Below, one piece after another: positions 1 through 64,000 of a stretch of 64,000 nucleotides of DNA. The stretch lies in the NCBI GenBank assembly GCA_003024175.1, contig MDYQ01000027.1, forward strand, positions 186,001 through 250,000, written 5' to 3'. Each line of letters begins with the position of its first letter. Positions within the stretch are counted from its first letter, which is position 1. The notes below the pieces were generated by a model. That model was not told the DNA's origin and did no database searches. It was given only the letters and a program-made list of their open reading frames with translations. The translations under genes and the position numbers were made by a program. The stretch comes from Planoprotostelium fungivorum (Eukaryota > Evosea > Variosea > Cavosteliida > Cavosteliaceae).

Positions 1-319
1 GAACTCGTCTGTATTGTTTAGCCTGAATCCGATCGTGATCCATTCATAGGGAATACCATCACTCCATAAGGCGAAGAGTGAAGGAACAACGGAGCACCTG
101 TGGATTAAGTCGTAGAAAATATCTTCTATTCATGAGCTTGTCACGGTTTCTTTTTGGGATGAGGGAGGCATTATTCTTTTCTTCTCAATCACGGACTACC
201 CCAGACATCGCCGATGTCAGTTGCCATTGCAACGCGCATTTATGTGATGACAGATAGGGACTGTGGAACCATTCGGGATTGCGTCTGACCGTTGAACCAT
301 TCCACCTTGTACCACCAAC

Positions 320-1769
320 ATGAGAGCCACCGTAGCCACTCTTCTCCTCCTCCTGGTTCTCTCTGTGTCTGCTAAGACCTGTGACCTCAATGTCGGTGTC
401 ACCAACCGCATGGGTATCTACAGTGTTGCCGTTCAACTCGGCTTCTTCGAGAGAGCCGGTGTCAGCATCTGTGACCAGCCTGTGGCCGGATCTAACTCGG
501 CCTTCCCTGCCCTGGCCGCCGGCAACTTTACGGTCCTCCTCTCCACCATCGACAACACCGTCAACCGCGTGGTGAACCAAGTCCAGAATGTGACCATCAT
601 CGCCGGTATCGATCTCGGACAAGACCAGGTCGTCGTTGGAACGAAGAACATCAAGAGCTTCGCCGATCTTCAGTGAGTTCTGTGTTAATCGTGTCTCCAT
701 CGCTCACGGAGAATCATAGGGGAACCAACATCATCGTCGATTCCCCCACCTCCGGAACCGCCTTCTCCCTCAACAAGATCTTGAAGCTCAACGGTCTTCT
801 TCCCACAACCAACTACACCTACATCCAGGGTACGCTCTATCACAGCTCATACATCTCTCGATCTGGTCGCTCACATCTTCTCAGGTGGTAACAGTCAGCT
901 CCGTTTCGAGGTCTTGAAGACTGGTGTCTTCAACGGTATCAACATCTCCGCCGCTCTCATTCTGTACCCCCAGACTGCCAACATCATGGGCCGCACGGAC
1001 ATGAACGTCCTCGGAAGTCTCTCTGACTACCTCAACCCCTTCATGCTCAACTGTGTCGGTGTCCAGACCTCCACCCTCACCAACTCCACCCAAGTCGAGC
1101 TCTACACCCGCTTCTTGGCCGGTGAGACCACCATCTCATCTTCCAATCCCATCGCCGTCCATCATCATCTCCACCATTACCTCTTTATTGACTCTCTGCA
1201 GGTCTCCAGATGGCCAGAAACTTTGTCGCCGACCCCTCCAACTCTGCCGCCGTCATCAATGCCATCGCCGTCGATCTCAACATCACCACCACCGTCGCCG
1301 CCAGACAGTACCAGGCCGTGACCAACCCCATCACAGGAGAGGTCGTCCTCGATCTCACCATCTCCCGCGCCGGTCTCGCCAACGTAGTCTACGCCAGACA
1401 GGAGTTCGGTGGCTTCATCAGCCCCTACTTCAACTTGACGAAGACTCTCGAGCCCAAGACCACCGGTGGAACCATCTACGACTACACCATCTTGACTGCC
1501 GCCAAGGCCAGAGTCGCCAGTAGGGCCACCGAAGAAGTCCACACCGAGTACCTCGGTGCCGATCTGTCCGTCGTTCAGACTGCAACCCCTCAGGAGTGTG
1601 CCAACCTCTGCAAAGCCAACAGACAGTGCAACGCGGTGAGTTATAGATGAAGAGTTTTAGAAGTGACGGTGGACAGTACACCTTCGACGTGTGCCTCGGT
1701 CGTTGCCACTTGAAGAGCTCTATCTCTTCTAAGAGAATCAGCATCTGCAAGCGAAGCGGAACCATCTAA
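320..1769 (+). CDS. Secreted SsuA/THI5-like solute-binding protein with C-terminal PAN-like module
   Basis: Five exons fit well: 320-672, 720-829, 885-1121, 1202-1635 and 1677-1769. The last intron is 41 nt and its acceptor is the only one that keeps the final exon open. The product starts with a signal peptide (MRATVATLLLLLVLSVSA). The body follows the NMT1/THI5/SsuA periplasmic-binding pattern: a beta strand, then LGFFERAGV, then GS, a phrase like KSFADLQGTNIIVDSPTSG, and a GG-x-QLRFEVL segment. In bacteria such proteins bind small molecules for ABC importers; in a eukaryote a secreted version may bind a ligand or have lost that role. After residue ~330, Cys-rich stretches (CANLCKANRQCNA, then YTFDVCLGRC) resemble a PAN/Apple module. 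N-glycosylation sequons are frequent. Ligand unknown; the family call is by pattern only. Confidence 0.75.
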
Positions 1770-2147
1770 GCATGTATTTAAGCATGTGTATCAATACAGT
1801 ACCTATCCTTTTGAACTGTTTTCTTCTGTGGATGACCGCAATGTCTGTGCTTCTGTCGTCTCGTCTTCGAGGATCTTCATCACATCTGACCTCTTTCAGT
1901 CATCTTCACGAGGAAGCTGTCTGAGGTACAGAAGGTTGGGCACCTGGTGCCCTCCTACTTAGGTGGTTCTGTTTCGTTCGAAATGAACGTAATCATGAAT
2001 AAAACATTTTCTCCTGCTTTTGCAAGGTTTTTCCGAGGGTAATAAACGTGGCTGTTGATGGGAATTGACTTTGCCGCGGGTTTAGGACCTCCGAAAAAGA
2101 GCCGACCATTTCTGAGGATCACGCATCGCATGCGTATCATTTGATCC
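1770..2147. other. Intergenic region, no gene seen
   Basis: This stretch lies between two plus-strand genes and should hold the 3' UTR of the secreted binding protein and the promoter of the ABCB transporter. No conserved reading frame, RNA gene or repeat was recognised. Confidence 0.5.
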
Positions 2148-5038
2148 ATGCAGAGTCTACTCCTCTGCCGTCAGATTAGGGTACCCAATCCCTCGAACGT
2201 ATTTCGCTGCTCCTCACACCGATGGACTCTGTCACATCGTCTCACGGCTTTGCCCTCTATCAGACCGAATCAGCGATATCTCTCGACACAAACAGAGAAC
2301 ACAAAGCATCAGTCGATAGAAGATAACAAGAAGAAGAGTCTGTTCGTACGATTCAAAAAGTTTGTCGCACCTCCAGTACCCATCGTTGATGAATCTGCAC
2401 CGCCAGTAAAATCTGATAAGGTGAGTGGTGCACCTTGGTGTCCACACATGATGATACATTTTATCAGCCACAAAAGGCAGAAATGAAGAGACTGTTAACT
2501 ATTGCCGCCCCAGAGACAAAACTCTTTGCGGGTGCTTCACTCGCCTTGCTGGCAGGTACCATTGGTAAGTATATATAACCTCTCACCTCATCCTCTGACA
2601 CGTTCTACAGCTCAATTAACATTACCTGCCATCATGGGAGTTATCATCGACACCATCTCGAATCCTCAGCCACAGTACACTCTGGGCATGGTGACTCACC
2701 TGACATCTCCATCGCATCTGATGGACGACAGATCATGGTCGGTGTGGGGGGTGTCTTCGGCCTGCAGATGATCACGACCTTCTTTCGTTACACTCTCCTC
2801 AATCTTGCATCCGAGAAGATCATCAAGCGATTGAGAGAGAATGTCTTTGCCAATCTAGTCAAGCAGGACGTCACCTTCTTCGACCAAAACAAGTGAGAGC
2901 CTCTCATCTCAACGGAAATTAAAATCGTCGTAGGACCGGAGAATTGATCAATCGGCTGAGCAGTGACACGGCCATCATGGGAAAGACGATGACGGCAAAT
3001 CTGGCGAACGGATTGAAGGCCGTAGTGGAAGGTATCGGTGGTATCGCTCTGTTGCTCTTCATCGCTCCCAAGCTGACTCTCATCATGTTGTCCATCGTAC
3101 CCCCGGTGTGTGATGATGATGATGATGATGGTGGGTGACACTCCATCAGATCACTCTGGGATCGATGTATTACGGAAGATTCATCAAGAAATTATCCAAG
3201 AGCATTCAGAGCGCCCTCGCAGCTACCACGGCCGTGGCAGAAGAGAGAGTCTCAAATATTCGGACCGTCAAATCCTTCGTCCAGGTGGGTCACGTGATCA
3301 ATCTATCGAAATCTAAACGAAATTTCTAGGAAGAGAGAGAAGTAAATCGCTACAAGTCGAGAGTCGAAGAGGTGACATCCTTGTTCATCAGTATTCATCC
3401 GATCATCCGATCATCCGTAACATTTACCCGATCATCCTTATTCATCCGATCATCCGTAGCATTCACCCGATCATCCGGTTTATCCGATTATCCGATCATC
3501 CGTATTCATCCATCACGTGCTCAGCTGTCATCCAGGTCTTTGGTTTCGCTCGTAGCTCCATCTTCGCGACCGGTTTTTTCATCTCCACAGTTCATTTCGT
3601 CGGAGGCTGTGCACTGCTCACCATACTCGGTGCAGGAGGACATTTCGTCCAAACCGGTGCCATGACCATAGGACAGCTCACCTCTTTCCTACTGTACAGG
3701 TACAGATGACGTGACCGATGACGTCATCTGACGAGTACAGTGTGACGACGGTGAGCTCCATCGGGTCTATATCTAGCTTCTATGGTGACGTGATGACTGC
3801 CCTGGGAGCCAGTTCGAGAGTTTTTGAACTATTGGATCGAAAGGCGGAGACAAAGGCTGCAGGTGAATGCGTGAAATTTCATCGAATTGAGACGAGGCAG
3901 GAACCAGAAAACTCGAGACGATTCGAGGGGAAATTTCATTGGAGAACGTGGGATTTACGTACGCCACGAGAGCAGACAGGAAGGTGACGATGCTCTCTTT
4001 CGGACGGTTTCTGATGGGGTAGGTGTTGGATCAGGTCAATTTGACAGTTCCCGAGGGACAAGTTTTAGCCCTCGTGGGTCCCTCTGGTAGTGGGTGAGTC
4101 ACCATCCATGATCATGATCATGATCGATCATGATGTCGATTGGATGACACACGGAATAGAAAGAGTACAGTGTCTTCACTCATCTCTCGCTTCTATGAAC
4201 CTCAAGAAGGTGACGATATCTTTCCATTTCGATGTGATCTCACGTGGCGATATAGGAAAGATCAAGCTGGATGGTGTAGATATCAACGACTTGGACGAGA
4301 ACTGGCTGAGAGAGAACATCGGTTTGGTCGCTCAGGACGTGACCCTCTTCCAAGGCACACTCGCGGAAAATATCGCCTACGGTGTCCCGGGCAAGACCCA
4401 GGCCGACATCGAAGCGGCCGCGAAAGAAGCTAATGCTCACGGTGCGATGACGTTTGATGACGTTTGATGACGTCATCACAGATTTCATCATGGGATTCAG
4501 CCAGGGATATTCGACCTTAGTGGGGCCCAAGGGAAGAGCTCTGTCAGGTGGTCAAGCTCAGAGAATCGCAATCGCCCGCGCTCTTCTCAAGGTGAAAATT
4601 CGATGGAAATTCGATGGAAAATTCTTCGAAGAGGAAGAAAAATTTCTTCGAAAGAGCGATTGTAGATTCACATTCGATTAGAACCCGAAGGTATTGATCC
4701 TGGACGAGGCCACTTCGGCTCTGGATGCCGGTGAGATTTCAGTTAGACGTCGACACCTGACATGCAAGCAGAGAGTGAATATCTCATCCAACAGGCATTG
4801 GAGAGACTGATGGTGGGACGCACGGTCATCGGTGAGACCTTCATGATGAAGATGTGTTGAAGATCTGATGATTGATGCAGTGATCGCTCATCGTTTGAGT
4901 ACGATACGTCACGCCAGTCAAATCTGTGTGCTCAGCGCGGGAAAGATTGTAGAATCTGGAACGTTCGAAGAGCTGATGAAGGTGGAAGGAGGTGTGTTCC
5001 AACAGCTGGTACAACTGCAGACCCGTGAACTATCATAA
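2148..5038 (+). CDS. Mitochondrial ABCB-type half transporter (ABCB10/Mdl1-like)
   Basis: A half-size ABC exporter (one TMD and one NBD) split by more than ten short introns. The N-terminus is basic and Ser-rich without acids, as expected for a mitochondrial presequence. It is followed by the phrase [19 protein letters not shown], typical of the ABCB10/Mdl1 group. TMD landmarks include [13 protein letters not shown] and [11 protein letters not shown]. The NBD has Walker A GPSGSGKST, split by an intron at 4094-4159, then a Q-loop ([10 protein letters not shown]), signature [16 protein letters not shown] near 4540, Walker [14 protein letters not shown] near 4692, and H-loop VIAHRLST near 4883. 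Such proteins export peptides or heme-pathway compounds across the inner mitochondrial membrane. ABCB8 is an alternative subfamily. Confidence 0.9.
3393..3512. repeat. Degenerate CCGATCATC minisatellite inside an ABCB intron
   Basis: About a dozen imperfect copies of ATCCGATC/CATCCG words lie between the exon ending near 3372 and the exon beginning near 3536. The array accounts for the unusual length of this intron. Confidence 0.85.
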
Positions 5039-5139
5039 AGACACCGTGATGATTTGACTGTGATGATCAGGAGTCATGTGAAGATGCTTGTTGTCCGCGT
5101 CGTTCTGTGCAGTGTAAAATTCTTCGAACTTTCAGAAGC

Positions 5140-6340
5140 ATGGTTTTGGAACAATCGACGCATCACATCGTCACATTAGAAAAGATGGCAGACAGTCTAC
5201 TGTTTCAAATAGCACAAGACTTATCACAGAACGAACGCCTGCAATTTCCCAGCACGAAAACCATCAACAGCGATGGCGAACTGATTGAAAGCATACCGAA
5301 CCTGACACAAGAGGAAAAGAGACAGAAACTATTGGAACTGGTCGATAGAGATATTGGCTTGTTCTTCGGTGAGTCTTCCCGATCTTATCATCGATTGCAT
5401 TTGTTCACGTCCCACACAGAGAGATATGGAAAACTATTGACAAACGACCACTTAGCCACACTATCTGCATATTCACCTCTAAAAGGTGACATCATCGTCA
5501 TCACATGATCGAATGTCTTATGCGAGCGAAGGTAACTACGAAGCACAATATTATCTAAAACAATTACTACCCAAAGAGATGTCCCCTCTGGAGACATCCA
5601 AACACTCCGAGATGCGACAACAGAAGAAGGTCAGGCAGACACAGAACAGCAGACAGAATTTGCCCGTCTTATCAAGAAACCGAAGGTTCGAATACATGAA
5701 TCGATTGGTACAAAACGGGAGGTAAATCCATGATTGATGCATTGCTGATGACATTGTCATCTGATATGAGCCATCAGTTACTTTTCAGAGGAAGAAATGG
5801 AAGCGAGACAACCTTACATCTTCCACCAATACGTGGGTCAATACAGAAAACGTGACACCAAATTTAAATCAGAAGAGAAATTATACGAGAGACTTTTGAG
5901 AAAGTGAGGAGCTGCATCTCTGCAACTACATCATCGTCCATCATCACCATCACCATCATTATCATCATCTTCATCGACTGTTTCACTCATCAACCGATAG
6001 CTACGACGTCTGTGACATCAACGAGAGGGTAGAGAAAGACAGAGAAAGAGATGCTGTCATAGAAGAAGACTCATCGAGCGAAGAAGAGAAGGAGATGTCC
6101 GAGGGAGATGATGGAAAAGAAGAGGCATCTGATGATGTCGATGATCCGATGTCAGATGAAGAGCAGAGACAAGGAGGGGAACAGATGGAAGAGTTACTGC
6201 AGATCATGAAGAGATATTTCCTGGACGGGAGAGACTCTGCCTTTGTGGACTACAACAAGATAGACAATGACGTCAGTCTGGACGACATCAAGCAGATCGG
6301 AAGAGATGCAGAAGAGGAATACTTTGATGAAGACGAATGA
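5140..6340 (+). CDS. CCDC97-family protein (DUF2052)
   Basis: Exons join to an acidic protein of the CCDC97 family. Landmarks: LFFERYGKLLTNDHL, NYEAQYYLKQLLP, then RNRRFEYMNRLVQNG, then SYFSEEEMEARQPYIFHQYV, and VGQYRKRDTKF. These match the conserved core that in animals reads like FLERYGKYL, RNRR, YFSEEEM and QYIGQY. The C-terminus is highly acidic (EEDSSSEEEKEM) and ends in a short conserved-looking block containing YFLDGRDSAFVDYNKID. The start is the ATG at 5140; no in-frame ATG lies upstream within the open frame. Human CCDC97 has been linked to the U2 snRNP SF3B complex, so a nuclear RNA-processing role is likely but is inferred from the family. Confidence 0.85.
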
Positions 6341-6907
6341 AAGAGTTTTGTAACGTCCAAACATTTCATCAAGTGTTTGGGATGCGATCGATGCGACCGT
6401 GCGATAGTGGAGGAATACGAGATCGGGTAAATCAGCTTTACTGACGTCAGCAGTAACACCATTCCTTTGGATCTTCCGGATATCACGCATCACACACTGC
6501 CGATAAAAACCCAGTCCTGGTGCTTGCAGTAAATTGAAAAGACTGATTGAATCATCCTACGCCCAATCAGCAGCCTCAGCTGATAACGCGAACCGCAGAA
6601 GATTCAGATCAGCTCGCATCAAACCCGCCAGTGAGAGGCTTAGCGTTGCAGTATCATCAAAATACAATCGACGTGATAAGGCGGTGGTACCATTCGCGGT
6701 ATTCTCATCCAAAAGCGAACAAGATACCACTTGTCAATGTTGCGAGCATTTTGGTTACTCCAACTTGCAATTTGTCACTCAAAAGGGGGTTAAAATACAA
6801 CCACAGCCAAACATCCACGCGGTATTGACACATCCGGAAGAGTCGACTCACGCGAAAGAGGTATTCGTCTTTTTACAAGATACCATTCTCACCAAAACCG
6901 CCATCCG
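6341..6907. other. Intergenic region, no convincing gene
   Basis: Between CCDC97 and the next secreted-protein gene. A 142-codon plus-strand frame (6534-6962) crosses it, but it overlaps the signal-peptide exon of the next gene in another frame. Its translation shows no domain and has a composition unlike neighbouring proteins, so it is taken as chance. No RNA gene or repeat recognised. Confidence 0.5.
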
Positions 6908-7526
6908 ATGCGTGCCTCTCAACTCCTCTTCCTCACCCTTGTGGCCTCCGCCAGTGCCGTGATTCGTCTCGACTACTTCATGAGCTTCGGTGGCTGCTCT
7001 GGACAGCCCACCTCCAGCTTTTACGCTGGCTACGGAGTCTGCATGCCCATTGGCCCTCAACGCGATCACGCCGTCATGGGCGATAAGAACTCCGTGACTC
7101 AATTCCAAAACCCAGACTGCACTGGTCAGAGCTACACTATGCAGAGATCCGACTACAATGGACGTTGCAAGATGATGACCGTGATCACTTGGCTCGATGC
7201 GGGTAACATGACCTACCCCCAGCTGGACTCTTCTTCCGCTGTAGATATCATCTACCCCGCCACTTCTGTCCAATGCCCCGGTGACTCTGGTGTCTGTTCT
7301 GGTGTGCATCGTGTCGATCAGATCATCCAGACTCATTAGAACAGGACAACCCATCGGAGCGTCCATCCTCTACGGACAGGGATGCGGAGAGGTACCCTGC
7401 ACACAAGATCCTCAGACGGGCTACAACGCTGTGGCAATGTGTGGAGGAGATAACCTTCCTCTGGTGGCAGACCAGGCCCCCGCGTTCCGCATGCGCGTCT
7501 TTCCTCAGTTATTGGTCAAGTTTTGA
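6908..7526 (+). CDS. Small secreted cysteine-containing protein, function unknown
   Basis: Starts with a clear signal peptide (MRASQLLFLTLVASASA). The mature part contains spaced cysteines and Gly/Tyr-rich segments (SFGGCSGQPTSSFYAGYG, QNPDCTGQSYTMQ). The exon is followed by one intron, best placed at 7281-7344, which joins QCPG to QPIGASILYGQGCGE in frame; a donor about 20 nt later is also possible. The second exon ends in FRMRVFPQLLVKF. About 185 residues in all. No family recognised. The fold is likely extracellular and disulfide-bonded. Similar small secreted proteins with FGGC/CTG motifs are common in social and protosteloid amoebae, which is an impression rather than an alignment. Confidence 0.7.
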
Positions 7527-8039
7527 TTTGACACAATAAAATGTCATCGTCACCTCTCGATACCATCCATTCGGGTGGCGGTCAACACATCCAGGCTCTT
7601 GTTGGCGTTGTATTCTCTCCCTGTCCTCTAATCTTGCTCCAAAGCTTGGTTTTGGATGTCGGAATGTTTGCACAGATCGAGCAGCTGTTTCCCAGAGGAT
7701 TCCCAAACAACGTTTCATTGCGTACAAATTTCTTCCCTCGTCCCAAGGAAATGATATCACGCAGGCTGAATGTCTCGCAGTTCCAGCCCATGTTATATAA
7801 TTGCGAATTTGGTGCTTTTCCGTCTCTCACAACAGCAGCACAATCTCCTTCTTACCTGCCCTTCTGATGGCATAATTGTCTTGTGCTGAATGGTCCACAC
7901 GAGAGTCGGACAAGGGCAGCCATGCAGTCTCGGTATGGCCAAAACAGACTGCATCTCTGATGGCCTCATTGTTACGCACCTACTGCAGAAGGCGAATCAA
8001 TCCCACTGATAGAAGATGTGTATTTTTATCTCTCATGAA
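7527..8039. other. Convergent intergenic region, no gene seen
   Basis: Lies between the 3' end of the plus-strand secreted protein and the 3' end of the minus-strand receptor. Open frames on both strands (for example 7541-7867 plus) have no recognisable domain and no introns with the local consensus; they are treated as noise. It should contain the two 3' UTRs. Confidence 0.5.
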
Positions 8040-11000
8040 TCAAACTTCATCAGGTGTATCTCGTTGAGTGACTGCCTCCAACTGTGCAGGTTGTCTTGGG
8101 TCTTCTACGTTTGTTTCGGATGCATTACTCTCCATCGGAACTGGGCCAAATGTCATCTGGGTACATCCTTCCTCAGATGCCGTCTCTGTCTTCGTCTCCG
8201 ATGGATCTGTTGGTGCGTATGGTGGTGGACTCTCGATCGTTCCATCATCCGGTTGGATGTCAGACTGGCTCTCTCTCTCTTCTCTGTTGACCATCTCTGA
8301 TGGGATAGTTGGCCCCTTCCCTCCTTCGACGACATCCAGCTCCAAATCTGTCTCTGGCGCCACGCGATTGGATTCCTTCATCGACCTCCACGCCTGCCAG
8401 ATCATCTTGATCATGAGAGTCACCCGAATGATGAAGAACACGATGAGTCCGGTGTAGAGGATCATGACAAACGTGTTGACGATGATGACTAAGATCTGAA
8501 AGACGAGGGGATTCGATACGGGCAATTGGGAGGGAGACAGCTCGGAGACATAAGACTGCAACTTGACGATGAGACCGCTGAAGTAAGTGAAGTAGATGGC
8601 AGTGAGTGATGTCAGCTGGAGAGAATTTAGAGGACGAGGAAGAGAAGAGACTCACTTGAACTGCGTCGACTGCTAAGCTCTCGTATGGAGAGAAGGCTAA
8701 TTCGAGGAAGATGGCGATGAAACTGACGAAAACACCGAGAGAAACTGCTCACATCAGTCACCACCTCTTTGAAAGAGAGGACTCACGTTGTTCAGCGGTA
8801 TCCTTCAATATGAAGATGAGGATGGAGGCCAAGAACAACCTTCTGATGATCTCCCACACCTCCCAGAAAGAAGACACTCTCCTCCTGATGGTCTCCCATC
8901 TTGTCATCTTCTCCAATTCCGCCGAATTCCAATCGATGTATTCGTACTCGGCATACAACGCCCCGAATCGATCCAAAGTGTCCTCTTTCGATAGATCGTA
9001 TCGGTGATACCACAGTATACCAAAGATGAGAGCAGGAATACCCACCGGCCACATCTGAAGGGGGTCAGTGGATTGTCTTCAAGTGGTGTTCAGACGTACG
9101 AGTATCATGATGACCGCGAATATAACGTAAGACTTGTATTCGCTCGTACCACAGACGACACTGTAATCAGCTCTCAAATAGTTGGTTCCGTTCACCTTGA
9201 AGAGTCAGATCGTTATCACGTTACATCGTTCAGACTCACCGGACGACAATCGAAGAGAGTGAAGATCTTGACGGAGACTCCTGAATAGACGAACATCAAC
9301 CACGTGAAGCTGTACTTCCACATGATATTGATGAGCTGTTCATCGATGTCAGTCTACGATATAGACTGACGATCTCACCAGTCTACGTAACATGTTCCTC
9401 TCTCCCTCTTCCAACACACTCTGGCTTACGGACTTCCAGCCAGATCTCCTGAAGGCATAGACCATTGGCAAGATGAACCACATGATGGCCAGTGCCACGA
9501 TCAACACCAACAGAGGCCCCAATACGTTGATGAGGAGGAAGTTATAAAAGGTGAAGTTGTAACTGCAGGAAGTGCTTGCACCCTTCAGAACGTCCAAACT
9601 GACCCAGCTGAACTTCTGAACCAACTCGGTGAACACGGGTGGCCATGGAATTGAAAATTTGTCGACGCTGCTGAAGATCTGGAAGAAACTGACGACCACT
9701 TTGAATGTGCTAAGATTGACCAGGTTACCGCAGAAGTTATTGAGTGTACCGGCGATACCACTGTCTCCCGCCATTTGTTCGCGAACGGACTGAGCCATTA
9801 AGATCGTGGAAGATGTAAGACATCATTCACCTTGAATGCTTCCCAAAAATCTCTGCCGTTATTGACCGTTTCCCCTCCTCCATCCATCATCTCTTCTATG
9901 ATCTCTCCGTAACCATCCATACCTTCTACGCCCACAGTTTGAATGGTATCCACCTGTCCTCCATTTATCTCCACTCTCTTCCCTCCGATCCTCCGTCTAC
10001 AAGAAAACTCACCGCAGTGATGACGGCCGTAACTTCCTTCGCGGACATCATCCTCTGTTCTCTCATCTCGTTCATCTCTGACGAGCAACGGAAGAGTAGA
10101 CCACACACCGCTGCGATGACTAAAAGAGGTACGGCAACGAATATCGTGATGTTAGCACCCCCCGGAGGACATTGCTTGCACTGTTTCGAGTAGGTGAGGT
10201 AATAATCTTCGGAACAGAGGGCACACAAAGGCCCGTCATAACCCTCTGGACAGGCTGGAATGTCCGTTATCGCTCCACCGGGACAAGCTTCCGAGTTCTG
10301 CGCGAATGAATCAACGTGAGATGGAATGAAAGGCCTCACCTCGCATTTGAAGAAGGAGGGAACGGTGAAATTTGTGGATTGAGTCGATCTCTTTGTCGTT
10401 TTGTCACCTAAATCGGCCCAGTAACCTCTGGCCGTGTTGATTTCTCCTCGAATCGAACAATTTCCACCCAAAGGACACGCCCGACATTCCTTCTCACTGA
10501 TTTTGACGGTATTGACCTACCTCTCCATCAGTTTTCAATCTTCTATCTCCTAACCTGACAGAGACAATTCGTGCGGTTATCGTTGGGCTCCATAGTGTCA
10601 GGGCACTGAATACATGATCGTTGACCCGATAGTGATTGATAATGGCCTGATGGGCATAGCATACACTCCGCCTTACCATCACCGTCTGTGATGGTACCAG
10701 GGTCGCACGGAGAGCAGTAGGTTCCATCACCGGAAGTTCCGGCTGCACACGGTATGCAGGAAGATTGACCGGTCAACGGCTGATGGGACCCTGCCGGACA
10801 CGCCGTGCAGGACGTCAAACCGATCTGCGGAGCGAAGAAATTCTCCGGGCAGGGCGTACAGTACGTACTATTTCCCACGCTTCCCACCGGGCATAGTGTG
10901 CAATACTTCGCCCCCGATTGAGTGCTGAATTCTCCGATGGGACAAGGAATGCAGCTAGAAGCTCCACCAGGTTCGGGTGAATAAAATCCCGGCGTACACG

Positions 11001-14000
11001 ATGTACAGCCGGTACCGTTCCCAGCCGTTCCGGCCTTGCAAGTGAGGTAATTGTTCTGTCCGAAGAGAGGCTGGTAGGTGCCAGGAGAGCAGATGGTACA
11101 CTCTGTCATGCCGATCGACGTCGAGTAAGAGTTGGGTCCACAAGGTTGACAGAAGGTGGAATTTCCCATGTTACCAGAGGGGCAGGCGTTGCAACTTGAC
11201 TGACCGGTCACATTCGCGTAAGAGCCTGTGGTGCAGGGGAGGCAGTAGGTGCTACCGTAATCAGAAGTAAAATATCCCACTGGACACGGTATGCAGGCCG
11301 TGGTACCGTTTCCGTACGTACCGGGGAGACACGCCGTGCAGCTTGTCTTTCCCGGGAGAGGTTGTTCGTAACCCACATCACAAGGGATGCATCCGGAAGT
11401 ACCTCCGTCGGTAGAGTAGGTGTAAGGGGGACACGGCGTACAGCTCGCACCGTTACTGTACGTTCCTGCAGCACAGGCTACACAAGTGGAGGTGTTATCC
11501 ATGCGGTACCCATCGATGCAGCTCTCAGAGCAAGTGGGGCCAGAGTAAGGTGATTTACTATCAACCATCAGACCAATCGTGGGTAGAAATAGTACCATAG
11601 ACAGCTACCGTCACCGTCTGGGCCATCGGAGCACACGTAAGAGTTCTTACCGCACAGACACGGCGTGCATTGATAGCCGTGGGTGTTCGACTGACAGCCT
11701 GAACCAGTCTCAGAACTTCACAGTCTGAATCGACTCACCTTGAGAGATAGAAGTGATTGTCTTGCCCGAATCGTCTAATAAGAAGAGAAATGGTGGTGCG
11801 ACCTCGTTGTACAGAGAAGAGAGGATGTTCCTCACCCACAGAGCTAACTTCGGCCGATGCAATTGTTGAGGAATGAACTAGTTAGATTCAGTTGACTCTA
11901 TAGAGACGACGCACCCCCGTGTAGTTTCCGTATCGAGCGATGATTTTGTGTGATGTGATGTTGATGACATCGACGATGCCGATGTGATAGTGGATGTAAG
12001 ACAATCGATCCAGGTAGAAATCAGCGACCAAGCCCGGATAGTCAGTGTTCCAATTTTGATACGATGACATCAATCCAGTGCTAATGGGCGGTACCACGGG
12101 AATCGTTCGTGACGAGTTTTGGGAGTTCATCAATCCAGTTGGAGTGTACCACCACACGGAACCTGATCTGAATCAGATGGTCGACATGTCGACGTTTCTT
12201 ACCGGTGGAATCTACGCCGAAACCGATGGTGGGTGTTGTCACGGGGATGGTGTTGATTACGGAGAAGTATACTGGATTATTCGGAGAAATAGTGGGCTCA
12301 TAGTTAGCCTCCATCACGTACATCGCACTCGCCGTCAGAATGTACCATCGATCTACAACGTTGTAGATGTATTTCAGATCTCATTTTCACCTGTTTCGAT
12401 CTGATATTGTACCTGAAGAGCGGTACCTATCGCATCCATGATGACCGAGTTCAGCGTCGGCTGGGACGTTCTGATGCTCCACAACTTTCCCACGTCGTCC
12501 ACCACCAACATAGTACCCCCACTGACGTCATAGGCCATAGAAGAAGCTCTCACGAAGGGTGTGATTTGTTGCAAGAGAGTGCGACTGTCAGTACCATACA
12601 TAGAGCGAGGATAAGCGGAGAATGTGGATTGATATAGGCTGGAATTGGTGTCTAAACTGTAACAGCTACCATCGGCCGCACGGGTCGCCGCGAGGATGAG
12701 AGTGGATGGGCCCGATATGTCTGCAGTGTAAGATGTACTGCTCTGCTCTGTATCTCCTTCAGATCCTGACGTGTAGACGTCGACTTACCCGGTACAAAAT
12801 TCGGCTTGTAGTTCGAGCAGTATCCCGTGATGATGTCACACCCTCCGGAATAATAGCAGAGGGGGCTGCAAGTCTTCTCACACGAAGCTCCGTAACCATT
12901 CGAGCAGCTCGGCTGTACTGTGACGAGTGTACCTGACCCGTCGCCCAGGGTGACGACCACACCGGTGAAAGCTAGCCCATCAGAAGCGAAACCGATACCG
13001 TCATCGTACAAGTCCGCCATCATACTCTCCCCCGTGAAATTCACGGGAAATACGTAACTCCCTCCCAGGAATCCACTTACGGGGTCGAATCTCTGATAGC
13101 ATTCAGATGGAGAAATTTGAACGAATTCTCACCTCGATTCCGGTGGTGTACAACAACCAAGTATGACCGCTGCGGGAGAAGAGGAATTGTACGGGCTCTC
13201 CCTGAATGGGATACGTCTCTATGGCATCGACTGCTCCATCAAATTTTGCCATCAAAAGGTCGCTCAGTCTCAAAGCTTGCACTCTACCGTCGGCCACAAT
13301 GTACACGACGCCATCGTTTAGATGCATGCTCTTGATGTCCCTGAACTGTCCCAATGGTATGTGTCTCTCCGTATCGCTGTGATACGTATCGCTCCATCGA
13401 CTCAATGTAGTCACCCTCGTCTGACCCTCGTAATCACAAGTCAAATCGTACAACCTGGCATCCTTCACAAAGAGGAACCTCGTGGTGCTCACCGTTGTAT
13501 TCTAGAATTCCACACGATGAACTTGCCATCCTCGTAGGCGACCATCTTGATGTCACCCCTGATTAGACTTGATGTGATGCCGACGAGATCTGTCGTGCAG
13601 TTGGGAATGACGAAATTCATCGGGGAGGTGTTGGGGTCGAACAAACTAAAACCTTGATCTGTAATACCGTAGCCATACCAATTATCGCTCGGAGGGATTC
13701 TCATCGGTGTCCTGTCGATGAATCAATCATCTCGCTCGTTACGGTTGAGTATCAGAGAATACAACATCTCCTACGCAATTTAATGATTATCTTTGGAACT
13801 CACTGACTGAACGGAAGAGTGTCTGATGACCAAGTGGCGGGCTGAATGTAAGACGAGCGGAAATTGTGAGAGTATCTCATTAGATTGTAAGGATGAGCAC
13901 CGGTAGCAGATCCCACGGCCACCCATGACCCATAAGAAGAGATGCTCTCGATGGGAGACGGACCGTAGGTTACGTTCACAACGGATAATCCCATGGTATT

Positions 14001-15356
14001 CTGTTGGTATGCCGAAGCTCCCACGACGGAATCTGGGAAGGTCAGGGATATTTACGTGCATGATACGTACCGGCAGGGGTGTAACGGACATTGATTACGG
14101 CCCCAACGATGCTATGGCTCAACCAATCGACCGATAGACTCGAAGTGAAACCTGGCTGGGAAATTTCAGTCCATCTACAACGTTGTATATTAAATCCTTA
14201 CCGCTCCCCAATTCGTGATGGGTGTCGAGCCATCACGGTTGCACGAGAAGGTGATGTTCAAGGTAGATTTATAATCGATCAACCAAGGTGAATCTAGCGC
14301 CAACCAATACCATCCAAACACATACTGACAGTCGTGAGCCGTCACGTCGCATGCGACGAGATCACCTGAGGGACTTGATCGGTGCCACCATTGAAATTCA
14401 CGACCCTTCTGATGTTCAGGCCATCTGAATCTGTGGCGAGATAGACGGTCATAGACGTGTCCGCGTCATATCTCGCCACGCCCACGTGTGTGACGATGAT
14501 GGCAGAATGATTCGCACGAGATGAGAGGGAGATAACCCAAGGATGATTCGAATTATCTGAAACGATTGTGTTGTTCGGGGTGGCCGCGGTTACATCATTA
14601 AACTGCAGCATGAGTGATTCGGGTTTCCAAAAGAATGTGGCGGTGGGTGATGCACACGAAGGTTGATCGGTGACCCCATACTCGGAAGTTACGTCTATCG
14701 GCGCCGATGAATTGGCACTCCCGTAGGTGGCTGAGATGATTAGAAGATGAAGCGTCGGAGACGATCACCTCCTGTGAATGTCCAATAGCGGATCTTTCGG
14801 TTGTTGGTCGTGTCGATTCGTTCGTCGGCGACGTTGAGTCCCCTTTGAATGGGGACATTCGCATCGGTTGTTATCACATATCTCCTGCTCGTATTTCCGA
14901 AGAGGTACACAGGATCGATCGTCTTATATACTAATGTATCTTGCATCGTGTTCTGAGGACGTTAGGAGGGGTGAAGTCATTTTCGATGGACATCACCCAA
15001 GCAGTATCATTCGCCGAGATGAATACTGACATGAGAAGCAATTCATCCCTCCACAGATAAACCGTTGCAGGTTGCCTCGTGTTCACGTCTCCCCCATAAA
15101 ACCCCAATGCATAGATCTGCCGTGACATCAGTGACGGAGGTGATGCTACGTGAGGTCTCACCGTGATGGGCTTCTCGATCCGAAACTCGCAGCCGTTCTG
15201 AAGATATAATCCGCGCGATCCGTTCGATGATGTACGGACATAACGAAGAGCGTTGTAGCCCAGGGGAGCTGTCTCCCCTTTGCCACTGTCCTGACATACA
15301 CCTACCTGCTGATGCAGCAGCAGCGTTAGGCTGAACAACAGAGTCGATAGCCTCAT
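8040..15356 (-). CDS. Giant surface receptor: signal peptide, long ectodomain, GCC2/GCC3 array, multi-pass C-terminus
   Basis: One long minus-strand gene with many short introns, roughly 1,900 residues. It begins with a signal peptide (MRLSTLLFSLTLLLHQQVGVC). About 1,000 residues of repeated beta-rich ectodomain follow, with phrases such as VYLWRDELLLMSVF, VYLATDSDGLNIRR and VVYIVADGRVQALRL that suggest propeller-like or jelly-roll repeats. A cysteine block (SCSNGYGASCEKTCSPLCYY) follows. Near 11560-10560 come 18 GCC2/GCC3 (ephrin-receptor-like) modules, then a C-terminal Cys-rich cap (CPEGYDGPLCALC). After it come several hydrophobic segments (ITIFVAVPLLVIAAVCGLLF, LINVLGPLLVLIVALAIMWF, ILVIIVNTFVMILYTGLIVF). 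The short cytoplasmic tail is acidic and Pro/Thr-rich. This architecture is known from large protist surface proteins of unknown ligand. Whether the first ectodomain exons belong to the same gene is inferred from unbroken strand and spacing. Confidence 0.75.
10560..11560 (-). repeat. GCC2/GCC3 cysteine-rich array: six copies of a three-module unit
   Basis: Within the receptor gene, 18 Cys-rich modules of 14-18 residues are arranged with period three. Each unit opens with a short module carrying NGT/NST (for example GTYGNGTTACIPC, GSVGNSTYCTPC, GTSGDGTYCSPC). It continues with a module of the type YSTxxGxxxCxxC and usually one of the type YQPLxGQxSCxxC. Six such units are readable, and one module has lost a cysteine (QNNYLTC). 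Confidence 0.8.
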
Positions 15357-16097
15357 GTGCGGCTCAGTGTGGCTCGTTTAACCGCACACGAAGCTCAAAT
15401 CGGCATCCGCTATCGTGGTAAGCCTTACCGGACGACTTCACGTTAAGATGGGTTAAATTCATGCGAAGCCACGGTTTTAGGTGGAAGCTTGAGTGGGCAG
15501 AACTGCACTTGTGGCCTTTTTACGATAAATTAGGCGTCGGAGATTTTGAACACCACGGCAATAAGCTCGAGCTTAGTCCGTTAGAATAAAATAAGACGTC
15601 AGAGACTGCAACGATGATGAGAACCTGTGACGGTCTAAATCATCACGAGCACACGCTCTCAAAGATAACTGTCTCATTATATGCTGTTGATGTCATCACG
15701 CTCAACCTAGAATCGTCTACATCAAAGCGAAATGATGTCATCCGATCGGTGTTGTGATCAACGCTCATCGCATGCGCCATGCCGCACTTGAAGACCTCAA
15801 GCGGCTCAGCTCCCGCGATCAACATATTTTCAATAAGGAACTGTTTCATTGGATTGATACGATGACGTTCGGGTCTGCACTTTCTCGGATCCTGACACCT
15901 TCCCGAGAAGGCCTTCCGAAACACTTGCTTCTTCAACAAAAACCCCATCTTCGAGGAAACAGGTGAGATGATGGACAGACAATCATGAGTTTATCTATTG
16001 GGTATCGATGGGAGCTCGTTCTTCTGCTGGATGCTGGGAATATAGAAGAGATAGGAAGAACATGTGAACTGAAGAAGAGACAGATATATTTATTACC
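15357..16097. other. Divergent promoter region with a doubtful minus-strand ORF
   Basis: About 740 bases separate the receptor (minus) from the WrbA-like gene (plus), so both promoters should lie here. A 101-codon minus-strand frame at 15643-15948 contains a plausible-looking peptide (ending ETVIFESVCS) but no domain, signal peptide or splice-supported extension. It may be a small gene or noise. Confidence 0.4.
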
Positions 16098-17738
16098 ATG
16101 TCTAAGATTGCCGTTGTCTATTATTCGTGAGTCGAAATGTGATTGCAATCACATTCAAATGTTGATCCGCCATAGCACATATGGTCATGTGGCCACCCTC
16201 GCCCATGCCGTCAAGGAGGGAGCTGAGAAGACTGGAGCTCACGTCGATCTGTACCAGATCCCAGAAACCCTCCCCCAAGAGGTCCTCGAGAAGATGCACG
16301 CTCCTCCCAAGGTGGATCACCTTCCATTCCTCTCACCCCCTTCCCATTCCTCTTCTGACCATATCATTCAGAATGCTGATGTCCCCGTCGCCAGCCCCGC
16401 CACACTGTTAGAGTATGATGGATTCCTCCTCGGTGTTCCAACCCGTTACGGAAACTTTCCCGCTCAATGGAAGAGCTTCTTCGATGCCTCTGGACAGATC
16501 TGGCAGACCGGTGGATACCATGGCAAGTTCGCTGGTATCTTCGTGTCCACCGCCAGCCAGCATGGAGGACAGGAGTCGACTGTCTTAGCCACCGTCTCTA
16601 CTCTCACCCATCACGGTATCTCTTACGTTCCCCTCGGCTACTCAAAGGCCTTTCAACAACTGACAGGTGAGACGCGTTCTATGATGTTCACATGATGTTC
16701 GATCGTCATCACGATCTTCACATTATTCTCAAGAACTTCTCGAAAATAGAGAATGACGCGTTGTAGATATCAACGAAATCAGCGGAGGTAGCGCCTACGG
16801 CTCCAGCACCATCGCCGGTGGTGACGGTTCCCGCCAAGTTTCCGTGAGTCTCCACCGTTCGAATTTCGAATCTCTGACCGTTACGCAGGACCAAGAGAAG
16901 GAGCTCGGTCGCATTCAGGGAGAGCAGTTTGCCATTCTCCTCAACAAGACGAAGGCTACGCCCGCCACTGAGGCTGCCCCCGTTGCCGAAGCTGCCGTTG
17001 CTGAGGCTACACCCGTTGAGGCTACCCCCGAGCCCACCCCAGCCGTTGTAGAGCCCGTCGTCGTACCCACCGTTGTGGAGGCTGTCCCCGAGCCTGCATC
17101 CGCCGTCGTCGAGCCTACCCCCGAGCTCGCCCCCGTTGTCGTAGAGCCCGTTGTAGAGGCTACCCCCGAGCCTGCCCCAGCCGTTGTAGAGCCCGTCGTC
17201 GTACCTGTCGTAGAGCCCACCCCCGTCGTTGCCGTGAGTCGCTCATCACGATCATCACCTTCATCATGATGACCGACCTCTTTAGACATCCGCCGCAGAG
17301 TTGATCGCCGAGAGGACCGCAGGAATGAAGGTCGTCGATGTCATCCCTCCCATTGGAGAAGCCAGTGAGTCATCATCTTCCCATGACATCCACCGACGTC
17401 TAACAGCCGTCCCCGTTGCCGCCCCCGCTGCCGTTGTTGTAGAGCCCACCCCCGTTGTAGAGGTCGCTCCTGCTGCCGTCGTTGTGGAGGCTACCCCCGT
17501 TGTAGAGGCTACCCCCGTCGTTGTAGAGGCCACCCCCGTCGTTGTAGAGGCCGCCCCCGCCGCCGAGCCTGTCGTCGCGGAGGCCACGCCCGCCACCGTC
17601 GAAGCCACAGAAGAAGTGAAGCCCGCCACGACAGAGGCAGCCGAGCCCGACGTGAGAAGCCCCAAGAGCCCCAGGAGAAAGACAAAGTCCTCCGGAACCG
17701 CTGAAGGAGAGAAGAAGAAGAAGTGTTTGATCCAATAA
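16098..17738 (+). CDS. WrbA/Pst2-type NAD(P)H:quinone oxidoreductase with repetitive tail and CaaX box
   Basis: The N-terminal ~200 residues are a flavodoxin-fold quinone reductase. MSKIAVVYYS is spliced to TYGHVATLAHAVKEGA; then come YQIPETLP, the WrbA hallmark LLGVPTRYGNFPAQWKSFFD, and the FMN-contact phrase FVSTASQHGGQESTVL. These enzymes reduce quinones by two electrons using FMN and protect against oxidative stress. After the domain come about 200 residues of Ala/Val/Pro/Glu-rich repeats (units such as PTPVVEATPVVEATP), spanning two exons or more. The protein ends EKKKKCLIQ: four lysines followed by Cys-Leu-Ile-Gln, a classical CaaX prenylation signal with a polybasic region. Yeast relatives (Pst2, Ycp4, Rfs1) associate with the plasma membrane, so a lipid-anchored location is a reasonable inference. 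Confidence 0.9.
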
Positions 17739-17763
17739 ACGAAGAACGCAAAGAGAGCTCTTG

Positions 17764-17841
17764 TCGATGATGATGGACACCCTCTCTCTTCCCGTTGATG
17801 ATGATGGACACCCTCTCTCTTCTCGTTGATGATGATGGACA
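17764..17841. repeat. 31-bp tandem repeat, about 2.5 copies
   Basis: A unit beginning GATGATGATGGACACCCTCT is repeated with a 31-base period just downstream of the WrbA-like gene. The first two units are nearly identical; the third is cut after GGACATC. Confidence 0.85.
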
Positions 17842-17875
17842 TCAATGGTGGGCAGATCGCGATACTCACGAGAGG

Positions 17876-18111
17876 TTCGTACTTTTGTACCGTCTATCAT
17901 TCCTCCTTCGTCATATGGCCATTTAGACGTCTCTCTGGTGACCTCACCCCCCAGTTGATTGAGTCGACCCGCGACTTGATAGATTTCATTTGAGAATCTA
18001 TGAGTAAGTTTCACTAAGGGGGGATCTTCAGGAAATATCGTTTATAAAAGGTCGGTTCTACTCACCAGAGACACCACCAGGGCGCTCACTTCTCCCGGCG
18101 AACGAATGAGA
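17876..18111 (-). pseudogene. Orphan minus-strand exon pair, possible gene fragment
   Basis: Read on the minus strand, two segments look like exons bounded by local-style splice sites. The upstream one encodes LLHLIRSPGEVSALVVSL before a GTGAGTAG donor near 18066. The next starts after a CTGAAG acceptor near 18022, encodes PPLVKLTHRFSNEIYQVAG and then RLNQLGGEVTRETSKWPYD, and ends at a GTGAGTATC donor near 17876. No start codon is visible upstream, because the frame closes at a TAA, and there is no credible downstream exon because the antisense of the WrbA tail follows. I do not recognise the family. It may be a decayed gene or the overlapping end of an unannotated one. Confidence 0.35.
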
Positions 18112-21100
18112 TGCAGGAGAGGACCCCCAAACGGCCTCGAATGACGTTAGAAGATGGAGAGGAGGGGTCATTCGTCAGAGATGGTAGGGCGGAGGAGCTG
18201 AAGCGGATGTTTGAAGAGACGAAATGGGAGGAGACGAAATTGGGACCGAAGAGACACTGGCCTCAGGCTTTCCATGATGGTGTAGAATGTTCGTGTGATG
18301 GGATTCTCATATTGTCCAATAGTGATGCAGATTGCATTTCAAGCAGAGTTTCCGACCGCTTTGTATCTTGGCAAGAATTTATGTACTATCTATAACGCAG
18401 GTGAGAATCATTTCGACTTCTGAAATGTTCTCAATCTCCAAAAGGTTTCGCCCGGATGTTCGAAGAGAAGCATCCTCACATGTGGGCGATGCCAATGGAA
18501 GAGCTCTGGTGATGTCACCATTCTTTATCGTCTGACTCACAGATCCATCAAGGTCTGAAACATGGCATGTCGTCGGTCCCCTCATTCATGGAGTCATCGA
18601 GAGTGGAAAAGGTTTCTATGCCAGCGATCATCTTCTCATTCTCAAGAGAGGAGAGGATCTACAAGAGATGTATTTCACTTTTGCTTATTCTCCCGTGACG
18701 GAGGGACGACATGTAGTTGGTATCCTCGTCAACCTCTTAGACACGTCACAACAGGTGAATGAGATGGTGCATCCAACACGTGGCATCGATCGATGACACC
18801 ATCTCAGGTCTATTCCAGACGACAGACACAGGTCTTAAAAGATCTAAATAACATCGAAAACATCAGTAATAACGAAGAGAGAACGGTGGCGATACTGAAT
18901 GACATCTTGAATAAGTCATCATACGATATACCCTGCTATGGATTGTACATCGTCAGCGATGACAAGGTGATGAATTTTCTGCGGAACTTCACTGACTGTG
19001 AAAAGCTACTGTTGAGGAGTCATTCTTTCGGTGAACACTCTTCGAATTTTCCTTGCAGCATCTCTCATCGACCGAGCGAGGGTGGAAATATCTTTGAAAA
19101 TTCGATCCAGTCGGCCGCCATCCAGCAGACCGAGGTGCGAAATTTGGCGGGAGATCTCTCGCAGACGCAGATTTCAGGTCTTGATCACGGAGAATTGTTC
19201 GGTGGGTCCATTCGGTGAATGGAGTTTACCCGTCACCCGCTGGGTGGCTCTACCTTTCGAGATCAGTGGTTCACATCACAAGTGCGTCTTACTCTGCGGT
19301 CTCAATCAGGTGAAACCCACACGCCACTAAACCCTAAAACCCTTCGTTTTAACCTGCGTACAGCGGAGGAGATGGGACAGAAGCTATCGAAATTTCATGC
19401 AATTGGTCTCTTCACAAGTTAGCGTTTCACTATCCAAGAGCAGAATCCGTGAAGAATTGACGAGGAAGGCTGTCGCGTTGAGCCAGATGGACAGACAGAG
19501 GACGATCTTCTTCTCGAACGTATCCCACGAATTCAAAACACGTGAGTCCCAATTTTTATCTTGAATGACACGAACGAAAGCCATCACTCTCATGCTGGGC
19601 CCCATGGAAGATTTCGGTGAGAAAATCGGAGGAAATTTCGCGTTCTGACCGGTTGTAGATGCGAGAAATCTCAGCGCAAAACACGCTCGACAGATTCCTA
19701 TCGTAAAGAGAAACGTCGTCCGTCTACTCCACCTGGTGAATCGCCTGTTGGATTTCAATGCATCGACCCAGGGAGAGGTACGTTACATCTTCCATGCGAA
19801 ATCTCATCGAAATGTGTCAGATGGCCGTCAAATATTCACGAGTGAATCTGGGACAAGTCACGGAAGATCTGGCGGCACTCTTCAGCTCTGCTTTCGAGCA
19901 GAGGAACATTGAATTTCTTTTCGATTGCACGAAAGTGAAGAAGGTTTACGTGGACATTCAAAAGTGGGAAGTATTAGTCATGAAGTGAGACGATGGTGTG
20001 AGATCGTGAAATTCCGACGAAACTTCAGTCTCGTATCGAACGCGTTCAAGTATACGGAGAGGGGGCGGGTTGTAGTGAGGCTACAGTACTGTGAAGAGAA
20101 GGGTTGGGTGGAATTTTCTGTGAAAGACACTGGGGTGGGGATACGTGAAGAACACCTACCCAGAGTCATGGAACGATTTTACACCGGTGAGCGCGTTGTA
20201 GATGGACGAAATCCCGACGAAATTTCAGTGAGAGAGAACAAGACGCAGTACGCTTCTACCGGTATTGGGTTGTCAGTGGTGAACACCATAGTCAATCTGC
20301 ACCACGGTACGATCGGTATCGCATCACAGGTGAGCATCTACACCTTTGTAGATGAAGACCGAGGAATTTTCAGGTCGGTCAGGGTACCACCGTGACGATT
20401 CGTATCCCCGTTGGTTCCCGGAAATTATGTCATTCTACAACGGAATTCTCTCCTTCCATTGCCAATCCGAATCACGGGTGATCATTCATCACTCATCAAA
20501 TCATCTACATCATCAAATCATCCACATCATCGATGTGAATCAAATCATTCTTCCATCTACAAGTTGTATGCGATATGAATCGTACACAGTGGTTTCTCAG
20601 TCAACAGCTATCTCTCCACACTGAAGCCTTCTTCTTCATCAGAGAGCGTCAGTGACGAAGGAGGGATCCTCTACCTCGTGTACATGAGCACACATCACAT
20701 GCCATCGGATACGGTCATCGATGTGAGTCGTGATCGATGACGTCATCTGACGTCACAGGAGATATTGGAGGGTCAGTATGAATTGAGAATCTTTCTGCAG
20801 CCTTCGGAGCTGATGGAGGCTACGAAGGAGAGGCTACCCACTCTATTTTTACTCTCCATGGACGACAACCAAGAGGAGATGGAGCTGTTGATTCGGGTGA
20901 AATTTCACGGAGATCTCATAGAGATTTCACTGATCTACAACAGAACATCCGAGACCATCGAGACTGTGCGGACATACCGATTCTATTGTACACCAACAGG
21001 AGAGATCAATCTCAGGCCGAGTGGCTCGATCGTGGTGTAGACGAATGCATCGTCCCCCCTTACTCGGGTATTTTATTTCCTTTTATTCTCTCAGGGAGAC

Positions 21101-22683
21101 TCACCGGTTGTAGATGCCGAGCTGATGACGAGAGTGGCGGCGACGATACGTCAGTACATCGAGCAGACAGAAGTGAGAAAGAGAGATCAAGAGTTGAGAA
21201 AGCAGGCCGAAATCGCAAAGAATGCAAAAGACACCTTCTTAGCTTCGGTGGCTCACGAGTTACGTACACCGCTGGCCCCGGTACTCATGCAGGTGAGCGC
21301 GGACGTCTGAAATCTGCGACGTGACGTCATCAGTTGGAGGACATGGTGGGTGATACCTCCATTCCCAGGAGGAGGCAGAAGCAGGTGAAATTTCATCGAG
21401 TTTTCTGTGATGACGTCGTAGATCTCCACCATTTTAAAGGCGGTGCATTCGGAGATATACCTTGTAGATAATTTGTTAGATATGGTTAAAATAGGAAGAG
21501 GAAAATTAGTCCTGAATCGAGAAGAGGTGTGATGGATGATGATGATGGATGGTGATGGATGTCAGGTGAATGTCGATGACATCATCCGGCAAGTTGCGAC
21601 GGTGGTGCAAGATGAGTCAGGGGCGGATTGTCCTAAAATCAAGCTGTCCCTGGATGCAGCCATCCATCACGCTCAAGGTGATGACTTCTCAAATACATCA
21701 TCACATCACATCACATCATCAATCACATCATCAATCACATCACCACATCACATCATCAATCACATCATCAATCACATCACCACATCACATCATCAATCAC
21801 ATCACATCACATGACTAAAATGAAACAGCTGATCCAACGAGACTGCGTCAAGTGTTCTGGAACATCCTAAAGAACGCCGTCAAATTCGGTCGCAGCGGCC
21901 ACGTCATCGACGTCCGCACCTTCAACTCCCCCGATGGCCTCACCCTCTCCGTTCAAATCATCGATTACGGAATGGGCATCGACGACGCGAGGATATCCCA
22001 TCTATTCGAGCCCATCGAGCAGGATGTATCGGGTATCAATCAGTACAAGGACACGGGACTCGGTACCTCCCTTCACATATCCAGATCCATCATGATGTTA
22101 CACGGTGGCGCCATCGACGTACGATCTGAGGGTACGAATTTTCCACGAGATTTCACCTGACGGGTCTCAAGGTCTCGATCGCGGGTCCACCTTCACCGTG
22201 ACGATTCCGTGTCAGGCGGCCACAGAGAAGAATGCTCCCGTGCAGCACGTCGAAGCGCCGCAAGTGTCCGTGAGGATCTTGTTGGTCGAAGACAACGAGA
22301 GCATTCGAATGGTTATGAACCGAATTCTAACGGTCAAGATGAACCACACGGTCAGAACGGCACCCATGGTCGGTACAGCCATGGACATCGCTTCCGATTG
22401 GACCTTTGATCTGTTGATATCGGACATTGGATTGCCCGATGGAACGGGTTACGATCTCATCCGGAATCTCATCCAGGTGACATCGTCGATTTGATCTCTG
22501 TAGATGAGGTGACTGACGTGACAGTAGACGAAGGGAAAGAGCTTCCGATCGATTGCGTTGAGTGGATATTCCCTCCCGGAAGACGTTCAAGCTTCCATTG
22601 AAGCTGGATTTGACATCCACATGACGAAACCCGTACAAACTGCAATCCTCCAACAGACCATCCAAAGGCTCTTCACCTCTTGA
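18111..22683 (+). CDS. Double hybrid sensor histidine kinase (PAS-GAF-HK-pseudoREC-HK-REC)
   Basis: A bacterial-style phosphorelay protein cut by many short introns. Order: a PAS-type sensor with the signature WEETKLGPKRHWPQAF, then QAEFPTALYLGKNL, EEKHPHMWAMPMEELW and MYFTFAYSPVTEGRH; a GAF-like region; HisKA 1 with FFSNVSHEFKT (His near 19530). HATPase 1 has N-box LVSNAFKYT, G1 DTGVGI and G2 STGIGLSVV. A degenerate receiver spans about 20640-21140. HisKA 2 has FLASVAHELRTPLAP near 21236; its HATPase 2 has N-box ILKNAVKF, G1 DYGMGI and a weaker G2 DTGLGTSL. The C-terminal receiver has VEDN, LLISDIGLPDGTG, IALSGYS and MTKP. Autophosphorylation on His and transfer to the terminal Asp is expected. 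The start could also be the next in-frame ATG at 18141. No transmembrane segment is evident, so a cytosolic sensor is likely. Confidence 0.85.
21700..21812. repeat. CATCA-based microsatellite in a histidine kinase intron
   Basis: ATCACATCATCA words repeat with small variations (ACATCATCAATCACATCACC). The array sits in the intron between the second HisKA-proximal exon and the HATPase 2 exon and inflates it. Confidence 0.85.
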
Positions 22684-22775
22684 TTCACATCAACGTCCAC
22701 ATCCATGCCACATCAACGTCCACATCCATGCCACATCAACGTCCACATCAACGTCCACATCCATGTCACATCATA
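22684..22775. repeat. ACATCAACGTCC/ACATCCATGCC minisatellite between convergent genes
   Basis: Alternating 12-base-like words CACATCAACGTC and CACATCCATGC are repeated about seven times directly after the histidine kinase stop codon and before the PI4K stop codon, so they lie in the shared 3' region. Confidence 0.85.
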
Positions 22776-22810
22776 CAACATGACGCTCTATGGAACGTTT
22801 ATGATCGAGC

Positions 22811-25800
22811 TCAATAATCGATGCCCTGCGTGGCGTGTTGAAACGCATCATAAAGTATCGTAGCCCTCGAGGCCACCGTCCCGTGCGCGTATTCGATCCT
22901 CTCGAAGAAGTGTTTCGCCGCCGCCCTCTCGGACTTGTCCGGCACCAACCTCAAGTCCCTCAAGTGTGCGATGGTCTGGGCGGGCTTGAGAGAGGGCAAG
23001 TTGGTCTCGAGCATGAGAGTGACGAGGGTGATGATGGTGTCCGAGTGCTGTCGAACGGCGAGGAATGCCTTGATGGAGAGATCCATGAAGACTTTGAAGG
23101 GCTCGGCGGCGAGGCCACCCATGAGGTCGATCATCTCGTCGGAGAGTTTGAAGGGGGCCACTTCGAAGCCGATGTCACCACCTGGAGAGGTATCGAAGAT
23201 GAAGCCAAAATCTGTTCGATGTCAGTCATTTGATTTGTATTTGATGTTGATTTGATGTTGATTTGATGTTGATTTGTATTTGATGTTGATGTGATTTGAT
23301 GTTGATGTGATGTTGATTTGATGTGATGATGTTGATGTGATCTCACCGATGTGGATGATGTGTCCTGCTTCATCAACGAGGATGTTTCCATTGTGTCTGT
23401 CCTTGATGTTCAAGAGGAAACAGACCACGGCATAGGCAGCCATACTCTTGATGAAGTTGAGTTGTGCCTGCTGGTATCCCTCTGAGTTGAGTGGTCCGTA
23501 TTTCCTCTGGAAGTAATCGTTCAATCCTCCCGATTCCAACTTCTTTCCTAACGCATCACGGGACATCGAGTTAGGCACCACCTCCAGTAGTCCACTCTAT
23601 GCATCATCAGTCTCATCCTCTCGTGTGATGTGATGATGTGTTGTGATGTGTTGTGATGTGTTGTGATGTGATTATGTGTTGTGATGTGTTGTGATGTGAT
23701 GATGTGATGATGTGTTGTGATGTGATGATGTGTTGTGATGTGATGATGTGTTGTGATGTGATGATGTGATGATGTGTTGTGATGTGATGATGTGATGATG
23801 TGATGATGATATCACCTCTGGCTCCGTTGCGATGACTTTGTATGGATACAAGAACAGATCTAATCCGATGGTTTGGAAGATCCTCTGGAACAAATCGATG
23901 ATTTGAATGGCCAGCATGTCTTGTCTGACATCATCTCCTGTCTTGAAGATGCAAGACTGTACGAACGTCTTCGTGTAGCCCAGCTCTCCCCTCTCGTTGC
24001 GACGCTGTCCCCGCGTGAATTTTCGGAGAAAATGGTGGGGTCACCTCATCCTCACGGTGGTGACATTGGAATGCAACCATGATGGGAGCCTTCTGTGCAC
24101 TCTGTAGTGCCACTCCTCTCTCCGGAATAATTCCGTGCACCTATTCTCCGGTCATCTACAACTCTCGAATCACCACATCAAATCACATCAAATTACATCA
24201 CATCATCAAATCAAATCACATCAAATCACATCAAACCACAAACGTCACATCACACGAGAGAATGATGAAACAGATGACAAAGACTCACCTTCGTGCTAGG
24301 ATTCGTCGGTAAGTACAACTCGGTAGAAGGCAACACCAACTGTCTCAGTTCCTTCACCAAGATTGGCTTCCTCAATTCCTTGTGTTCCTTCGCCTCTCCG
24401 TTCAGAAGAATCGCAGAAATTCCGGTGACCGTCTCGAAGAAATCAAACTCGATGCGATATCTCGCCAAGATATCAGGGGTCATGGCTGCCAAGATGGCCT
24501 TCTCCAGTCGATTTCCAACGTCGGTCAATCGATTGACTTCCTTGTTGGTCGTGTACGTCTGGATATTCCAGATCAATTGATGGGCCAACAGCTCGCTCTG
24601 CTTCGAAACGTCGACGAGATACTGGAAGATGAGACCTATCGAGTCAGTCTACAACGAGCCAAGAAAATAGAGGAGAATCACCAGTGTTATCGTAACGCAG
24701 GGTCTGTACCAATTGGGGAATGTAATAGATGATTGTGTCGGGATTGAAATTGAATAGAACTCGTACTGCATACTGCACGACGAGAGGACAAGTGGAGAAC
24801 TCCTTCTGTAACAGGGTGATGGCCATGGGAGGTGTGGCGGGTGTCCAGTAGAGGAGATACTTTAGCTGTGGGATGTTGTTGCGAACGGTGCTCTCGTTGA
24901 CGAGGAAGGGAAGGGCCTCGACGATGTCGACGACGGCTCCTGGGTCCTTCTGGACTCGATTCTCCAACATGGCGCGGAGATTCTTCGTTCCTGGGAAGCG
25001 AGCGTGGAGCTGTACGGCCAGGGCGGGGCTCAATTCTACGTCTCCGTGAGTTTTCTCCGGAATTTCCGTCTCCCTCACCCCAAGCCAAACGAACCGTCTC
25101 GGTCCAGCTGATGGACTTGATGTTCGTGAAGGAATCTTCCCCTTCGATCTTCTTCATGGGCTCTCCCAATGGATTTGTCCAGGCGACAATTCGCTCGATC
25201 TCATTGGCACACAAGATGACGATCAACTTCCTCACTCTCCACATGTCTGGGTGGCTGTATGGAGCTGGTGGGGTCAACGTCGTTCTACAACGCGCCACGG
25301 TGGACTCACCCTCGTGAGATAACTCCTTCTCCTTGACCGTGCCTTCCTTTTGGATGAGCTTGCAGAAATCGACGATGGCGTGGACGTCTGCGGTGAGGAT
25401 CTGACGGTCGGTCTGGTTGTACCAAGATGGCTCGTAAGTGAACCAGTGGAGGGCGCAGCGGTACACTCTCTCACGCAGGACGTGTTCTAAAGCACTGTAG
25501 ACGTCAGATACGTGTCAAGTGGATGTCAGGTGGATGTCACTCACATGTCTCGGACGGAGCCAGAGTGGATCAGTTCGAGACAGAGGAGGAGGAGTCTGAA
25601 ACGTATGGCCACCGATAGAGGTAAGACGTTGAATGATTCTGGCTTGGCGAGGGCGTGGTGGCACATGCGAAGGATCAACGAAAACTCGTCGGGTGACGTG
25701 TGACGTGTCACGACGAATCTCTCGTGTAAGAATTCGATCCAAATGCGATGGGGTGAGGGATCGTTCTTACCCACGGCGAGGTGGTCTGGAATATTTGAGA

Positions 25801-28800
25801 CGATCTACAACGTTGTAGATTCACCTTGGGACAGATGGACTCGATTGACGGAGACGGGGGAGGGTGGCCTCTTTACGTCGGAGAATAGACCGACGCGGTT
25901 CTCTATGGTCCAGTACCAGGCGTCGCAGATTTCAGCCATGACCTGCGTGCGAAGCTCTGGCCTGTCGGACAAGAGCCAGTTCCAAGCACCGACTGCGATG
26001 GTCATCGTGTCACGCTGGAAGACGAGAACGGGAGACCAGCAGACCAGATGGACGAGATCCAGGGCGAACTGTCACGTGTCACATGTCACGTGTCACGTGT
26101 CAATCGTCACCCTGGGCTGCATGATGATGAAGGCTACCGCTCGGAACATGGTGCTGTTGAAGCCCCTCAAGTCAAAGTGGTCTCCCTTTTGGGTCACGTG
26201 ATCTCTCAGTCTCTGAGCTAAGACTCTGGCGACTTGAACGACTTCTCCTCCCTCTCCCTGGTAAGCGATGATGCCATCCACCTGTACAGTTCAGTCGACA
26301 TCCTTCGGTCGACATTGTCTAGTCGTCGACTCACTTCTCCACCGTATTGGGTCTTGAGAGCAAGAGAGTTGATGAAGGTGGAATTCTGTGAAGAGAGGCA
26401 TTGTAGAGGGTCGCTCTTCTTCACGTCAATCTGTGTCTCTTGCGAAACAATGTCGACAGCCAGCGAGTATCCAACGTGGTTGAGATAACCCAAGCTAGAC
26501 GATTTCCTCAAGTCACTCATGTAAGCCTGCAAGACGGCCCTGTTTCGATGTCAACCGATGGCTCGTTGTAGACGGACCCCCTCACTTGGTCTGGATGGGT
26601 GCAGTTCTGAGGCCGGTGTTCAGATAGGTGGTCGTCAGCTCTACTAGCTCTCGTAAGAGTGTCTGTCTGTCCTTTTGGTTCAACAGGGGAAGACATTCTT
26701 CGTTCTCGGGTGTCCTATCGATCTTGACGGCCCTCGATCGGTCGGCTTCGACTCCGTTGTTCTACAACGCGTCAGGAGAAAATTCTGAGAACGTTCTCAC
26801 GGTGTTGTGGATGATCTGGGTTGGAGCGGTGCAGGCCTTTCCTGTCAGCTCCACGAGGTCTAAGAGGACTTTGACACATCTCTCTTCCCAGGAAATTTGG
26901 GGGAAAATCGCCAGAAGGCCCTCCGATCCAACTTTTCTCGAAGATTTCTCGGAGCCCAGACAGTTCTTCGCCACCTGCCACCGTCAATTTTCCCGCCGAA
27001 ATGTGGAATTCAAAATTCGAACCTCGTGGGCGATGGGAGAGCGGTTGCAGAACTTTGTGAGGAGGTTGGAAGCCTCTGCGATGAGTCTCTCTCTTCTCTT
27101 GTCGTCGGGTAATTTCTGAACGGCTGAAACGAAGATGGGGAAACATTTCTCCGCGATGCCCTTCACGCAGCGGGCCAAGTTGTCGTTGACTACATATGTG
27201 AGTAAGACGTCAAACTACAACGAGCCACACCTAATATCTGAGGGTCCTCCAAGTAGGCAAAGAGTGGGCGGAAGAGTCCGGCACCTGCGACGGACGTCAG
27301 ACTACAACGATGAAATTTCATCGAAATTACTCGAGCGAAGGGTCTCCAGGTGATAGATGGACAAGATGTACAGCTCTTGCGTAACGGTCAAGTTACGTAT
27401 GGGTCCACCCTGGGAGGGTAACAGATCGATGAGAGATCTCTGCAGCATACTCCCCTGACTCGGCATCTCCTTCTGTGTGTATGCATTGTGGAATAGAGCC
27501 TATCTTATCGTCACCCAAACGATTCCAAGTGATGAAATGCTTCACCTGAAGATCCAATTCGGTCTGTTTGCGATCGAGTGCAGTGCGCGTAACCAACACG
27601 GGCAATTTAGAGGCCAACCTCTGGCAGGCAGCGAACCAGTCGCTCTTCCACGTTCCGTACTCGACGAATTTGAGTAAGACACAGTAGAACCACACGTTGC
27701 GGTAGAGGGGGACGAGCTGACCCTCCAGATCGGGAGACAGAGTGTCGAATTCGGTCATGTCTTGTGATAGTTCGGCAAGGACGGGTAATAGGTAGCCCAT
27801 GCCTTGGATGAGAGGAGAAGTCGAGTTGTTCAAGAGTCTGAGTTCTTGCGGGGAGACCTGGTTTTAGGGTTTAACGGGGTGAAATTTCGACGGTATTTCA
27901 CCTCTTTTCCCAACTGGAGGAAGAGACGCATGACCCTCTCGCTGAGATTTCTGCGTAATTCCGGCTGCTTGACGTTGTGGGCTAGAGCGATCAACACGTC
28001 GGCGATCTGTCGACGTCAGATTTTCCGAGAAATTTCCACCCACCGTGTGGTTGGGTACCAAGTGAGAACCAGCCTCTCTCCTCTCGATTCGGCGGAAGAT
28101 GGTCATCAGCTCTAACGTGATGGCATTAAACGAAGTCGTCTGTCCCAATAGACAGAAACTGTACAGCTCCTGGATCAACAGCTGATCGACGGCCATGAGA
28201 GGGTAGTGGATCTCGCTGATGAATCTGATGATACGTCAGATGACGTCATCACACGTCATCGATCTCACCGGGAGGCGATGAAGTCCGTCACCCTCTCGTC
28301 CTTTACCGCGCGAGTGATGTGTCCTAACACAGAAATGATGTTGAGCAATTTGTCTTCGTTTCTCTGATGGGACTGCATGACTGTGTTGGGAGAGCCCGGG
28401 ACGGTGTTCTTCGCCATCGTGCCCGTTCCTGGGAAATTGAGCGCTCTACAACGAGACGATACGTACCGTTCGACACGATCATGTCGGAGATGTTCTGTCT
28501 CTGACCGCGGTTGGAGATGTACTTGACGTGAGCGAGGTAGAATGGAGTGTACAACGTGGTGAAGACAGCTCTGACCATTCTGACGTCACCGTTCTCAAGA
28601 TTGATCTGCTGCTGCAAGAGCTCGCACAATTGGGCCGTAGCTCCGTCACGCAAGAGGGCGTACTGAGTGCCTGAAATTTCGTCGGAATTTCGCGGTGACA
28701 AACAACGCGACTCTCTAAAATAAGAAATGAATATTAGTTACCCTCGGTGGGTGTCTCGGCGGATTTGAGAAGATTCTCCACGATGAAATCCGTGATGGCT

Positions 28801-30191
28801 GATGTCTTCTTGGGATACCTACGCCAGATCAGCTCTATCTACAACGCTGTAGATCACCTCTTGGCGATCTCGACCATACCGGCCAGTGCAGTTCGGTACT
28901 CCAAGAAAGCTTCCTTCTGATAACGGAAGCCGGGGGCGGTGAAGTACTGCTGCAAAAAGACTTCCAAGTATTGTCTGACTTCTTCTACCAGCTGAGGGAA
29001 GTGAATGGCGGCAGTGATCATGACGTCGAGAGTGGATGCGATGATGTTCTTCGGAAGGTGAGAACTGTCTCCCAGGGTAGTCTGAGCGGTGGAGAGGAAC
29101 GTCTCTGCATCTTGCACCGGACAGACCTCGTGAGACTGCTTCAAGAGCTGCTTCATCACCTTCAAGCAGAGGATCTAAACTCTACATTCAGCTCATCTAC
29201 AACTCGCCACATCGTGACGTCACCTGGAAGCGTGGCGAAGTCTTGAACTTCTTCAAGAGTTGTTCAGAGAGGGTGGTGAACTGCGAGCGATCGAGAGGGA
29301 TGATGCTGTGTCCCAAAGGAATGAACATTCCGTAGGTCAAGATCTCGTTGTTCGAGTTTAAGATGTCTCTGAAGAAGTGGAGGAGCCTCTCGGTGATCTC
29401 ATGAGCTCTGTCGCTGCCGTGGAGATCGGGGTTGTTGAGGTAAGAAGCTCGGATTTGCTTCAAGACGGTCAAAATGGAGGCAGTTAACTCAGCTGTGAGA
29501 AGGATGAGTGAAAGAGACATCGTATGACGACACGTGATGGATGATGGGAATGATGGGAGAGGACTTGTTTGAAGATGACTCACCAGCGTGATGGTAAGAT
29601 CGAGGAGAAGACTCGGTGTGATATTCTGGGTTGATGCAGAAGAGTAAGGTGTCGAGGTATTCGTACAACAGATCGAGTCCGTCCTTGTAGTAGACTCCCT
29701 TAGAGCGAAGAAGGAAGTAGCCCAATGCTTCGATGGCCTCACGATTACGTGGGTTCTATTTGGGATGTTAATCTCTTCGATATCATCCAGCATCAAGGTG
29801 AAATGACGAGTTGCATCTACTCACAACAAAGTTTTGTGCCTGCTTGAGGAGAGTTCCGCTGGAAGAATCGAACCTCTTATCTGTAATCGGCATGGGGCAG
29901 AAGGAGAAGATCTTTCTCATCTGTTGATCCGTCGTCAACGACCTCTCCTTCTCTCCAAACTCTCGTCAAATGGCTCACCTTATCGGTGTGAATCTCCGGC
30001 TGAGAGCACAAAGTGTAAACGAACTGAATCAATGCATTCGAAGTGGAGAAAGAGCCCTTGAGTGAGTCCAACCGAGAAGGACGTAAGGATGGATCCTTGA
30101 AGGGCACCAATATGGCAAAGTCCTCCGTCTGTTTGGTCAACAGGTCGAGGTATTCCTCGCTCAATTGAGAGAAGACTTCCGAGTGGCTCAT
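22811..30191 (-). CDS. Phosphatidylinositol 4-kinase III alpha (PI4KA/Stt4 type)
   Basis: A large minus-strand gene of about 2,000 residues with many introns. The kinase end is diagnostic: [11 protein letters not shown], a catalytic loop [17 protein letters not shown] near 23400, and then GHIIHI followed by an intron. The final exon [13 protein letters not shown]...[21 protein letters not shown] has the distinctive C-terminal lobe of PI4K III alpha. The upstream lipid-kinase-unique region reads LPTNPSTK. The remainder is helical-repeat-like, as in the solenoid of Stt4/PI4KA. The start codon ([15 protein letters not shown]) is at 30191. The enzyme makes PI4P at the plasma membrane, in other species with EFR3 and TTC7 partners. 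Several introns are swollen by simple repeats. Confidence 0.92.
23225..23340. repeat. TTTGATGTTGA simple repeat in a PI4K intron
   Basis: The word TTTGATGTTGA recurs about nine times, with TTTGTA variants, between two exons of the PI4K kinase domain. Confidence 0.85.
23622..23808. repeat. GTGTTGTGATGTGATGAT simple repeat in a PI4K intron
   Basis: About 190 bases of GATGTG/TTGTGATGTG words form an almost pure array within one intron of the minus-strand PI4K gene. It is the longest low-complexity tract in the window. Confidence 0.9.
24164..24245. repeat. ATCACATCAAATC simple repeat in a PI4K intron
   Basis: Imperfect CACATCAAAT words fill the intron downstream (on the minus strand) of the exon containing LPTNPSTK. 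Confidence 0.8.
25803..25820. repeat. Perfect 18-bp palindrome in a PI4K intron
   Basis: ATCTACAACGTTGTAGAT is fully self-complementary. The same or nearly the same palindrome occurs at 12351-12368, 14173-14190 (one mismatch), 28837-28854 (central variant CGCT), 49166-49181 and 49749-49764. Each lies in an inferred intron of an unrelated gene, and half-copies (CGTTGTAG) are seen at several intron 3' ends. Confidence 0.8.
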
Positions 30192-30439
30192 TTCTGTCGC
30201 CCGATGTGATGATGTCAGCCTCGAACGTGGGCCGTAGGACCTTTCCCTGAAGTTCTATAGAACGTTCGAAGAAGTTTCCCTGTGACAGCCAGAGAGCGAA
30301 GAAGAAAATCCGAAAAAGCTTTTCTTCTGAATTCAGAGAAGGGAGGGAGGGAAGAAGAAAAAGGGGTGGGAGGGAGAGCCGTGGTCCTTGGCTTTGTTTC
30401 ACTCACTCAGTTGAGGGTTCATCAAGTCAACAGTTCAAC

Positions 30440-31573
30440 ATGGGTCGAGTTATCCGAGGTGTGTAGAATAATGATTCGCTCATTCGATGTCTCTGCGTAT
30501 GAAAGGTCTTCGTTTGTCTTTTGCGAGAGAGATTGAATGATTGAGATCTGGATGAGAATGGATGGATCATCGTTTGCTGCACCCAAACGATCTTTTGTCT
30601 TGTTTTCATCTAGTTCCTCTTCTTTCTGCGATGTTTCACCTCCAATCATTCCACATTGATTGTTTCTCACATTCTTCACAGCACAGAGAAAGGGAAGAGG
30701 AGGAATCTTCAAGGCCCACAACCACCACAGAAAGGGTCCCGCCAACCACAGAGTCCTGGACTTTGCTGAGAGAAACGGCTACATCAAAGGAGTCGTCAAG
30801 AACATCATCCACGATCCCGGACGTGGAGCTCCCCTCGCTGAGGTCGTCTTCAGAGACCCCCTCAAGTACAAGCTGAACAAGGAGCTTTTCATCGCCGCCG
30901 AGGGAACATACACCGGACAGTTCATCTACGCCGGAAAGAAGGGTGAGTCACCTTCCACTTTGCCCCCTCACCATCTCACCACCCCATCTTCTTCATTCCA
31001 CATTTCCATCCTCTTCTGATCTCCTCCAGCCACCCTCACCGTGGGAAACGTCCTTCCCGTCGGAGAGCTGCCCGAAGGTACCGTCATCTGCAACGTCGAG
31101 GGTAAGGTCGGAGACAGAGGATCTTTCGCCAGATGCTCTGGAAACTTTGCCACCGTCATCTCTCACAACGATGACAACACCATCACCAAGATCCGTCTTC
31201 CCTCTGGTTCCAAGAAGAATGTCTCTTCCAACGCCCGTGCCGTCATCGGTCTCGTCGGAGGAGGTGGTCGTGTTGACAAGCCCCTCTTGAAGGCCGGAGT
31301 TGTCCACCACAAGTACAAGGCCAAGCGTAACTGCTGGCCCAAGGTTCGTGGTGTGGCTATGAACCCTGTGGATCACCCTCACGGAGGAGGTGACTTTAGA
31401 GGATGACATGATGCGTGATGCTGATGCGATGCGTAGGTAACCACCAGCACATTGGACACCCTTCGACCGTGAAGCGTGATGCCCCTGCCGGTAAGAAGGT
31501 CGGTCTGATTGCCGCCAGAAGAACCGGTCGTCTGCGTGGAACCAGAAAGCAGGTTCAGGACGAGGCTCTCTAA
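30440..31573 (+). CDS. RPL8: Cytosolic large-subunit ribosomal protein uL2 (RPL8)
   Basis: Exon 1 encodes only MGRVIR plus one base (30440-30458). It is followed by an intron of about 220 nt, the longest non-repetitive intron of the region, and then [19 protein letters not shown]. Next come the highly conserved phrases [56 protein letters not shown] and [16 protein letters not shown], and [20 protein letters not shown] after a further intron. The terminus [18 protein letters not shown] completes the usual length of about 255 residues. uL2 sits at the peptidyl-transferase centre and the subunit interface. The long first intron right after the start codons is typical of eukaryotic ribosomal protein genes. 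It is divergent from PI4K, with about 250 bp of shared promoter. Confidence 0.98.
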
Positions 31574-31813
31574 GTCCTTGATTTGCACGACGGAGTGCCA
31601 ATCCTCCTTGTTATTGAAGTGGCTCGGGATAAACTACTCAACCTTTACTCTCTATTGTTCTTGTGACCGGGCACTCTTTATAGTTCTCATGTGATGGGTT
31701 ACTCTTTTGTTCTCGTGTGAAGGGTTCCCATGAACATGGGTGATTCGTGGTAGATCGATAATGGAATGATCTCTTGTGTTTCATAATCACGGCGATTGGG
31801 GAGACCGATAACG

Positions 31814-34800
31814 ATGGAGGAGGAAGATATACCCAAGAGACCTCCATTAGAGGATAAGACTCCCTTTTGGTCCCACGTGAGGGCCACGACGCGGAAGAAC
31901 ATCAACATCTTGGTGATATCATCAATCCCTCTCGATCACTGACCAAACAACAGAAACGACGAAAGGGCCTCGTGATCTATCAACTCATTTTCCCCTTTGT
32001 GTTCATGCTCGTGGGGGATATTCCAACGCACGGACCCGAGTTTTGGCTATCAACCATCAAACAGGCGTCCTCGTACTCAAGACATCCAGGATGACTATAG
32101 CAAAGTCTCAAGAGGCAGATGCTTAGACTTCACATCGGAACCCATCGTCTTGGGATCCGTCTCGAGACAGAAGGAATCATATTTCGATCAAGTAGACGTG
32201 AGATCTTTAGAGGATCTCCTTGCGATCACTGACTCTCTGTAGAAGCGAGAAGGTCTGTTGGGGTTCTCTACCCTCCCTTCGTATACTCAATACATCACCC
32301 CCTTCGACGGTTCAGCCGATGACTTCGACGCGGAACTACTGAGACAGTCCACGATGAATTCCGACCATGGTCATGATAATTTCGCGATCATCTACCACAA
32401 AGTCGATGTCTTGGGATCAAAGCTAAATATAACCATACAGATCAGATCCAGTGAGTAATACGGCTCTCATTCATCCGATGATGGGATACAGGTAAGAACA
32501 TCATCAACGAAGATTCACATTGGGGCGATTCGCCTCCAACCCACCTTTGTAACACCCTCTCTATAGCTCTGAACTCTCTCGGTGAGTCACAATCGTCCGC
32601 ACCATAACCCATAAATTCAGACCGAAATCCTATTGATTCACATTTGAAGTTCTCCACTGACACTCACTCAGGTTCCGCTAACAGGATGGGAGCTGATTGT
32701 AAGGACGCACAGAGGACCAAAGAGATCCTGAGAAATTTCAACGAAGATCATGCACCACTACGTATCTATGCGTCCGATTCACATTGGGGTGAAGACCTGT
32801 GGGCCGACGTGGACGGTGAGTCATCATCCGGCATCGCACGGAGCTGACCTCATCAGGAAACATCCCCATGATCATGATGTGGGGTCTACCGCTCGTTCTT
32901 GGCGGGTCGCTGCCTCTCTTGACCATCTACGTCGTCTCTGATAAGAAGACGAGATCTATTGAGTTGATGAAGATCGTGAGTCCACCGTCACATCGGACAT
33001 CACATCATGTCACATCGCATCGTACATCACATCAAACATCACATCAACACCGTGATCATCGTTCACCATCATGACAGACCGGCATGAGCATGACTGCCTA
33101 TTGGCTGTCCATGTGGATCTTCTTCAGTCTCCTCAATCTCTCTCTGGCCACGATAGTTGGTGCAGCCGGACTCATCAGCCGCATCGATTTCTTCTTCACG
33201 TCCAATTTCCTCTCTTGGACGATCTTCTTCTTCCTTCACTCCTTCACTCAGCCCATGTTGAGTATGTTCTTATCTCTCTTCTTCTCCAAGCCAACGGTGG
33301 CCAACGTGGTCGTGCACGCACTGAGTTTCTTCCTCTATCTCGCCATATTGGCCCTCTATTTCTTAGGTGAGCGACTGTCGTTCTACAACGATCGATCTGA
33401 CGCATTGTAGTCTATACGACCCACACCCGACCACCTTGGTATGTGATGTGTGTCCCTCCCTTTGCATTCAGCAGAGGAGTATACATCATATCAGCATCAC
33501 TGTACACTCCTGGCTTGTCACCCGTCGGACTCTCCGACGTCATCCACGGAGAGTTACCCTTGGTACGTACGATCGATTTTCACCCTATGTCGACGAGATA
33601 AGAATGTCGACAGATCGCTGATAGAGTCAGGTCTATGTGTGGATGGTGGGAAGCTCACTCTCCCTCTTCCTCCTCACCATCTACCTTGAGAATGTCATGC
33701 CTGGACAATACGGCGTCCGCGAGCCTTTTTACTTCCCCGTTCTTCACCTGCGAGACATGCTGAAGAGAAAGAAGGACGAAGAAGAAGAGAAGAGCTTCCT
33801 CTTAACCGATGACTTCACGTCGGAGGGTCTCATTCGAATGAGAGGACTGAAGGTGATGGATGACGATCGAAAACGGAGGAGCTGAGAGTAGAAAGAGTAC
33901 AGAGAGAAGAAGGCCCTGGACGGTCTGTCAATGGAGATATCGGATGGAGAATGTGTGGGACTCTTGGGGCCCAATGGAGCCGGAAAGAGTACTCTCGCTC
34001 ACATCTTGTGCGGTGTTCTGAAGCCGACGGAGGGTACGGCCATCATCGCCGGTAAAGACATCAGAAGAGAGATGCACGCGGCGAGAAAATTGATCGGGTG
34101 ATCTCTTCTTTATCCTCTCTGTTCCTTATTCCTCGTTCTATTCTCTCTACTCTCTATTCTTTATTCCATTCTCTCCACAACTGTTGTCCATCTATGCTGA
34201 TAACTGTAGTTTCTGTCCACAAGAAGTCATCCTGTGGAAGAACATGACGGCACACGAGCACCTCTTATTCTACATCCGAATCAAAGGAGTTCACAGACAC
34301 TACGAAGACGAAGAAGCCGTGAGACCTTCCTCTGAAGACGAACGACTGACGAGAGGTAAAGGACAGGATATTGAACAGCGTGGGGCTATATTTAGACAAA
34401 GACAAGCTCACTTCTAGCATGTCTGCAGGAATGAAGAGGAGGCTGTCGATTGCCATATCGTTGGTCGGTAGCCCAAAATGTCTCATACTGTGAGTCGATG
34501 CTCCTCGATGACGTGTGATGACGTCATCTGACGTCATACTGATAGGGATGAACCGACCGATGGATAGACCCGGAGAACAGGAGAGGCATATGGGATCTCA
34601 TACAGAGAGAAAAGGCGGGAAAATGCATCATACTCACGACACACAACATGGAAGAAGCAGACACCCTCTCCACGTCCATCGTCATACTCTCTAAAGGTAT
34701 CTTCTTCGTGTCTCATGAAAAGCTCAATAGAGACAGGACAGTTGGTTTGTTCGGGGACACCTTTAGAACTGAAGAGGAGGTTTGGAAGGGGTTACAAGTT

Positions 34801-35062
34801 GTCTATATCCGCAGAACCCTCTCGATTGGAGGAGGCAGACGCTTACATCATGAGAAAATATCCATCGGCGACATCTGATGCTGTGGCCGGAGGAGTCATC
34901 AACTATTACATCGCGAGAGAAGACATGTCGTTGGGAAGAGTGTTTGGGGATATGAAGAGAGACAAGGAAGCGAACGGAGTCCGAGACTGGTCGATCTCTC
35001 AGACATCATTAGAGGAAGTGTTCCTCGAAGCGATGAGAGATGATGAAGATATCCAGACATAA
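31814..35062 (+). CDS. Half-size ABCA-type transporter (apparent frameshift in the D-loop region)
   Basis: One TMD and one NBD, as in the single-length ABCA transporters of amoebae. N-terminus [19 protein letters not shown], then [20 protein letters not shown] (first membrane segment). An extracellular loop with repeated DSHWG-like words follows, then hydrophobic segments including [20 protein letters not shown] and [20 protein letters not shown]. The NBD has Walker [12 protein letters not shown] near 33965, Q-loop [18 protein letters not shown], signature [16 protein letters not shown] near 34420, Walker B CLILDEPTDG near 34556 and H-loop [14 protein letters not shown]. The ABCA-specific C-terminus reads [16 protein letters not shown]. 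Right after DEPTDG the frame meets TAG, and the conserved [12 protein letters not shown] continues one base out of frame. So one base is missing in this sequence near 34563-34568. Lipid transport is the family role. Confidence 0.85.
32991..33060. repeat. ACATCACATC simple repeat in an ABCA intron
   Basis: Imperfect CATC/ACATCA words occupy the intron between the exon encoding [18 protein letters not shown] and the exon beginning TGMSMTAYW. Confidence 0.75.
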
Positions 35063-35256
35063 AAGATTTGGGGTGCTGGTCTGATCTCATCGACTCAATT
35101 CCATGGAGATGTGATGGTGTGATGATGATCGCATGTCAAGTGGGTTGATCTGTTGCGTTCTCCACGTCCAACTGGTAGCTACCGATAAGTCAATGATTTT
35201 TCGGCTCGGTTCTATGTCTGATACGCACACGAATCACATCACAATCAGACGGCAAG

Positions 35257-37881
35257 ATGGAAGAGCTCAATCGATTGTTACAGAGTCTACCTACATCACA
35301 GAGGGAGGAGATCAGTCGACACATCTCCTCTGGAAATCTGAATGAAGTCAAGCGATTGTTAACATCGGCCAGCCAACCTGATGAATCCACGAAAGCAGAT
35401 CTGGAACAACAACTGACAGCTACAAAGAGTCGATATGAATCAGAGAAGATGAAGCCGGCCGAACCATTGTATCAACCACATTCTCCATCAGAGATCGTCA
35501 GAGGTCACGAATTAGAGAGGAAAAAGTCTGAAGGAGATGAGAAAGGGGATGGACACCTCGTCTTGACGACATTCTGTGGAGAGCAGAAGGCATACAGCAC
35601 GTGTGACGTGTCACAACTGAAGAGGAGTGAGTCTCGACGTCACACTGTGTGCTGATGGATCAGTGGACATTCGAGATCTTTACGTACGTCGCGTCCATCG
35701 AGGGCGATATCTTCTCTGTCGCACTGCATCTCTCTTCTCATTCAGAGTGAGTCACCATCCATCTCTAGATTCTAATCACATCCATCAGGTTGGAATGACC
35801 GCCGCCGTCCTCGATCCACAAGGCGATGCCATCATGTTGTCCATCTATAATTATCCCATCCTTCCTGCCTCTCTGGGTCGTCCGAAGCTGTCCGACATAG
35901 ATGAAGTCTTTCCACTGAACACGATCATGATGATCAAAGAACCATTCTGTCGCTACGGCATGATGGGACAGACCGCAACTGTTCGAGTGGACTCACCCAC
36001 CGACATCATTTTATTGCAATGCGACGACGACAGTATACGACAAATCCAGTGGAGAGAAACTTCCGGGAAAATGTGGCACCCTGAAAAGTTCAAGTACAGC
36101 GCAGAAGAGTACAAGAATCGCGGAAACAAGGTCAGATGCGACATGCGATTCTATCATTGATCGTTGTAGAAATGGGTCGAAAAGTCTTACCTGGGTGCCG
36201 TTCGCTGGTACAGTTTAGGTATCACCCTCTACGGCTCCACACTTGACACCCTCCTCCTCTTCCTCAATCGTTCTCAAGTCTTTCTCAAATTAGAGAGGTA
36301 CAATTCGGCATTGAGAGACATCGACACGGTGATGACTCTGCTCGACTACCCACACGTGAAAGACGAGAGCCTCACCAGCCTGACGAAATGTTTGTACCGC
36401 AAGGCTTGTTCTCTCTACGGCCTCAGGAGATGGAGAGAAGCGATGGAGACGTACGGAGAATTGGAGAAATTGTCCCAGGAAGACTCCAGGAAGGGCGTAC
36501 GACAATGCGAGGCCAGGCTGAGAGAGACCACCGGACAATACGACATCATGCACATGTACGCCAAGACGAAGGAGAATCCCGACGTGAGACTCGACGTGGC
36601 CGATTACGTCGGACCCGTCACCGTGGAGAATCTGTCCCACAAGGGAGAAGGTAGAGGAGTCATCACCACGAGAGACGTAACTGCCGGCGAGCTCCTCCTG
36701 GCATCGAGAGCCGTCTGTGTGGCTTATCCGTCAGACAATCTGAACATCTCGATCAGAAGTTTCAACTTTTTAAACAATTTAATGGATCGAACTACCGACG
36801 TGCTCGCCAGAAATTTTCTCGTGTACCAGTTAGTCGACCAACCAGAGTCCATCCCCATGGTTACGCATCTGTACGCCGGTCCGAATCGTCCGACTCTTCC
36901 GACTTATGACTTTCTCGGAATGCGGAATACGGTCGGACCACACATCGACCCCGAACGCCTGGACTTGGTCACAACGTACAATGCATTCAAACTCGAGCCC
37001 ATCCATTCGAAGGAGAAGAGAGAAGAATCGGCCACTGGATTATTTGACAAGGGATCTCTCTTCAATCACTCTTGTTGTCCCAACGCTGAATGGGTGGGAC
37101 CATCTCTCTTCTCTTCTAGATGATGAGATCTCATCTGAATCTCCATCAGATCTGCTTCGGAGACGTACAGATGATTCGAGCCACGTCCGACGTACCTGCC
37201 GGCTCCGAAGTGTACATCCGTTACGTCCCCGCCGACGATTACGTCTCCCGTACGTCCAACCTGGAGAAATATCTCACCCCTCTCACCTGCAACTGTCCCC
37301 TGTGTATAGAAGACAGAAGAGACGGTCAGAACAATTTGAAGAAGAGAATGGACTTGATCAGTGGAGAGGAGAAGCTATTCAGAGTAGGACAGATCGACCC
37401 CAGCACTTCTCTCAAGGTCATCCGCCAGACCATCACTGCAGTAGAGAGACACGGGAGGGAGCTGAAGGACACGTACCAGAAGCACAGAGAGGAAAAGCCG
37501 GACTTGTTCATGACTTGCATTCGGCTGGCGTTTCTCTACGGAGTTTTATTTGCCGTGACGGGGGACATCGAGAACGTGAAGAAGTCACTCGAACACATGT
37601 TAGAGGCACTGAATCACGTTGGAACGAAATGGGGGGAGAAGAGAGGAGGGAGGAAGAGCATCATCACCGTCGTGCCACGTCACCATCAAGACAATGCGAT
37701 CAACAACATGATCCAGATCTCCGCCAGCTATCGAACGCTGGGAGATGCAGACAAGGCAGAAGACTGGTGGAAAGCTGCAGCTCACACGAGCGACATCGTC
37801 AGAGGTGGCGGCATACCTCTATTCAAAGCCCAGCACGAGAGGGTCCTGTCTGAATTAGACGTGATGCACTACGTGAAATGA
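35257..37881 (+). CDS. TPR and SET-domain protein (SMYD/Set5-like lysine methyltransferase)
   Basis: The N-terminal 130 residues start MEELNRLLQSLPTSQREE and are helical and charged. A TPR-like region follows (YKNRGNK, then SLGITLYGSTLDTLLLFL, CLYRKACSLYGLRRWREAME). The SET domain opens with GEGRGVITTRDVTAGELLLA and has the cofactor motif FNHSCCPNAEW near 37061. An intron at about 37095-37150 follows, then MIRATSDVPAGSEVYIRYVP. The post-SET cysteines CNCPLC lie near 37289. A C-terminal TPR-like region (SYRTLGDADKAEDWWKAAAH) ends the protein. This order, TPR-SET-post-SET-TPR, matches protist and fungal TPR/SET proteins. The methyl acceptor (histone or other protein) cannot be deduced. All SAM-binding landmarks are present, so it is likely active. 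Confidence 0.85.
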
Positions 37882-37910
37882 AGAAGCCTTCACAGCTGCG
37901 TTCGTATGTT

Positions 37911-39117
37911 TTATTTCGATTTATTTCTGCTGTTCTGAATGTAGATCCAGTACGAGTAGGGGAAGGTGGCGATGTATACGGCGTAGAAACCGAGAGCGAA
38001 CAGCCACGTCTGTTTGATGAGAACAGCTAAGAGACCAGTCACGATGCCGATGGCCAAGAGGATCTTGAAGGGGCCGATCGGACCAAACAACGATCTGAAG
38101 ATGTCAGTCTCATCGTGATGCGGGGTGATGATGGAGGACACCGATGGATGTGGATGATGAACATGAGCGATGGGTGATAGATGATGGAGGATGCCACACC
38201 TGTGAATCATCTTGGAAGAGAAAGTGGGCAGGCGAGAGACCAAGAGCATGGACACGAATAGAACGACGGGCATGACGTAGATGGGGTCATCGAAACGGAA
38301 AGAGAAGCCCAAGAGACTGACGCGGTCCCCAAATTGGAAGGACAAGATCATGGGGGAGAGGACGAGAGCTCCACCAGCAGGAGCAGGCACTCCCATGAAA
38401 AAGTTTCGAAAGGCAGCGGAGGCGTTGAAGTCGACACCAGCGTTGAAACGGGCCAGACGGCATGCCTGGATGAGATCAGATACGGAGGATGACGGTATGT
38501 GTGGAAGAGACGACGGTGATGAGAAGAGAGAGGTGGATACCATGCAGACGGCGAAGATGAGACAAATGATCCATCCATAAGCTCCGTATTGGTAACCGGA
38601 CCAGAGGTAGATGAGAATGGCTGGGGCGATACCGAAGTTGACGAGATCAGCCAAACTGTCTAACTCGGCACCAAATCGGCTGCTACCTGGACAAGAAGTT
38701 ATGACGTGGTCGATATGGAATGTGAAATTGCAGGATTTTGATTGTCCTCACCCTTTAAGAGTCTGGCTGCGGGGCCGTCCAAACCATCGAGGAGACCGGC
38801 AGTCAAAATGCACCATACACTGTATTTGAATTCTTTCTCCATTCCAAAATAAACGCTGCTGAGTCCCACCTGCTTTGTGTGAGTGATGCTGATCTGAACG
38901 AACGACAATGCAGTGTGAAATGGAGGGAGGAGCTCACGAAGAGGGCCAAGATAGTGAGAGAGTTTGGAATGACTTTCCTCCACTCCAAGATCTGAGGTCC
39001 AGGAAAAATGGGCCACTCTAAAGCGTGAGACAACATCTCTGCGCCCTCGTGTAAGTCATCTTGCATATTATTGAGTGTCGATCTTGGATCGATCTTCTTT
39101 GGCTTTTCTGTCGTCAT
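37911..39117 (-). CDS. PssA/Cho1-type phosphatidylserine synthase (CDP-alcohol phosphatidyltransferase)
   Basis: The CDP-alcohol phosphotransferase signature is complete across two exons: DGLDGPAARLLKG, then SSRFGAELDSLADL, giving D-x2-DG-x2-AR...G-x3-D-x3-D. Further PssA-type landmarks are NFGIAPAILIYLWS, ACRLARFN and FFMGVPAPAGGALVLSP. Six to eight hydrophobic segments follow; the last exon runs SLFGPIGPFKILLAIG to the stop at 37911. Start MTTEKPKKIDPRSTLNN at 39117. The enzyme joins CDP-diacylglycerol and serine to make phosphatidylserine in the ER or a related membrane. This is the bacterial/yeast/plant-type route rather than the base-exchange PSS1/2 of animals. It is convergent with the SET gene, with only about 30 bp between stops. 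Confidence 0.88.
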
Positions 39118-39494
39118 GTTGTGTGGTTTTGATCTGAGATTCCTGATGTCCGACTGTTCACGGAAATGGTGATTTAAATAGATTTATTCATTTTATCCAT
39201 CTGTAGTGGTGAACACAGCAGCACAAGCATCCGTATACCTCAACTTTATTGTTGAGCTCCATCTGTGATCATCAACAGCTCTCGGTCAGCTAAGCACCGT
39301 TAGATTTCTACCGAGTGAATGATCACTACGTTAACCCTAAGGCATTCGTTCACTTCGAAAGAAAATAAGCGTATAGCTAAATGAACTACGTGTGCTGTGA
39401 GCTGACAGTGCCGGCGTAGAATTTAAATGGGGCTTTTCGGACGTTAAAAACAAACGGCAGTATCAGTCAACACTCCATCACAACGGCTTTCTCA
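39118..39494. other. Divergent intergenic region
   Basis: Promoter region shared by the phosphatidylserine synthase (minus) and the LAMMER kinase (plus). It contains AT-rich stretches and a TTAACCCTAAGG word near 39331, also seen in related form near 57087. No gene recognised. Confidence 0.45.
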
Positions 39495-41004
39495 ATGAGC
39501 AGCGAGAGTGAGAAATCACACAAGCCACAACGGAAGCGGCGGAGGCATTCTACTCCCATACCCGACTGGGATGATTCAGAAAGACACTACCGTGTTATTC
39601 TTGGAGAGAGTCTTACTTCGAGATGTGAGCAATCTTTATGCATTAGTATACAAGATCTGACGGAGTATCATCTGTGATTTGTGATGGCTGACACCACTGC
39701 AGTTAAAGTAATGAGGTTATTGGGGGAGGGTGAGTACTGTACTGCGATGAATCCTCTTCTAATGGTCCACAGGAACATTTGGAAAAGTCGTAGAATGCTG
39801 GGACAGAAAGAGAAAGCGATATGTCGCGGTGAAGATCATCCGCGCCGTCGATCGCTATCGAGAAGTGAGTACAGCGTCTCATCCCCAAATCAGATCCACT
39901 ATCATCCATCACACGATCTGACGTCACATCAGGCCGCCTTCACTGAGATGGACATCTTGAACGACATCGCCGATGGAGATCCTTCGGGGCGTTCCGGTTG
40001 TGTCACTCTCCTCACATGGTTCGATTTCAGAGGGCACTTGTGCATGGTCTTTGAAAGATGGGGGCCTTGCCTCTACGACGTCATCAAGAACAATCGCTAT
40101 CAACCTTTTCCCATCTACATCATCCGATCATTTGCCAGACAGTTGTGCCACTCCATCGCATGTGATCCATCTGTCCATGTTTGCCGTGACTGAAACGTTG
40201 CAGATCTTCACAGTATCAATCTCATTCACACGGGTGGGTGTAGAACAGTTGAGGGCGTTCGCTGATGTTTCTTAGATTTGAAACCAGAGAACATACTGCT
40301 AGAGGACGATCAATTTCGTGTCCTCCCACCCGACCAAAACTCGACTCACCCGGTGACTATTCATCTCCTCCCTCTCCACACGATTTATTTCCATTTATTC
40401 TCATCCCGTTGAGACTGATTCCACCAGCTTCACTTGCCCGTTCGTCCCAATATCGTCTTGATCGACTTTGGTGGAGCAACTTTCAACGACAAACATCACA
40501 CTTCCATCGTTTCAACTCGGCACTACCGTGCACCAGAGGTCATACTAGGTGATGACGTGTGATGATGTCATGCGTCTGATCCCTCCAGACCTGGGTTGGA
40601 CCTTTCCTTGCGACGTATGGAGCATCGGCTGTATTCTCGTAGAATTTTACACTGGAACGGCTCTGTTTCAGACTCACCGCAATGCAGAGCATTTAGCGAT
40701 CATGGAAAAGGTATTGGGACCGCTGCCACACGAGATGATACAGAAGTGAGGATGATGATCGCGAATGTGATGATGATGATCTGATGGAGGACGTAGGAGC
40801 AAGTACTACCAAGATGGAGAGCTGAAATGGATGGACTCAGCGAATCCTTCCAGCTTAAAGTATGTCGAGTCCTGCAGCCCGATGCCGGACATGATCCATG
40901 ACGAAGATTTCTTAGACCTCATTCTGAAGATGTTGACGTACGACACGAAGAAGAGAATTACAGCCAGAGAGGCTCTGAGGCATCCCTTTTTGAATTGCAA
41001 TTGA
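39495..41004 (+). CDS. CLK/LAMMER dual-specificity protein kinase
   Basis: A basic N-terminus ([12 protein letters not shown]) precedes the kinase. [10 protein letters not shown] and [20 protein letters not shown] carry the Gly loop and the ATP-binding Lys. Then come [35 protein letters not shown], the catalytic loop [14 protein letters not shown] (HTD in place of HRD, as in CLKs), DFGGATF and [18 protein letters not shown]. The LAMMER box itself is [14 protein letters not shown] (40687 onward). It ends [15 protein letters not shown]. Members phosphorylate SR splicing factors and themselves on Tyr. Introns are placed inside GEG and just before the catalytic loop. The basic N-terminus suggests nuclear location. 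Confidence 0.93.
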
Positions 41005-41027
41005 AATAAGATAAAATGGCGTTGTAG

Positions 41028-41459
41028 ATGATACGTAAGACCAAATGGCTTGTTCCTTTTCCAGAAAGTTGGTCACAAGAGAACACGAAGAACATGATGC
41101 AGGATCCATACGACAACAACGATTGGAAGTTGAAGGAGATGATCGAGCCCACCTTCTATGGACAACCGTTCGTGGGAGTCTGGGACCATCACGGATGTAC
41201 ATACTTTATCCCATGCCCTCCCCCTGCAGTCTGGCCAATTCCCTTCGAAGAACCATCAGACTTTCCACCCATCAACTCTCACCACCCAGAGCCAATGCCT
41301 CCTGTGTTACATGTCAACAACAAGGATCAAGACCTCCAAGATGAACAGACAAGCTCGTCTCCCACAGTGGTTGATTCGCATCAGAATCGCAAGACGAAGA
41401 ATGTCAGGAGGGCCATCACGATCAATGATTATCTCCCTCCAACATGCAAGCCCAATTGA
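41028..41459 (+). CDS. Hypothetical 143-residue protein downstream of the LAMMER kinase
   Basis: A single open frame begins 24 bases after the kinase stop with MIRKTKWLVPFPESWSQ. It has aromatic and Pro-rich segments (FIPCPPPAVWPIPFEEP) and a basic end (SHQNRKTKNVRRAITIND). The composition looks like a real protein rather than an antisense shadow, but no domain is recognised. It could be a separate small gene, or the tail of a longer kinase isoform if the intervening stop is spliced out. No clear GTGAG donor before the kinase stop supports that. Confidence 0.45.
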   Translation: MIRKTKWLVPFPESWSQENTKNMMQDPYDNNDWKLKEMIEPTFYGQPFVGVWDHHGCTYFIPCPPPAVWPIPFEEPSDFPPINSHHPEPMPPVLHVNNKDQDLQDEQTSSSPTVVDSHQNRKTKNVRRAITINDYLPPTCKPN

Positions 41460-41739
41460 TCACGTCGCACCATGGTCTTACGAATACGATACATAAATGA
41501 ATGCAATAGTAACTCTACTCTTCTCGAAACATGAGTTCTACGTCTGCGAGTGAGGTGATCGTTCTCCTATATTCCACGCACCAATGGTTGTATTCATATC
41601 CAGTACATGTCTACCATGCATATCATCTCACGAAGAACTCATCAGGTGGTCTATGAGCGAGATGTGAGCAGCCGTCACACAAACATCTCGTTCCTATGAA
41701 TAGAAAGGCAATTTTGGTCCATCAAGCTGGAGCTCAAGC

Positions 41740-44700
41740 ATGAAGGCAGCACTTTTCCTTGCTGTCTTCTTCTTCTTTCCCACTTTGAGCGACAGTGAGA
41801 CCATTTCGAAATGCGGGTCTAATGATTATAGCGCTGCTCACGCCCGATGATTGGACATACTGGCAGAAGCAGTCTGAATGGGATTGGATGACAGAACTTG
41901 GACAAGGGAATCAGTACTATTCATCATTTCAACCGGGCGATTCTGGAAGCGATTGGAATGAAGTAGATGACTCTGTTCGATGAACCCTTTGACTGATCTT
42001 CTCCAGGACCACACATCTCTCACAACACTCAAGTCATCCGTCGACTTCGACAGCTACTACGGTAGGCTTCTTTAGATCTCGTGAGACACTGACACCCACA
42101 GCGATTGGATATTATACGTGGGGTCTGCAATATAACATCACCGGGGGAGGTTACATCTACGCCTCGATGTATTACAGAGCTCTTCGGGCTGCGCCCGCCA
42201 CTAACACTGGCACTTTCGGCTCATTCTTTTCTATCTTCTTGAAAAACACACAAGCCATCAATGGGGTGAGCCGTCATCGCATTTGATCTTCCAAACTCAC
42301 GGACATACAGCTCATCATCCAAGTGAAAGACAGCAACAACAACAAGGCTCATTGGACTCTGAATCTACCCGCTCAAACGCCTTGGAGTTATTATCAATTC
42401 AGCAAGTGAGTCATAGTGACATCACCTCTCATTGACGACGAGACAGAAACGACGCCGCCCTCTCTTCAAACTCTTTCAGCTGGTCGGCTGTGACCATGGT
42501 GAATGTAGTCATCACCCCCTCTACTGCTACAGTCGGTTCACTCAGTTTCGCGCTGGCTTCTTTTCTATCCGATGCCAATTATAATTGGACCTTGAGTCGT
42601 CTGCCTTATGGCTCCATCATGGAGGGCGTCGATCGCATCATCGACCGCCAGCCACTGTATGAAGACTTCTCTTCTGGAAAATTGGATCCCAGTTTGTGGA
42701 AAGTCGGTGAGAGGTGAGTCTCTGAGCACCAACATGTCATCTGATCGTCGTCAGATACTGGGGAGGATGTCTCGATAGGTGAGACGATGAAGGATGGTGT
42801 CGGCTGACATCATCACCAGCTACACGTGTCATCACCCCGGAAGTGGTGGCGTCGTGCCTGACAACGTGATGATCGTCAATCGGGCTCTCCGTGGGAGCGA
42901 CAGCCGCATCACATCGACGACTTCCGCCTACAATTCGAGTTACTATCTGAGACTCGAAGTCCACGGGAATAATTACACTGGAGACGTGATGGGAGTCTTT
43001 CCCAATGGATCGAGGAGGGCGGACGTCAACGGTAGGTAGATCTCACACGGCGACATCTGAAGACGATCGCAGGTAACAAGAGAGTGGGAGCTATGATCAC
43101 CACGAACAACTATTATGCTTCGGGTAGTTATCAGGTGGGTCGTGATATCATGAGACGTCAGCGACTGATGACGATAGGTCCGAGCGAAATTAACTCGATT
43201 CGCCGATCCAGTGTCGGGCGGGGGAGGTGTAGTGAATGCCTTTTGGACTTTTCATTACGAAGAGTACGGTGCAACGGATCCGAATTTCAAGTGAATTCAC
43301 ATCACTTTTCCACTTGTTGACTCGATCAGATGTATGCCAGTGGGCTGCTGGTACAGAAGGGCCATGAACGCAGATACGTATTACGCCCGTAACCATGAGA
43401 TCGATATCGAGATTCCAGGTGATAGGATTCTTCATCATCATCACACTTCTCTTCGTCATCATCAACATCATCGTCAGCATCAACATCATCATCTCACGTC
43501 TATCAGGTCACAACAATCCAAATGGAGACGGTATATCCTTCAGCAAGAGTCTCTTCAACTACTGGCAGGGAGAAAATGGAGACAGCACAGGTAGAGCACC
43601 CTACTGTCTCTGGAATGGTACCCAATGGCAACCTGGTACTCTATGTAACTGTGTCGACGATGCATCTGTTGAGGGGTAATGTATTCAAATACACATTGAC
43701 TCTAAATGCATTTAGATGGGATCAATACAAGTCGAACTCGATTCAACATTCCCGAGATCTGAGATACGGAGGAGAAGTGGGACCAGATGGTGAAGATGGA
43801 TGGCACGTCTTCCGAATCGATTGGCACACGGCTAACAGCAGCGTCATGTATTGGGTGGATGGTGTCCTCTTGCACAACTCGACGTCAGACGGCCTCATGA
43901 AGGGACCCGACAATACGAGCGCAACGACAGGTTTTGCTTACGTTCCGTTCATCGCGGGAAGATTTACCATCGGTGCATGGTTTCCTTACGGTAATAATCC
44001 ACTACGACCGACTATTCCCGTACACTGGGCAGGTAAGATCGATGTCGTCAATGTCGAAGGATGACACGCTCACGCAGGAGAGCCCTTATTTGATATGGAT
44101 GCACTCCTCATCGATTGGGTGAAGATAACTCCTTACAACGAGACGGGGGAATGGACACCGAGAGAGACGTATCCTGATACGGGTTATGCTGCGCTGAATG
44201 AATACCCCATCACACCACCCTCTTCGAATCCATCACAAACTGGATCGAGCAGTTCAACCACCATTTCTTCCTCGAAAATCATCACGTCAGCCGCACCCTC
44301 TACAGTATCTCCTTTCATCGGTCTCGTCATCGTTCTCAACGGTGACGTATCATCGATCAGCGTGAGCAGAATCGCCCAGCCGCCTCATCTGAAGCCCACT
44401 CAGAACATGACCGAATTCTTAAATCAATGGAAGCCCCCCGTCGCCACCGCTTTCTCCGTCTCCAATACTGACGTGGAGATCACCTCCAAACAGACTAAGA
44501 GACAGAGTAGTCTGACCCTTTCGGCTACCGTGAGAGGCTCCTTCACACTCGAACAGACAAATTCGGCCATGTCGAATCTAAAGAACGTGACGGTAAATAA
44601 CATGTTGGTGGCTGAAGTGCAAGCGGCAAGTTACAACCAATACGCGGGCAGCGATGTGAGGAGATAGATGATTCGAGGTGAATGACATTCTTTGTCAGGT

Positions 44701-44857
44701 CACCACGGCTGCATCCAGCGATGTGAGCTCATCGAGCGTGAATCCTGCCGCTATCGCGGTACCAATCGTGGTCGCAGCGGTAGTCACAACTGTGGTGGTG
44801 ATCACCGTCATCATCGTCAGACAACGGAAGAGAAGGGCGACGATCGATCCGCAGTAA
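41740..44857 (+). CDS. Membrane-anchored GH16-like (concanavalin A-fold) cell-surface protein
   Basis: Signal peptide MKAALFLAVFFFFPTLSDS, then about 300 N-glycosylation-rich residues. The next region has the glucanase-fold phrases YEDFSSGKLDPSLWKVGE, VIVNRALRGSDSR and YYLRLEVHGNNYTGDVMG. The GH16 active-site motif is HEIDIEIPG near 43394 (E-x-D-x-E intact). Then come NYWQGENGD, HVFRIDWHTANSSVMYWVDG and RFTIGAWFPYG, and ALLIDWVKITPYNETGEWTP. A Ser/Thr-rich stalk, a second small domain (VIVLNGDVSSISVSRIAQPP), one transmembrane helix (VPIVVAAVVTTVVVITVIIV) and a basic tail RQRKRRATIDPQ complete it. GH16 enzymes cut or remodel beta-glucans; wall remodelling or bacterial/fungal prey digestion is inferred. 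The more N-terminal part may be a second, degenerate jelly-roll. Confidence 0.8.
43427..43495. repeat. CATCATCAAC microsatellite in a GH16 gene intron
   Basis: CATCATCA/ACATCATCATC words fill the intron that directly follows the active-site exon. Confidence 0.8.
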
Positions 44858-44967
44858 CTTTATATAAATAAAGAGTCTTCAGATGCATTCGATTCAACAG
44901 ATGGAGACCGTGCACGTCTCGTCGAATGTGTGATGAGAATCAAATCGTTTTGTCTCTTCGATGATGA

Positions 44968-46358
44968 TCACGTGATCAGAACTTCGGGTGATGGCAAGAA
45001 CGACATCTCTACATAGATAACACATCCGGCCGAATTTGTCTTCGTGCACACACACAGAGTCCCTGCTACGTATTCCTTTCATCCATCAGCCGACAAGAAA
45101 TGTCAGCCGACATCAATTTCACCTCCTCAAATAGAGTCAACGTAGAGAGACTCGCATTCTTCTTCCACATCCTGAGATAAACAGGGACCATCTTCGGTTC
45201 CATCTTCTTCGTTGGATATCTCTCGTATGTATCCCACGTGGCTGCATGGATGGAAGTTTGATTGGGATAATGGAACGAGTTGATGAAAGCCAGTCTGTGA
45301 TGCGTCACGATGATGAGACCATGAGATGAGAGATCGTGGAGTGATAGAGGTGAGATGATCACCCGTCGTTGTTTAATTCATCTTCGTAGCCAGTCAGTTT
45401 CCGAAAGGCCTCGTTCGCGTGCAGGAGCACACCGCCTGAGACATTTAGAGTGGGAGGAAAGATGAACTCACGGATTCTCAATATGGTTGGCACCTGAGAT
45501 TGCTCGATGCTGATGATCCTAGACTGATGAAAGATTAACCAATCATGATCACACTGTGCATAAACTTCGTGATGATGATGCTCACCTTGATTAGACACTG
45601 TTTCTCCACGGATAACATCTGCTTCTTTTCCTCCGAAAAAGTTCTGCGAGAAGTTGAGTCTCGACAGGAATAGTCAGAGTTACTCTTCTAAAGCTCTGGC
45701 CGCTATGACCGAGTTACGTTCAGCCGTGAGATATGCTTTCATCTCTTGATGGCCGAACCATCCTCTCAAGTTCATGTCAACACAACATGTTCGAACGAAC
45801 GATTTCACCTGTCCAGCATGATCTTACTCAGTGCATTGACGAGTTTTTGGCTCTCACCCGGCCAACAGAAAGGAATCTCATTCGAAGAGATCTCCTGATG
45901 ATGTATGATGATGTGATCAAGAGATTGAGATGGCTCACCGGTGTATCTTCGAGAGGCCCCAGTAAGAGGTCCCACAGAGGATCGATTTCTGAGGAAATAT
46001 CGGATGAGGAGGGCTCGTCTGGTGAATAATGCACAAGATTTCTCTCTGTGGGAGAGTTGGAATTTGCATCTTGAACGAGGATGGGGCTACTTTCGTGCAA
46101 TCTTGGTGAATCAGCGGCGGATTGATGTGCTGAATCTGATCTTTTTCTCCTCTTCGGTTGATTATCTTGACATTGTTCAGGAATCCCTTTGAAACAGCAA
46201 CGTTTGCAGGGACGTTCTGTTTCTCGTCAATCTTACAGATCGCAAGTGAACTCACGGTTATCACATGATAGGTGGCTGTCAGAACATGGCTTACACGCTC
46301 TCAACGCGCGAACTCGAGGTACAAAGTTGCGATTATAGATGATTTGCTCGTTGGACAT
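44968..46358 (-). CDS. Zn2Cys6 and PAS transcription regulator, ERT1/AcuK-like
   Basis: The first exon starts MSNEQIIYNRNFVPRVRA. The binuclear zinc cluster is split by a 39-nt intron: ACKPCSDSHLSCDN, then QRPCKRCCFKGIPEQC. Spacing is C-x2-C-x6-C-x5-C-x2-C-x8-C, the exact ERT1/AcuK arrangement, followed by a basic linker QPKRRKRSDS. A Ser/Asp-rich region (PDEPSSSDISSEID) leads to a conserved-looking helix (TFSEEKKQMLSVEKQCLIK) and a PAS domain (GGVLLHANEAFRKLTGYEDEL). The last exon, chosen because it keeps GTLCVCTKTNSAGCVIYVE in frame, ends at 44968. In fungi this family controls gluconeogenic and respiratory genes. An alternative start 32 codons upstream (46454) is possible. Confidence 0.8.
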
Positions 46359-47030
46359 CCCGATCGGATGGATGTGTGTTCCGATGTCGTCTCGGTTCGG
46401 GTCTTGCGGATGTTGCGGACAACAAACACTTTGCCTTGGTTTTACTGAGATCATGAGCCGTCAGTCCACTGATGGTACTGAATTAATATCACTCCTGCAC
46501 ATTAATGCGATTCTGCTTACAGGTTGCACGCTTCACCCACGAGACGGCACCGACCCGTGAACTAACGTCACGTAGGGCGTGCACACTTGAGTGTCGCTGA
46601 CAACATACAGCGCAGAACAGCCACTGATTCGGATCAGCCATATAATAATGTACGATGGTATTCTCCACAAATGGCCTACAAAGGAGACATCGTACCAAGC
46701 CAACCTCAGAAAAGTCGACACGGATGACGACACAGTACAGAAGTGAGAAACAGTTACATCACGATTGTTCAATAGCGTCTTTTGGGTGATATCTCGCGAT
46801 GGTTCCGATTGTGCCTGTGCAAAAATCTGACAACCTGACTCATGTGACGCAAGGTATGTAGTCCTCCGTGCCGAGTGTGATGGATATACAGATTAGGCTG
46901 TCTCTTGAGTTCGTATTTCAGAAGAATGCGTGGGAATTTGGCTCAATCAACTGAATCTGAGGTGAACGACTAGATTATCGCATCTGCGCTCGGGTGGTTT
47001 TCTTCTCGGTCATTAACATTCCTAACCAAC
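46359..47030. other. Divergent intergenic region, no gene seen
   Basis: Between the Zn2Cys6 regulator (minus) and the hypothetical gene at 47031 (plus). Two minus-strand frames (46489-46772) have no domain and no splice-supported extension. Promoters of both genes are expected here. Confidence 0.45.
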
Positions 47031-47734
47031 ATGTTGAACGACCTCCTCTCCACCCTCAGCAGTCCCATCATGAGCGACTTGCACACAGACCTGCTTCTCT
47101 TGGACGAATCCAACTTCTGTGCCTTCGAACCGTCCTACTGTCCCTTTGAGAAGACTTCGGATGACACGAAGAGGGCAGCGAGGTACTGCGATAAAGAGAG
47201 AGACGGGCAGGAGCTGAGGTTCAGATTTATCGCACAGAAGATCCACTTACGGCCAGTACAACTTGTCGATGTATCACCCCATGCATACCTAGTGGCGGAG
47301 CTCTGTGGGTTCTATCGAAGTCGATATGTGACTGACGTAGAGTGCAGACGATGACAGCACCAGGCTGAGGTTGAGCGATGCTGAACAGAGGATGTTGGTC
47401 TTCAGAGCACCGAGGCAGCGAGCGTTCGATGATGAGTGCCTATCCTTTGACAGCAGCACTCCTTATGAAGAGAAGAAGCACTCACCCGCTGGAGATGGAT
47501 CGTTCACCGTAAGTTTTGGGGTAAAATAATGCAACTCAAAATCCAGACTCATCCTCTCAGTTACTATCACCCACGACTTTCTTCGATATGCTGGAGGTAC
47601 CTGATAGGAAGCTCTTTGTCCGTTGCACCATCTACCACTTCGGGCTATTTCCACAGAGCTGTGACTCGAAACCATTTCGAGTGACGAAAGAGAATCAAAA
47701 CAGAAGGAAGAGAAGGAGGACGCTGAGTCTGTAA
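47031..47734 (+). CDS. Hypothetical protein, three exons
   Basis: Exon 1 (47031 to about 47301) encodes MLNDLLSTLSSPIMSDLHTD and then LDESNFCAFEPSYCPFEKTS. An intron ending GTGCAG near 47346 keeps DDDSTRLRLSDAEQRMLVFR in frame. A second intron begins GTAAGT near 47511. The last exon has FFDMLEVPDRKLFVRCTIYH and a basic end NRRKRRRTLSL, a possible nuclear localisation signal. No domain recognised. The open frame across all three segments, with sensible splice sites, supports a real gene. The antisense frame over exon 1 is treated as a shadow. Confidence 0.5.
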
Positions 47735-48371
47735 CTCTTCACGGGCGACGATTCTGAAGAAAGACGAATTTAAGAAGAGGTTGCCACGGACAACGAACAA
47801 CTACAATTGCACATATAGAAATCAAGCGAAGTGAAGTCCGTGATAATTTCACACTCTTTTTTCCAGAGGAGAATGAAGACGACCGCTTGCAGTCTTATCA
47901 CCTATGTCTCGTTCTCATGTTGACGAAATCGATCTCAATGTCTTCCACCGTATCAGAAGACAATGGCTTCGCACGATTGCCCGCGTCAACTCTTGGGATG
48001 AGTCCGAGGACGATAGAATACCCTTTGCACTATCGGAGTGCTCGACGTAATCCGACTGTCCCTGCTTATTTCTATCTGCTCTGGGATATAGGGTCCGCGA
48101 ATCTCAAGAGTGTATAGAAATCGTCTGAATTTGCACAATCTCATCGCATCTCATCACAATAGCTGATCACGTCACAATGTATCGCATCTCAAATAGAGGC
48201 TTCTTCGAACGGTTCATTACGTGTGGAAGCTCAGAGTCGTACATAGAGAGGCTCGTGCCTCATTTCGCGCCAAAACCGAAATTACTCGTCTACACTTGTG
48301 GAGTTCTCTCTGAAACACGGGAAGTGACCAAGGGGGCAAGATTTACAAAGAAACAACACAACCACATCACC
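47735..48371. other. Intergenic region with a 48-codon ORF
   Basis: No domain-bearing gene. A short plus-strand frame at 47904-48050 encodes MSRSHVDEIDLNVFHRIRRQ followed by WLRTIARVNSWDESEDDRIP. Its composition looks protein-like, and a polypyrimidine tract ending TTTTTTCCAG lies just upstream near 47866. It could be a lone exon, a small gene or chance. Confidence 0.3.
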
Positions 48372-50175
48372 ATGAGGAGGGCAACCGATGGTTTCGGTTT
48401 AGACATCACAACAACATCACCTGAGGTGGTCGTGGTCCTTGACCACTTTACACAACAGGTGAATGTCTTAATGATAACACTCGTCACACTTGATATATCG
48501 TATCTATCCACTGGACTGGCATACCTGTTCTCAAATCATTGATCTCAATCGTTAATACATCCAAACCTTGGACTCATTATCTCCAAAAGGTGTTGTCCTA
48601 CGGTAGACAAACGGATCAGCTATCTAAAATGGAAGAACATTCCATTCTGACCGACGCCCTGTGTGCCATTGGAACGTTGGCAGGAGAGCGTAAGATGACA
48701 TCAGACAAATTAGAGACGGCAAAATTCCACATACAGAGAGCGAAGAAGATGAAGGGCACAGAGAGAGAAGAGCTGTACATACAAACGGCCGAAAGCCTCC
48801 TTGAACACGATGCATTCGGTGCCACAGACTGTTTGGAAGAGGTATTTTCAATCTATTAGTCTATAACTAACCCATCCTCACGTCTTACACATCATATTAT
48901 TGTCTTGATGGATTGATGTTTTTGTGTCAGGTAGTCCAACGGTGGCCCACAGACGTATTAGCAGTCAAATTAGCTCAAGAGTTTTACTTCAATCGAGGTG
49001 ATCTCATCATTCAATCACCATCATGAACTCCCCCAGGTGACAGCGTATCCCTCTTGCGTATCGCGGAAAAAAGCCGGAAGAATACCCCGGACAACTTGTA
49101 CATACACGGAATGACCGCATTCGGTCTGGTAGAAAACGGAAGATACGAGTGAGACACCAACGATCATCTACAACGTTGTAGTGACATACGAAAGGGAAGC
49201 GGAGAGGTTGGCCTTACTGGGAGACTCCATGACACAAGGATCTGACGCATGGTCGCATCATGCATTCGCTCATGTCTGTGAGATGAACGGCCGACTAGAA
49301 GAAGGTGGACCGAACATTCGTGCTGTTCTACAACCTGACATTTCCAGGCATCCGCTTCATGGAGAAGAGGAGCGATTCGTGGTCTTCACTCTGCTCGTTC
49401 GTCTATTCACACAACTGGTGGCATTCTGCCCTCTTTCACCTCGAATTGGAGGATTACAATCGAACCTTCTCTATTTTTGACGATCGGCTGTGGAAGGATG
49501 CGAAAGATTGCTGCCAGGATCAGATCGGAGCCGTCTCTCTCTTGTGGAGGCTCGAACTGAGGTGATGGAGAATCGGTGGGAAGATTCATCTGAAATGGGC
49601 AGGGACGTCCCAGTGGGTGACCGTTGGGAAGATCTGACGGACCACATCTCCCACAAGATCAAAGATCACATCCAACCTTACATCGACATGCACTACGTCT
49701 ACGCATTAGCCAAGGCGGGAAAAGAAGAGAGGGTGATTATACATCGCCATCTACAACGTTGTAGACTGACGAAAATCAGTTGGAAGAGATGATGAAGAGT
49801 CTGGAAGAAGAGAAGCCACACAGAGAACACGACCTCACAGTTGAAACAGCCAAAGCTCTATCTGCCCACGCTAGGGGGAACCCGGAAAAATGTTACGAGC
49901 ATCTACAACCCGTCCGTGATCGTCTCAAACACGTGAGATGTCCCATGACTTCTCCACCATCTGACAGAGGACAGTTGGGAGGCAGCAACGCACAGCTGGA
50001 TGTCATCGAACAGACGTACTTGGATACGCTGATGAAGACCTTTCGATTCAGAGAAGCATCTTCCATTCTGAACGAGAGATATCGCAGTCGACCCACTTCA
50101 AGATACGTGAAGAAGCATCTGGAGAGAGCGAAGGAGGGAATGGGATGTATAGAAGAGGACGTGGTTCGATTATAA
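48372..50175 (+). CDS. TTC38: TTC38-family tetratricopeptide repeat protein
   Basis: The exons assemble to the whole TTC38 family layout. N-terminus GFGLDITTTSPEVVVVLDHF joins VLSYGRQTDQLSKMEEH across an intron of about 130 nt (start ATG at 48372). Next come EELYIQTAESLLEHDAFGAT, the phrase RWPTDVLAVKLAQEFYFNRG, then GMTAFGLVENGRYE and SDAWSHHAFAHVCEMNGRLE. The family hallmark HNWWHSALFHLELEDYN is present, as is QLGGSNAQLDVIEQTYLDTL near the end. TTC38 proteins are soluble TPR proteins of poorly known function. Two introns carry the ATCTACAACGTTGTAG palindrome. Confidence 0.9.
49749..49764. repeat. ATCTACAACGTTGTAG intronic palindrome
   Basis: Sits in a TTC38 intron shortly before the CAG acceptor that precedes LEEMMKSLEEEK. 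A twin copy lies at 49166-49181 in another intron of the same gene. Confidence 0.8.
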
Positions 50176-50297
50176 AGAGGACAGCGACGGGCAGCCTCTC
50201 AACTCTTTCGTTCGATTTGTGGTGTCTTGATGAACTTTTGATCGGGCTGTTTGCATTTTATGCATAAAGTGTAAGAGAATCCTTCTATGCGGTGTAG

Positions 50298-50909
50298 ATG
50301 GCAGCGTCCCAAAGGAGGCCTCATAGAGTCTTTCATCAGAAACAGATGGACAAAGACGAAGAGAATATCAATCGCAACTATTCACTCAAGGATGCCGCCG
50401 TGGATGTCGGAGCTGCAACTTCAGCAGCTCTAGCGAGTGGGGGCAGCACAGCTCTGATGTGGCAGGCTGCCGCTTGGGGCTTAGGATTTGGTTCAGCAGG
50501 CATCGCAAAGACTACTTTGGCTGCTGGTGACTCATCCTCGTGTCAGACGATCTCGATCTGAGTGTCTTAGGTCTGATGGGACCAGCAACAGTATCTGGAG
50601 GACTCGTGGCTACCCTGCAAAGTGTTGGTGCCGCTGGTCTGGCTGCCGCTGGTGCCGGTACCGCTCTCGTCACGGTCGGAGTGGCGGCAGGTGTTGCACC
50701 AGCTGCCTATATGGGTTACAAGTACTATCCACAGATCAACAGCCAGGTCATCACACCCACAAAGATCGTCGTCACCAATGCGGCATCATCAGCGTGGTGA
50801 GTTGTGATGCACGGTTATAACGAGGACATTGACATCGAGCAACAGGAATGTAACTCGTGATGCCTACGGAAACCTCACACAAACAAAAGTAAATAAATCA
50901 TCTCTCTGA
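50298..50909 (+). CDS. Small Ala/Gly-rich hydrophobic protein, function unknown
   Basis: Three exons. A charged N-terminus (MAASQRRPHRVFHQKQMDKD) is followed by two Ala/Gly-rich hydrophobic blocks: VGAATSAALASGGSTALMWQ, and after the first intron LVATLQSVGAAGLAAAGAGT with VGVAAGVAPAAYMGYKYYP. The final short exon encodes NVTRDAYGNLTQTKVNKSSL. The blocks could be membrane hairpins with Gly-zipper character. About 180 residues. No family recognised; open frame and clean GTGAG/CAG introns support it. Confidence 0.6.
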
Positions 50910-51048
50910 GATCGTTTAGAGAACGTAAGAGCAGTTGAATCGAGTCTTACCATCTTCTCCTACGAGCTCGTACTCTGAATGATCGGGCCTCTCCAATTCG
51001 AAGCGTCTACAAGGATCTTCGACCAAATCATTGGGCCACATCATCAGC

Positions 51049-52217
51049 ATGGAGTTTCATTCAGTGGGAAAGCATTGTTCCTTTCCAGGTTGCTCACAGT
51101 TAGGTATGACGGCGTTCGAATTCCTCATCTCAAGTAATCAGACTTTCTTCCATTCGATTGTGTAGGATGCAAATCTATCTTTTGCATCGAGCACAGAAGT
51201 TTTGCCTCTCATAATTGCACACAAATTTTCCTGGTGAGCTTCAATCACCGACTCCAAGTTCACATCCACAGAGGAGTGTGCCAGAGTGTCCAATCTGCTC
51301 TACACCCATACCCGTTAAATCAGGAGAAGATCCGAATCGTACGGTGAGTTCGAAGTGATGATACATCCTCTAAAAGATGCGCCAGATCGATGAACACATC
51401 TCTCGTGGGTGTCCGAAAGCACCTTCTGCATTGAACAAATGTTCCTTCACCAAATGTCAGAGCAAAGAAGTTGTACCCATCGTCTGTGAACTCTGTCTCC
51501 ACAATCACTGCTTCAGGTGATTCCATCCAACTCATCCTCTATCGACTGATGTTGTACCGTCAGACATCGTCATCCGGAAGATCACCAGTGCTCAGCCGTA
51601 GAGAAGAAGAGAGAAGAGACTAAGAAGAAACACTCCGAAGAGGTCGGTGTCCAAGTGGTGAAAAGAGTCGATCAGATCATCGCGGAGCGCAGCAAGACGA
51701 ACCCAACCGCGAGAAAAGTTCAGACGATGAAGATGAAAACGAAAGCAGTGGTGATCATCTCAGCATCATCACTTTCCGATCACGAGACGATCATTATGTG
51801 ACGATGGATGGCAAGTGATGACTCCGCCAGGGAAATAATAATGTGCCGCCAGAAAACAGATTCTATCTCGAAGTGATCTATCCCATCAACAGTGGCGTAG
51901 AACCGAAAATGTTCTTCTTCAATCCAGAATGGTCCATCGGCAAAGGTGACTCATCCTTCTCCTCCTATCAACTCACAACGATTCAAAGTGCTCGATACTG
52001 TAGCGGACAGTGGGAAAATCACAAACAATAACAATCAGGTGAGCCGTTCATCTACAACGATATAGACTGATGAACGCAGGCCAACGCGGACAAGTTGCAC
52101 ATTGTGAGCCTCAAGAGTGGACAGCCTCTTCCCAACAGTTTATCTCTCAAAGACGTAGAAGAAGTCCTCACGTCCGGTGATGCCGTGTTACTCGAGAGAG
52201 AGTCCAGTCTCAAATAA
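51049..52217 (+). CDS. ZFAND1/Cuz1-type protein: two AN1 zinc fingers and a ubiquitin-like tail
   Basis: AN1 finger 1: KHCSFPGCSQL, then DFLPFDCVGCKSIFCIEHRS and HNC, split by a short intron. AN1 finger 2: KCSFTKCQSKEVVPIVCELC, then HNHCFRHRHHPEDHQC. A lysine-rich linker follows. The C-terminal part (RFYLEVIYPINSGVEPKMFF, PEWSIGK, VLDTVADSGKITNNNNQ, ANADKLHIVSLKSGQPLP, GDAVLLE) matches the ubiquitin-like domain of ZFAND1/Cuz1. These proteins recruit Cdc48/p97 and the 26S proteasome during arsenite stress and stress-granule clearance. All zinc ligands of both fingers are present. Confidence 0.9.
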
Positions 52218-52360
52218 ATGTCAACTCCCCATCTCTCATCTCATTCGCGAATAACAGAGATGGAAAATCTTTTATTTCGTCTTATCGCACTCGCAATTCG
52301 ATTCGGTGCGTTTGTGAGGAAAAAACGAAGAGAGAAGAAGGGAATCGATACACAATTTGT

Positions 52361-54632
52361 TTAATTGCCCAACATGTTGATTCTTCGGTTGTATTCCTCG
52401 ATCGTGATGACTTGGCATCCCGCCGGCCCTTCCTCTGCTTCTCCTTGTTCCTTCTTTCCCAACTCTGTCCTCTCTTCAGTCATCATGCTACATGATGGTG
52501 ATGCAGGTGATGATGGATCGTGATGGTGATGGATAGGAGTAGTCACCCAATTGTGATGCGTTATCGTCCAAGTCAAAATCATACAGACGACGTAACAGGT
52601 TGTGTACGTCCATATACTTGATATCCACATTCTGTATGTTGACTTCTGCATTGTTGTTGTCGTCCTTCTTTGGGTCTACCTTCTTGGTTTTCTTCACTTT
52701 ACTCCTCCTTGCAAACGGATCCAACTCGTTACCTTCCGTCTCTATCTTCATGATGGACTGAAAATCCGGTGAGTTTTCGATGAAAACTGAGGGAAATTTA
52801 CCCCCGCGGCGATGTTCTCTTGTCTGCTCTTCTGGTTGATGGCAGACACCTGGACGTATCATTCCGTGAAAATTCCACGAAAATTCTAGAAATATTCTCA
52901 CCTTGTCTACGCCACGTGACCTGCTCTCTATCTTGAGAGTCACACTCTCGATCTCCTCTTGCAATTTCCTCGCACTACAACGCGTCAATCCACGAATTTC
53001 ACTCGAATCTCTCACAGTGCGACGTCCCCACTCTCCTCTGCCACAGTCTTCAACTGCACCAACTTGATGCGTTCCGCAGTCCAATTGACGTGCAGCTTGT
53101 CCTTCCTCCTCTTATCTTCCAACATCTTGTTGACATCCTGCTCCGTGTACACGTAGTTCTCCATCTCATCCAGCCTGATCTTCCTCTCCTGTGCCACCTT
53201 GGACGTCAGCGGACTCTCTCCACTCTTTTCTGTCTCGGAGATCCACTTTTGATACTCTGCCTCGGTCGGCGGGCCGTTCGAAACGTATTCCATAGTGAAG
53301 CTCTTCGCTGCACTGCCGAGAACGAGCGTGAGCTCTTTACCGGTGGCCTTACCACCGAGTGAGTAGATGCGACCACCTTCCTTGCAGCCGGTGATGCGAG
53401 CGAGGCGATAGACGGCACGGTTGTCAGATTGGGCGCCGATGCCGATGCGTACGTAGAAATCTACGATCTGAAATTCCATTGGAATCGTGGGGAAAGGTGT
53501 CGTTCACCTTCTCGTCAAAGTATGGTTCGTTGAGTTTTCTCTCGAGGAAGTCACGCTTGACGGTGATGGCTGACATCTCTTGTAAGCTGGCGGTAGCCTC
53601 TTCTTGAGCCTATTTTTAGAACGTGAGATCACGTGATCGTACAGGACGAGATAGGTCCACCTGCTTCTTGTTGCGTCGATCGGCCTCCCTCTCTTCCTTC
53701 TCTCTCTGTGGGCTGCTACCTCTGCTCTCATCATCTCCAGATTCCTTTCATCGTTTCAATCCAATGCAACCATTTCACAACGATGGACCCACCTCTGAAT
53801 CAGAATCCTCAAAGTCGGAAGCCTCCGAATCGTCTCTGATTTCCTTCTTCTTCTTTTTCTTCTCCAAATTGGGCTGGACTCTGTTCTTGAGTGATTCCAA
53901 GGCCACATCCTTTGATGTCTTTCCTGTCTGGACGTTCCTCTTCGAGCGAGCTGCGGGGATGAGCGCGAGAAATTTTTGTGAGAGGTCTCACAGCTGGCAG
54001 GGCTCGCTGCGCCCGTGTCCTTCGTGGGAGTGATGGAGGGAAATGTCTTTCCGCTGTTTTTCAATTTGATCGCCATCTCATGTCTGTATCGCGATCAGAT
54101 CGAGATGATGTGACGTCCTCACTTTTCCCTGAGTTCCTTCCTTCGGTTGAAACGTTCGGAGATGATTTCCTCACGAGCGACTTCGGACATGGACATGAGA
54201 CTGTGAAGATTGAGCTGGATCGATATGACGATCCAAATCATACTCACTTTCTCCTGTCTTCTTCGTCTTTGAACAAATCTTGGTCGTATCCATCGTTGAA
54301 ATTGTCTTCATCAGACTCCGGCTCTCTTTCACGACATCAGGCGTGTGGGGTAAGAAGATCATCTGACTCACGCCTTGCTTCTCTTCTTTGGTGGTCTCTT
54401 GGGAGGTGCCTGTTTGATTGGTCTGGGGGCTTCCTCTTCTTCACTATCGGACGAACTGTCACTGGATGAGCTGGATGATTCAGAAGAAGAATCTTTCGAC
54501 TTTCGGACGATTCTCTTCTTGCCCTGAGATGATTCAGGAATAGATTAACAGATGAAATGATCTCACCCCTTTATTGTTCTGTTTCGACCCACCGGTCATT
54601 CCCAGCAGAAGATCGTCCACGTCCTCTGGCAT
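52361..54632 (-). CDS. RTF1: RTF1, Paf1-complex subunit with Plus3 domain
   Basis: Starts MPEDVDDLLLGMTGGSKQNN. A Ser/Asp/Glu-rich acidic stretch and basic patches follow, as in all RTF1 proteins. The Plus3 domain lies around 53480-53050: FYVRIGIGAQSDNRAVYRLA, then RITGCKEGGRIYSLGGKATG and FTMEYVSNGPPTEAEYQKW. Next comes the coiled-coil-like MENYVYTEQDVNKMLEDKRR. A terminal exon, reached by splicing out the GATGATGG-rich intron near 52545-52490, ends VITIEEYNRRINMLGN, matching the conserved EEYKRR end of RTF1. The protein binds phosphorylated Spt5 through Plus3 and promotes histone H2B ubiquitination during elongation. Confidence 0.9.
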
Positions 54633-54926
54633 GTTTGGGTTTTTGAACGAGATGCGATGAGAGATCTGATGTTGACACCAAGTCTCGTTGTAGTAAACAT
54701 AGATTATATTGTTCAAATTTGATTTGGGCACCGTGAGACTAGCGGGTGTTGACATTGTCTAAACAATTCGAGATGATCATCCGTCGATTCAATCGCACAT
54801 GGAAGGAAAGTCCTTTGAGTTCATTCCAGGAAAAGACGACCAACACGAATTTCAAGTTGAGCCTTCCTGGAATTTGGTGTTTTTTGTTTCGTCGGAACAC
54901 TATTATCAACCGAACACCAACAACGC

Positions 54927-56891
54927 ATGTCTGCTGAAGCGAGATCTGTCCTCTTAGCTGAGAAATGGACCGAGCAAATCAACCCAAAGGGATGGTGGAT
55001 GTCCGAAAAGCTCGATGGAGTCAGAGCATGTGAGGCGACATATGATACGCTTCCGGAAGACTGACCGTTATCCAAAGATTGGAACGGAAAGAACTTTTAT
55101 TCTAGACAAGGTAATCTCTTCGTCGCACCAGCTTGGTTTAAAGAGGACTTACCCTCAACTCCCCTCGATGGAGAGGTGAGAGAGGCTTCTATCACAGAGA
55201 TTGACGGAAGCAGTTGTGGTGTGGTCGTGGACTCTTCCAAAAGTGCATCGGAATCATCAAGAAGCAAAAGGATGCGCGGGAAGAGGACTGGCAGTATGTG
55301 ACTTATCTCGTCTTTGACGCTCCAGACCAACCGGGACCCTACGAAAAGAGAGTCGAATTCCTCAACAAGGTGATTGAAATGATGAATGACATACACGTCG
55401 AATCAACTTTCATCAGGTCGTTCGAAGTGACAGCAGCACATCTTATGCCGCGGTCGTGGGCATTCGAGAGTGTGTAGACGTCGCCCATATGAAGAAGTAT
55501 TTATCCGAAGTCGAACTCGCTGGTGGAGAGTGAGCCTAATCATCCATCGCATGATTCATCTAAATCACCGTCAGAGGCCTCATGCTTCGCGAACCGAAAT
55601 CGAAATACGAGAACGGCAGATCGTCGACCCTCTTGAAGGTCAAGACGTTTCACGATGAAGAAGCCAAGGTCATCGGACACGAAGAAGGAGAGGGCCGATG
55701 CCAAGGCATGATGGGAGGTCTGAAGTGTGTTCTACCCAATGGTAAACAGTTTACTGTAGGCACTGGCTTCACGTGAGGATTTATTTTTCTCCATCGTGGA
55801 GATGCTGATGAAGATGAAGGGACGCACAGAGACAGAGACCACCCAAGAAGGGCTCCGTCATCACATTTAAATTTCAAGAATTAACCAACAGCGGAGTACC
55901 CAGGTTTCCCGTGTTCCTTCGCATCCGAGAGGACGTGGTGAGTAGATGGAGATGATGTCGAGACATGATCTGATATGTCCATCAGACGTGGGAGGATGTG
56001 TTAGAATCTGCAAAGTCGAAGACCCCCAAATCTTCTATCGCCAAGCCTATCAGAGAGCTAAAGAAGCAACATTCCATCTTGTTTTCGGTCATTCCATCGA
56101 GAGACCAAGAGACAGGAGAGAAGAGGGTGAGAGGCAGACACGCCTCTAACTCGTAGGTTCTGATGTGAACAGGTGACATCCGATGATGAGATGGAGGAGT
56201 CCGAACAGAGGGTGGAACACAAACAGATGGGCGCCCCCATCGTTATCAATGGAGAGAAAGTCAAGCCGGGTGAGATGAAAGATGTGATGTCGATCGAATG
56301 ACACGAAGGACAGAATGTAAATACGGAAATCAATGTTTTAGAACCAACAAAGAACATCTGGATGCATTTTCTCATCCAGCAGACAAGCCACAGCCGAAAG
56401 TCAAGGTTCGTCCATGTCTTCATCTTGTGTCTAAAGATGAGTAGAAGGAGGAGAAGAAGATACCTTGCAACTGGGGATCGAAATGTCACCTACAATCTAA
56501 GGTCCATCTGGCCAAATACAGTCACCCCAAGGAAGAAGAGACGGCGGCGACCGGCGATGAAGATGCAACCCTCGAGATGGTTCTGAAAGACAAGGAAGAA
56601 GACGAAGATGAAGTCATCAGCGTCAACAAGAAGGAATGGGAGGCACTTCACGTTCAATTAGAAGAAGGGAAGCAGAGGATCCGAGAGCTTGAAGAGATGT
56701 TCGAGGTGCAGGCACCTGCGGCGAAGAAGTCAAAGACATCATCGGATGAACCAGTAGAAGAGGAGAAAGACGGAAGAGTCCCTTGCATCTACGGGGCAAA
56801 ATGCACACGAAAGGCAGAAGATCACAGACAGAGTGAGAAATCCACATGAAGACGTCTTCTCACCTAGACAGAGTATTCTCATGTAAACTGA
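54927..56891 (+). CDS. Compact ATP-dependent DNA ligase with three C-terminal PBZ zinc fingers
   Basis: The ligase core reads WWMSEKLDGVRA (motif I, Lys in KLDG at 55008), then YWNGKNFYSRQGNLFVAPAW, FKEDLPSTPLDGE, LWCGRGLFQKCIGIIKKQK, YLVFDAP, GLMLREPKSKYENGRSSTLL, KVKTFHDEEAKVIGHEEGEG and GMMGGLKCVLPNGKQFTVGTG. The OB-fold end PRFPVFLR follows. This order matches the small bacterial ATP ligases (Haemophilus/LigE-like) and kinetoplastid relatives more than nuclear LIG1/3/4. After an acidic linker come three PBZ fingers of the form C-x-[YW]-G-x2-C...H-x3-[FY]-S-H: 56316-56378, 56466-56528 and 56784-56888 (the last split by intron 56833-56871). PBZ binds poly(ADP-ribose), so recruitment to PARP-marked breaks is inferred. 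An in-frame-compatible open stretch from ATG 54799 may add an N-terminal extension. Confidence 0.85.
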
Positions 56892-57051
56892 AGCATCCCC
56901 CCTCATCGTAAGCATGATCAGAGGGTCCATCATCGTGAATAAAGAAGGTGATGAGAATGTCCATTCAAATGTGTTGTGGCTGTCTTATCCTCGTCTATAG
57001 ACGTCCCGGCGGTCACACCTCGCTTGTGTTCTTAACGTGTATGTGTCAGGA

Positions 57052-57116
57052 TTTATCCCGTTAAGGAACCGTGACGCGTTCTTTTTACCCTAAGGGTGTC
57101 AGGGTAAACGGATAAA
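57052..57116. promoter_or_regulatory. Nested inverted repeats upstream of the peroxidase gene
   Basis: Outer arms TTTATCCCGTT (57052-57062) and AACGGATAAA (57107-57116) pair apart from one bulged base. Inner arms TTTACCCT (57084-57091) and AGGGTAAA (57101-57108) pair fully. The structure ends 45 bases before the start codon, so it may be a regulatory element or a 5' UTR hairpin. Confidence 0.45.
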
Positions 57117-57160
57117 CGACACAATAGGAACTACCGCTGCTTACTTTAACGAAGACAAAC

Positions 57161-58110
57161 ATGAGAACGACCCTCTTTGCTCTCGCCGCTCTCCTCGTCG
57201 TGGCTTCTGCCTTTCCTCGTGGTCCTAACGGCCGCCTGTTGATCGTTGGCGACGATGACCATTCTTTCCAGGCACCCGCCGACGGTGCTTACCGCTCTCC
57301 TTGCCCAGGTAACATCTTTAGACATGATGTTAGACGATGACTGATCTCATTCAAGCCCTGAACACCCTTGCCAACCATGGATATCTTCCCAGAAGTGGAC
57401 AGAACATCACGAAGGACGACCTCATCCAGGGACTCTTCAAGGGACTTAACGTTGGTGGGTTCACTCATCATAAGGGAGTTCAATAGTAATGTCGGCTTAG
57501 GAAGAGACATTGGTTTCATTCTGGCCAATGGTGCCTTCAAGAAATTCGGAGCCACCGACTCCATCTCCCTGCTTGACTTGCAGCAACACAACATGTAAAT
57601 GATTCCGATACCGGCTCGTGTCATTCTAATCGTACATATTAGGATCGAGCACGATTCTTCTATGACCCGCAATGATAACGCTCTGGGAGACTCTACTGTC
57701 GTCAACGCCACCCTTCTCCAGGCCCTCCTCGACTCTTCTTCCGATGATACTGTTCTCACCTGGAAGGACATGGTTGCCCACCGTCGTGTGAGTCGAAGCG
57801 CCTCTCTTCATGATTTCCAATCGTATCAATCATCCTGTCTGATGAAAGAATGCAGAGACGCCAGGCCGATTCCAAGCAGAACAACCCCAGCCTCACCTGG
57901 AACGAGGAACAGAAGCAAGCCGCTGCCGGAGAGGTTGCCATCTTCCAGCTCGTCTTCGGAGACTGGAACACTGGTGTTGATCTCGCTGTCGCCCAGTCCA
58001 TCCTCGGACAAGAGCAGTTCCCCGATGGCTGGCAGCCCCATGAGGGCACTGTCTTGGCCGTCGACGTTCTGCCCAGACAAGCCATCGTCCGTGTCGCTGA
58101 CGGATTTTAA
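57161..58110 (+). CDS. Secreted heme-thiolate peroxidase (chloroperoxidase/unspecific peroxygenase family)
   Basis: Signal peptide MRTTLFALAALLVVASAF. The heme-ligand motif is SPCPALNTLANHGYLPRSGQ, with Cys in PCP near 57302. Next come NITKDDLIQGLFKGLNV and the catalytic-region phrase IEHDSSMTRND near 57640, where EHD is typical of the chloroperoxidase/short-UPO branch (long UPOs have EGD). The C-terminal half continues to GEVAIFQLVFGDWNTG and ends FPDGWQPHEGTVLAVDVL. Such enzymes use hydrogen peroxide to halogenate or oxygenate organic substrates outside the cell. The family is best known from fungi and oomycetes. Five exons; the last begins near 57856. Length about 250 residues, normal for the short group. 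Confidence 0.88.
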
Positions 58111-58730
58111 AATAAATGTAGAACATTTGCGATCGACACCACCCGGTGATGTTTCGCCATGCGATGCAGAGGTGTCCTCTCTTCTCAAATCGGTCCACGT
58201 GCTGATGGTGGAGACCACTAGATTACGAGTATTCTTGATACTCTGTTGTTCATCTCTCCAGAACAACACAATATGGACGGTCATCACGGCTTCGAATAAG
58301 TCAGAGGGAGCCCACATTTTCATGCGGATGCCCTGCTGACGCCAAATGGCTGAAGACGCGTATTCCATCCTAGCAACCGGACTTTTTCGGTGTTGGGCGC
58401 GATATGGAGAAAGTTGTCGTTGTGCCCGATGTTTGAAGATAACGAGACGAAATATACTGCGGACGAGGGGCTCTTTACCTCATCGTGAGTCAGTTTCTAT
58501 AAGAAACGAATACGCAAAACACTGCGACGTCTTTTATTTCATCTGCAGTCTGCGTGTCTTAGGGGTGTTGGGTGTTTGCTGCAGCTGCCCTTATTACGCA
58601 CCATTAACGATGTGACCTGTCAGGTTGCACCAACGGGAAAATTACGAAAATTGATAGAGATTTCTTCTTTCCCACTTTACGTAGCAACCACACGAGCAGG
58701 TGAATCCAGAATCCAGAACACAAGGACGCG
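58111..58730. other. Intergenic region, no convincing gene
   Basis: A Cys-rich 89-codon plus frame at 58346-58615 has no domain or splice-supported continuation and is not called. The antisense frames over the end of the peroxidase gene are shadows. The region should hold the promoter of the next gene. Confidence 0.45.
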
Positions 58731-59745
58731 ATGATGAAGGATCCTCTTCTAAGGACGGGTGGTACGAAGATGGAGGTTCTCAAGTTGGACTCGATATCGG
58801 AGGAACAGATCTTCCAGCGATGCCTTCAGAACTCACCCAAGGTGAGATACGGCTACATATGTACCTATCTTTGAGATGCTGACCTCGATGAGGATGCTCT
58901 CGTGGGAGCCAAAATTAAGAAGGCACACCCCCTCGTTAAGATGCCAGACTACATATATGCATCTATTCAGCAGAGCGGGTTGTTGAAGTGTTACCTCACA
59001 GTTAACTCCGAAATCGAAGAGGAACAATTGCATGACCCAGAAGTCTTGACGGTAAGATAGAACGAGATAATTTCGCAGACATCTGAATTGACCCTCAGAA
59101 TATCAATTTCGACGAATTACTGAAGAGGTGCAAGCACTACACCTTCCCTGCTGTATCTATCAACAGCAACCCCATACCCCTCACCTTTAAACTACCGCCG
59201 CTGTCTGCGGTCGAATTCAGGCCCGAAGACAAGATGTATTGCATCTTATTGGCCCTGGAAAGTGGAGGCGTATGCCTCGGCCGCGGTATCTCCCCACCTT
59301 TTCGCATATCCATGAGAGTGCGTCGCACCATCGAACCACGTGCACTGATCACGACGACAGATCAGCCAGTTCATCAACCCGGAGGCTGCACAAGAGAGGC
59401 TGAGAAGACACACGAAGCGAAAATCGGTCGACGTCCACGTCAGCCCGACACCGTCGGCGGACTACAACCTGACCAAATCACTCTACACCATCGGCGAGCA
59501 AGTCAAGATGACGCCGGATCAGCACCTGGCTGAGATGGAGAACTACCTGATCGGACAATTATCCGACCTACGGGTACGTACGACTCCACGACGGTACGTC
59601 TCTGACGTACGGTAACCAGGCGAGGATGGAAGCGATCAGCAGCCCAAATCGAGCCGGTCAGACCGAGAGGAAATCAGTCAGGCTGCAAGATCTGCTCAAC
59701 GATGACGATGATGAGGTATTCGAATTCCACAGTCCAAAGGGTTAG
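58731..59745 (+). CDS. Unknown protein, possible DNA-binding (p53/CudA-like?) regulator
   Basis: Start MMKDPLLRTGGTKMEVLKLD. The exons give SEEQIFQRCLQNSPK, then DALVGAKIKKAHPLVKMPDY and SGLLKCYLTVNSEIEEEQ. A beta-rich block follows (CKHYTFPAVSINSNPIPLTF, MYCILLALESGGVCLGRG, ISPPFRISMRVRRT), then a basic helix with PEAAQERLRRHTKRKSVDVH. The tail is acidic (NDDDDEVFEFHSPKG). A phrase like PPFRISMRVRR after a beta-sandwich recalls Ig-fold transcription factors such as STAT, Rel and the amoebal CudA group, but I could not anchor it to a named family. It sits tail-to-tail with the MFS gene, 129 bp away. Confidence 0.6.
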
Positions 59746-59873
59746 TCATGCAAGAGATGCCTCGAGTGAAGAGATCAGATAGAGGCGATGGATCGTGGAC
59801 ACCCTTGCAGGGCGCGTGGTGCACATCGATACATGCCGCAGTTTTGTTCGTCTCGAATCTTTTATTCGTCTCT

Positions 59874-61741
59874 TCAGTTCTTCTTGTCGGTTTTTGTTCC
59901 GAGATTGGGTAGTTCTACGTCTACTCTTCTCAGAGGTGTGTACTGTGAGAGCGTGAGGTGATGAAGAGGGATGGAAACGCACCGATAGACCCAGGAGGGA
60001 AGCGAAGATGCCGAAGATGCCCAAGATGACAAACAGAAGAGCGGCACCTGATTCGTTGTCATGCATATACAACGATGAGGTGACCTCACCTCTGCCCGGG
60101 CCAGATCCCAATATCGGTCCCAAAGAATTTTCCAAGAATCCTCCTTTCGACATGGCCGGCTCGAATATTTGGTCCGCTAGAGGTCCCGCCAACAGGGAAG
60201 CCGTGGGCAGGGCCAACTGCTGAATCATCTTCTGAAGCCCGATGATCCTCCCCTGTCACACTCAATCTACAACCAGTCACTCCGGCTCTCCACCTGCATA
60301 TCTTGGGGGGCTTTGCTCTGCCAGATGGCCTCTCTGCAGACTCGGACGAGTGGAACGAAGAACATGTAAGAGAAAGCCACGGAGAGGATGAAGAAGGCAT
60401 TGGGATAGATACCGCAGAGAGAGAGGAGACAGCCTTGGAAGAGTCCGATGAACAGAACGGCGAGCACCTGCGGCGATGAGCTGTGATGAAACATGTTGCT
60501 GATGATGGTGACGGTGATGGACGGTGATCGTGATGACAGTAAGATCCCCGATGGTGAGGTCCTCAAATTGGATGAAAGGAAATGGTCACCTTTCGTTGTT
60601 TTGGACCGGTGTAGAACGCCAGGATGATGCTGATACGGTTGACTCCAGTCTAACAAGTTCTCCTCACCTTCCAAACACGGCACCGGCACCCGAAGCAGTC
60701 AACACCCCACCGAGCACGTCAGCCGACGCGAAATTCATCACCCTGATGCGTCAATCTACAACCTCCTGTCTCGAACATTCGTGACGCCTCACATTGGGGT
60801 CATGAGCACTTGGATCATCCCGGAGCAAAATTGAGTCCAAGAGAGGAAGAGGACCATTCCTACCAGCCCCGGTCGCATTCGAATGAAATTCCAGGCGCCA
60901 GATATCTCGCCCAACAGGCTACCCGAGCCTGTTCACGTCACGAAATTTCATCGAGATCTCTCACCCTCTTGACCTTCCGTCGATTTCTCTGGTGGTGGTA
61001 TGGTGACACCCAAGGCCATAGCTGAAGCGAGGAGAAACGTGGACTACAACACGTCATGACATTGATGACGAACGATGACGTCACCAGCTCCACCATGAAC
61101 ACCGCAGACAGCCCGCCGGACACCACGACGTAACCTCCGATGAGAGGAGCTAAGAGCATGGAGATGGCTGGTGCTGCCTGGTTCATCCCTTGGAATTTCT
61201 TGTTGTCTCCGTCTCGGGGGAGGAGGGTGATGACGGAAGATGTGAAGGCGGGCCATTGGAAGGCGTTCGCGCTCGATCCTTAAGAGGATGTCACCGGCGG
61301 GTCATGATGGATGGGGGGATGAGATGGATGGGGCTCACCTATGGCGGAGGCGAGGTAGATGTGCCATGTCTGTAGGGATCCCGTGGAATGCAAGAGAAAT
61401 AGACAAGCCGTACTCATTGCAGATATGAGGTCACTGATCATCATGATGTACTTTCGATTGTACCTTTTGTGATGTCATCTAGTGCAATACGATCGATGAT
61501 GAGATCACCTGTCGCTGAAAGCACCTCCAATCGGTGAGAGAAAGAAGCTAGGTAATTCGGCGAAGACCGTGATCAAAGCAAACTGTTTGATGTCAGCTCG
61601 ACTGGAAAGTTGTTGCATCACCTGTGTAACAGAGCCAGTGTCACTGTAAGACCAGACTCTGAGGGCGAACTTTGTTGCATCCGTTCCTAATAAGGACAAA
61701 AACTGCCCGAGCCACAGACCGAAGAAGGCATGTGATCGCAT
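59874..61741 (-). CDS. MFS exporter of bacterial MFS_3/EntS-like type
   Basis: Start MRSHAFFGLWLGQFLSLLGT, then DATKFALRVWSYSDTGSVTQ, and FALITVFAELPSFFLSPIGG with AFSDR (loop 2-3 motif). Later come GMNQAAPAISMLLAPLIGGY, VLAVLFIGLFQGCLLSL and FFVPLVRVCREAIWQSK, then QLALPTASLLAGPLADQIFE. The last membrane segment AALLFVILGIFGIFASLLGL is spliced to YTPLRRVDVELPNLG and ends at 59874. The N-terminal phrase pattern LWLGQF-SLLG-T-FAL-VW-TGSVTQFALI is that of bacterial drug or siderophore exporters (MFS_3), not of typical eukaryotic MFS families. About 420-450 residues with twelve expected helices. The substrate is unknown. Confidence 0.82.
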
Positions 61742-62046
61742 GATGTTGCTGATGTGCCAGGTTTATTGGTGGTCCGAGGACTGGTGTCACACTACAAACG
61801 ATCCCGACATCATCTTTCATCAGACATCATCATCTTCTTTGCTGCATTCGATTCTCCTGATTTTCATCCATACAGAATCATGTTGAACTCAATTCGCATC
61901 CTTTCATCTGATGTGCTAAGGTGGATGACGCCAGGGTAGGTTAGACCCAACTAGAAAACGTGGACGTTTCAATAAAATAACAATCGTTTCAATCTCTTAC
62001 AACCTCGACACAAACGTCACAAACTAACAACATCAACCAATCGGAG
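61742..62046. other. Divergent promoter region
   Basis: Separates the MFS exporter (minus) from the short-chain dehydrogenase (plus). AT-rich just before 62040; no gene recognised. Confidence 0.45.
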
Positions 62047-63242
62047 ATGAGCGCACTCTTTGCAGGATTAAGTGGTCGTATCACCGTAATGTGAGGCATA
62101 TCTTAAGGATCTTCAAGAGACTCATCTTGACAGTACTGGGGCCTCCTCTGGAATAGGAGAAGGTATCGCCAAGGTGTTCGCAGAGAACAAGAGTCACCTT
62201 GTGAGTTGGACTGGTCTCAATCTAATCCATTAATCGACACAGATCCTCGGAGCTCGCCGCGTGGACAGATTAGAAGCTTTGAAGAAGGACCTTTCCACTG
62301 CTCATGGTATCAAAGTGTACGTGTCACCATCACAACAATCCATTATCCCTTCTGACCCCATCTCAGTTTCATCCACGAATTGGACGTCACCGACCGCTCC
62401 TCCGTCGACCGTTTCGTCGCAGCCATCCCCGAAGATCTGAAGAATGTCGATGTCTTGGTCAACAATGCCGGATTAGCCCTCGGTGTGAAACACGCCTTCG
62501 AGAACGATCTCGATCAAGTGTCTCAAATGATCGATGTGAATGTCAAGGGAGTCTTCACCATCTTGAAGTGAGTTGATCGACGACACGATCCCCATCGACT
62601 CACGATCACAGGGCCTTCTTACCTGGCTTCATGGAGCGTAAGAAGGGAGACATCATCAACATCAGCAGTGTGGCTGGACTAGAGGGTTACCCAGGAGGTT
62701 CCGGCTATTGCGCCACAAAGCACGCCGTGCAAGGTTTGACCGAAGCACTTCGCAAGGAGGTGATCATCCATCACATCCCCCTCCATCACGAACATCATGA
62801 CCGTGAAGATACCTTCACCACTTACATCTTCGTCTATTGTTTCTCGTCTCTTCATCTGAAGATGAAAAGGTTGTCGCCACCCCATTGAGAATCTGCTCGA
62901 TCTGCCCTGGTTTGGTGGAAACAGAATTCAGCCAAGTTCGATTTGGAGGAGACCAAGAGAAGGCAAAGAACGTATACAAAGGTGATCCACACGTGCATCG
63001 ACCACGATCATCATCATCGTCATTGTGTGAGGTATTGACTTTAAGAACAGGTATAGAGGCTCTCACGGCGGCTGATGTGGCTGATACAGTGGCTTACGTG
63101 GTCAGCAGGTGAGATCATCCAGAGATGTCATCAGTTGCATGATGAGCTGATGAGACGCAGACCAGCACACGTCCAGATATCTGATCTCGTCATCATGCCT
63201 ACGAATCAGGCGGCACCCACCGTAGTCCACAGAAACGCTTAA
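62047..63242 (+). CDS. Classical short-chain dehydrogenase/reductase (YdfG/serine-dehydrogenase-like)
   Basis: MSALFAGLSGRITVI is spliced to TGASSGIGEGIAKVFAEN (cofactor-binding TGxxxGIG). Then come ILGARRVDRLEALKKDL (Arg after GA suggests NADP), FIHELDVTDRSSVDRFV, DVLVNNAGLALG (NNAG), GDIINISSVAGLEGYPGG (catalytic Ser) and GYCATKHAVQGLTEALRKEV (Tyr-x3-Lys). The later motif ICPGLVETEFSQVRFGGDQE with KAKNVYKG is characteristic of the YdfG/YMR226C subgroup, which oxidises 3-hydroxy acids and L-allo-threonine or serine. It ends HVQISDLVIMPTNQAAPTVV. Full length, about 265 residues, and all catalytic residues are present. Confidence 0.93.
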
Positions 63243-63471
63243 TAAAAAGTCGAACACCATGTCTTTCTTCATGATGGAGGCAGCTAAGCCAAATGTTCGA
63301 CGGTGAAGTCTGTGTTCAACAACATCACTCAGTGGTATCATCATCTCATCACCTTCATCCTCCTCTAAGACTACACGACCACTTTTTTCAAACGAACAAC
63401 CAGCCGTAGATCCAGAATTACGTGTTTGGCATCCGGACATTATCGAGTTTTGAAGCAGATCGCGGTTATTC

Positions 63472-63965
63472 ATGGCTCTTGCAACCCCCCGCCCGACTGT
63501 GTTGGATACAATCTGCACACGACAATCGGCATTGAAGGATTCCACATTACCAATTTCCACACAACGCCTTCATGTTTATTGCATTGTCCCCGCTTCCTCT
63601 TTAGAGCAAAAGGAACTTATTAGAGAGGAGTTTTTCGAGGAGCTGATCTACGATGATTCGAAGTAAGGAGTCTGGAGACAAACATTGACATCATCAGGCG
63701 CACTCTAGCAAAAGAAGATCTCTGGTTGAAACAGAAGAATTACTACCTGCCTATCAATGGAGGAAAGCCCACGATGGAGTGGTGTTTAAGGAAGGTTTCA
63801 CTCTATGAGGAGCATTTGATCTCTTACAGTCAATTAAATGGAAAACAAGCCATCGAGGAAGCAGTTCGGGTAACGTTAGAGAAGAATCCTCGAAACATCC
63901 ATTCATCTTTGCAACACCGGATCATCAAGGATCTAATTGGGTGGCCCACTAAGGTATTTGGATAG
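63472..63965 (+). CDS. Hypothetical protein, possibly continuing past the window
   Basis: Exon 1 (63472-63664) encodes MALATPRPTVLDTICTRQSA and EQKELIREEFFEELIYDDSK. A GTAAGG...CATCAG intron (about 36 nt) leads to RTLAKEDLWLKQKNYYLPIN and GGKPTMEWCLRKVSLYEEHL. The frame ends at 63965, but the last codons (AAG followed by GTATTTG) could be a splice donor, so more exons may lie beyond. No domain recognised. It looks like a small helical protein. Confidence 0.5.
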
Positions 63966-64000
63966 TTTCTGCTGTATATCATAAAAATGGACAACATTGT

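Follow-up and report, generated by a model that had tools for sequence, protein, structure and literature searches.

The window analysed here, a 64,000-nucleotide stretch of the genome of the amoeba Planoprotostelium fungivorum (contig MDYQ01000027.1, positions 186,001 to 250,000), carries on its forward strand at 54927-56891 a gene modelled as 11 exons, with ten introns of 38-48 nt between them and a product of 507 amino acids. The start ATG lies at 54927 and the stop TGA ends at 56891, so the coordinates of the original prediction were right. Pfam, PDB matches and the splice model identify exons 1-6 (54927-55937, individually 54927-55029, 55078-55175, 55214-55369, 55417-55529, 55575-55772 and 55820-55937, all on the + strand) as a Lig E-type catalytic core, with a nucleotidyltransferase domain and an OB domain. 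Exons 7 (55986-56126) and 8 (56173-56269), also on the + strand, form a linker (55986-56269) that joins the core to three PBZ (poly(ADP-ribose)-binding zinc finger) fingers; no Pfam domain above the cut-off was found in the linker.

Both domains of the two-domain Lig E core are present: PF01068 (DNA_ligase_A_M) matched residues 12-180 of the 507-residue protein with 47.4 bits, and PF14743 (DNA_ligase_OB_2) matched residues 194-259 with 102.1 bits. The OB-fold end and the motif I sequence KLDG, read directly at 55008-55019 (+), had both been predicted, and both are there. Among 17 PDB matches, the Lig E structures 4d05, 8u6x and 6gdr ranked first to third, with E-values from 1.6e-57 (4d05) to 6.4e-55; the next match had an E-value of 3.4e-10, and the Chlorella virus ligase was far weaker. 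These canonical proteobacterial enzymes have the same catalytic core as the window protein but carry no fingers. In a three-row alignment, the KLDG motif and residues K28, D30, G31, R33, D65, G66, E67, F101, D102, E157, G158, K178 and K180 were invariant. We take these residues to be parts of the named ligase and nucleotidyltransferase motifs and, from the role known in the ligase superfamily, assume Lys28 to be the adenylated residue. No leader peptide was apparent by eye in the window protein, in which the Lig E match starts at residue 8; many canonical proteobacterial Lig E proteins are described as having one (PMC8455567).

The C-terminal tail holds three fingers with the common spacing C-x5-C-x6-H-x3-[FY]-S-H, which includes the identical H-x3-[FY]-S-H spacing originally noted. 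Searched singly against a Pfam cut-off of 22.7 bits, finger 1 (56316-56375, +) scored 46.7 bits, finger 2 (56466-56525, +) 30.8 bits and finger 3 (56784-56832 plus 56872-56882, that is 56784-56882, +) 34.3 bits, so that profile and pattern identify all three as PBZ. Finger 3 is split by the 39-nt intron 10 (56833-56871, +; GTGAGA..AGACAG). The idea that removal of this intron completes the finger is well supported by the gene sequence: without the splice the finger scored 23.4 bits, barely over the cut-off, and of five GT..AG pairs tried, all with the single donor GTGAGA, only one restored it.

Equal binding of poly(ADP-ribose) by all three fingers is not supported. APLF residues Y381, Y386 and R387 are named as contacts with poly(ADP-ribose) (PAR) in a figure legend of PMC6264785. 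The corresponding residues are Y, F and R in finger 1 (APLF match E 8.4e-11), W, H and L in finger 2 (E 1.4e-4) and, by an alignment of the cysteines made by eye, Y, T and R in finger 3. Thus, finger 2 differs from APLF at all three positions and fingers 1 and 3 at one each; the six PBZ loci that the profile search matched elsewhere in the genome keep Y, Y and R in every case. Because the degenerate finger 2 lacks the reported contact residues, the description of three PAR-binding fingers is too strong; since these residues are mostly kept in fingers 1 and 3, the tail would most likely bind PAR through those two. Between fingers 2 and 3, AlphaFold2 predicts a 26-residue helix (56628-56705, +), possibly a coiled coil. 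In this model of exon 10 alone, made with no alignment, the mean pLDDT was 64.8, and helix 62-87 was confident (means of 86, 93 and 74 for the 10-residue blocks covering it).

Does the genome offer such a tail a ligand? The 36.9-Mb assembly (471 contigs, window included) gave 15 exon-level profile matches to PARP domains and 10 to PARG domains. With these domains, and with the ligase, OB and PBZ matches all above their Pfam cut-offs, the predicted combination of a compact bacterial-type ATP ligase with three PBZ fingers stands. The PBZ profile had eight matches in the genome, two of them fingers of the ligase gene and six elsewhere, and a further weak match lay on contig C287. PBZ fingers occur at the C-terminus of a Ku70 model (contig C455), at the N-terminus of a PARP-family protein model (L050, G000 C149, 3585-5048), beside a CUE domain in a model on contig C58, and in an aprataxin-like model with BRCT, FHA, PBZ, macro, HIT-type and zinc-finger domains (L048, G000 C99, 2792-5586), where the PBZ finger scored 21.4 bits in the gene model, below the cut-off, and 45.9 bits as an open frame. 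DNA ligase IV is encoded on contig C433, and further ligase matches lie on C142, C155 and C340. A Ku70 with a C-terminal PBZ finger has been reported for five dictyostelids and for P. fungivorum (PMC11936186). The Dictyostelium Ku70-PBZ and APL proteins, as described in PMC8529158 and PMC5087659, resemble the window protein in being amoebal repair proteins that bear PBZ, but they are not ligases.

We consider that the protein is probably a nick-sealing ligase recruited by PAR. In this reading the core would close nicks and possibly also simple ends, through adenylation of Lys28, transfer of AMP to the 5' phosphate and joining. The tail would keep the enzyme at sites of fresh PAR made by PARP. 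Most of this would fall to fingers 1 and 3; finger 2 would contribute weakly or structurally, and the helix that precedes finger 3 would act as a spacer or dimer contact. PARG would then free the ligase from PAR. PAR binding, recruitment, a nuclear location and the pathway are what we infer from the observed domains, the intact motif residues, the finger scores and the PARP and PARG domains of the genome. Findings reported for the Lig E-PBZ protein of the rotifer Adineta vaga lend support by analogy: it was over-represented after irradiation, its depletion from extracts reduced the repair of single-strand breaks, and its expression raised the radio-tolerance of human cells (PMC10665377). The emphasis of the rotifer authors differs from ours: to them, the PBZ domains serve to bring in further repair proteins (PMC10665377).

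It is also conceivable, although we think it unlikely, that the tail has ceased to be chiefly a PAR reader, its diverged fingers contacting protein, RNA or DNA while the ligase is recruited in some other way. The loss of the contact residues from finger 2, the single changes in fingers 1 and 3, and a published likening of the PBZ fold to tandem C3H1 fingers that bind single-stranded RNA (PMC4030884) are in keeping with such a shift. However, the only change in finger 1 is from Y to F, its Y and R being retained, finger 3 likewise retains Y and R, and all three fingers pass the PBZ cut-off.

At the level of the sequence, the fusion of core and fingers in one gene holds, and a fused mRNA is predicted. 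Removal of all ten introns yields a single reading frame, and retention of an intron introduces a stop in eight cases and a frameshift in two. In 10 of the 11 exons the predicted frame outscored both other forward frames, and in the last (20 nt) it tied, under a codon model trained on 39 open reading frames from the window and the other loci, those of the ligase gene being excluded, although the choice of frames was made by a model seeded with the ligase gene. A gene finder whose codon model was likewise seeded with the ligase gene recovered introns 1-9 unaided but not intron 10. The donor of intron 9 (GTTCGT) is poor, and two alternative splices of this intron both broke the frame. The acceptor of intron 5 (ATGAAG) was picked to fit homologues; an acceptor at 55829 broke the frame, and 55819 was adopted. 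Because these calls lean partly on homology and on intact fingers, a few residues near introns 5 and 9 may be wrong.

Could a Lig E gene without fingers and an adjoining gene for a PBZ protein have been wrongly merged? The splice model was derived from DNA alone, the modelled neighbours lie just about 270-295 nt from the ligase gene, and intron 9 has its weak donor. Nevertheless, exons 7 and 8 span the whole stretch from core to fingers and, in the frame that links the two, are free of stops and resemble coding sequence, with positive codon scores, and a C-terminal PBZ on Lig E is an architecture already published; we therefore regard such a merger as very improbable. Just as improbable, in our judgement, is an organelle ligase resembling kinetoplastid Lig K with incidental fingers: Lig K is a relative of Lig E, and publications have used the two names interchangeably, but a core match that begins eight residues into the protein leaves little room for a targeting peptide, and the other modelled PBZ proteins of the genome include repair proteins.

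The original prediction knew of no ligase with three PBZ fingers, while allowing for related ones in other amoebae; its suggestion of novelty is not supported, since fusions of Lig E with PBZ have been published (PMC6264785, PMC10665377). The Lig E of bdelloid rotifers, first called Ligase K in 2018, is described with one or two C-terminal PBZ fingers, that of Mortierella verticillata with one, and that of Thecamonas trahens is reported to bear PBZ; most other eukaryotic Lig E proteins are stated to lack PBZ (PMC6264785, PMC10665377). In the published drawings, collapsed branches are shown by representatives only. The window protein has the bdelloid arrangement, with the core N-terminal and PBZ on the C-terminal side. 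By comparison with the published descriptions, AvLigE-A/B have one or two PBZ fingers amid PST-rich repeats, whereas the window protein has three and a predicted helix; Mortierella and Thecamonas share core and PBZ with it, fewer fingers being described for Mortierella (PMC10665377, PMC6264785). Judged by title or the start of the abstract, none of the matches listed from the open-licence literature concerned an amoebal ligase with three PBZ fingers. As read from its sequence, the protein is thus of an already known kind, with an unusual number of fingers, one of them degenerate.

Where does the core come from? A scan of species genomes gave at least 534 relatives; the best 80, those that most resembled the core of the window ligase, were kept, a choice that biases the sample towards close forms. 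These 80 come mostly from Planctomycetota and Myxococcota, with up to 54% identity. Counted as motifs in stop-to-stop frames, some of which were ended by contig ends, a SWIM-like motif was present in 69 of the 80 (L051-L130) and a WGR motif in 41 (39 C-terminal, 2 N-terminal); in L115 and L106 the WGR motif precedes the core. Of 45 relatives on viral contigs, 15 had the SWIM-like motif (L132, L134-L136, L147-L150, L152-L156, L169 and L172, some on contigs of more than 300 kb) and none had WGR. The PBZ pattern was found in none of these 125 relatives (80 bacterial of at least 534, and 45 on viral contigs). In the window ligase, no CxC was seen by eye in the protein, and no SWIM-like CxC..CxH motif was found in the three forward frames over 826 nt upstream. 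Thus, the closest of the cores found, in the Planctomycetota, Myxococcota and others, belong to proteins that often carry SWIM-like or WGR motifs and no PBZ pattern, whereas the window protein bears PBZ fingers but lacks both SWIM and WGR.

The WGR domain is known from PARP enzymes. All three C-terminal pieces examined in Pfam matched WGR, with 59.1 bits (L057), 78.9 bits in two stretches (L060) and 72.7 bits (L063, locus 1752-3032); the L063 piece also matched an uncharacterised Bacteroides protein of solved structure (E 2e-13). SWIM never rose above its Pfam cut-off of 19.6 bits in the bacterial relatives, with 12.7 bits for the L060 piece, no match at E <= 1 for L063 and none at E <= 0.01 for L053; SWIM is assigned there by its motif. 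In a 24-row alignment, C31, C33, C48 and H50 of the pattern were invariant, which is no independent proof of SWIM because the rows were picked for having the motif; G14, S15, Y20, A35 and W36, which lie outside the pattern, were invariant as well. Among the 50 Foldseek matches listed for a bacterial model (mean pLDDT 86.8), 49 were ligases and one a capping enzyme; SWIM and WGR had no match of their own in this list. A planctomycete ligase with a C-terminal WGR domain is mentioned in PMC8567305. In PMC8455567, leaderless Lig E proteins of the Myxococcales form a cluster together with a small number of eukaryotic sequences, most of them from fungi; the length limit of 250-370 amino acids given there would leave out the longer SWIM/WGR forms.

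PF14743 had only four exon-level matches in the genome, confined to the window ligase and to contig C61, where a second Lig E lies (L042, G000 C61, 2892-4983, - strand; a 550-residue model, partly hand-spliced to fit homologues). Its core is of the same type and 46% identical to that of the window, but it has no PBZ and carries a SWIM-like motif before the core (11.2 bits in Pfam, below the 19.6 cut-off). Its N-terminus resembled one FHA region of the same genome (BLASTP E 0.011), with no Pfam or PDB match to FHA, and is only suggestive of such a domain. The two Lig E genes of this one genome thus differ in their accessory parts. Both amoeba ligases are nearer to bacterial proteins (at best 54% for the window and 56% for C61) than to each other (46%). 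A 96-row tree placed neither of them, with low supports and an unsettled bootstrap. All three groupings put to AU tests were retained: a pairing of the two amoeba ligases (0.261), one of the window ligase and canonical Lig E (0.339) and one of the C61 ligase and canonical Lig E (0.15). The predicted bacterial origin is thus supported for the core in the broad sense only, by relatives of up to 54% identity among the best 80 of at least 534; trees and AU tests single out no donor and give no proof of descent from SWIM/WGR forms.

Where did the PBZ fingers on the rotifer enzyme arise? This evolutionary question is what is new here for follow-up. Planoprotostelium has been reported as closest to rotifer Lig E, the amoeba gene in the published tree being either of the two, and for this reason the fusion in the window bears on the rotifers. 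We speculate, tentatively and with more doubt than confidence, that the PAR-reading ligase took shape in a microbial eukaryote, where PBZ fingers replaced the accessory modules of a SWIM/WGR-type Lig E, and that bdelloids took over the finished Lig E-PBZ fusion from an amoeba of this sort instead of adding the fingers themselves. If so, direct sensing of a break would have become the reading of PARP's signal at the break. Because PBZ fingers already stand at the C-terminus of a Lig E in an amoeba genome, acquisition as a fusion is a directly testable alternative for the rotifers.

Several minor observations can be added. Searches of the window for Rfam families and for tRNAs gave no match, and a short pattern modelled on 18S rRNA had two hits, both with mismatches, whereas its reversed control had 15. 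Its GC content is about 49%; dictyostelid genomes are AT-rich. Two DCD-domain matches scored 31.8 and 27.2 bits (cut-off 27). The divergent neighbour upstream (52361-54632, - strand), with some 295 nt between its start and that of the ligase, encodes a Plus-3 domain (Rtf1-like). Directly downstream of the ligase, at 57161-58110 (+), lies a family-2 heme peroxidase of the peroxygenase type with a PCP motif (PF01328, 174 bits); the account in PMC8772875 names, with stated uncertainty, only oomycetes, two diatoms and P. fungivorum as carriers of putative unspecific-peroxygenase genes outside the true fungi.
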